The notes beneath the pieces are model-generated. The model searched no databases and had not been told where the DNA came from. It saw only the letters and a list, made by a program, of their open reading frames with translations. From Sulfurovum sp. 16-42-52 (GTDB taxonomy: Bacteria; Campylobacterota; Campylobacteria; Campylobacterales; Sulfurovaceae): a stretch of 37,128 nt of DNA. Shown here piece after piece: positions 1 to 37,128 of the stretch (position 1 is the stretch's first letter; each line of letters starts with the position of its first letter). Location: contig NCHB01000017.1 in the NCBI GenBank assembly GCA_002281755.1, positions 1-37,128 on the forward strand, in the 5' to 3' direction. The translations under genes and the position numbers were made by a program.

Positions 1-158
1 TGGTAAAAAATTATAACTTTTTGAAATCAGAATCAGCTTTTTTTCTTCGTTTTAACCCTTAATAACCCCTCTTTTTTACTAATCTGCAAGTGGCTCAAAG
101 TTATACTTATCATTGAGAACAATAGTTTCCAGCTCATTGTGTAAGGAAAAGACAGTAG

Positions 159-2005
159 ATGAAGAACAATGCCAAAGATGTTTATGACAAACTGATGACA
201 CTCAAAGAAAAGATACTTCAAAGACGTTTGCCTGCACCGGAGGCTTGTTTATATCCTATGTCATACTTAAACATGCAGGATTTTCTGACACTGAAGAAAG
301 ATGATTTGCGAAGTTTACAGGTTGAATTAATGATGCAGGGGCTTTCTTCACTCAGCCGTTCACATATGCATCTGCTTTATACGATTGAACATGAATTGGA
401 ACTGTTGGGATGTATGTTGGACAAAGAAGAGAGTGCCAAATATGATGCGATTTCTCCACTCGATGCACATCGGCAGATAGAAGAGCGGGGAGCGTTTATT
501 AAAGGCCAAAAAGAAAAAAATGCCGTGATGCTGACACTACCGAGCAATGCCAGCGAAGATATCAATTTTAGAAAAGTACTTCACAAAGAATCAATCACTG
601 CAGTGCGAATCAATACAGCCCATGACAGTCCTGAAATATGGAAAGAGATGGCGAAGATGGTTAAAAACATCAATCAGAAGTACAGAGAGGCGTGTCCTCT
701 AAAGATTTATGTTGATCTTGCCGGCCCAAAGATAAGAACAGGTGAGATCAAAAAAAGAACAGAACCTTTTAGAATTTGTACCAAAGATATGAAAACATTT
801 ATGCTTGTACCTGCTACAGGCAATATTACGCATTTGATTGATGAAGAGGGTGCACACAGAAGCGCTGTTATTGCGGTAGATGATGAATTATATGGGCATC
901 TGAAACATGCAGATATGATAGAGATCAATGATCATGACAGAAAAACAAGGTTTTATAAAATTGATACTTGGACTCGAGATCAATGCACCGTAAAGTGTGG
1001 AAAAAAGGTAGAGATTTCATCTCAAACAGAGCTAAAAATACAGCAAGATAAACGTCAGTATAGAATTACAACTCCCATAAATTTTAAAATGGTTCCAGAA
1101 GAGATAAGGGTTTTTGAAGGGGATAAGATTGTATTGAGCGGAAAAACAGCGTTGGGTCATGTGGTTGAAAATGCAGATTTTAAAGCGATTGTATCGTTAA
1201 AAATGGATAAACATCTGTTTGGGTATTTAAAAGAGCAAGACCGTGTCTACATTGATGATGGAAAGATAAAATTAAGGGTGATAGAACAAAGAGAGGATGA
1301 ACTGCTCTGCAGGGTTGAGCGTGCGAATGTCAGTGGCAAGGTGATTAAAGAAGAAAAAGGCATTAATTTCCCCGATTCATCTCTTGATATCGCTGCGATT
1401 ACGGAGGAAGATAAAGAAAACCTACAGCACATTGTTGGTTTTGCAGACATCATAGGGATATCATTTACACAAACGCAAAAAGATGTACAAATGCTCAAAG
1501 AGCTGCTGCGGGACAATAACCACATAGCGATAGTGACAAAGATAGAAACCAATCAGGGGGTACATAATCTTCCTCATATTTTGTCTGCCTTGTCTACATG
1601 GCACAATAGTGCCGTCATGGTTGCAAGGGGTGATTTGGCGATAGAAGTCGGATTTGAAAATCTGGCAGCAGTACAAGGTGAAATCTTTGATTTGTGTGAG
1701 GCGGCGCATACTCCGGTGATCTATGCCACACAGATTCTCGAGAATTTGATGAAAAAAATCTGCCTTCACGGGCTGAAATTATTGATGCTTCGATTTCTCA
1801 CCGGGCAGATTGTGTGATGCTGAACAAAGGTCCTTTTGCCCAAAGAACCATAGAGGTTTTGGAAAAGATTATCGCTTCCATGCAGCCCAATTTCTACAAG
1901 AGTCAGCCCTTGCTGAGTCCTACCCATGCATGGGATGGATTTAGGGATAATGTGATAGATGAAAGTAAAACGGTTGAAGTACTTGCGTGGTATGATAATG
2001 AATAG
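159..2005 (+). pseudogene. pyk: Pyruvate kinase, interrupted by a -1 type frameshift
   Basis: Would convert phosphoenolpyruvate and ADP to pyruvate and ATP. The first frame (159-1817) has an N-terminal helical extension of about 115 residues, then pyruvate kinase motifs: RINTAHDSPE, IYVDLAGPKIRTG, a long B-domain-like insertion, FADIIGISFTQ, VTKIETNQG, MVARGDLAIEVG and PVIYATQILENLMKK. After that it runs into nonsense. The next frame continues the family sequence (LPSRAEIIDASISHRADCVM, LNKGPFAQRTIEVLEKII) to the stop at 2005. One extra A in the A7 run at 1752-1758 would restore a single protein. The LNKGP variant replaces the usual LSGETA and belongs to a divergent long subfamily, as I recall it. 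An upstream in-frame TAG at 156-158 fixes the start at 159, with AAGGA at 143-147. The cause could be true decay, slippage on the A run or a sequencing error. The family call is firm; the pseudogene call is less so. Confidence 0.85.
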
Positions 2006-2056
2006 GGGTACAGTAGCCGTCTGGTCGATGTGTGTATCTGCCCGAAAAACAAGTAA
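1952..2056 (+). pseudogene. Relic of a GAPDH C-terminus
   Basis: In the frame that ends the pyruvate kinase, the translation from 1952 reads VIDESKTVEVLAWYDNE, a stop (TAG, 2003-2005), then GYSSRLVDV and a second stop at 2054-2056. WYDNEWGYSxRxVD is the signature C-terminal stretch of glyceraldehyde-3-phosphate dehydrogenase, so the TAG sits exactly where TGG (Trp) is expected. No other part of a GAPDH gene lies nearby. The fragment is fused to the tail of pyk and runs up to the ribosome binding site of the phosphorylase gene. This suggests that a deletion or recombination removed most of a gap gene once present between pyk and glgP. The motif is directly visible; the deletion history is inferred. 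Confidence 0.7.
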
Positions 2057-2064
2057 GGGATGAG

Positions 2065-3717
2065 ATGAAACTTCATTCGTATGATATTAATAAAAAATAC
2101 CAAACCAGTGTTGCTTATTTTTCGATGGAATTTGCCATTGATCAGGCATTAAAGATCTATTCAGGCGGTTTGGGGTTTCTTGCAGGATCTCATATGAGAA
2201 GCGCTTACGATTTGAAGCAAAATATGGTCGGCATAGGGATGCTTTGGAGTTATGGCTATTATGATCAGACACGTAATGAAGACAGGAGTCTCAAGCCAAG
2301 CTATACACGAAAATTTTACTATTTTCTTGAAGAACTTGATGTCCATGTCACAGTCAAAATCCATAATGAAGAGGTACGCATCAAAGCGTTTTTGCTTCAC
2401 CCCGAGATATTTGGTACGGCGCCGGTCATCCTTCTTTCAACGGATTGCGAGAAAAACGACTATCTCTCAAGAACTATCACACACAAACTGTATGATGGCA
2501 ATGAGCGTACCAGAGTGGCGCAAGAGATTGTACTGGGTATCGGCGGCACGAGAGTTCTTGAAGCCTTGGGGCATCAAGTCGACATCTATCATATGAATGA
2601 AGGGCATGCACTTCCCCTTGTGTATGAACTCTATGGTAAACACTATCAAGAGATGAAAGCACTTCGTCAACATATTGTTTTTACAACCCATACGCCTGAA
2701 GCCGCCGGCAACGAGATACACAACGTCCACTTCCTTCATGAGATGGGCTTTTTTAACGGCCATTCGCTCGATACAATTCGCACCATCACGGGATATTCCT
2801 CAGATGATAACTTCAGTCTGACTGTCGGCGCACTTCGAAGTGCCAAGATAGCCAATGCTGTCTCCAAGATACACGGAAAAGTCGCCAATGCTATGTGGAA
2901 AGATATAGAAGACAGATGTGAAATCATCTCCATTACCAATGCCCAAAACAAGAAGTTTTGGACAGACAAAGCGCTTATCCGTGCACTGGATGAACATGAG
3001 GATTATGAGCTTTATGCAAGGAAGATGCACCTTAAAAAAATCCTTTTTGAAACGGTTGCTGATCAAACCGGAAAGGTTTTTGATCCTGAGATATTGACGA
3101 TCGTCTGGGCAAGACGGTTTGCTGAGTATAAACGACCAGGACTCATTAAATACGATCTTGAACGGTTCGCAAGACTTATCAGAAATATCGAAATGCCGGT
3201 TCAAATCATCTGGGCAGGAAAGCCATACCCCACTGACTACGGTGCAATCGATGCATTTAATGAGCTTATCTCCATGAGCCACCAGTATAAAAACATCGCC
3301 GTTTTGGTAGGATATGAGATTATGCTTTCTCGTCTCTTGAAGCAAGGCAGCGATATCTGGCTCAATACGCCAAGGGTTACCCGTGAGGCTAGCGGAACCA
3401 GTGGCATGACTGCAAGTATGAACGGCTCGATTCATCTCTCCATCGATGACGGTTGGCATCCGGAATTTGCAAGAGACACAAAGAATGCTTTCACCATCCC
3501 TGCAGTTGATCATAGGCTTCCGACTGAAGAACAAGATAAAATAGACAATCAGAATCTCATGGATATTCTTGAGCAAAAAGTCTTGCCGCTTTACTACAAA
3601 GATAAAAAAGAGTGGGTCAACATCATGAAAACCGCAATGTCGGATATCGAGATTGATTTTGATTCCGCTCGTATGGCGGCAGAGTATTATGACCGAATGT
3701 TCACCACAGCAGAATAG
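2065..3717 (+). CDS. glgP: Alpha-glucan phosphorylase, short type (GT35-like)
   Basis: Predicted to act on storage glucan, releasing glucose-1-phosphate by phosphorolysis in the cytoplasm. The roughly 550-residue protein starts with the family block SVAYFSMEFAIDQALKIYSG followed by GLGFLAGSH, then has DIYHMNEGHALPLVYELY, VFTTHTPEAAGNE, WARRFAEYKRPGL, IIWAGKPYP and EASGTSGMTASMNGS. The ATG at 2065 is chosen because AAGGGATGAG lies just upstream and the conserved block follows closely; a GTG at 2032 would add 11 residues. Where classical phosphorylases have the PLP-binding lysine (GTSxMK), this protein has threonine (codon 3409-3411). It may therefore belong to a variant subfamily whose exact reaction is less certain. 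It lies 35 nt before pfkA and downstream of broken pyk, fitting a glycogen breakdown operon. Confidence 0.82.
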   Translation: MKLHSYDINKKYQTSVAYFSMEFAIDQALKIYSGGLGFLAGSHMRSAYDLKQNMVGIGMLWSYGYYDQTRNEDRSLKPSYTRKFYYFLEELDVHVTVKIHNEEVRIKAFLLHPEIFGTAPVILLSTDCEKNDYLSRTITHKLYDGNERTRVAQEIVLGIGGTRVLEALGHQVDIYHMNEGHALPLVYELYGKHYQEMKALRQHIVFTTHTPEAAGNEIHNVHFLHEMGFFNGHSLDTIRTITGYSSDDNFSLTVGALRSAKIANAVSKIHGKVANAMWKDIEDRCEIISITNAQNKKFWTDKALIRALDEHEDYELYARKMHLKKILFETVADQTGKVFDPEILTIVWARRFAEYKRPGLIKYDLERFARLIRNIEMPVQIIWAGKPYPTDYGAIDAFNELISMSHQYKNIAVLVGYEIMLSRLLKQGSDIWLNTPRVTREASGTSGMTASMNGSIHLSIDDGWHPEFARDTKNAFTIPAVDHRLPTEEQDKIDNQNLMDILEQKVLPLYYKDKKEWVNIMKTAMSDIEIDFDSARMAAEYYDRMFTTAE

Positions 3718-3752
3718 CTCTATGATTTTAAACCTATTAAAGAGGAGAAAAC

Positions 3753-4712
3753 ATGGCTTTAGCAATACTATCATCAGGCGGTGATGCCCCTGGGATGAAT
3801 CCTGCCATCAAAAAATTTGTGGATTATGCCTATAAAAAGAATCAAAAAACCTATTTTATCTATGATGGGCTCGAAGGGCTTATTGATAACACCATTAAAG
3901 AAGCGACCCATAGTGATGTGGCGGGTATTGTACATGAAGGCGGTACAATCATACGCTCTTCAAGGTCTAAACGTTTTTTTGAGTATGAGTACCGCCAACA
4001 AGCCTATCAAAATCTACAATCACACGGCATCACAGGTCTTGTAGTACTAGGGGGTGATGGGACGTTTCGTGCTATGGAACGTTTCAGTTCTGAGTTTGAT
4101 GTGAACTTTGTGGGCATTCCAAGCACGATAGACAATGACATTTACGGTACAGAGTATTGTCTGGGTGTAGACACGGCACTCAATGTCATCCGTGATGCTC
4201 TGGATAAGATACGAGATACCGCTTCCTCTTTCAGTCGAGCTTTTTTGGTTGAAGTGATGGGACGAGATTGCGGATATCTTGCCATCGTCTCTGCCATGAT
4301 AAGCGGTGCTGAAGTTTGTGTGATTCCTGAAAAAGAGTTTGAAGGAGAACTACTTTCTAAACGTCTGAGAGACGAGATTAAAAATGGGCGCAGATATGTG
4401 CTCGCCATCATAGCCGAGGGCACTAAGAGTACTAGCAAAATACATCAGTGGCTTCAAGAGGATGTGGGTCTTGAGACCAGAGTAAGTATATTGGGGCATA
4501 TCCAAAGAGGGGGGAGTCCGACTGTTTATGATCGTTTGATGGCGTTTGATTTTACCATTGTTGCAGTCGATCATCTGCTCAAAAAAGACAATGCCAATAA
4601 AATAGTGGTGTATCAAAAAGGTGAATTTAAACTGTTGGAAATACAGGAAGTGGTTTCAAACAAATATCTCTTGCCTCAACACTATTTGAATGCCATTAAT
4701 TTACTGGATTAA
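3753..4712 (+). CDS. pfkA: ATP-dependent 6-phosphofructokinase
   Basis: Phosphorylates fructose-6-phosphate to fructose-1,6-bisphosphate, the committing step of glycolysis. The 319-residue length matches bacterial PfkA. Visible motifs are the N-terminal SSGGDAPGMN nucleotide loop, GGDGTF near residue 99, PSTIDNDIYGTE near residue 122 with the catalytic Asp, VEVMGRDCGYLA and GHIQRGGSPTVYDR. Glycine after GGD, and Ser rather than Lys before TIDND, point to ATP rather than pyrophosphate as donor. A strong AGAGGAGAAA ribosome binding site precedes the ATG. It follows glgP closely and converges with ackA. Several well-studied Campylobacterota lack PFK, so its presence beside a glucan phosphorylase suggests a dedicated route for using stored glycogen. 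Confidence 0.93.
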   Translation: MALAILSSGGDAPGMNPAIKKFVDYAYKKNQKTYFIYDGLEGLIDNTIKEATHSDVAGIVHEGGTIIRSSRSKRFFEYEYRQQAYQNLQSHGITGLVVLGGDGTFRAMERFSSEFDVNFVGIPSTIDNDIYGTEYCLGVDTALNVIRDALDKIRDTASSFSRAFLVEVMGRDCGYLAIVSAMISGAEVCVIPEKEFEGELLSKRLRDEIKNGRRYVLAIIAEGTKSTSKIHQWLQEDVGLETRVSILGHIQRGGSPTVYDRLMAFDFTIVAVDHLLKKDNANKIVVYQKGEFKLLEIQEVVSNKYLLPQHYLNAINLLD

Positions 4713-4723
4713 CAAAGTAATCC
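4706..4723. terminator. Weak hairpin between convergent pfkA and ackA
   Basis: GGATTA and TAATCC pair around a 6-nt loop, overlapping the pfkA stop codon and sitting just before the ackA stop on the other strand. There is no clear U-run on either side, so a termination role is only suggested by its place between convergent genes. Confidence 0.22.
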
Positions 4724-4733
4724 ATCAACAGCC

Positions 4734-5915
4734 TTATGGTGTTTGGGTAAGAATCTTTTGTGTTTGGCGTGCAATTTCCAACTCTTCGTTGGTAGGGATG
4801 ACAAGGAGTTTGATCTTACTTTCATCACTGTGGATAGACTGATTTCCCGCTTTATTTTTGATTTTGTCTATCTTCAATTTGATACTCTCTTCCAACCCTT
4901 CACAAATCATTTCACGTACTTTAGCGGCATGTTCACCTATGCCTCCTGTAAAAATAACCGCATCTACTCTTCCCAAAGCAACGGCATACGCACCAATATA
5001 CTTTTTGATTCTATACACATACATCTCCAAGGCTAGTCTGGCGCGCTCATCCCCCTGGTCTGAACGTGCAAGGATTTCTTTCATATCGTTACTCCCGCAG
5101 ATGCCTTTTAGACCACTTTCAAAGTTGAGCATACGGTCTATGCTTTTACTCTCTATTTGGTTGTGTTCTTCAAGATAGGGGATAATAGCAGGGTCAATGT
5201 CCCCGCAGCGTGTACCCATCATCAATCCTTCTAAGGGGGTCATGCCCATAGAAGTATCGATGCTTATCCCTGCTTTTATGGCAGTAGCAGAGGCACCGTT
5301 GCCAAGATGCAGCGTGATGAGATTGAGTTGGGTGAGGTCATTACCTATCATCTGTGCAGCTTCTTTTGCCACATAATGATGTGAGGTACCATGAAAACCG
5401 TACCGTCTGATGTGTGATGTTTGGCTCAGTGCATAAGGCAAAGGGTATAACGCTGCATACTCGGGCATATTTTGATGAAACGCTGTATCAAATACCGCCA
5501 CCTGTGCAAGGTTTGGATAGAGTGTATGCATCACTTCTATACCTTCAAGGTTGGCAGGATTATGTAAGGGGGCAAGGGGTATGAGAGAACGGATGGTTTC
5601 TATGACCTCATGGGTGATACGAACGGGAGCATTGAAGTGTGTACCCCCGTGGACTACACGATGTCCAATGGCATCAAGTGTTTTTGTATTTGAAAGAAGA
5701 CCGACCTCTTTTAGCATTGTGAATATCATTTTTAAGGCTTCATGGTGATTGCCAAGCGCTTGTGTGTATGTGAGATTTATCTTTTCAAATTGTATTTGAC
5801 TGTGACCTACCTCTTCTCCAATATGTTCAACAGCAGCCGACGCGACGCTTATGCAATCGATGAAATATTGACATTTAATGGAAGAACTGCCTGAATTTAA
5901 GACTAAAATGTTCAT
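4734..5915 (-). CDS. ackA: Acetate kinase
   Basis: Transfers the phosphoryl group of acetyl phosphate to ADP, giving acetate and ATP, or works in reverse for acetate uptake. The 393-residue length is normal. The protein starts MNILVLNSGSSSIKCQYF and shows HRVVHGGTHF, DTAFHQNMPEYAALYPLP, RRYGFHGTSHHYV, HLGNGASATAIKAG, DTSMGMTPLEGLMMGTRCGD and FTGGIGEHA, which cover the ASKHA nucleotide- and acetate-binding blocks. Its ATG overlaps the pta stop by 4 nt (5912-5915), so the two are translationally coupled. It is the last gene of the nifJ-DHOD-like-pta-ackA operon. Confidence 0.97.
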   Translation of the reverse strand: MNILVLNSGSSSIKCQYFIDCISVASAAVEHIGEEVGHSQIQFEKINLTYTQALGNHHEALKMIFTMLKEVGLLSNTKTLDAIGHRVVHGGTHFNAPVRITHEVIETIRSLIPLAPLHNPANLEGIEVMHTLYPNLAQVAVFDTAFHQNMPEYAALYPLPYALSQTSHIRRYGFHGTSHHYVAKEAAQMIGNDLTQLNLITLHLGNGASATAIKAGISIDTSMGMTPLEGLMMGTRCGDIDPAIIPYLEEHNQIESKSIDRMLNFESGLKGICGSNDMKEILARSDQGDERARLALEMYVYRIKKYIGAYAVALGRVDAVIFTGGIGEHAAKVREMICEGLEESIKLKIDKIKNKAGNQSIHSDESKIKLLVIPTNEELEIARQTQKILTQTP

Positions 5916-8008
5916 TTTGCATCTCTTTTTTGTGCCTGAATCGCTGTAATCACAACGGTATTGACGATATCATCGACCAGACAACCTCTGCTTAAATCAT
6001 TAATCGGAAGACGTAATCCCTGAAGTATGGGCCCGATGGCTAATGCATTGGTAGAGCGTTGCACTGCTTTATAGGTATTGTTTCCCGTGTTGAGATCAGG
6101 AAAAATAAAAACCGTTGCGTTACCGACAAGTTTGCAGTTTGGAAGTTTACTTTTGGCAACCTTGGCATCGATGGCAGCGTCATACTGGATTGGCCCTTCT
6201 ATTTGATATTCAGGTCGCAGCATTTGTGCCAATCTGGTTGCTTCTTTGACTTTTTCAACCTCTGGTCCCGAACCGGAAGATCCTGTAGAGTAAGAGAGCA
6301 GAGCCACTTTGGGTTCAATGCCAAACGCCTTAGCCGTATCGGCTGAAGAGATGGCTATCTGTGCCAATTCTTCGGCTGTTGGATCCAAATTGACCGCACA
6401 GTCACCATACACGAGTACTTTGGTATCCAGACACATAAAAAAAATACTGGAGACAATCGAAATATCTTTTTTTGTCTTAATAATCTGTAATGCAGGACGG
6501 AGTGTATCAGCTGTGGTATGCGTCGCACCAGATACCATACCGTCGGCCATATTTTGATGGATCATCATAGTCGCAAAATAATTGATATTTGTCATCATGT
6601 CTTTTGCTGCAGGAAGGGTTAATCCTTTATCTTTTCGCATTTCATAAAAAAGTTGGGCAAATTTCTCTTGCAGACTTTCATCTTCGGGATTAATGATTTC
6701 AGCTTTACTGATATCAATATCCATTTTGAGTGCCTGTTGATGAATTTTCTTCGGATTGCCCAAGAGTATGACATCAACAATATCACGATGAATCAATATC
6801 TCTGTAGCCTGAAGTATGCGTTCGTCATTACTCTCAGGAAGGATGATTTTTTGTCTGTCTGACTTTGCCTGTTCGAAGAGTCTATATTGAAACATCATGG
6901 GAGTTAAGGTGTCGTTTGATGTATTGATAAAGTGTTCAAGCAATTTTGCTTTATCAATATTTGCATCAAACAATCCTTTTGAAAGGGTGATTTTTCGCTT
7001 GTTTTGGGGTGTGATTTTTGTAGAAATCTTTTCTATGGCAATGGCTGTTTGATAACTGTCTGATTGTACAGAAAAGATCGGGATGACGGGCGTGCTAAAG
7101 TCTTGAAGAAGTGCAATAGTGGGTTGGCTGAGTCTAATCCCGCCACTAAGTATCAATGCAACAATATTACTGTGGTTTTTGGCATAAAATGAGAGTATGG
7201 ATGCAAGAATAATATCGACACGGTCACCAGAGACGATGACGATGTCTCCATTCTCGATGTGTGAAAGATAGTTTTCCACCCCCATGGCTGCAATTTTTTT
7301 TCCATGTACAAGATGCTGGAGCTGCGATGCATCTCCCAAAAGCATTTGGGCATTCAGGGTTTTGATGACTTGAGCCAGAGTTGGAGTATCCAATTCTTTG
7401 ACCTCAGGAAAAACGTAGATCTGTTCTTCTGTCAGGTTTGATGCAAAAGAGGCATTGATAGCTTCTCTTACGTTTGGTGAGCATCGGTTCACTATGGTTG
7501 CTAAAAGGATGCATCCTTCTGCAGATACCGCTTCAGATACAATCTGCAGTTCATCCATAATATTTTGTGCCGGTTTATCCCGTGCATTCAAGATAGGGAT
7601 AAAAGCAGTATCCAGATTTTTGGCTATCTCAAGATTGATGTCAAAATCAAATACAGAACCAAATACCGTGCGGGGGTATCCTTCTATCAGAATAAAATCA
7701 TACGCCTGTTTAAGCTGATTGACTTTGTGTATCAGTGCTTCATACAGTTTGGATTCCTGATCTGTTCCGTATGCCTCAATATAGTCACTCACCGCAAATC
7801 CGCAACATTGATCATAGCTCATGTTCAGTTCAAAATGTGTGAGCATAAAATCAACATCGTTGTCACGCTCTTTTTGACTAGAGATAATAGGACGGAAAAA
7901 TGCCACTTTTGCATAGGTGCCTTTGAGCATTTCCATGAATCCTATAGCCATATTTAAACTGCCTGAATGCGGTTCCAGGGCTGAAATGTAGATACTTTTA
8001 TGATCCAT
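5912..8008 (-). CDS. pta: Phosphate acetyltransferase, long form
   Basis: Converts acetyl-CoA and phosphate to acetyl phosphate, the partner reaction of AckA. The 698 residues form the long three-part type: an N-terminal CobQ/BioD-like P-loop fold (about 1-220), a central DRTGG domain (about 220-340) and the catalytic PTA_PTB domain starting near residue 380 (RQKIILPESNDERILQATEI, VSGATHTTADTLRPALQII, SYSTGSSGSGPEVEKVKEAT, FIFPDLNTGNNTYKAVQR). The N-terminal P-loop is degenerate: EPHSGSLNMAIG lacks the usual Lys of SGKS/T, so this domain probably does not hydrolyse nucleotide and may be structural or regulatory. It begins 1 nt after the upstream gene's stop and overlaps ackA. Confidence 0.96.
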   Translation of the reverse strand: MDHKSIYISALEPHSGSLNMAIGFMEMLKGTYAKVAFFRPIISSQKERDNDVDFMLTHFELNMSYDQCCGFAVSDYIEAYGTDQESKLYEALIHKVNQLKQAYDFILIEGYPRTVFGSVFDFDINLEIAKNLDTAFIPILNARDKPAQNIMDELQIVSEAVSAEGCILLATIVNRCSPNVREAINASFASNLTEEQIYVFPEVKELDTPTLAQVIKTLNAQMLLGDASQLQHLVHGKKIAAMGVENYLSHIENGDIVIVSGDRVDIILASILSFYAKNHSNIVALILSGGIRLSQPTIALLQDFSTPVIPIFSVQSDSYQTAIAIEKISTKITPQNKRKITLSKGLFDANIDKAKLLEHFINTSNDTLTPMMFQYRLFEQAKSDRQKIILPESNDERILQATEILIHRDIVDVILLGNPKKIHQQALKMDIDISKAEIINPEDESLQEKFAQLFYEMRKDKGLTLPAAKDMMTNINYFATMMIHQNMADGMVSGATHTTADTLRPALQIIKTKKDISIVSSIFFMCLDTKVLVYGDCAVNLDPTAEELAQIAISSADTAKAFGIEPKVALLSYSTGSSGSGPEVEKVKEATRLAQMLRPEYQIEGPIQYDAAIDAKVAKSKLPNCKLVGNATVFIFPDLNTGNNTYKAVQRSTNALAIGPILQGLRLPINDLSRGCLVDDIVNTVVITAIQAQKRDAK

Positions 8009-8009
8009 G

Positions 8010-9002
8010 CTAATATCGATACTCAGTTAATAAACGCATATAATTGGCACGCTGATAAGCAGCAGGATTGACCGTATGATGGAGTGAGATGCTGCCTTTC
8101 ATCTGTTCTATGGAAATATACTCTTTTTCTTCCATCCACTGTGTTAGTTTTTCTAACACTGTTGTGATGTATGATTCACCATTTTTAAGTAGTGCAGAAG
8201 CCATCTGTACAGCATCGGCACCGCTCATCATAGCTTTAAGTACATCCTCATTGGTATGGACACCGGTTGAGATACACAGGGATGAAGCAAGTTTTTTATA
8301 GAGTATGGCAGTCCAGCGAAGACTTTCACTGATATCCGCTGAAGTGCTGTAATGAATCGTTTGTCTTGCAGTTAGCTCTTCCAGGTCTATATCTACATGT
8401 ACGGGACGATCAAAAAGAACAAGCCCTTTTGCACCTAATGTGGAAAATTGTTTTGCCATAGAGGCAGGCGAAGAAAAAATGGCATTCATTTTGATACTGA
8501 CGGGGATGTTTACGGTATCGATAACGGCTTGGAGTGCATCAAGATAGAGTTTTTCTACGGTCATCCCGTCCATATCGGTATCGGTTGGAATATAGGTGAT
8601 ATTGAGTTCAAGACCATCAGCACCGGCTTCTTGAAGTTTGCCCGCATATTCTATCCAACCCCCTTTTGAGACACCGTTAAGCGATGCGATAAGCGGTATG
8701 GAAAGACTCTTTTTGAGTGAAGCAATCTCTTCAAGATAGGTATGAGATTCAAGATTTGTGAGTGTCATATCGGGGAAATAGCCTATGGCTTCTGCATAGC
8801 TTTCACTGCCCTTAAAAAGAAAATGATCTATTTCATGGCTTTCATGGTTGATTTGCTCTTCAAAAATCGAATGAAGGATGATAGCAGCTGCACCTGCATC
8901 TTCCAGCCTTTTTATGGAGTCTACTGATGCTGTAAGCGGTGATGCTCCTGCGATGATCGGGTTTTTAAGTGCCAAACCCATATAGCTTGTGTCTAGTTTC
9001 AT
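8010..9002 (-). CDS. Dihydroorotate dehydrogenase-like flavoprotein
   Basis: A 330-residue FMN-type TIM barrel of the PyrD/DHOD-like superfamily. It begins MKLDTSYMGLALKNPIIAGA, has SIPLIASLNGVSKGGWIEYA, GADGLELNI, IPVSIKMNA and, near the end, the phosphate-binding STGVHTNEDVLKAMMSGADAV. Homologues annotated only as dihydroorotate dehydrogenase-like are often found next to pyruvate:ferredoxin oxidoreductase in anaerobes and cyanobacteria; their substrate is not established to my knowledge. Its start overlaps the nifJ stop by 4 nt and pta starts 1 nt after its end. It is therefore an integral operon member and more likely tied to pyruvate or ferredoxin metabolism than to pyrimidine synthesis. 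Confidence 0.85.
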   Translation of the reverse strand: MKLDTSYMGLALKNPIIAGASPLTASVDSIKRLEDAGAAAIILHSIFEEQINHESHEIDHFLFKGSESYAEAIGYFPDMTLTNLESHTYLEEIASLKKSLSIPLIASLNGVSKGGWIEYAGKLQEAGADGLELNITYIPTDTDMDGMTVEKLYLDALQAVIDTVNIPVSIKMNAIFSSPASMAKQFSTLGAKGLVLFDRPVHVDIDLEELTARQTIHYSTSADISESLRWTAILYKKLASSLCISTGVHTNEDVLKAMMSGADAVQMASALLKNGESYITTVLEKLTQWMEEKEYISIEQMKGSISLHHTVNPAAYQRANYMRLLTEYRY

Positions 9003-12000
9003 GATTGTGCTCCATCTTTTTGGATTTCTTTTCCATAATACGCTTCAAGGTTTTTATATCGGGCATACATATTTTTGGCATTGCTGCGTGCTGTTTGTAG
9101 AAATTCTATTGCAGCGCCTGCATTCATTTTTTCAACCATCTTAAAGCGTGTTTCCTGATACATAAAATTTTTCACATCGATAATAGGACCTTTGTAGTCT
9201 ACCGACATGGGGTTTTTACCTTCAAGAGCGAGCTTCGGGTTATATCTAAAGAGTGGCCAAAGACCCGAATCAACCGCAAGTTTTTGATGATCCATACCAT
9301 ACTTCAAATCATATCCGTGTGCAACACAATGTGAATAAGCGATAATAATAGAAGGACCGTCATACCGTTCGGCTTCAACAAAGGCTTTGACGGTCTGGGC
9401 ATCATTTGCACCCATGGCAACACGTGCTACATAGACATTTTCATACGCTATTGCCATCATCGCGATATCTTTAGGAAGCTGTGCTTTACCCCCAGCAGCA
9501 AATTTGGCAACTGCACCTGTGAAGGTGGCTTTGGATTCTTGTCCTCCGGTATTGGAGTATACTTGGGTATCCAGAACAAGAATGTTGACATTTTTACCGC
9601 TTGCGAGGGTATGGTCTAAACCGCCATAGCCGATATCATACGCCCATCCGTCACCACCCATCATCCAAACAGATTTTTTGACCAGGTAGTTAGAAAGTGA
9701 GAGGAGCCGTTTGGCTTCATGATGCCCCAGTGTAGAAAGTTTTTCTTTTAATGCCGCAACACGTTTACGCTGCTCAAATATTTCAGGTTCATCCTCTTGT
9801 TGGCTTTGCAAGATAGTTTGGGCTAATTCTATACCGATCTCTTCTTGGAACATTTCAAGCAGGTTGCGGGCATTTTGAGTATGTTTGTCAATGGCAAGTC
9901 TGAATCCCAATCCAAACTCAGCATTGTCTTCAAAGAGTGAGTTTGACCAAGCAGGTCCAAGCCCGTGGTCATTTTTCTTCCATGGTGTTGTCGGTAGATT
10001 TCCGCCATAAATAGAAGAACATCCCGTTGCATTGGCGATGACCATTCTGTCTCCAAAAAGCTGAGAAGCCAGTTTGACATAAGGTGTTTCCCCACATCCG
10101 GGACAGGCACCTGAAAACTCAAAGAGCGGTTCGAGAAACTGTGATTCTTTCATCTTAGCGTGATCCAGTTTGTTTCGGTCATAATTGGGAAGTTTCATAA
10201 AATAGTCCCAATTTGCTGCCCCCGTTTCGCGAAGCGGTTCCTGTGCGACCATATTGATGGCTTTAAGATTGGTTTGGGATTTGTTTTTGGCTGGACAGAC
10301 TTCCACGCAGAGTGCGCATCCGGTACAATCTTCAACGGCGACCTGAATAGTAAACTTTTCATCCGCTTCAAATGTTTTACCTTTGGCTTGCACAAAATGA
10401 AAGGTATCAGGAATATTCTGAAAATGTTCTTCATTGACCACTTTGGAGCGTATCACTGCATGCGGACAGACCAAGACACATTTGTTACATTGGATGCAGA
10501 CATCAGGATCCCACTGGGGGACTTCTATGGCGATATTGCGTTTTTGATACTGCGTTGTGCCGCTAGGCCATGTGCCGTCATCAGGGATTTGGCTTACCTT
10601 AAGCGCATCTCCCTCACCTTCAATCAGTTTGGCAGTAATCTGAGCAACAAAATCATCAAAATCCCCTTTTACAGAAGGTTGAAGTTCCAAGGTGCTGTCA
10701 CTCTTTTTGGGTATTTCTACTTTATGGAGATTCTCCAACGTGTTTTCGATGGCAGCATAGTTCATCTCTACAATTTTTTTGCCTTTTTTTCCATACGTTT
10801 TCTCGATACTCTCTTTGATCTTCTCAATAGCTAGCTCTCTTTCAAGTACACCCGAAATGGCAAAAAAGCAGGTTTGCATGACCGTATTGATACGCCGACC
10901 CATTTGGGTTTTCTTTGCTACACTGTAGGCATCTATGGTATAAAACTGCAATGATTTTTCTATCATTGTCTGTTGTACTTTTGCAGGAAGTTTACTCCAA
11001 ACCATTTCTTTGGAAAAGGGTGAATTGAGCAGAAATGTTGCACCATGAGAAGCATATTTAAGAATATCAAACTTTTCAAGAAAGACACTTTGGTGACAGG
11101 CTACAAAATTGGCATGGGAGATGAGATAACTTGATCTGATAGGCTCAGGGCCAAAACGAAGGTGAGAAGTGGTCACTGAACCCGATTTATTGGAGTCATA
11201 CACAAAATACCCTTGTACATAGTTGTCTGTACCATTGCCTATGATTTTGATAGTATTTTTATTGGCACCGACAGTTCCGTCTGATCCCAGACCAAAAAAG
11301 ACAGCTCTTAAAACAGTGTCTTTTTCAATAGTAATAGTTGCATCCCATTCCAAAGAGGTATGTGTGACATCATCATGGATACCTATCGTAAAATGGTTTT
11401 TGGGTTTTTCTTTGGAGAGTTCATCAAAAACGGCTTTGATCATTGCAGGAGTGAATTCTTTGGAAGAGAGTCCATAGCGACCGCCTATGATACGAGGCAT
11501 TTTAAACGGCAATGTTCCCTTTTCATTTTCTTCACTTAACCCTGTGACAATATCGAGATAGAGCGGTTCTCCCGATGCACCAATTTCTTTGGTTCTATCG
11601 AGTATTGCGATGGATTTGACACTTTGAGGCAAGCGTTTGATGAAGTGTGACAGGGAAAAAGTTCTATAAAGTCGTACCTTGATGACAGCAATTTTCTCAC
11701 CTTTGGCAACATAATAGTCTACGGTTTCATGTACCGTTTCTGCACCCGAACCCATCAATACGATAATACGCTCAGCATCACTGGCTCCAATGTAGTCAAA
11801 AAGCTGATAGTGTCTTCCTGTCAGATGTGCAAATTTCTGCATCTCTTCTTCCACGATATGTGGTAGCGCATCATAATAGGAATTGACGGTTTCCCGTCCT
11901 TGGAAATACACATCGGGATTTTGTGATGTACCGCGGATAAACGGATTGTCAGGTGTGAGCGCGCGTGCACGGTGTGCAGCCACAAGATCTTCATCTATCA

Positions 12001-12583
12001 TGGCTTTCATCGTATCAGTATCTATCAGTTCTATTTTACTGACTTCATGGGATGTCCTGAAACCATCAAAAAAATGCAAAAAAGGAATACGAGAACGCAG
12101 GGAAGCAGCTTGTGAAATGAGAGCAAAATCATGGGCTTCCTGCACTAAACCAGAGGCCAACATGGCAAAACCTGTTTGACGTACTGACATGACATCTGAA
12201 TGATCTCCAAAAATAGAGAGACCTTGTGCTGCAAGAGATCTTGAGGCTACATGAAAGACTGTAGGGGTCAGTTCCCCAGCAATTTTATACATATTGGGAA
12301 TCATCAGAAGCAGTCCCTGTGATGCTGTAAATGTTGTGGTAAGTGCACCTGTTTGCAAAGCACCGTGAACACTTCCGCTGGCACCGCCTTCACTTTGCAT
12401 TTCCATGATATCGGGTATGGAGTCAAAAATATTTTTCTCTCCATTTGACGAGTAGGTATCACTTAACTCCGCCATTGGGGAGGAGGGTGTAATGGGATAA
12501 ATGGCAATGACTTCATTGATTTTATAGGCTACTCTTGCTACTGCCTCATTACCATCAATGGTTACAAACACTTTTTTTGACAT
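8999..12583 (-). CDS. nifJ: Pyruvate:ferredoxin (flavodoxin) oxidoreductase, homodimeric
   Basis: Oxidises pyruvate with CoA to acetyl-CoA, CO2 and reduced ferredoxin or flavodoxin. All domains of the single-chain 1,194-residue enzyme are present: the N-terminal pyrimidine-binding domain (IDGNEAVARVAYKINEVIAI, YPITPSSPMAE), the transketolase-C-like domain, the gamma domain (FFGLGSDGTVGANKN), two 4Fe-4S clusters (CIQCNKCVLVCPHAV and CTGCALCVEVCPAKN), the proximal cluster and TPP site (GACPGCGETPYVKLASQLFG, ATGCSSIYGGNLPTTPW) and GGDGWAYDIGYGGLDH. The start has GGGAGAAC upstream. It heads the fermentative operon with the DHOD-like gene, pta and ackA, giving pyruvate to acetyl-CoA to acetate. 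Many Campylobacterota use a multi-subunit enzyme instead, so the fused form may have been acquired. Confidence 0.97.
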   Translation of the reverse strand: MSKKVFVTIDGNEAVARVAYKINEVIAIYPITPSSPMAELSDTYSSNGEKNIFDSIPDIMEMQSEGGASGSVHGALQTGALTTTFTASQGLLLMIPNMYKIAGELTPTVFHVASRSLAAQGLSIFGDHSDVMSVRQTGFAMLASGLVQEAHDFALISQAASLRSRIPFLHFFDGFRTSHEVSKIELIDTDTMKAMIDEDLVAAHRARALTPDNPFIRGTSQNPDVYFQGRETVNSYYDALPHIVEEEMQKFAHLTGRHYQLFDYIGASDAERIIVLMGSGAETVHETVDYYVAKGEKIAVIKVRLYRTFSLSHFIKRLPQSVKSIAILDRTKEIGASGEPLYLDIVTGLSEENEKGTLPFKMPRIIGGRYGLSSKEFTPAMIKAVFDELSKEKPKNHFTIGIHDDVTHTSLEWDATITIEKDTVLRAVFFGLGSDGTVGANKNTIKIIGNGTDNYVQGYFVYDSNKSGSVTTSHLRFGPEPIRSSYLISHANFVACHQSVFLEKFDILKYASHGATFLLNSPFSKEMVWSKLPAKVQQTMIEKSLQFYTIDAYSVAKKTQMGRRINTVMQTCFFAISGVLERELAIEKIKESIEKTYGKKGKKIVEMNYAAIENTLENLHKVEIPKKSDSTLELQPSVKGDFDDFVAQITAKLIEGEGDALKVSQIPDDGTWPSGTTQYQKRNIAIEVPQWDPDVCIQCNKCVLVCPHAVIRSKVVNEEHFQNIPDTFHFVQAKGKTFEADEKFTIQVAVEDCTGCALCVEVCPAKNKSQTNLKAINMVAQEPLRETGAANWDYFMKLPNYDRNKLDHAKMKESQFLEPLFEFSGACPGCGETPYVKLASQLFGDRMVIANATGCSSIYGGNLPTTPWKKNDHGLGPAWSNSLFEDNAEFGLGFRLAIDKHTQNARNLLEMFQEEIGIELAQTILQSQQEDEPEIFEQRKRVAALKEKLSTLGHHEAKRLLSLSNYLVKKSVWMMGGDGWAYDIGYGGLDHTLASGKNVNILVLDTQVYSNTGGQESKATFTGAVAKFAAGGKAQLPKDIAMMAIAYENVYVARVAMGANDAQTVKAFVEAERYDGPSIIIAYSHCVAHGYDLKYGMDHQKLAVDSGLWPLFRYNPKLALEGKNPMSVDYKGPIIDVKNFMYQETRFKMVEKMNAGAAIEFLQTARSNAKNMYARYKNLEAYYGKEIQKDGAQS

Positions 12584-12632
12584 AGATGTTCTCCCGACAT
12601 GATCTTAGAAGTTTTAGCAAAATTAGGTCATA

Positions 12633-12658
12633 CCTATAAATAGTGAGGGTATAGTCAA
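12633..12658 (-). promoter_or_regulatory. Possible nifJ operon promoter
   Basis: On the minus strand a TTGACT (12653-12658) is followed 14 nt later by TATAGG (12633-12638), about 50 nt before the nifJ start. The spacing is short for a sigma-70 promoter, so this is only a candidate in the one intergenic space that can drive the operon. Confidence 0.22.
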
Positions 12659-12737
12659 TTAAATTAAAAGCTTCTATTTGATTCTAACATGTTTTGGAAA
12701 TAAAAAAGTCACAAGAGGATGTGAAATCATCCACTGT

Positions 12738-12755
12738 AAAAAAACGAATAATTCG
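12738..12755 (-). terminator. Possible weak terminator after the MgtC/DUF4010 gene
   Basis: On the minus strand the palindrome CGAATTATTCG (12745-12755) is followed directly by seven T (12738-12744), about 25 nt after the upstream stop codon. The stem is only 4 bp with a tight loop, so strength is doubtful. Nearby, GGATG and CATCC (12717-12732) form a second small hairpin. Confidence 0.3.
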
Positions 12756-12778
12756 GCAAAGTTAGTCAAATGGATATG

Positions 12779-14008
12779 TTAAACGAGAACGCCAACAATC
12801 AATACACTAAGACTGAGTATATAATACATACTCATCATCCAGCCGAGTTTTTTTCCTCCCACGACAAATACGATCCCCAGCTTTACCAGTGAGTTGACCG
12901 TTGTTGCGATGATGATGCCGTGAATAGCGGCTTTTTGGCTGATCTCATTAAGGGCGAGTTGGGAGAGTGAAAGCGTAATCGCATCCACATCGGTAAGTCC
13001 CGATAAAAAGGATACAAGGTAGATACCAGAATCTCCAAGCTTGGATTGAAATATCCCGATAGAGCTAAAAATCAAGCCAAATAACAGTCCCAGCTTCAAA
13101 GCTTCCCAAAGTGCCAATGGGTTTGAGTTGACTTGTGTTTGCTCTATGGTGTGGGGTGTATCGTGTGTATAGAAGTAAAAGATAACGCCCAACCCTGCCA
13201 GTGTGGCACCCAGAAAAGGCAAAGCGAGTGCTTTTGTCAGCGCAAAGTTAAAAAAAGAGGTCTCAAGCAGGACTCTTGCATACATGATGGTTGAAGCAAT
13301 GGCGATGCCCCCGGCAAGATTGTGTGAAAAGATATTTTTGACAGCATAGAGTTTTGAAAACATGATGGTCACCGCTGTAGAAGATGCCAAGCCTCCAAAA
13401 AAAGCGGTGATGTACACACCTTTTTGGTTGCCCAGCATCTTAGTGGCGATGTAGCCTACAAAAGAGATACCCGCTATCAATACGACCATCAGCCATGTTT
13501 TATAGGGGTTGAAGATACCAAAGGGGTCTACCATTTTATCGGGTAAAAGGGGAAGCACGATGAAGGTCATCATCAAAAACAGTGTGGCATTGTTCCAGTC
13601 TTGGGAAGTGATATTTTCCTTGAGTCTTGCAATATCGCTTTTGGCTCCCAATAAAAAAATCATCATCACAGCCAATAAAATCGCATACGCTTCGAGTGAA
13701 TAATAAATCATCATGCCAAAAGCAAAGGTGAGTATGGCTGCCATTTCCGTCGTAACGCCATCACCTCCACTTTTAAGATAGGAGAGTAACACCAGTATGC
13801 CAAAGACGCCAAAGGCTAAGGGAAAAAAGAGCGGTATAAAGAGTTGCATCCAGGCACTGACATACCCAAAAACAGCAATGAGTGCAAAGGTTCTTGTCCC
13901 CGCAAACCCCATCTTTTCTTTTTTTTGATAATGTATCTCACGCTGAAGCCCAATCATCAGACCGATAATGAGTGCTATACCGATTTGTTTTACAATCAAA
14001 AAATCCAT
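12779..14008 (-). CDS. MgtC/SapB-DUF4010 family membrane protein
   Basis: A polytopic inner-membrane protein of about 409 residues with many hydrophobic helices. The N-terminal part carries the MgtC/SapB signature (IGIALIIGLMIGLQREIHYQ, GTRTFALIAVFGY); the C-terminal half matches the DUF4010 pattern, with ITAFFGGLASSTAVTIMFS and FLSGLTDVDAITLSLSQLA. The role is not established; MgtC relatives are linked to Mg2+ limitation and membrane-potential control. The ATG at 14008 is preferred because AAGGTGG lies 6 nt upstream; an earlier ATG at 14035 would add nine residues with no good site. It is transcribed alone, divergent from the lipoprotein gene at 14156. Confidence 0.82.
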   Translation of the reverse strand: MDFLIVKQIGIALIIGLMIGLQREIHYQKKEKMGFAGTRTFALIAVFGYVSAWMQLFIPLFFPLAFGVFGILVLLSYLKSGGDGVTTEMAAILTFAFGMMIYYSLEAYAILLAVMMIFLLGAKSDIARLKENITSQDWNNATLFLMMTFIVLPLLPDKMVDPFGIFNPYKTWLMVVLIAGISFVGYIATKMLGNQKGVYITAFFGGLASSTAVTIMFSKLYAVKNIFSHNLAGGIAIASTIMYARVLLETSFFNFALTKALALPFLGATLAGLGVIFYFYTHDTPHTIEQTQVNSNPLALWEALKLGLLFGLIFSSIGIFQSKLGDSGIYLVSFLSGLTDVDAITLSLSQLALNEISQKAAIHGIIIATTVNSLVKLGIVFVVGGKKLGWMMSMYYILSLSVLIVGVLV

Positions 14009-14101
14009 GTTGTACCACCTTGGGCTTTGTATCAAATATTATAACATGAAACACTCTTCTTGGCGGTTTTTAACGCTAATCAAATGAGGGACTGTTGTGC
14101 T

Positions 14102-14130
14102 TTGTAATTGGACAAGGAGTATTGTATACT
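14102..14130 (+). promoter_or_regulatory. Sigma-70-type promoter for the 14156 lipoprotein operon
   Basis: TTGTAA (14102-14107) and TATACT (14125-14130) are separated by 17 nt, and a start of transcription near 14137 would give a short leader containing the AAGGAT ribosome binding site before the ATG at 14156. Confidence 0.5.
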
Positions 14131-14155
14131 TCAGAAAAAATAAAAGGATAAGCGT

Positions 14156-14542
14156 ATGAAGCATATCTACAGATTGATTTTGGGTGTTTTAGCCGTGCTT
14201 GTGATGCAGGGGTGTGCTACCCATGCAAATTTTATTAAAAAATATGATGCGTGGGTCGGGCAAGATATCAACGCCTTTATACAAAGAGCAGGGTATCCTG
14301 ACAGTACCTATACGTTGCCCAACAAACATACCGTGTATGTTTATGCACGCTCACGCGTTTATAGTGTGCCGTCTATGCCTATGATGGGGTATGGGTATGG
14401 CGGTTATTATTATAATGGCTATGGTATGTTTACTTATGGCAACGAAGTGGTGCAGGAGTCTTGCAATCTGTATCTTGAGACAGACCTAAAAGGCAAGATT
14501 GTGATGTGGGGTTCACGCGGTAACCGTTGTGTCTCAGAATAA
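14156..14542 (+). CDS. Small Tyr/Gly-rich lipoprotein, unknown function
   Basis: A 128-residue protein with a lipoprotein signal peptide: basic start, hydrophobic core and a lipobox ending MQGC with the acylated Cys at about residue 20. The mature part begins ATHANFIKKYDAWVGQDINA and reads like the envelope lipoproteins in which a conserved 'W.G....L....G.P......' block precedes a beta region. The middle is rich in Tyr and Gly (YGYGGYYYNGYG), and two later Cys residues (CNLYLE, NRCVSE) could form a disulfide. AAGGAT precedes the ATG. The next gene follows after 14 nt. The specific function is unknown. Confidence 0.75.
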   Translation: MKHIYRLILGVLAVLVMQGCATHANFIKKYDAWVGQDINAFIQRAGYPDSTYTLPNKHTVYVYARSRVYSVPSMPMMGYGYGGYYYNGYGMFTYGNEVVQESCNLYLETDLKGKIVMWGSRGNRCVSE

Positions 14543-14556
14543 TATAAAGGTGTCAG

Positions 14557-15159
14557 ATGATGTTTGAAATCGCAGAGTATATCGGCATTGTTGCCTTTGC
14601 CATCTCAGGTTTTTTTGTGGCAGTGCGTGTGAAGCTGGATTTTTTGGGTACGCTGATTTCTGTGTTTTTGACGGCACTCGGCGGTGGGATCATTAGAGAT
14701 ATCACAGTCGATAAAACCCCTTATACCTTTACCCACAACACACCTGCCTTGACCATTTTTATCGTGATGGTACTACTCATACTTTTTCGTTTTCATAGGC
14801 GAGATAGCATTGAAAACAAACTGCTGTTTATACTCAGTGACTCCATCGGGCTTATCTCATTTAGTATCACAGGTGCACTCATCGCGCTAGAAGCAGGTCT
14901 TAATCTTACGGGTGTATTGGCTTTGGCTTTTGTCACTGCTGTGGGTGGAGGCATCATCAGGGATGTCATCATCAATGAAGTGCCGTTTGTGCTTAAAACA
15001 GGATTTTACGGCACTATCGCACTGCTGATTGGCTTAGTTCTTTATGTGCTTGATGTGTATGGCATGGTCAATTATGTCGCATTGAGCATCGTCTTTACGG
15101 TAGGTATGCTGCTGAGGATCATCGCCTATTATAAAAAATGGGCTATACCGTTGGTATAA
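14557..15159 (+). CDS. TRIC/UPF0126 family membrane channel (YicG-like)
   Basis: A 200-residue integral membrane protein made of two similar halves. Each half has three hydrophobic helices and the family motif: ALGGGIIRDITVDKTPYTF in the first and AVGGGIIRDVIINEVPFVL in the second. This internal duplication is diagnostic of the UPF0126/TRIC family, whose studied members are trimeric cation channels. AAGGTG precedes the tandem ATGATG start. It sits in a same-strand run from the 14156 lipoprotein to the FAD enzyme, but the transported ion and physiological link to its neighbours cannot be read from the sequence. Confidence 0.88.
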   Translation: MMFEIAEYIGIVAFAISGFFVAVRVKLDFLGTLISVFLTALGGGIIRDITVDKTPYTFTHNTPALTIFIVMVLLILFRFHRRDSIENKLLFILSDSIGLISFSITGALIALEAGLNLTGVLALAFVTAVGGGIIRDVIINEVPFVLKTGFYGTIALLIGLVLYVLDVYGMVNYVALSIVFTVGMLLRIIAYYKKWAIPLV

Positions 15160-15177
15160 GAAACAAAGGAGAAAAAC

Positions 15178-15876
15178 ATGATCATACATATCCCTTTCAA
15201 CAGCCTTTATGCAGCCAATCACGGGTGGCTACAAAGCCGCTTTCACTTCTCTTTTGCAGAGTATCACGACAGGGAAAATATGCATTTTGGTGTTTTGCGC
15301 GTCATGAATGACGACATCATCGCACCCCATACGGGTTTTGGTACCCATCCACACCATGACATGGAGATTATTACTTATGTGCTCAGTGGTGAACTCACAC
15401 ATCAGGACAGTATGGGAAATGCAGAGAGCTTAGGGCGCGGCAGCATACAGTATATGAGTGCGGGGACGGGTGTGTCACATTCGGAAAAAAATGAAGGTGA
15501 TGTTCCGGTGCATCTGATACAAACATGGATACTTCCCTCACACAAAGCCCTAGCTCCTCGTTACGGCTCAAAAGTATTTGATGCCAAAGCGCGTCACAAC
15601 CAATGGCTGCATCTCATCGCACCTGAAGGTACACCGGATGTGATTAGCATCTATCAAGATGCCAATATGTTTGTCACTGAGTTAGACCCAAACAGCACCC
15701 TTGGTTTTACACTTAAAGCGGGTAGACAGCTTTATGTAAAAGTGATGGAGGGCAGGGGTGTTATCAACAATAGCGTGTTTGAGCCAGGTGATGCAGCCAA
15801 AGCCTGGGATGAGAATTTGTTTATAGAGGCGCTTAGTGCTATGCATATTTTATTGATTGAGATGCCAAAAGCATAA
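15178..15876 (+). CDS. Pirin family protein
   Basis: A 232-residue bicupin of the pirin/YhhW type. The N-terminal cupin shows FHFSFAEYHDRENMHFGVLR and HPHHDMEIITYVLSGEL, then GAGTGVSHSEKNE-like text (here SAGTGVSHSEKNEGD). These supply the metal-binding histidines of the family. Known relatives bind iron, and some have quercetin dioxygenase activity in vitro, but native roles vary. GGAG-type sites (aaaggag, ending about 6 nt before the ATG) support the start at 15178. The stop is directly followed by the ATG of the FAD enzyme, so both are made from one transcript. Confidence 0.92.
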   Translation: MIIHIPFNSLYAANHGWLQSRFHFSFAEYHDRENMHFGVLRVMNDDIIAPHTGFGTHPHHDMEIITYVLSGELTHQDSMGNAESLGRGSIQYMSAGTGVSHSEKNEGDVPVHLIQTWILPSHKALAPRYGSKVFDAKARHNQWLHLIAPEGTPDVISIYQDANMFVTELDPNSTLGFTLKAGRQLYVKVMEGRGVINNSVFEPGDAAKAWDENLFIEALSAMHILLIEMPKA

Positions 15877-16875
15877 ATGAAAAAAGAGAAAATTCTTATA
15901 GTAGGTGCCGGGCTTAGCGGGCTTTACAGTGCTGTTTTGCTTCAAGACCGTTATGATGTGGAAGTCCTAGAAGCCCGCGAACGCACAGGCGGGCGCATCT
16001 TGGCGATGGGTGGGCATGATATGGGTCCCTCATGGGTCTGGGGACATCAAAAAAACATCTTGCAGCTTATCCGAGCACTAGGTTTGGAACTTTTTCCACA
16101 GTACACCCAAGGGTTGTCGGTATATGATGCACCTCAGGGTGTACAACAATTTAAAGCACCAGAAGGCGCTTTGTCGTACCGCATAAAAGGTGGAGTATCG
16201 CAACTTATAGCTGCGTTGGAAAAACGCCTTCATGCACCTCTTAGGCTTAATGAAAAGGTTGTGTCACTCTCTCAAACAGAAGAAAAGATAAGCGTAAAAA
16301 CAGTATCGAGTAGTTTCAAAGCAGATAAAGTGATCATCACTCTGCCTCCACGCTTGGCGTTAGAAAGTATTGCCTATAGTCCTGCTTTGCCGTCATCACT
16401 TGCATCACAGCTTCAGCATATACCAACATGGATGGGTTATGCTGCCAAGTGTGTGGTAGAATACAGTGAAGCCTTTTGGAGAGAAGAGGGATTAAGCGGT
16501 TTTGGTGTATCTCATCTAGGACCATTGGGTGAGATACATGATGCATGCACCCAACATAAAGCGGCACTTTTTGGTTTTGTGCATAGCACTGCCACATTTG
16601 ACAACTTTGAAGAAGCTGTCATTGCGCAGTTGACGCGACTCTATGGAAAAAAAGCCGCGAATCCTTTAGCGGTCTATATGGCAGATTGGAAAAAAGAGCA
16701 GTTTACTTCTACACTTTTAGACCGCATGCCATTAAGGGAGCACCCGTCTTATGGATTTGAAGCGACACACATGGAGGGCAAAGTCCTATTTGCCGGTACG
16801 GAAAGTGCTTTAAGTGATGGCGGTTATCTTGAAGGTGCTGTTCTCTCAGCGATGAAACTAGCAAAATCTTTATAG
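15877..16875 (+). CDS. FAD-dependent amine oxidase-like protein
   Basis: A 332-residue flavoprotein of the monoamine oxidase/phytoene desaturase superfamily. The N-terminus has the dinucleotide-binding fold KILIVGAGLSGLYSAVLL ending in the acidic EARERTGGRI (ribityl-binding GG motif). The C-terminus has the FAD-closing motif FAGTESALSDGGYLEGAVLS. It is shorter than typical amine oxidases (about 450), with a reduced substrate domain. Its ATG follows the pirin TAA with no spacer, suggesting coupled translation. The substrate cannot be deduced. Confidence 0.85.
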   Translation: MKKEKILIVGAGLSGLYSAVLLQDRYDVEVLEARERTGGRILAMGGHDMGPSWVWGHQKNILQLIRALGLELFPQYTQGLSVYDAPQGVQQFKAPEGALSYRIKGGVSQLIAALEKRLHAPLRLNEKVVSLSQTEEKISVKTVSSSFKADKVIITLPPRLALESIAYSPALPSSLASQLQHIPTWMGYAAKCVVEYSEAFWREEGLSGFGVSHLGPLGEIHDACTQHKAALFGFVHSTATFDNFEEAVIAQLTRLYGKKAANPLAVYMADWKKEQFTSTLLDRMPLREHPSYGFEATHMEGKVLFAGTESALSDGGYLEGAVLSAMKLAKSL

Positions 16876-16887
16876 TTTGCGAGCGAC

Positions 16888-17355
16888 TTAGGCTTTAAAG
16901 ATTTTGAGTGTACGCATATTTTTTAGACTGTTTGGATCGTTCACAGGGTTTCTACTGATGTCCAAATAGACAAGATGAGGCAAAGACAGCAGTTTTTCAG
17001 CATTTTGTATCTGATTGTCGTGCGCTACGATTTTTTTGAGGGTACTAAGTGTACTAAGGGTTGTAATGTCGGTGATAGTGTTGTGCTGTATAAAGAGAAA
17101 CTTGAGCCTTTCGTGGTTGCTTAAGGGGCTAAGGTCAGAGATTTGGTTGTGTGAGAGTGATAGTTTGTGAATCTTTGTAAGCGAAGCAAGCATTGAGATG
17201 TCTGTTATCTGATTGTCTGAGAGACTAAGGCGTTCCAGCCAAACCAGTGCGCTAAGTTCAGGAGGAATCTGTGTCAAACCCAGTGAACTGAGGTCAAGAT
17301 AGGGAAGTTGTTTTTCTTGGCAGAGCGCTATTTTTTCTTGTGCTACCTGTGTCAT
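16888..17355 (-). CDS. Small leucine-rich-repeat protein
   Basis: A 155-residue protein built almost entirely of SDS22-like leucine-rich repeats of about 22 residues: LERLSLSDNQITDISMLASL, IHKLSLSHNQISDLSPLSN, LKFLFIQHNTITDITTLSTL, LKKIVAHDNQIQNAEKLLSL and LVYLDISRNPVNDPNSLKN. The N-terminal part (MTQVAQEKIALCQEKQLPYL then DLSSLGLTQIP) is a typical capping opening of bacterial LRR proteins. There is no signal peptide, so it is probably cytoplasmic and used for protein-protein contact. It is a single-gene unit, convergent with the FAD gene and divergent from the MATE gene. Confidence 0.85.
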   Translation of the reverse strand: MTQVAQEKIALCQEKQLPYLDLSSLGLTQIPPELSALVWLERLSLSDNQITDISMLASLTKIHKLSLSHNQISDLSPLSNHERLKFLFIQHNTITDITTLSTLSTLKKIVAHDNQIQNAEKLLSLPHLVYLDISRNPVNDPNSLKNMRTLKIFKA

Positions 17356-17474
17356 GCTGTGTCCATTTTTGTAGAGTGGTGCACATCATAACATAGTTTA
17401 CTTGGTGGTATCGTTTTAGCCAAACCAAAGCCCCCGTAAAGTACCATCCAACCAATCCAACACCAAGAGCCAAC

Positions 17475-18791
17475 ATGCACATAGACCTCACACAGGGCGT
17501 CATCAAAAACCATATCATCAAACTAGCCGTCCCAGCTGTTGTCGGGTATTTTTTTCATACGATGTTTAATGTCACCGATACCTATTTTGCAGGTCAACTC
17601 TCAACTCAGGCACTAGCAGCACTCTCTTTGTCCGCTTCTGTGTTTTTTATGGTACTTGCCATAGGCATAGGGATGTCTGAAGCGGTGACTTCTTTAGTGG
17701 GAAATGCTCTGGGCGAGAAAAACATCCCCAAGGCACAGCACATCGCACTCAACGCAATCGCTTTTGCAGTGCTACTCTCTGTGGTACTTTCTGTTTTGGG
17801 CGTAGGGTCTGTGCCGTATTTGGTAGAGGCATTGGGTGACCCTTCTTATAGGACGGAGACACTGGACTACATCAACCTTATCTTGTATGGTGCGGTATTT
17901 TTTGTGGGTGCATTCTTTTTTAATGCACTGCTTAACGCCGTAGGCGATACCAAGTCGTTTAGAAATGTACTCATCGTCACCGCGCTTCTTAACATTATTT
18001 TAGACTATCTGTTCATCACCTACTTTGGGTTAGGAGTCGGTGGCATCGCTATGGCGACCATCATTGCTGAAGCCATCACGATGTTTTATCTGCTTTATAG
18101 AGTGAGACAAACAAAGCTGTGGTCTGGCATGTCCAACTTTCGTTATGATGGGCATGTCATGAAAGCGCTACTCAAACAAGGTGTGCCGCCAAGCGTCAAT
18201 ATGTTCATGATGGCATTTGGTATGTATATCATCACTTACTTTGTAGCAGACTTTGGCAAAGAAGCTGTGGCTGGCTTTGGTATCGGTATGCGCATTGAGC
18301 AGATTTTCCTGATGCCGGTGATAGGACTCAACATCGCCACACTTGCCATCGTCTCTCAAAACAATGGCGCCAAAGCATACGAACGCATCACACCCACGCT
18401 AAGATTAGCCATACGCTATGGATGGGTGATGAGTACCATTGGTGTCAGTGCTTTTATGCTTTTTGCAGAGTACTTTGCTTCACTGCTCACTTCTGATGCT
18501 CTAGTCATCAAGCAAACCGCGCTGTATTTGCGTGTGAGTGGGGTAGCTTCGTATGGATTTGTGGTCATCTTCCTATACATCGCAATGCTTCAAGGCATAG
18601 GCAAACCAAGTGTCATCATGCCAGTAAGCATCTACAGGCAAGTCATCGCCCCCGTACTTGTATTTTCTGCGTTGGCATGGATGGGCATGGGTATCTTGTC
18701 CCTGTGGATAGGACTAGATATGATTATCTTCTCCTCTGCACTCTTTTTATGGTTGTACGGAGAGAGGAAGTTAAAAAATTTGGAAGTCTAA
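17475..18791 (+). CDS. MATE family efflux transporter
   Basis: A 438-residue polytopic membrane protein with about 12 hydrophobic helices and the MATE N-terminal block LTQGVIKNHIIKLAVPAVVG, MFNVTDTYFAGQLSTQALAA. The second half repeats the pattern (GVPPSVNMFMMAFGMYIITY, FGIGMRIEQIFLMPVIGLN), as expected for the two bundled six-helix lobes. MATE proteins export cationic drugs or metabolites using Na+ or H+ gradients. The substrate is not evident. It is followed by the hipB promoter after 20 nt with no clear terminator. Confidence 0.93.
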   Translation: MHIDLTQGVIKNHIIKLAVPAVVGYFFHTMFNVTDTYFAGQLSTQALAALSLSASVFFMVLAIGIGMSEAVTSLVGNALGEKNIPKAQHIALNAIAFAVLLSVVLSVLGVGSVPYLVEALGDPSYRTETLDYINLILYGAVFFVGAFFFNALLNAVGDTKSFRNVLIVTALLNIILDYLFITYFGLGVGGIAMATIIAEAITMFYLLYRVRQTKLWSGMSNFRYDGHVMKALLKQGVPPSVNMFMMAFGMYIITYFVADFGKEAVAGFGIGMRIEQIFLMPVIGLNIATLAIVSQNNGAKAYERITPTLRLAIRYGWVMSTIGVSAFMLFAEYFASLLTSDALVIKQTALYLRVSGVASYGFVVIFLYIAMLQGIGKPSVIMPVSIYRQVIAPVLVFSALAWMGMGILSLWIGLDMIIFSSALFLWLYGERKLKNLEV

Positions 18792-18811
18792 GATGTGTCA
18801 TCCACACTGAC

Positions 18812-18840
18812 TTGCATATAGATAATATATTAGCTATAAT
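18812..18840 (+). promoter_or_regulatory. Promoter of the hipB-ptuA-ptuB-hipA operon
   Basis: TTGCAT (18812-18817) and a perfect TATAAT (18835-18840) are separated by exactly 17 nt. Transcription would start near 18847, leaving about 20 nt of leader with AAGG (18858-18861) before the hipB ATG at 18868. It is one of the best sigma-70 matches in the window. Confidence 0.75.
18817..18838. promoter_or_regulatory. Palindromic operator, candidate HipB binding site
   Basis: The half-sites TATAGATAATA (18817-18827) and TATTAGCTATA (18828-18838) form a 22-bp dyad with 10 of 11 positions symmetric. It fills the spacer and overlaps most of the -10 element, so a bound dimer would block RNA polymerase. 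HipB proteins repress their own operons through inverted repeats at the promoter; this placement fits, but binding is inferred. Confidence 0.6.
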
Positions 18841-18867
18841 AGTCTAAATATCACCAAAAAGGTTAAT

Positions 18868-19152
18868 ATGTTATCTTTTTTACCGAAAAATCCTCAAGAT
18901 GTCATGGAAGAGCTTAGGGTCAAGTTCAAGCAGAGGCGTACAAGCATGGGCTACACCCAAACAGAGTGCGCCACCCGCTCAGGTGTCAGCCTCGGCTCAC
19001 TCAAACGCTTCGAGCGTACAGGGCAGATATCTTTGGAGTCTTTTTTGAAGTTGGCTTTTGTTTTGGAGTGTTTGGGGGAGTTTGATGGGGTTTGCGTGGA
19101 GAGGGAAGAGATGCCGAAGAGTATGGATGAGATATTCGAGGAAGTAAAATGA
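18868..19152 (+). CDS. hipB: HipB-like XRE antitoxin/repressor
   Basis: A 94-residue DNA-binding protein. Residues about 14-60 form an XRE helix-turn-helix (VKFKQRRTSMGYTQTECATR, then SGVSLGSLKRFERTG with a second helix pair). The tail PKSMDEIFEEVK resembles the short C-terminal segments of HipB antitoxins that pair with HipA kinases. It is predicted to dimerise, repress the operon at the upstream palindrome and neutralise HipA. Its stop overlaps the ATPase ATG by 4 nt (ATGA). In ordinary hipBA operons hipA would follow here; instead two A+T-rich genes intervene. Base use of hipB resembles hipA and the MATE gene, not its immediate downstream neighbours. Confidence 0.85.
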   Translation: MLSFLPKNPQDVMEELRVKFKQRRTSMGYTQTECATRSGVSLGSLKRFERTGQISLESFLKLAFVLECLGEFDGVCVEREEMPKSMDEIFEEVK

Positions 19153-21236
19153 CATTATTGTATATGTATTTTGAAAACAATTTACCAACAGACAATAGAT
19201 ATAAAGGTATTAAACCAAATGTTAATGGTTATACTTTTGATAATAGATTTAATGTAAAGCTTGATAAAGAAAATAATATTTTTTATATTAATGACAACCC
19301 TAATTATGTACAAATATACAATAATGCAATCTCAAACTTTTCTTGTATAGTAGGGAGAAATGGGAGTGGTAAAACTACCTTTATGGAACTATTAATTACT
19401 AATATTGCGTGGGGAATTACTGAGAAGCAACCTTCTTTAATGAAAAGTATTTATTATAGTATTAATAAAGATGGTACTTATAAGTTTTTTTTACACCAAT
19501 ATATAAATTGGAATTCTAATTACAAAATTTATCATAATGGCATTGAAGTAACTGTTAATAGGAATGGCTACAGCACTAATCATCCAGTATATGGCTCAAG
19601 CTTTTCTTCACAAATTCCAAGTGAAACTAAATTCATTTTTCATAGTCTATCTCCATTCGATAAAATTTTTTATAGTATTTCGTTGCCCTTTAAAAAATAT
19701 GAGCAAAGGATTACTCCATTCAGAGAACAAATGAAATATATTGGAAATCAAAATATTTTTAAAGGTGATCCAAAGCACGAGATTCAAACATTAACAAATT
19801 TAATAACTTTATTTTCAAATAAGTATTTTTCAGAGCCTTTTAATTCTTCTCTTAACTACACTTTTTCTAGACTAGAGATTGACCTTGAGCATAAAAAAAG
19901 AGTGATTGATGTAAATACAAAAGTATATATAGAGGAGATAATAAATAAAGTTTCTACTTTTCAAAATATTGAGAAGTATCCGGAATTACTAGCCTTCAAA
20001 ACAATAGGTGAGGAGAAACAGAAAGAATTTCTGTTAGCCTTTTTTGCAAAAGATTTAAGTAAATCTACTATAGAAGAATTTTTAAGATTTATAATAATAA
20101 ATAGTTTTAGCCTCATTCAATTAACTCCAAACATTACCTATTTTAATAATTTTTTAAAGTTAATATCTTTTTCTTCAACACTTGGCACTAACGGAACAGT
20201 TAATGGACAAAAAGTAAGAGAAAACCTTTTGTCAATTCAAAAATTTCCTGAATATATTTTTATTAATGACTCAAATTTTTTAAATGAGCTTATCCTAAAA
20301 AAGGATGAACTAGAAACTATATTAAAATTTTCAAGTTTATCTATTGAAGAAATATCAAAAATAGATAATTTATCAACAATTATTCAATTAATAAGAAAAT
20401 TGAAAAATAAGGACTATTTAGAATTTAGATTATATTTGCTAAAACAAGATGAAGAAATAAACTATTTTTATTTAAGCTCTGGCGAAAAAACCATGATTTC
20501 TTATTTTGCAAATTTAATGTCATCTATTCTAGACTTTCCTAATCATAGTAATAAAACTTTTATTATTTTGATAGATGAAGTAGAATTACATTTACATCCT
20601 GAATGGCAAAGAAATTTCATTGATTATATGAATAAATTTTTTAGAGAAAATACTTTAAATATGAAATATCAGTTTATTATTGCCACACACTCCCCTTTTG
20701 TATTGAGTGATATAGTTGAAGAACAGATAGTATTTATAAATCAAGATGAAAATAAATCAAATGAACACAATACATTTGGTGCGAATATTTATGACATTTT
20801 TGAAAAAGGTTTCTTTTTGGAAAACTCAATTGGTAAATGTAGTGAAAACTATATTCATGAATTATCAAATACTTTGTACCTATTTAAAGCGTTACAACAT
20901 ATTGTAGAACATGAAGATTATTTTTTAATTAGAAATTATCTTAAAAATCATTATGAAATAGATTCAAATAGTAGCAAAAGTATTGAGGATCAGAAAAAAG
21001 AATCAGATGAAAAATTATTTATAGATATTTTAAATGAGATAAAAAGTAAAGATTTAATTTTACTGAAAGATAAAATACAACCTACTTCAATTGCAAAATA
21101 TATTATTCAAAATACTTCTATTAAGTTAAATGACCAAATAGATAAATATATAAATATAATTGGCGAACCTACTATTAAAACACATCTTAAAGAGATATAT
21201 GAAGATATAAAGGAGTTTGAAATAAATGCAAACTAA
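19149..21236 (+). CDS. AAA/ABC-type ATPase, Septu PtuA-like
   Basis: A 695-residue ATPase of the SMC/ABC-like AAA class found in defence systems. Walker A is CIVGRNGSGKTT near residues 67-77, the ABC signature LSSGEKTMISYF near 441-452, Walker B FIILIDEVELHLHP near 472 and the His switch ATHSPFVLSD near 512. The long middle and C-terminal tail (KSDEKLF-type charged helices, about 560-695) are not recognised. A paired HNH gene overlaps its 3' end by 11 nt. This ATPase-HNH pair is the make-up of Septu (PtuA/PtuB) and of the effectors of some retrons. The coding sequence is strikingly A+T-rich compared with hipB and hipA, pointing to acquisition. At 695 residues it is longer than the PtuA proteins I know, so a divergent or new subtype is possible. 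Confidence 0.82.
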   Translation: MTLLYMYFENNLPTDNRYKGIKPNVNGYTFDNRFNVKLDKENNIFYINDNPNYVQIYNNAISNFSCIVGRNGSGKTTFMELLITNIAWGITEKQPSLMKSIYYSINKDGTYKFFLHQYINWNSNYKIYHNGIEVTVNRNGYSTNHPVYGSSFSSQIPSETKFIFHSLSPFDKIFYSISLPFKKYEQRITPFREQMKYIGNQNIFKGDPKHEIQTLTNLITLFSNKYFSEPFNSSLNYTFSRLEIDLEHKKRVIDVNTKVYIEEIINKVSTFQNIEKYPELLAFKTIGEEKQKEFLLAFFAKDLSKSTIEEFLRFIIINSFSLIQLTPNITYFNNFLKLISFSSTLGTNGTVNGQKVRENLLSIQKFPEYIFINDSNFLNELILKKDELETILKFSSLSIEEISKIDNLSTIIQLIRKLKNKDYLEFRLYLLKQDEEINYFYLSSGEKTMISYFANLMSSILDFPNHSNKTFIILIDEVELHLHPEWQRNFIDYMNKFFRENTLNMKYQFIIATHSPFVLSDIVEEQIVFINQDENKSNEHNTFGANIYDIFEKGFFLENSIGKCSENYIHELSNTLYLFKALQHIVEHEDYFLIRNYLKNHYEIDSNSSKSIEDQKKESDEKLFIDILNEIKSKDLILLKDKIQPTSIAKYIIQNTSIKLNDQIDKYINIIGEPTIKTHLKEIYEDIKEFEINAN

Positions 21237-22242
21237 ATTATATATTCATGACTTGAAAATATTGATCGATGCAGAAACATATAGTAATACATACTTATTT
21301 TTTGGACAATATGAAGAAGCTAGTGGGAAACCTAAAGATGCTTTAATATATTTAGACTATGTCAATTTTGATAATGTAATTACATATTTTTTTGAACAAT
21401 TAATTGACTATTTAATAAATTCAGGAAATTATACAGCTATTCAAAATCATACAAGTTTTGCACAATGTGTAGAAGATTTTTTTGTCTCTACAGCTATATC
21501 TAGTGGAAACCTTGCTCAATCAAAGAAAAATATTTATAATTACATCCGATTATTAAACAATACAGAATTCAATAGATTAATAGATGAAATCAAAATTATT
21601 AAATTCTTTTTTAGGGATAAATATATAACTAAATTATTCGATAAGATACGTGACAAACTAGGAGCTAAGCTACAGCAGGAGAATGAAATATTTTTATGTC
21701 CATATTGTCAACGAAACTATGTCAATATCATTCAAAAAAATAGTCTTACCACTAAGCCTGATTTAGACCATTTTTATCCAAAAGCAAAATATCCATTTTT
21801 AGCTGCAACCATTGATAATTTAATACCTGCATGTCAAGTGTGTAATTCACGATTAAAAAAAGAAATTGATTTTTATAAAATAAAACATTTACACCCATTG
21901 AAACAAACAGAAAATATATTTAGGAAGCTTGAATTTTTATATCTTGGAGATAAGAATATATACATTAAAGATAAAGCCTTGTTGCTGGATGAAGAAAAAC
22001 AATATCTTAAAACTTTTAGAATTGAAGAAATATATAATACACATACAGAAATACTGGATGACATATTAGAGAAAAATAAAAAATATAATTATGTTAAAAA
22101 AAATCATATATTGAAAACCTGTCCTTCTATGGGTATGAGGACTATTAAAGAGTTGGTTTTTCACGAATATATAAACATTGATGAAAAAAAAGCTCCTATG
22201 AGTAGTTTGAAAAAAAGTTTATTTGAGAAGATTGTTAGATGA
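21226..22242 (+). CDS. HNH endonuclease, Septu PtuB-like
   Basis: A 338-residue protein with a Zn-knuckle HNH nuclease core in the middle. It shows CPYC (C158, C161), LDHFYPKAKYP (D181, H182), the Asn in IDNLIPACQVCN (N198) and the second CxxC (C203, C206) followed by NSRLKKE. This matches the PtuB/retron-associated HNH pattern C-x2-C, DH, N, C-x2-C. About 150 residues precede the HNH and 130 follow, both unrecognised; they may bind the ATPase or sense infection. It overlaps ptuA by 11 nt and hipA by 4 nt (ATGA at 22239-22242), so all four genes are translationally coupled. Very A+T-rich like ptuA. No reverse transcriptase or retron RNA is nearby, which argues for Septu rather than a retron. 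Confidence 0.8.
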   Translation: MQTKLYIHDLKILIDAETYSNTYLFFGQYEEASGKPKDALIYLDYVNFDNVITYFFEQLIDYLINSGNYTAIQNHTSFAQCVEDFFVSTAISSGNLAQSKKNIYNYIRLLNNTEFNRLIDEIKIIKFFFRDKYITKLFDKIRDKLGAKLQQENEIFLCPYCQRNYVNIIQKNSLTTKPDLDHFYPKAKYPFLAATIDNLIPACQVCNSRLKKEIDFYKIKHLHPLKQTENIFRKLEFLYLGDKNIYIKDKALLLDEEKQYLKTFRIEEIYNTHTEILDDILEKNKKYNYVKKNHILKTCPSMGMRTIKELVFHEYINIDEKKAPMSSLKKSLFEKIVR

Positions 22243-23471
22243 AAAATATAAAAAAACTAACCATCCACCTAACCCAACAAAAAAAACAAAAAGTAGGTAC
22301 CCTAGCCATAAAAGACCGCAAAATCTACTTCGAGTACGACAAGGATTTTCTCAAAACAGGCATAGAGATATCTCCCTATAAACTGCCACTTAAATCTGGA
22401 CTTCAACGATGTGATGATGACACCTTTGAGGGGCTTTGGGGTGTGTTTAGTGACTCTTTGCCTGATGGGTGGGGGCGGTTGTTGATGGATAGACATTTGA
22501 TGCGTCTAGGTATCAATGCCGCATCACTCTCTCCGCTCGATAGACTGAGTTACATAGGGGCTTACGGCATGGGGGCGTTGAGCTATGAGCCTGTGCGAGA
22601 GAGTGAGGAGGTCATACTCTCTGACATCGTGTTAGATGAGTTGGCAGCCTCATCTGCGCAGATACTAAAGGGGTCTAGTGAAGCGCTAGTAGATGAACTA
22701 CTCAGTCTTAATGCCTCTTCCGCAGGGGCAAGACCTAAGGTTATGGTACAACTCAGCCATGACAAAAAGCAGATAGTCCACGGCTCACAAGCGCGGCAAG
22801 AGGGTTTTTCGCACTGGATGATAAAGTTTGCTTCTTCGGTGGATGCTCAAGAGATAGGAGCCATAGAGTATGCCTATAGTCTCATGGCAAAAGAAGCAGG
22901 CTTGCAGATGCCTGATACCGCTTTGCTTGAGGGCAAAAATGGACGCTATTTTGCCTGTGAACGATTTGACAGAGTAGGAGACCAAAGAGTGCACATGCAC
23001 TCAGTAGCAGGGCTGGTGCACAGTGACTTTCGGTACCCTTCTTTGGACTATGATGACTTGATGTCACTGACCTTGCATCTGACCAAAAATATACAAGAGG
23101 TGCAGAAAGTGTACCGACTGGCATGTTTTAACCTTTTTGCACATAATCGTGACGACCATGCCAAAAACTTTTCATACATCATGGACGAAAAAGGAATATG
23201 GTATTTTTCTCCCGTATATGACATCACATTTTCCAACGGTCCGGGTGGTGAGCACAGTATGATGTACTTAGGTGTTGGTAAAAACCCTACAAAAGAACAT
23301 CTCTTGGCACTAGCCAAAAAACACGGTTTGAAACAAAGTGAAGAGACCATCCTCGAAGTGCAAAAAGCAGTAGGAAAGTGGAACACATTTGCAAAGTGTG
23401 CAGGGGTTTCAAAACAAACCAAAAGCACCATAGAAAAGGTGCTTAAAGAGATAGCGAAAAAGGCTGAGTAG
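22239..23471 (+). CDS. hipA: HipA family serine/threonine kinase toxin
   Basis: A 410-residue kinase. The N-terminal subdomain (about 1-110) has the HipA opening with LWGVFSDSLPDGWGRLLMDR. The kinase core has SSAGARPKVMVQ (Gly-rich/P-loop region, near 160-170), HWMIKF (ATP-binding Lys), YFACERFDR, the catalytic loop FNLFAHNRDDHAKNFSYIMD (Asp and Asn near 303-310) and the metal-binding Asp in SPVYDITFS. All key residues look intact, so it should be active. Known HipA kinases phosphorylate targets such as glutamyl-tRNA synthetase and induce dormancy. It normally follows hipB directly; here it follows ptuB with an ATGA overlap, and its base use returns to the moderate G+C of the neighbourhood. 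It may act as the dormancy arm or as a regulator of the nuclease module. Confidence 0.9.
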   Translation: MKNIKKLTIHLTQQKKQKVGTLAIKDRKIYFEYDKDFLKTGIEISPYKLPLKSGLQRCDDDTFEGLWGVFSDSLPDGWGRLLMDRHLMRLGINAASLSPLDRLSYIGAYGMGALSYEPVRESEEVILSDIVLDELAASSAQILKGSSEALVDELLSLNASSAGARPKVMVQLSHDKKQIVHGSQARQEGFSHWMIKFASSVDAQEIGAIEYAYSLMAKEAGLQMPDTALLEGKNGRYFACERFDRVGDQRVHMHSVAGLVHSDFRYPSLDYDDLMSLTLHLTKNIQEVQKVYRLACFNLFAHNRDDHAKNFSYIMDEKGIWYFSPVYDITFSNGPGGEHSMMYLGVGKNPTKEHLLALAKKHGLKQSEETILEVQKAVGKWNTFAKCAGVSKQTKSTIEKVLKEIAKKAE

Positions 23472-23500
23472 GCTTAGTGCTTAGAGGGTACAGGACTTAG

Positions 23501-24124
23501 CTACAAGCCTGCTTTTATCCACGCCTCAAGCATCCGTAGCTCATCATCTGCCATGGTATGGCTTTTGTTGTAAGGGATGAACTCCACATCAAAACCGCCT
23601 TTTTGTAAGATATCTACCTGTGCTTTTGAGACATCATAAGGCAAAAGCTCATCTTCTCTGCCATGCGTGCAGAGCCATCTTGCTTTTTTGACTTCAGGGT
23701 TCATCTCTTCAAGCAGTGTGTGCGCTTCGTAGATGTAACCACTGATGCCGATGTAGCCTGCAAGGACTTTATGGTAGCGTGCGCCAAACTCAAAGACAAG
23801 CAAAGAGCCTTGCGAAAACCCAAAGAGAAAACTCTCTCCAGCATCAAACTGCTCTTCAAAGAGGATGTCCAGTGTTTGGGTGAGGATGTCGCGTGAGTGC
23901 AAGATGCCCGCGTGTTGATTGGGCGGTAGATCGTACCACGAGTAGCCGTCAAGAAAGTCATTGGGTGCATCAAGCAAGATGTAATTCATCTCATCGATGT
24001 CCAGATAAGGCGGTAAAAAAGAAAAGCCAGCAGCCGTGTCACCTCTGCCGTGCAGGATGATCATCAGCTTTTTAGAAGGCACTTTAGAAGTGATAAAGAT
24101 ATGGGTAAGAGGTAACTTTTTCAT
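23501..24124 (-). CDS. Phospholipase/carboxylesterase family alpha/beta hydrolase
   Basis: A 207-residue serine hydrolase. LMIILHGRGDTAAGF gives the oxyanion-hole HGxG region, FLFGFSQGSLLVFEFG the nucleophile elbow (GFSQG), HGREDELLPYDV the acid (Asp) region and YNKSHTMADDELRML the catalytic His. The ATG at 24124 is chosen because family similarity starts there; the longer frame up to 24235 would extend across the promoter and start of the divergent yaeQ-like gene. No good ribosome binding site is visible before 24124, but TATAAA lies shortly upstream, so the message may have a very short leader. The substrate is unknown. Confidence 0.83.
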   Translation of the reverse strand: MKKLPLTHIFITSKVPSKKLMIILHGRGDTAAGFSFLPPYLDIDEMNYILLDAPNDFLDGYSWYDLPPNQHAGILHSRDILTQTLDILFEEQFDAGESFLFGFSQGSLLVFEFGARYHKVLAGYIGISGYIYEAHTLLEEMNPEVKKARWLCTHGREDELLPYDVSKAQVDILQKGGFDVEFIPYNKSHTMADDELRMLEAWIKAGL

Positions 24125-24188
24125 AGGGTAGTATACACACTTTATAGTAAGAACGGCTATACTTCCACACTTAACCCCAAGGAAACCC

Positions 24189-24734
24189 ATGGCACTCAAA
24201 GCAACCATCAGCAAAGCACTGCTCAATATCGCCAATATGGACAGTCATTATTACGCTGAACACAACCTCACGCTGGCACAGCACCCCTCAGAGACCGATT
24301 TACGACTGATGGTAAGAGTCTTAGCTTTCATACTCAATGCTGAAGAACGGCTAGAGTTTTGCAAAGGCATCTCGCAAGATGATGAACCCGATTTGTGGGT
24401 CAAGTCTTTAGGCGGTGATATAGAACTCTGGATAGACTTGGGACAGCCTGATGAAAAGCGCATTAAAAAAGCCTGCGGGCGTTCACAAAAAGTCATCATC
24501 TATACCTATCAAGAGGGTATGGCAGCGGCGTGGTGGAAGCAGATAGAGAGTTCTTTGACGCGTTTTAGTAACCTACAAGTGGTTTATCTTGACATGGAAG
24601 GTGACATAGAGCTTCTTGCAAAACGCGCCATGATGCTTCAAGCCAATATTTCTGACAATGAACTGACTTTGATGGATGATGCCCAGCAAAGTATTGTGGT
24701 GAGACAAAAGAGTATGGCGGAGTTGAAACGATAA
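24189..24734 (+). CDS. YaeQ family protein
   Basis: A 181-residue protein beginning MALKATISKALLNIANMDSH, with HPSETDLRLMVRVLAFIL, ISQDDEPDLWVKSLGGDIEL, WIDLGQPDEKRIKKACGRS and VVYLDMEGDIELLAKRAM. These match the conserved blocks of YaeQ, a family with a PD-(D/E)XK nuclease-like fold (E/D residues in DEPDLW and the E-x-W segment) but no settled function. AAGGAAA sits 3-4 nt before the ATG. It is divergent from the esterase and ends just before the ModE-like palindrome. Confidence 0.9.
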   Translation: MALKATISKALLNIANMDSHYYAEHNLTLAQHPSETDLRLMVRVLAFILNAEERLEFCKGISQDDEPDLWVKSLGGDIELWIDLGQPDEKRIKKACGRSQKVIIYTYQEGMAAAWWKQIESSLTRFSNLQVVYLDMEGDIELLAKRAMMLQANISDNELTLMDDAQQSIVVRQKSMAELKR

Positions 24735-24743
24735 ATGCAACCC

Positions 24744-24771
24744 ATCGTTGTTTCTTAAGAAATATAACGAT
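24744..24771. promoter_or_regulatory. ModE-like operator upstream of modA
   Basis: An imperfect 28-nt inverted repeat starts ATCGTTGT and ends ATAACGAT, with TTTCTT and AAGAAA meeting near the centre. ATCGTTAT/ATAACGAT half-sites resemble ModE boxes, which bind molybdate-loaded ModE to shut off uptake. It lies about 35 nt before the modA start. No modE gene is in the window, so the regulator is inferred. Confidence 0.5.
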
Positions 24772-24806
24772 AAACTTTCATACACATTATTTTGAAGGAA
24801 GAGCGT

Positions 24807-25556
24807 ATGAAAAAAAGCGCACTTGTAGCGTTACTATTTTTAACGACCTATAACATGGCAGGGAGTGTCAATATCGCTTTGGCTGCCAATGTTGCTGATG
24901 CGATGGTTGAGCTTAAAAAAGAGTTTGCACTTGTGCAACCAGATACTAAGCTCAATGTGACCTTGGGCAGCTCAGGAAAGCTCACCGCCCAAATCAAAAA
25001 CGGCGCACCCTACGCGCTTTTTTTATCAGCAGATATGAATTTCCCGCAAGCCTTGTACAAAGAGGGCATCGCAGTGACTAAGCCTGTGGTGTATGCACAA
25101 GGCGCATTGGCATACATCAGCAAAACACCACAAGACTTTACTCAAGGCATAGCGCTAGTCAAAAATGATACCATAGGCAAAATAGCTGTTGCAAACCCCA
25201 AAACAGCACCCTATGGTACGGCTGCACTTGAAGCCATGAAACATGCGGGTGTGTATGATGAGGTAAAAGAAAAACTGGTTTTTGCTGAGTCTATCTCACA
25301 AACAGTTGTCTATGCGGTGACGGCTGCAGATATTGGATTTATTGCTAAATCTTCACTCTATAGTCCTAACATGTCACAATACAAAGAAGACACACACTGG
25401 GCAGAAGTCGACCCATCATTGTATTCACCTATCAATCAGGGGATTGTCCTACTCAAAGCAGGTGAGCAAAACCAAGAAGCCAAAGCATTGTACGACTTCA
25501 TCTTGAGTGCCAAAGGCAAAGAGATATTGAAAAAATTCGGATACCTCGTACCATGA
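24807..25556 (+). CDS. modA: Molybdate ABC transporter, periplasmic binding protein
   Basis: Captures molybdate (or tungstate) in the periplasm and delivers it to ModBC. The 249-residue protein has a signal peptide (MKKSALVALLFLTTYNMAGS), then the ModA pattern: AANVADAMVELKKEF, VTLGSSGKLTAQIKNGAPYA, LFLSADMNFPQALYKEG, AVANPKTAPYGTAALEAMKH and an ending of the [15 protein letters not shown] type. The two Ser-rich oxyanion loops are recognisable. ATG 24807 with GAAGGAAG just upstream is preferred over a TTG at 24792. Its stop overlaps the next gene by 4 nt. Confidence 0.93.
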   Translation: MKKSALVALLFLTTYNMAGSVNIALAANVADAMVELKKEFALVQPDTKLNVTLGSSGKLTAQIKNGAPYALFLSADMNFPQALYKEGIAVTKPVVYAQGALAYISKTPQDFTQGIALVKNDTIGKIAVANPKTAPYGTAALEAMKHAGVYDEVKEKLVFAESISQTVVYAVTAADIGFIAKSSLYSPNMSQYKEDTHWAEVDPSLYSPINQGIVLLKAGEQNQEAKALYDFILSAKGKEILKKFGYLVP

Positions 25557-25954
25557 ATACCTTTGAAGCCAAGATCGTTGCCATAGAGACCCATGAACAT
25601 TTGAGCCTAGTAGACTTTGAAGTATTTGGGCAGACTGTGTCTATGGTCAGTCTTGGTTTGGGTGAGGGTGTAAAAGTAGGGAGTAGTGTCATACTGGCAC
25701 TCAATCCCACACAGTTGATTGTGGCAAAAGAGCCTACGACAATTCTGAGCATCACCAATCAAATCAAAGCAACCGTCCGCTCTTGTGAAAACGGCATACT
25801 TCTTAGCTCTGTCAAACTTTTAGTAGGAGATGTTGAGTTGGAGTCCATCATCACGCGTGAAGCGGCTGATAGGTTGGCACTTAAAGAGCATGACAGCGTT
25901 ACAGTACTTATGCAGCCAAGCGAGCTTTCTATCTCCAAGGTGTTATCATGCTAG
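25553..25954 (+). CDS. TOBE/Mop domain molybdate-binding protein
   Basis: A 133-residue cytoplasmic protein made of a TOBE/Mop-like beta domain, apparently in tandem: residues about 1-65 ([19 protein letters not shown], then [32 protein letters not shown]) and about 70-130 ([40 protein letters not shown]). Such Mop domains bind oxyanions of Mo/W and are found in ModC tails, ModE and free molbindins. Here it is encoded between modA and modB with overlaps of 4 and 7 nt, so it is made together with the transporter and may store molybdate or sense its level. Confidence 0.8.
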
Positions 25955-26643
25955 AAGCCTTAATGAACCTAGAGTTTGAGCCTTTTATCCTTTCGTTTAA
26001 ACTCGCAGGCATTACAACTTTGATATTGTTCACCTTGGCTTTGCCTTTGGCATGGTATCTCTCTCAAAGTAAATCCAAATCCAAACCTTTTTTAGAGGCA
26101 CTCACCGCCTTGCCTATTGTCTTGCCACCCTCGGTTTTGGGTTTTTACATCTTGGTTGTTTTGTCCCATAACTCACCTGTGGGGGCTTTTTTTGATGAAT
26201 ATTTTGGAATCAAAATGGTGTTTAACTTTACGGGGCTTGTCGTGGCGAGTTGTTTTTACTCTCTGCCTTTTATGGTGCAGCCTTTACAGGGCGGATTTGA
26301 ATCGCTTAATAAAAATATGCTTGAAGCCTCTTACATAGCAGGCAAAAGCAAACTTGAAACCATTTTCCGTGTGGCACTCCCCAACATGAAACCCGCACTT
26401 CTCACGGCAATCATCATCACCTTTGCGCACACGGTAGGTGAGTTTGGTGTGGTGTTGATGGTAGGAGGAAGCATCGAGGGTGAAACTAAAGTTGCTTCTG
26501 TTGCTATCTATGAAATGGTCGAGATCATGGACTACAGCACCGCGCATCTTTATAGCGCTATCATGGTGATTATCAGCTTTTTGGTACTGTTTGGGGTCTA
26601 TTGGTACAATCACGGTCAAAATAGAAAAATAGGCAGGTTTTAA
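25948..26643 (+). CDS. modB: Molybdate ABC transporter permease
   Basis: A 231-residue inner-membrane permease with about five to six helices. The EAA loop that docks the ATPase is present: [20 protein letters not shown] followed by [28 protein letters not shown] and [20 protein letters not shown] are typical of ModB. The start overlaps the Mop gene by 7 nt and modC begins 2 nt after the stop, so the four genes form one translational unit. Confidence 0.95.
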
Positions 26644-26645
26644 GC

Positions 26646-27500
26646 ATGATAGCAATAAATATCAATAAAAAACTTCATGGCAGTAGCGGTGCAATGCTTC
26701 TTGAAGTGGACTTGCATATAAAAGAGGGTGATTTTGTGGCACTCGCTGGGGAGAGTGGCTCAGGAAAAACCACACTCTTACGCATCCTTGCAGGGCTTGA
26801 AGAGGCAAAAGGGACGATAAAAGTAGCCGATGAGGTTTGGCAAGACACAAAAACCTGTCTCAAGCCGCAAAGCAGAGGCATCGGATTTGTCTTTCAAGAC
26901 TATGCGCTGTTTCCAAACATGACCATAGAAGAAAACCTTCTTTTTGTTGCTAAAGACAAAGCTTTAGCGTCGCATCTTTTGGAACTGACAGGTCTTGATT
27001 CTCTTAAAAACAGATTGCCTAACATCCTAAGCGGAGGGCAGCAGCAGAGAGTTTCCTTGTGCCGTGCCTTGATGAACAGACCCAAAGTGCTTTTGATGGA
27101 CGAGCCGCTTTCTGCACTCGATCCCGCGATGCGAACCAAACTTCAGCATGAGATTTTAGCCTTGCATAAAGAGTTTGGTACGACTACTATCATGGTCAGT
27201 CATGACCCAAGCGAGATCTACCGTCTAGCGGGTCGTGTTGTAGTACTCAATCACGGCAGTATCATCAAAGACGGCACTCCCAAAGAAGTACTCCTTCAAA
27301 CAAGCGGTTCACAAAAGTTTACCTTTGAAGGAGAGCTTTTAGATCTGCTTCAAGCAGGTGTCGTAAACATCGCCGTCGTGTCTATCGGTCAGCAGTTGGT
27401 CGAAGTGGTCATCACACAATCTCAAGCCAAGAGCCTTGTTTTAGGACAACGCGTTAGAGTCTCTACAAAAGCCTTTGCACCGATACTTACCCAAGAGTGA
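26646..27500 (+). CDS. modC: Molybdate ABC transporter ATP-binding protein
   Basis: The 284-residue ATPase drives molybdate import. Walker A GESGSGKTTLL is near residue 34, the Q-loop is FVFQDYALFPNMT, the signature is LSGGQQQRVSLCRALMNRPK, Walker B is VLLMDEPLSALDP and the switch is SHDPSEIYRLAG. After the ATPase core (about residue 215) there is a short C-terminal TOBE-like part (GVVNIAVVSIGQQLVEVVIT, GQRVRVSTKAFAPIL). It closes the mod operon. No terminator is evident before the riboswitch region that follows. Confidence 0.95.
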   Translation: MIAININKKLHGSSGAMLLEVDLHIKEGDFVALAGESGSGKTTLLRILAGLEEAKGTIKVADEVWQDTKTCLKPQSRGIGFVFQDYALFPNMTIEENLLFVAKDKALASHLLELTGLDSLKNRLPNILSGGQQQRVSLCRALMNRPKVLLMDEPLSALDPAMRTKLQHEILALHKEFGTTTIMVSHDPSEIYRLAGRVVVLNHGSIIKDGTPKEVLLQTSGSQKFTFEGELLDLLQAGVVNIAVVSIGQQLVEVVITQSQAKSLVLGQRVRVSTKAFAPILTQE

Positions 27501-27551
27501 TAAATCCATTATTGATATACTTATATAAGAATAATTTAATTCAATATCTCA

Positions 27552-27557
27552 TATAAT
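27552..27557 (+). promoter_or_regulatory. -10 element for the riboswitch transcript
   Basis: A perfect TATAAT lies about 30 nt before the riboswitch aptamer in a very A+T-rich stretch. No good -35 is present at 17 nt; a TTGATA at 27512-27517 pairs better with TTTAAT at 27535-27540, an alternative promoter for the same transcript. Confidence 0.4.
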
Positions 27558-27587
27558 GAACTTTTAAAACACAAATATATTTAATAT

Positions 27588-27653
27588 GGCAAACTTGTTG
27601 TGAAGCAGGGACGCAAAGCCATGGGTCTTATTGTTTAAGATTGCCAGGTTGCC
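27588..27653 (+). ncRNA. GEMM-I class riboswitch aptamer (cyclic di-GMP type)
   Basis: The region has the core of the GEMM-I motif. P1 pairs GGCAA (27588-27592) with TTGCC (27649-27653). P2 (27594-27609) is a 6-bp stem closed by a GTGA tetraloop of the GNRA kind. The hallmark joining segment GGGACGCAAAGCC (27608-27620) follows. P3 is TCTTA (27626-27630) with TAAGA (27636-27640), extended by GG/TT wobble pairs, then GCCAGG. By alignment to the Vibrio Vc2 aptamer, the position that decides between c-di-GMP and cGAMP appears to be G, which favours c-di-GMP; this is inference. It precedes a small membrane protein gene, with a hairpin plus T-run directly downstream. Confidence 0.85.
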
Positions 27654-27657
27654 AAAT

Positions 27658-27677
27658 CATACCTTTGGTGTGTTTTT
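27658..27677 (+). terminator. Riboswitch expression-platform terminator
   Basis: CATACC (27658-27663) and GGTGTG (27667-27672) pair around a TTT loop and are followed by TTTTT. It begins five nt after the aptamer's P1, so ligand-dependent folding could decide whether transcription continues into the gene at 27729. The stem is short, so the efficiency is uncertain. Confidence 0.5.
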
Positions 27678-27728
27678 GTGCTCTCTTTTTTTGCTTCAGT
27701 TTCAAGTTTAACCTGAAAAGGAAGAGTG

Positions 27729-28133
27729 ATGTATAAAAGAGCAGAACAGATAGAAGAAGAAAACCTCAATTGGGAACATGAGCCTAGCCAAGAGACACAT
27801 GTCTTAGCTTCAGAAAAATCAACTTCAAACCCACAGACTTCTTTACAACTCTCTTTGCAAAATCGTATCAAATCCATTGCAAAAAAATTAAATTTCAAAA
27901 AATTAAATGATTATATTGATGACAATACCGAGATTGCGCTGCTTTTTGCCGTGGTTGTTTTTCCTTTTGTGGTAGGATTTTGTTTCTCATATGCCTTATT
28001 TTATCTCTATGGCGGGGTACCTATGAGTGGTTTTCTTGCAATGGGTAAAGATCATACCGTACTTGAGATGTGGTCGATAGGGGCTTATGTCTTCATCACC
28101 ATTTTAGCTGTGATGGCTGTCTTTGCTCCTTGA
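27729..28133 (+). CDS. Small membrane protein under riboswitch control, unknown function
   Basis: A protein of about 134 residues, not recognised. The first 55 residues are charged and hydrophilic (many Glu, Gln, Ser, then a Lys-rich stretch IKSIAKKLNFKKLNDY), probably cytoplasmic. Two hydrophobic helices follow: about 66-90 (EIALLFAVVVFPFVVGFCFS) and about 113-132 (WSIGAYVFITILAVMAVFAP). AAAGGAAG ends about 4-5 nt before ATG 27729; a GTG at 27726 is the alternative start. As the only gene directly behind the GEMM-I aptamer, it is probably switched by the second messenger and may act in attachment, motility or surface processes, but this is inferred. Confidence 0.75.
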   Translation: MYKRAEQIEEENLNWEHEPSQETHVLASEKSTSNPQTSLQLSLQNRIKSIAKKLNFKKLNDYIDDNTEIALLFAVVVFPFVVGFCFSYALFYLYGGVPMSGFLAMGKDHTVLEMWSIGAYVFITILAVMAVFAP

Positions 28134-28223
28134 TGTACACTTATAACCATTCTGTCTATTTCTTTTTTCCTCAATCTACACTATAGTAGTATCGTTTATA
28201 AATTACACACAAAAGGAAAGAAG

Positions 28224-28952
28224 ATGAAACTGCATAGTAAGTTTTTCTCTGTTATGGGATTGGTGTTTATGCTTGGTGGATCAAGCCTTTTGGCAGCAGA
28301 ACAGTCTGCCAAAGAGATACTTGATAAGGCTTACGCCTATGTCGGAGGTATGGACAAGTACGCATTTAAGGCTGTTGTACTGGATGATGATTTAGAAGAC
28401 GGAAAAGTGACAAGAGAAAAATACAGACACGATGTCTCCGTCAAAGTAGACAGACCCGATAAACTGCGTGTTGACACCAAAGGTACTGTCAAAGAGAGAA
28501 GCTCTATACTTAATGATGGTGTCTTCACGATGATAGACTATGGGTTTGGGTACTATTCACAGCTCAAAACGCCAAAGAGCATTGATACAGCATTAGACAG
28601 TATTTTTGAGATGTATGGCATCAGAGCACCTTTGGCACAATTGGTTTACTCCGATATGCATCAGCGCTTTAAGTTTAGCAAAAGTAAAAACTTTGGTGTG
28701 GTGAGTGTGGATGGTATAGCGTGTAACTATGTGGCATTTGCTGATGCATTAGTAGAAGTGCATATTTGGATAACCACAGGTGACAAACCATTGATTAAAG
28801 CCTATAAAGTGATCGATATGCAAGAAAAAGAACACCCAAACATCAGTACGCGCATCACATGGGATTTTCAAGCAACTATTTCAGATAAAGATTTTGTTGT
28901 TGCCTTGCCTAAAGATTTTGCACCAATTTCTGTTTTACCTGTAGAAGAGTAA
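28224..28952 (+). CDS. DUF2092 family periplasmic protein
   Basis: A 242-residue exported protein with a signal peptide (MKLHSKFFSVMGLVFMLGGS, cleavage near LLAA-EQ). The mature chain has KEILDKAYAYVGGMDKYAFK, VKVDRPDKLRVDTKG, LNDGVFTMIDYGFGYYSQLK, GIACNYVAFADALVEVHIWI and an ending FVVALPKDFAPISVLPVEE. This matches DUF2092, a family with a LolA/LppX-like half-barrel fold. Its role is unknown but it is probably a periplasmic carrier or chaperone. AAAGGAAAGAAG is a good ribosome binding site. It is 9 nt upstream of the Asn-rich gene, and a barrel-protein gene follows, suggesting one envelope unit. Confidence 0.83.
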   Translation: MKLHSKFFSVMGLVFMLGGSSLLAAEQSAKEILDKAYAYVGGMDKYAFKAVVLDDDLEDGKVTREKYRHDVSVKVDRPDKLRVDTKGTVKERSSILNDGVFTMIDYGFGYYSQLKTPKSIDTALDSIFEMYGIRAPLAQLVYSDMHQRFKFSKSKNFGVVSVDGIACNYVAFADALVEVHIWITTGDKPLIKAYKVIDMQEKEHPNISTRITWDFQATISDKDFVVALPKDFAPISVLPVEE

Positions 28953-28961
28953 GGAGACAAG

Positions 28962-29519
28962 ATGAAAACAAAAAAAATATTTTTGGTTAAATTTACAGCT
29001 GTTGCGATGCTATTGGGGTTTTTTTCACCATCGGTGAGCGTTGTAAATCCTGAAAAAGGAGTAAATACATACAGTGCCTCTTCTTTGCACGTAAACATCT
29101 CTCTTTTAAATACCGCTGAAGCAAGAGGCGGACGTGGTGGAGGTGCCCGTGGTGGCGCACAACGTAGTAGTGTTAATCGTGCTGGAAATGTAAACCGTGG
29201 AAGCAACGTAAATAGAAACACAAATAGAAATGTAAATAGAAATACCAATAGAAACGTAAATAGAGATGTGAATGTGAATCATTATTATGGTGGCGGATAT
29301 CATGGCGGGGGTCGTTATGGCTATTGGGGCGGAAGCGCTATTCTTGCTTGGACATCAGCGGTCGTTGTGGGTTCGTGGATTGCAGCGGCAACGATGCCGA
29401 CTACTTGTACCACCTTTATTCATAATGGCATAAGCTACAGACAATGCGGTTCAAGTTACTATAGACCATACTATCAGGGAAATACAGTGGTCTATCAAGT
29501 GGTTAATTCACCCTATTGA
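28962..29519 (+). CDS. Exported Asn/Arg/Gly-rich repeat protein
   Basis: A 185-residue protein without a recognised function. It has a signal-peptide-like start (hydrophobic KFTAVAMLLGFFSPSVSVV), then ARGGRGGGARGGAQRSSVNR, a tandem Asn-Arg stretch (repeats NRNT, NRNV, about residues 70-105), and a Gly/Tyr/His-rich segment (YYGGGYHGGGRYGYWGG). A hydrophobic helix (AILAWTSAVVVGSWIAAATM) follows. The C-terminus has CTTFIHNGISYRQCGSSYYR, with two Cys that could pair, and a Tyr-rich end. The C-terminal YxQCGSxxYxP pattern recurs in small exported proteins of proteobacteria, in my recollection. It lies between the DUF2092 and barrel genes and is probably co-transcribed with them. Confidence 0.72.
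   Translation: MKTKKIFLVKFTAVAMLLGFFSPSVSVVNPEKGVNTYSASSLHVNISLLNTAEARGGRGGGARGGAQRSSVNRAGNVNRGSNVNRNTNRNVNRNTNRNVNRDVNVNHYYGGGYHGGGRYGYWGGSAILAWTSAVVVGSWIAAATMPTTCTTFIHNGISYRQCGSSYYRPYYQGNTVVYQVVNSPY
29211..29270 (+). repeat. Tandem 12-bp coding repeats (Asn-Arg-Asn-x)
   Basis: Five consecutive 12-bp units starting AATAGAAA or AATAGAGA encode NRNT, NRNV, NRNT, NRNV and NRDV. Looser copies extend on both sides (about 29172-29279). The number of units could change by slippage without breaking the frame. Confidence 0.85.
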
Positions 29520-29555
29520 TTGATTTGAAAACCAATTTATAAAACAAGGAAAAAA

Positions 29556-30335
29556 ATGAAAAAATGGATTACAGGCACAGCATTGGTGTCTTCATTAGTA
29601 ATGGCAGGTGGAGATATCGCCCCCGTGCAAGAGGTTGTACCTGTTGCTCCTGTAGAGGTAAATGATGAGATTAAACAGTCATTTGAACTGTATGGATGGC
29701 TTCCAAGTCTTGACGGTACCCTCAAATACAATCTTCCAGATAACAGTGGCACAGGTGAATCGGACATCATCAGTAAACTAGATGGTGTTTTTATGGGGGC
29801 TTACTCTATTCGTAAGAACCAATGGTCTTTTTTGGCTGATGTTCAGTATGTGAAGTTTGCTGATTCTCAATCAGTAACCCAAACACTGCTCAATCGTCAG
29901 TTTACACTCGCATCAGAGCAAGAACTTACCACATGGATAGCCAGCGGTTATGTGGGGTACGCACTTTTGGATGATGGTATCCATACGCTTGATGCGATTG
30001 TGGGATTACGTTATCTTTCTTTGGGGGCAGATATATCAGTGAGTCTAAACAACTTACAGCGAGGTATATCACCATCAACAGAATTTTATGACGGTGTGGT
30101 CGGTGTTCAAGGTGAAGTGAATTTCAATGAAAGTTGGTATCTACCGTACCATTTTGACATTGGAGCAGGGGATTCAGACCTTACTGCGCAAGCAAGTGTA
30201 GGGATAGGATATAGATTTGGCTGGGTTGATGCGATCCTGTCATACCGCTACTTGTATTATGATGAAGGAGACGAAGCATTGATCAATACACTCGATGCCT
30301 ACGGACCACAAATCGGTGTCAAGTTCCACTTTTAA
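29556..30335 (+). CDS. Predicted outer-membrane beta-barrel protein
   Basis: A 259-residue protein with a short signal peptide (MKKWITGTALVSSLVMAGG), a Val/Pro-rich linker (VQEVVPVAPVEV), and then alternating amphipathic strands: FELYGWLPSLDGTLKYNL, GVFMGAYSIRKNQWSFLADV, TWIASGYVGYALLDDG, TLDAIVGLRYLSLGAD, SVGIGYRFGWVDAILSYRYL. The chain ends in Phe (IGVKFHF), the usual barrel-assembly signal. It looks like a small 8- to 12-strand barrel. The function is unknown. The perfect hairpin after its stop marks the end of the DUF2092-repeat protein-barrel group. Confidence 0.78.
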   Translation: MKKWITGTALVSSLVMAGGDIAPVQEVVPVAPVEVNDEIKQSFELYGWLPSLDGTLKYNLPDNSGTGESDIISKLDGVFMGAYSIRKNQWSFLADVQYVKFADSQSVTQTLLNRQFTLASEQELTTWIASGYVGYALLDDGIHTLDAIVGLRYLSLGADISVSLNNLQRGISPSTEFYDGVVGVQGEVNFNESWYLPYHFDIGAGDSDLTAQASVGIGYRFGWVDAILSYRYLYYDEGDEALINTLDAYGPQIGVKFHF

Positions 30336-30344
30336 GTTTCTTCC

Positions 30345-30372
30345 GATACTTTGGTCATTGTACCAAAGTATC
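30345..30372. terminator. Strong hairpin after the barrel gene
   Basis: GATACTTTGGT (30345-30355) and ACCAAAGTATC (30362-30372) pair perfectly for 11 bp around a 6-nt loop, 10 nt after the stop codon. There is no T-run after it on the + strand (AAAAAT follows), so it may act as an mRNA-stabilising end, a Rho-aided terminator or a boundary before the beta-lactamase gene. Confidence 0.5.
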
Positions 30373-30420
30373 AAAAATTCTATTGTACAGCACTTCTATA
30401 AATCCTTAAGGTTTACCTTC

Positions 30421-31164
30421 ATGAATTACTTTAAAATTTCACTGTTCATGACAGTATCCATTTTTACAGGTTTAGCGTTCGCAGATGAACCTGATTTTGG
30501 CAAATTTGACGGTACGGCGGTTATCATTGATTTGAATACTTCAAAAAAGCTCACATACGGCAAGCACGCAGATGAGCAAGTCAGTCCCTGTTCAACTTTT
30601 AAAATTTTAAACTCCATAATTGCACTCGAAAATGCTGTGGTGAAAGATGAGAATGAGATCATCCCTTGGGATGGGGTTGTGAGTGAATACCCATTTTGGA
30701 ACCATGAACATTGTATGCGTTCTGCGATAGCGGTTTCCACTGTTTGGTTCTATCAGGAACTCGCGCGCCGTGTGGGTGAAGCAAAAATGGCAAAAATGGT
30801 ACGCGCAGCAAAGTATGGAAATATGGATACTGCCAAAACACTCACAAGCTTTTGGTTAGGTGGTGGGAGTCTCAAGATATCTCCTAATGAGCAAGCCGAT
30901 TTTCTGTCAAAGCTTGTACGCAATCAGCTGCCATTTTCTTCACGTGCTTTGACAATAACCAAAGATATTATGAACCTAGAGAAAAACAAAGACTACAGTC
31001 TCTCCGGTAAAACAGGGAGTTGTGATAGTATTGGTTGGTTTGTAGGATTTATAGAAGAGGGTAATGTCACAAAAGTATTTGCATTTAGCCTCCGTGGTGA
31101 AGGCGCAAACGGTGTGGAAGCGAAAAATATCGCTCTGCGCTTTTTACAAAAGAACGCAAAATGA
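30421..31164 (+). CDS. Class D (OXA-type) beta-lactamase
   Basis: A 247-residue exported serine beta-lactamase. The signal peptide is MNYFKISLFMTVSIFTGLAF. All class D landmarks are visible: CSTFKILNSIIALE (nucleophile Ser and carboxylated Lys, S-x-x-K), STVWFYQELARRVG (S-x-V), KYGNMD (YGN), FWLGGGSLKISPNEQADFL (with the conserved Trp), SGKTGSC (KTG) and IGWFVGFIEEG (W-x-x-G). The ATG at 30421 is preferred over the frame's first ATG at 30295, which lies in the barrel gene, because it begins the signal peptide and follows TAAGG by 9 nt. There is no transposase or integron site beside it, so it looks like a resident chromosomal enzyme. Its spectrum cannot be predicted. Confidence 0.93.
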   Translation: MNYFKISLFMTVSIFTGLAFADEPDFGKFDGTAVIIDLNTSKKLTYGKHADEQVSPCSTFKILNSIIALENAVVKDENEIIPWDGVVSEYPFWNHEHCMRSAIAVSTVWFYQELARRVGEAKMAKMVRAAKYGNMDTAKTLTSFWLGGGSLKISPNEQADFLSKLVRNQLPFSSRALTITKDIMNLEKNKDYSLSGKTGSCDSIGWFVGFIEEGNVTKVFAFSLRGEGANGVEAKNIALRFLQKNAK

Positions 31165-31215
31165 ACAAAGTCCACCCAGCTACGTTGTCACTAGGACTAC
31201 TTCAGCAGTAGGCTC

Positions 31216-31231
31216 AAACGACTGGTCGTTT
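31216..31231. terminator. Palindrome between convergent beta-lactamase and Sel1 genes
   Basis: AAACGAC (31216-31222) and GTCGTTT (31225-31231) form a perfect dyad around TG, with TTTT at its right end. It sits between two convergent genes, overlapping the Sel1 stop codon, so a bidirectional terminator is possible, though the tail is short. Confidence 0.35.
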
Positions 31232-31818
31232 TAGAAAACGATCTGTCCGTCATGTTGCATACGTTTGATGATGTCCATTGCCATTTTGTGACCTTGGTAG
31301 GCGGCTTTTCGGCACCATTCTATGGCTTTTTCTTTGTTCTCTTCGCAGCCTAGACCCATGTCGTAAAGAGCACCCAGGTTGAACTGTGCTTTGGCGTTAC
31401 CAGCCTGCGCTGCTTTACTAAAAAGAACAAAGGCTTTTTTGTAGTCTTGCTCAACCCCACGTCCTTCTTTGAACATCGCGCCTAGATTATTGTACGCATC
31501 GATATTGCCTCTTTTGGCAGCTTCTTCGTACCAAAATGCGGCTTCAGATTCATTTTTCTCACACCCTTCGCCGTTTTCAAGCATCAGTGCTACTTCAAAC
31601 TGAGCCAAAGGGACTTCTCTGGTCGCCGCTTCAAGGTAATACTCAAATGCTTTTTGTGTATCCTGATTGACACCATAGCCTCTAAAGTAGAGAAAACCCA
31701 AGTAGTAGTAGGAAGTGGGTTCTTTTTGTGCTTCAAGTGCTTTGTAGAGCTCCAAAGCTTTGTCATACTCTTTTGCCAGCAACAGTTCATACGCTGATTT
31801 GATAAGTTCTTGCATCAT
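31231..31818 (-). CDS. Sel1-like repeat (TPR) protein
   Basis: A 195-residue helical repeat protein with about four to five Sel1 repeats of 36 residues: YYYLGFLYFRGYGVNQDTQK, AQFEVALMLENGEGCEKNES, AYNNLGAMFKEGRGVEQDYK, AQFNLGALYDMGLGCEENKE, each followed by A-x2-W/Y-x2-x-AA. No signal peptide is seen, so it is likely cytoplasmic, serving protein-protein contact. Its ATGATG start overlaps the valS stop by 4 nt, so it is translated together with valyl-tRNA synthetase; a functional link is not known. Confidence 0.9.
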   Translation of the reverse strand: MMQELIKSAYELLLAKEYDKALELYKALEAQKEPTSYYYLGFLYFRGYGVNQDTQKAFEYYLEAATREVPLAQFEVALMLENGEGCEKNESEAAFWYEEAAKRGNIDAYNNLGAMFKEGRGVEQDYKKAFVLFSKAAQAGNAKAQFNLGALYDMGLGCEENKEKAIEWCRKAAYQGHKMAMDIIKRMQHDGQIVF

Positions 31819-34448
31819 ACACCAAACTCAGCAAGCTCGGTACTTACTTTACTCATCCTATTTTGCGCATCTTCCAGTGCTTGTCTATTGGTTTCTAGTA
31901 CCTCTTGAGGTGCATTGGTGACAAACTTTTCATTGTTTAGCATGCCGCTTAGTTTTTGTATCTCTTTTTCGAGTTTCTCTTTTTGGCGTGTGAGTTTATC
32001 GATGATGGGCTGCATGTCTATCTCGCCCGTTGGCAGGTAGACTTCAAGGGTGTCAGATACATCGGTGATAGAGTCAGGCACCTTAGCATCTACAAACTCT
32101 ATATGTTCCACTTTAGCCAGTTTTTGGATGAAAGGGCGAGCCATAGCAGTGTCGATGTTCTCATCCAATTTGATATAGGCTTTTTCTATCTTGGAATTAC
32201 CCATATCTATGACGACTTTTGCACGACGAAGCGCAGTGATAGACTCTTCGATGATGGCAAAGAGTTTTTCAGCTTCTTCATCTCTTTTGATAGCTTTTGG
32301 AAAGTGCATTACCATGAGCGACTCGCCTTCTTCGAGGCTTGTTCCTGAAAGCTTATGGTAGAGATGGTCTGCGATAAACGGCATAAACGGGCTAACCATT
32401 TTGAGTGTCTCTTTGAAGATAGCACCCAGTTCAGAAACACTCTCTTTGTCTGCTTTGGAGTATTCGATGCCCCAGTCACAAAACTCAGTCCATACAAAGC
32501 GGTAAATGTTGCTTGCCGCTTCGTTAAATTTATAACTCTCCAGTGCTTCTCTCACTTCTTCCACAGCTACGCTCAGACGGCTTTGCATATAACGCCCAAG
32601 TGGTGTTTTGATCTGCATATCTTTGAGGTCAGCAAAAGTATCGACATTGAGCTGCAGATAGTTGGTGGCATTGTAAAGCTTGTTGGTGAAGTTTCTAAAC
32701 TGTTCTAGGTTTTTTGCTCCCAGTTTGATGTCACGCCCTTGTACTGCCAAGTAGGCTAGGGTGAAACGGATGATATCAGCTGAGTGCTCTTCTACCATGT
32801 CCAGTGGGTCAATGACATTGCCTTTTGATTTGCTCATCTTAGCGCCAAACTCATCACGCACCAGCGCATGCATATAGATGTCTTTGAAAGGCAGTTTTCC
32901 TGTGAAGTGTTCCCCCATCATCATCATACGCGCCACCCAAAAGAACATGATGTCAAACCCTGTAATGAGCAACGAGTTGGGGTAGAAGTCTGCCATATCG
33001 CTGTCATTGTAAAGCGCTGGCAGTTTTCCGTTGTTGCCCCAGCCGAGCGGGCTCATTGCCCACAAGGCTGAAGAGAACCAAGTATCAAGTACATCAGGGT
33101 CTTGTGTGATATGCTTTGAGCCACATTTAGGGCATTTTTCGGGTTCATCTGCTTTGTCTGCCCACTGGTGACCACAATCCTCACAGCTAAACACAGGGAT
33201 GCGGTGTCCCCACCATAACTGACGAGAGATACACCATGGACGCAACTCATCCATCCACGCCGTGTAGGAGTTTATCCAGTGTGCAGGGTGGAAGTTGTTG
33301 TGTTTTTTGGTTTCTTTGATGGAGTTTTCAGCTATCTTCTCACTCAAAAACCACTGCTTGGAGATGTAAGGCTCTACGATGTTTTTACAGCGATAGCAGT
33401 GTCCGACTTGGTGTGTATGCTCTTCTATCTTGACGATGTGTCCTGCATTTTCAAGTGCTTTTACGATGATGGGACGTGCCAGAAGTCGTTCTAAGCCTTC
33501 AAACTCACCACAGTAACTGTTGAGGATGCCTTTTTCATCAAAGACTTTAATGAACTCCAAGTCGTGTCTTTTGCCTACCGCGTAGTCATTTTGGTCGTGT
33601 GCAGGGGTGACTTTTACGACACCCGTTCCAAATGTCATATCAACATGCTCATCGGTGATGACTTTTATTTTTCTGTCCGTGAGTGGCAGGAAGACTTCTT
33701 TGCCTACGATATCTGCGTAACGCGCATCTTCAGGGTGTACCATGATGGCAGTATCACCAAAGTAGGTCTCTGGTCTGGTAGTTGCTACTTCCAGTGCACC
33801 GCTTCCATCAGCAAATTTGTAGAGCATGGTGTAAAATTTGCCATTAACCTCTTCGTGTTCTACTTCGATGTCTGAGAGTGCGCCATCATGGGTACACCAG
33901 TTGACCATGTAGTTGTTTTGGGTAATCATCCCTTCATCATACAAGCGCACAAAAGCTTCCTTGACCGCTTCTTTAAGTCCTTCATCCATGGTAAATCGTT
34001 CACGCTTCCATGCAGGTGTGACGCCCAGTTTTCGCATCTGATGGACGATGTTGCCACCACTGGTCTCTTTTTGTAGCCATGCTCGCTCCAAAAACTTCTC
34101 GCGTCCAAGTTCTTCTTTGCTGGTGCCTTCAGCCAAAAGTTGTTTTTCAACGATGTTTTGTGTGGCGATACCTGCATGGTCTGTTCCGGGTTGCCAAAGT
34201 GTTTTAAAACCGTCCATACGCTTAAATCGTGTGATGATGTCCTGCAGGGTAAAGGTGAGGGCGTGTCCGATGTGCAACGAGCCTGTGACATTGGGCGGAG
34301 GCATCATGATAGAGAAGTTTTTACCCTCTTCTTGTATGTTTGTATTGCCGTCTATCTCAAAATAGCCGCGTTCTTCCCAAATCTTATAGTAAGCATCTTC
34401 TACAACTTTAGGGTCATATGTTGCTTTTTTCTCTGTTGTTTCGCTCAT
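31815..34448 (-). CDS. valS: Valyl-tRNA synthetase
   Basis: Charges tRNA-Val with valine. The 877-residue class I synthetase shows the HIGH motif (PPPNVTGSLHIGHALTFTLQ, His at 59 and 62), the editing domain (TTRPETYFGDTAIMVHPEDA, TPAHDQNDYAVGKRHDLE), a Cys-pair zinc insert (CEDCGHQ, CPKCGS), WFSSALW, the KMSKS loop (GAKMSKSKGNVIDP, near residue 537) and the C-terminal coiled-coil tRNA arm (about 810-877). The length is normal and the gene looks intact. The stop overlaps the Sel1 gene. Confidence 0.98.
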   Translation of the reverse strand: MSETTEKKATYDPKVVEDAYYKIWEERGYFEIDGNTNIQEEGKNFSIMMPPPNVTGSLHIGHALTFTLQDIITRFKRMDGFKTLWQPGTDHAGIATQNIVEKQLLAEGTSKEELGREKFLERAWLQKETSGGNIVHQMRKLGVTPAWKRERFTMDEGLKEAVKEAFVRLYDEGMITQNNYMVNWCTHDGALSDIEVEHEEVNGKFYTMLYKFADGSGALEVATTRPETYFGDTAIMVHPEDARYADIVGKEVFLPLTDRKIKVITDEHVDMTFGTGVVKVTPAHDQNDYAVGKRHDLEFIKVFDEKGILNSYCGEFEGLERLLARPIIVKALENAGHIVKIEEHTHQVGHCYRCKNIVEPYISKQWFLSEKIAENSIKETKKHNNFHPAHWINSYTAWMDELRPWCISRQLWWGHRIPVFSCEDCGHQWADKADEPEKCPKCGSKHITQDPDVLDTWFSSALWAMSPLGWGNNGKLPALYNDSDMADFYPNSLLITGFDIMFFWVARMMMMGEHFTGKLPFKDIYMHALVRDEFGAKMSKSKGNVIDPLDMVEEHSADIIRFTLAYLAVQGRDIKLGAKNLEQFRNFTNKLYNATNYLQLNVDTFADLKDMQIKTPLGRYMQSRLSVAVEEVREALESYKFNEAASNIYRFVWTEFCDWGIEYSKADKESVSELGAIFKETLKMVSPFMPFIADHLYHKLSGTSLEEGESLMVMHFPKAIKRDEEAEKLFAIIEESITALRRAKVVIDMGNSKIEKAYIKLDENIDTAMARPFIQKLAKVEHIEFVDAKVPDSITDVSDTLEVYLPTGEIDMQPIIDKLTRQKEKLEKEIQKLSGMLNNEKFVTNAPQEVLETNRQALEDAQNRMSKVSTELAEFGV

Positions 34449-34478
34449 AGCAAAGTCCTATGTAATGATATGGTCGCG

Positions 34479-34484
34479 ATTATA
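34479..34484 (-). promoter_or_regulatory. Possible -10 element for valS
   Basis: On the minus strand a TATAAT lies about 30 nt before the valS ATG in a 69-nt intergenic gap. No convincing -35 is seen at the expected distance. Confidence 0.38.
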
Positions 34485-34517
34485 GCGTAATGGTGCTTTT
34501 TGTTTTACCGCTACTGC

Positions 34518-35270
34518 TTAAAACAGGGGTGTATTGTTCTCTTTGTGCCAGAGGATGACGGTGTCCCATGCACTCATGGCATCTTTGGCGTAGTGAATGA
34601 TATGTGTATCTATTGTATCTATCATTCCTTGTTGTACCAGAAATTCAAAGTTGATGACATTGTGCCAATAGGCTTTATTGATAAGTACCACAGGGATGCA
34701 AGCGGTTTTTTTGGTTTGGATGAGCGTGATCATGTCAAAGAGTTCATCGAGTGTGCCAAAGCCACCGGGGAAGATAACCAATGCTTTGGCTCGTTTGATA
34801 AAATGCAGTTTACGGATAGCAAAATACCGAAACTGAAAACAAAGCTCTGGAGTGATGTAGGGATTGGGGTGTTGTTCTCTGGGCAGTTCGATGTTCAGCC
34901 CTATGGATTTGGCACCCACATCTTGCGCACCGCGATTGGCAGCTTCCATGATGCCTCCGCCTCCGCCTGTCATCAGTGTGACAGAGCAGTCATCAGGACT
35001 TTTGCCGCTTTTACCTACGAGTTGGCCAAAAAGTCTGGCTTCTTGATACATAGGGTCATCCTCAGGCGTGCGTCCGCTCCCAAAGACTACGATGGTGTGA
35101 TGCACACCGTATTCTTTCATCTTTACTTCTGCTTTAAGGTAGTCAAGTTGAAGTCTCACCCCTCTGGCATCATCGGAGTTCATAAATACAGGATCGTGTT
35201 GTGCGACCTTAAAATGCGTATCATTCTCTTTTGTCTGTATTATATTTTCTGTTTTTGCATCTGTCTTCAT
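34518..35270 (-). CDS. LOG family protein (TIGR00730-type Rossmann fold)
   Basis: A 250-residue protein of the lysine-decarboxylase-like/LOG family. It contains VVFGSGRTPEDDP, the nucleotide-binding VTLMTGGGGGIMEAANRGAQ, the family signature VIFPGGFGTLDELFDMITLI and IPVVLINKAYW. LOG enzymes hydrolyse nucleoside 5'-monophosphates to base and ribose-5-phosphate; in bacteria the usual substrate is AMP-like nucleotides. The ATG at 35270 is chosen over one at 35345 because AGAGGT precedes it and the upstream frame crosses a promoter-like TATAAT. Single gene, divergent from the lipoprotein at 35421. Confidence 0.9.
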   Translation of the reverse strand: MKTDAKTENIIQTKENDTHFKVAQHDPVFMNSDDARGVRLQLDYLKAEVKMKEYGVHHTIVVFGSGRTPEDDPMYQEARLFGQLVGKSGKSPDDCSVTLMTGGGGGIMEAANRGAQDVGAKSIGLNIELPREQHPNPYITPELCFQFRYFAIRKLHFIKRAKALVIFPGGFGTLDELFDMITLIQTKKTACIPVVLINKAYWHNVINFEFLVQQGMIDTIDTHIIHYAKDAMSAWDTVILWHKENNTPLF

Positions 35271-35288
35271 ACTGTACCTCTTTGGGGT

Positions 35289-35294
35289 ATTATA
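35289..35294 (-). promoter_or_regulatory. Possible -10 element for the LOG gene
   Basis: On the minus strand a TATAAT sits 19 nt before the ATG at 35270, placing the transcript start just ahead of the AGAGGT ribosome binding site. The -35 is poor. A second, plus-strand TATAAT at 35321-35326 could serve the divergent lipoprotein gene. Confidence 0.38.
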
Positions 35295-35420
35295 CACTGA
35301 TGTAAGGATTTTTTTAATGGTATAATCTTTGAAACAAAGCATCAAAAAGGCTTACCTCGTCTTTTATCGAAAAGAGCAGGATGTGCTATTGCGATTGGCA
35401 AAAGAATTTGGAGTAGAACA

Positions 35421-36146
35421 ATGAAAAAAATTGTGTGGGGTTGTATGGCAATACTGTTGTTTGGATGTTCGGAACGATCCGGACAAACCCTTGTCAAGAT
35501 CCCTGAAGCTTCAGGGATTGATTATTGCAGTGATAGTGATACGCTGATAGTCGCCAATGATGAGGGTAGGTACTATGAGATAGACAAACAAGGGAAGATA
35601 CTACATCAGACGACAGTAGGCCAGTATGATCTTGAGGGTGTGGTGTGTGAAAAGGAGAGTCTATTATTTGCTGTTGAAAACAAAGGTTTATTGCGTGTAG
35701 ATAGAAAGACAGGCAAAAGTGAAGAAGTCAAGATAGCGCAGAAGTATCAGGGTAAGTCTCTTGGAATATTTGCAAAAAAAGCAGGGGTAGAAGGCATCGC
35801 CAAAGCAGGAGATACCCTCTATCTTGCCAAGCAGTCCAAAAAGAAAAAAGACTCTTTCATCGCAGTGGTAGAGCTGACAGTGGGAACTTCAGCCGTTGTG
35901 GACGTCATAGAACATCATTTAGCTGATACGGCAGGACTTACGCTGCATGAGGGGTATTTGTACATGGTCAGCGACAAAGAAGATGTGTTGATGGTGTATC
36001 ATATCAGAAAGAAAAAAATGGTACAAAAAGTAAAATTGGGTGAAGGTGCATGGGAAGGTGTCGCGTTTGATAACAAGGGAGATGTTTATCTTGCCGATGA
36101 TGACGGACGGGTTGTCAAACAGACAAAAAAAGCTTTGGGTCTGTAA
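35421..36146 (+). CDS. SdiA-regulated-type beta-propeller lipoprotein
   Basis: A 241-residue lipoprotein (MKKIVWGCMAILLFGC, acylated Cys at about residue 16). The mature part has short repeats with D/N-rich turns: EASGIDYCSDSDTLIVANDE, YDLEGVVCEKESLLFAVENK, GVEGIAKAGDTLYLAKQSKK, AGLTLHEGYLYMVSDKEDVL and WEGVAFDNKGDVYLADDDGR. This matches the SdiA-regulated (YjiK-like) six-bladed propeller family, of unknown function. GGAG lies 7 nt before the ATG. It may bind a ligand or Ca2+ at the cell surface; that is a guess. Confidence 0.83.
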   Translation: MKKIVWGCMAILLFGCSERSGQTLVKIPEASGIDYCSDSDTLIVANDEGRYYEIDKQGKILHQTTVGQYDLEGVVCEKESLLFAVENKGLLRVDRKTGKSEEVKIAQKYQGKSLGIFAKKAGVEGIAKAGDTLYLAKQSKKKKDSFIAVVELTVGTSAVVDVIEHHLADTAGLTLHEGYLYMVSDKEDVLMVYHIRKKKMVQKVKLGEGAWEGVAFDNKGDVYLADDDGRVVKQTKKALGL

Positions 36147-36147
36147 G

Positions 36148-36756
36148 TCACAAAGTTTTTGAGTGCCTTAACTGCCACAGTACTGCATAGCTTTTATAAA
36201 AAACAATGTTGATAAACGCACCCATCATCGCCAAACCCGTATCTTTATGCGCATCCCAAACATCTCCCTGTGTACCCAAAAAAGCCATACCAAGCTCCGG
36301 ATGAAAGAGTACTGCAACGAGCCATTCAAGTTGCTCGTAAAGCGTTGAGATGAAAACAATCATCGTAAAAGTAAAAAGGAGTGCCGCTTTAACTGTCATT
36401 GCAGCGTTGCTGAGCATCTCAAACAGCATCCTAAAAACAAGCAGACCAAAAAGAAAATGCACCAAACGGTCAAAGTGGTTTCTCTCAAAGCCAAATAACT
36501 GCGTAATCAGATCAAAATGCTCCATTTCAGCATACGTATAATGTGCTCCCAAAGAGTGCAGGCTCGCAAACAGAAGCAGAAAAATAATGCTCAAAAGTGT
36601 ATAACGATGCTGTGCATCCATCCAGACAATAAAAGGAAAAAAGATAAAGATCAATACATTTTCAAGCAGCCAATCCTGCGGATATTTGGGGTTAATCGCC
36701 ATGATGCCCCATACGATAAGATACATACCATAGATGATTTTATGTGATGTTGGCAT
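36148..36756 (-). CDS. YjdF/DUF2238 family membrane protein
   Basis: A 202-residue inner-membrane protein with about six hydrophobic helices. Family marks are GAHYTYAEM, FERNHFDRLVHFLFGLLVFR, STLYEQLEWLVAVLF and a C-terminal FLGTQGDVWDAHKDTGLAMM followed by GAF. The conserved E, H, D and W residues in these blocks are typical of DUF2238, whose function is unknown. A perfect AGGAGG lies 6 nt before the ATG. The gene converges with the 35421 lipoprotein, the stops being almost adjacent. Confidence 0.88.
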   Translation of the reverse strand: MPTSHKIIYGMYLIVWGIMAINPKYPQDWLLENVLIFIFFPFIVWMDAQHRYTLLSIIFLLLFASLHSLGAHYTYAEMEHFDLITQLFGFERNHFDRLVHFLFGLLVFRMLFEMLSNAAMTVKAALLFTFTMIVFISTLYEQLEWLVAVLFHPELGMAFLGTQGDVWDAHKDTGLAMMGAFINIVFYKSYAVLWQLRHSKTL

Positions 36757-36777
36757 GATATCCTCCTGATTTCAAAT

Positions 36778-36783
36778 ATTATA
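36778..36783 (-). promoter_or_regulatory. Possible -10 element for the DUF2238 gene
   Basis: On the minus strand a TATAAT lies 21 nt before the ATG, just ahead of the AGGAGG site. No clear -35 is seen. Confidence 0.35.
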
Positions 36784-36818
36784 ACACTGAAAAATAGAAC
36801 TTATGATTTAGCTTGATT

Positions 36819-37067
36819 TCAATAGGTCTGTACACCAAACTTCAAGAGCATCTTGGGCAAAACATCATCGAGATTGAACACATCCTCATCCGTCAGTTCG
36901 ATGAGCTTAAAGTTATACTTTTCGTAGATATCTTTTTTTACACGCTTTCTTTGGGCATATTTTGCATCATTTTCTAGACCCCAAAATTCAATGTAAATTT
37001 TACCTGTAGGAATATAAAAATCACAATAGACTGCCCACGCCGGTCCATTCGGACACCCAGCCGTTTT
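36819..37067 (-). pseudogene. C-terminal fragment of a PD-(D/E)XK-like nuclease-domain protein
   Basis: Reading from 37067 down to the TGA at 36819-36821, the minus strand encodes 82 residues without a start codon. The recognisable part runs from VYCDFYIPTGKIYIEFWGLE through KYAQRKRVKKDIYEKYNFKL to IELTDEDVFNLDDVLPKMLL, KFGVQTY. This looks like the small restriction-like domain (D...E-x-W...K) found at the C-terminus of some helicase-like or zinc-finger proteins of Campylobacterota, recalled rather than checked. An in-frame TAA at 37068-37070 and motifs resembling insertion-sequence ends cut the frame upstream. It is therefore probably a gene remnant, although the rest of the gene could lie beyond the window edge. 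Confidence 0.6.
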
Positions 37068-37127
37068 TTATTCGGACAGTTTGCCAGTAGTCAATCTCTA
37101 GATAAGAATTATATCACAAGTGTCCGA
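37047..37127. repeat. Repeated ATTCGGACA motifs, possible insertion-sequence end
   Basis: ATTCGGACA occurs at 37047-37055 and again at 37070-37078 (23-bp period), and its inverse TGTCCGA at 37121-37127. Short repeated TGT...ACA motifs near an end are typical of some transposable elements (for example IS21-like). The segment is also next to the truncated nuclease fragment. No transposase is visible inside the window. Confidence 0.4.
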
Positions 37128-37128
37128 G

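Follow-up and report, generated by a model that had tools for sequence, protein, structure and literature searches.

The 37,128-nucleotide stretch of Sulfurovum DNA considered here (hereafter the window), which makes up contig 30 in a genome of 1.99 Mb, encodes a small membrane protein behind a leader with a recognizable RNA fold, and the question raised by this locus is what sets the amount of that protein. The reading we favour, with a probability of about 0.82, is that a standard class-I c-di-GMP riboswitch lies close to where the mRNA begins and that the c-di-GMP level sets the amount of the two-helix membrane protein. In mechanistic terms, the cellular level of c-di-GMP would act on a GEMM-I aptamer in the leader and, through it, on how much of the small protein is made. 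The parts of this reading that could be computed directly are an aptamer with canonical ligand contacts, covariation in its stems, its association with a gene family, and the c-di-GMP enzymes encoded in the genome. The riboswitch class itself is already known; it is the membrane protein family, as a recurrent target of c-di-GMP, that appears to be undescribed.

The aptamer occupies positions 27578-27657 of the forward strand. A preliminary description of the locus had proposed a GEMM-I element and an Infernal-type scan as the check, and that scan returned a significant match to the RF01051 covariance model (67.7 bits, E 3.0e-13 in a search of the whole genome; gathering score 35). The related model RF03167, named c-di-GMP-I-GGC, also matched above its gathering score of 59 (63.4 bits, E 7.2e-13 in a search of the window), and a covariance model built from the genus scored 87.6 bits, the window itself being among the building sequences. 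The element had been taken to start at 27588, a position that is in fact the G20 residue inside the aptamer, whose true start lies about 10 nt earlier. It had also been called near textbook, which is borne out by the GNRA-capped P2, the ACGCAAAGCC core, and P3, but not by P1, for which only about four A-U pairs are available (AUUU at 27579-27582 with AAAU at 27654-27657). The P2 stem (27594-27609, CUUGUU/AGCAGG) carries the tetraloop GUGA at 27600-27603 and is assigned from the Rfam structure line and from covariation among relatives. Compared with the Vc2 and Vc1 riboswitches of Vibrio cholerae (RF01051), the window shares the fold, the GNRA-capped P2, the G20/A47/C92 set, and the position in an mRNA leader, but differs in its weak P1 and in having a member of an unnamed family as its target protein.

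The ligand is best approached through the residues of Vc2 that touch c-di-GMP, namely G20, A47, and C92 (PMC4744006; PMC3764141). This contact set is complete in the window (G27588, A27615, and C27652), and in an alignment of 104 aptamers (predominantly Sulfurovum, plus a few from elsewhere in the Campylobacterales) the first two residues are invariant and the third is C in 102. The genome also encodes the enzymes of c-di-GMP metabolism, with seven GGDEF and five EAL matches over the cut-off. Since the contact bases are intact and such enzymes are present, c-di-GMP is the likely ligand. The riboswitches of Geobacter that respond to 3',3'-cGAMP (GEMM-Ib) have an A at position 20, whereas the window and all 104 aligned aptamers have a G at this discriminating position, as the preliminary description had supposed for the window, and the window is therefore not assigned to that class. 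The overall architecture of the aptamer is nevertheless common to both, and position 20 influences selectivity without acting as an absolute filter (PMC9262584), which lends some support to the idea of another ligand, be it cGAMP or the ligand of the GGC variant. A further point in its favour is that RF03167 is the top Rfam entry of the window by E-value. At position 47, however, the consensus of RF03167 is G (ACGCGAA), which, going by the model, we take to be the source of 'GGC' in its name, while RF01051 has A, as do the window (ACGCAAA) and every aligned aptamer; RF01051 also gives the higher bit score, and the variant was rejected on these grounds. Taken with the invariance of G20, this makes a ligand other than c-di-GMP very improbable. 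Clan competition in Rfam nonetheless names the aptamer of the window (27579-27657) and several of its relatives c-di-GMP-I-GGC despite the A at 47, and this automatic label may misguide on the ligand.

Some variation is seen around the contact bases. Pair 21-46 (27589/27614) is C-G in 102 of the 104 aptamers, the G-C of the Rfam consensus being confined to the window and L053, a close relative, and pair 22-45 is U-A in 14. In two aptamers U replaces C at contact position 92 (L038, 1501-1580, and L138, 2508-2582, both on the reverse strand); these are possibly specificity variants or decaying copies.

Covariation argues for the predicted fold. In the aptamer alignment, whose fitting to the covariance model biases it toward such a result, 98.7% of cells are paired and two-sided changes occur in 14 of 18 pairs; none of 500 shuffles scored as high, and controls with slid positions were at most 48.3% paired. 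RNAalifold, run independently on 36 sequences that had been aligned earlier with MAFFT, gave a nearly identical structure with 13 of 20 pairs compensated. A search for other copies in the genome, as had been suggested, brought the total of c-di-GMP-I riboswitches to four. In 61 genomes of the genus there are 382 (mean 6.3 and maximum 21 per genome), and up to 21 copies in one genome is, to our knowledge, unusually large for the class. The genus often shows tandem arrangements, with two aptamers on the same strand within a few hundred bases of each other (L022, L023, L028, L030, L040, L122, L123, L125, L128, L151, and L155).

The gene behind the aptamer is an open reading frame of 134 codons at 27729-28133 on the forward strand, preceded by a good Shine-Dalgarno sequence (AAGGAAG, 27718-27724). 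Its product has two predicted transmembrane segments (residues 69-87 and 114-132), in agreement with the two-helix protein first described. The view that this protein is an orphan did not survive a profile search, which found members of a large unnamed family in 63 of 78 genomes of the genus. Two further families of the Campylobacterales have members as well, in one of them beside uvrA, and the closest named relative is encoded by a Sulfurovum MAG (L075; best tblastn segment 77% identical). The window protein has no match in NCBIfam and none above the cut-off in Pfam. The only nearby Pfam family, DUF2207_C (PF20990), shows a weak likeness over residues 36-132 (17.5 bits against a cut-off of 33), and membership was rejected on this score; second-branch members and L010 have no such match. 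A profile search of the PDB with the second branch of the family gave nothing significant, and a structure model of the window protein, of low confidence (mean pLDDT 59.5), places helices at residues 67-94 and 107-132.

The family consists of two main branches. The first comprises the window protein and its relatives and has the N-terminal motif MYxRxExIEEENLDW; the second has the conserved core FFPEGxEKIFL..LPYIAG...W.IGYE and lies, in most genomes inspected, in the gap between uvrA and polA. Comparison of the two profiles (probability 95.2%, E 2.6e-8, 70 columns) supports the homology of the branches, with the reservation that both are transmembrane hairpins. Two transmembrane segments are predicted in 82 of 84 members, and because the loop is mostly neutral or acidic and the C-terminus basic, both termini would fit a cytoplasmic location across the family, the window protein itself being almost without a C-terminal tail. 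The conserved neighbours are uninformative on function, the second branch being flanked by uvrA and polA and members at other sites having differing surroundings. A third, small group of members (L055, L056, and L057) is found directly 3' of a pair of tRNA genes, and in another family of the Campylobacterales (L190, L191, L194, L195, and L197) the two-helix gene, a gene of about 272 codons that reads like an HDOD protein, and polA follow one another on one strand.

Riboswitches precede members of both branches. In the first, the aptamer precedes the start codon by about 70-165 nt in the window and six other genomes (G100, G027, G116, G003, G105, and G107). These seven members group together in a single clade (SH-aLRT 82), whereas G010 and G012, which are more distant, are without an aptamer. 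L075, which is probably of the same species as G100, is also riboswitch-bearing. In the second branch, riboswitches are found in 13 genomes. One of these is the source genome itself, where an aptamer (contig C44, 50764-50839, reverse strand; locus L002) stands ahead of a two-helix gene in the uvrA-polA gap; two of the four riboswitches of this genome thus stand before both of the family genes found in it. Homologues of the protein behind GEMM-I elements, which had been named as something to look for, therefore exist in both branches. Overall, 20 of about 95 family members have a riboswitch, against about 0.3 expected from the rate across the genus, a contrast that is inflated in that it ignores relatedness. 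Among 150 Campylobacterales genomes 15 have both elements, 6 the family only, 10 the riboswitch only, and 119 neither, a co-occurrence that is strong by genome but borderline by genus (one-sided p of about 0.05) and that was set aside as main evidence. Most family members are without a riboswitch, which shows that the family does not depend on the link, and none was found near the members examined outside the genus.

The state of the riboswitch on the family tree requires at least eight changes, so the link must have been gained or lost several times. Such turnover could mean that the aptamer in the window is a weak one or a relic, the gene being driven mainly by its promoter and the association inherited from an ancestor whose switch still worked. 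Weak, decayed-looking matches ahead of family members in L064, L079, and L058 speak for this explanation, and no expression platform conserved across orthologues was found. A relic would have decayed, however, and yet neither the window nor any close orthologue has lost a contact base or a stem, despite proteins that are only about 40% identical, which renders this explanation improbable. On the favoured reading of a working c-di-GMP riboswitch, several Sulfurovum members of the family, including the second in the source genome, would have been brought under GEMM-I control.

It might also be asked whether the two-helix gene is the true target. Directly downstream, on the same strand and after a gap of 90 nt, lies a gene for a DUF2092 periplasmic protein (28224-28952; PF09865, E 6.2e-36), which could be co-transcribed with the small reading frame and be the gene that matters, and the order of riboswitch, two-helix gene, and DUF2092 gene recurs in L075. 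In the orthologous locus L010, by contrast, the riboswitch is retained although no gene on the same strand comes next, the syntenic loci of other orthologues have the same layout and likewise keep the riboswitch, and the members of the uvrA-polA branch similarly stand alone; we thus regard the DUF2092 gene as an unlikely target, and the two-helix gene as the probable one. Elsewhere in the window, the product of a gene at 30295-31164 on the forward strand carries a penicillin-binding transpeptidase domain (PF00905, E 4.8e-30) and by eye resembles a class D beta-lactamase, and the genes upstream of the aptamer read, again by eye, like a modABC-type transporter.

The leader itself appears to begin close to the aptamer. 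A TATAAT box at 27552-27557, read from the sequence (within CATATAATGAAC, 27550-27561), lies about 20 nt upstream of the aptamer on the forward strand and is a probable -10 element, and TATAAT is present at a similar distance in L075, L010, L011, L045, L051, and L052; a strict scan of the window for paired -35 and -10 elements found no promoter. With the box so close to the aptamer here and in riboswitch-bearing orthologues, transcription probably starts a few bases 3' of it, which would put the aptamer right at the start of a transcript of its own.

How binding might be read out is suggested by two features between the aptamer and the start codon. The first is a weak terminator-like hairpin, CAUACC-UUU-GGUGUG, at 27658-27672, followed by T5 (27673-27677). 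The preliminary description had noted a hairpin with T5; the hairpin exists, although its first base comes immediately after the aptamer and not 5 nt further on. Control mainly by transcription termination at this site would draw on the T-run placed directly after the hairpin, on an alternative pairing (GCCAAA/UUUGGU) that shares bases with the hairpin as well as with the aptamer's 3' end, and on L075, where the stem is retained with one two-sided change. Against this, the hairpin has only three G-C pairs and a folding energy of -4.6 kcal/mol, the number of terminator-like sites (one, against 0.4 +/- 0.5 in shuffles) is not clearly above chance, the T-run in L075 is interrupted by a G to give UGUUGUUGUG, and a scan of the longer leaders of L010 and L051 found no terminator-like site. 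The same facts weaken the earlier impression of a clear switch layout, and termination as the main mode of control is in our view rather doubtful.

The second feature is the segment GCUUCAGUUUCAAGUUU (27693-27709, forward strand), a possible expression platform proposed from minimum-energy folds of the window and L075. The segment is complementary to the P2 region (27591-27597 and 27602-27606), with a similar pairing in L075, and when the aptamer is forced, its CUUC can pair instead with the Shine-Dalgarno sequence, in folds whose outcome varies with the length of transcript used. When duplex energies for complementarity between leader and aptamer were compared with shuffles, nothing was clearly above chance. 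In ensemble calculations the accessibility of the Shine-Dalgarno sequence does not change in the window (0.32 and 0.34), falls from 0.93 to 0.37 with the aptamer in L075, which favours an OFF switch, and shifts the opposite way in L067, L095, and L015, which more closely resemble ON switches. Both directions of control are on record for homologous GEMM-I aptamers (PMC9262584). That the riboswitch of the window actually switches is something we infer. Formation of the aptamer would leave CUUC (27694-27697) free to mask the Shine-Dalgarno sequence, and the weak hairpin at 27658 may contribute some termination; for these reasons we lean slightly, at little better than even odds, toward c-di-GMP lowering expression in the window.

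As to what is controlled, the protein family is a probable c-di-GMP output that appears to have gone unreported. A search of mostly open-access literature combining riboswitch, c-di-GMP, and Sulfurovum found no report, and a broader one turned up none among the papers listed. A stronger and more tentative version, against which we would put the odds somewhat, is that the two-helix family is a dedicated, undescribed c-di-GMP output of Sulfurovum whose amounts are set by GEMM-I riboswitches at two loci and which might, for example, adjust an envelope machine or attachment to surfaces. That the protein acts in surface attachment or in altering the envelope is conjecture, prompted by the other genes that lie behind these riboswitches. 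Across the genus, crude reading-frame calls inspected by eye show many targets that resemble lipoproteins, large secreted proteins, and PAS-like proteins. The present survey describes a sizeable c-di-GMP riboswitch regulon in Sulfurovum, unreported in the papers searched, with an unnamed membrane protein family among its recurrent targets, and offers an experimental way in to c-di-GMP control in these sulfur-oxidising bacteria. The remaining two copies in the source genome precede, as judged by eye, a gene for a PAS-like protein (contig C26; locus L003, 1500-1574, forward strand) and what looks like an ABC exporter gene (contig C35; locus L004, 1502-1580, reverse strand). At the latter, GUUGCC within the aptamer is complementary to a GGCAAC immediately 5' of the start codon.
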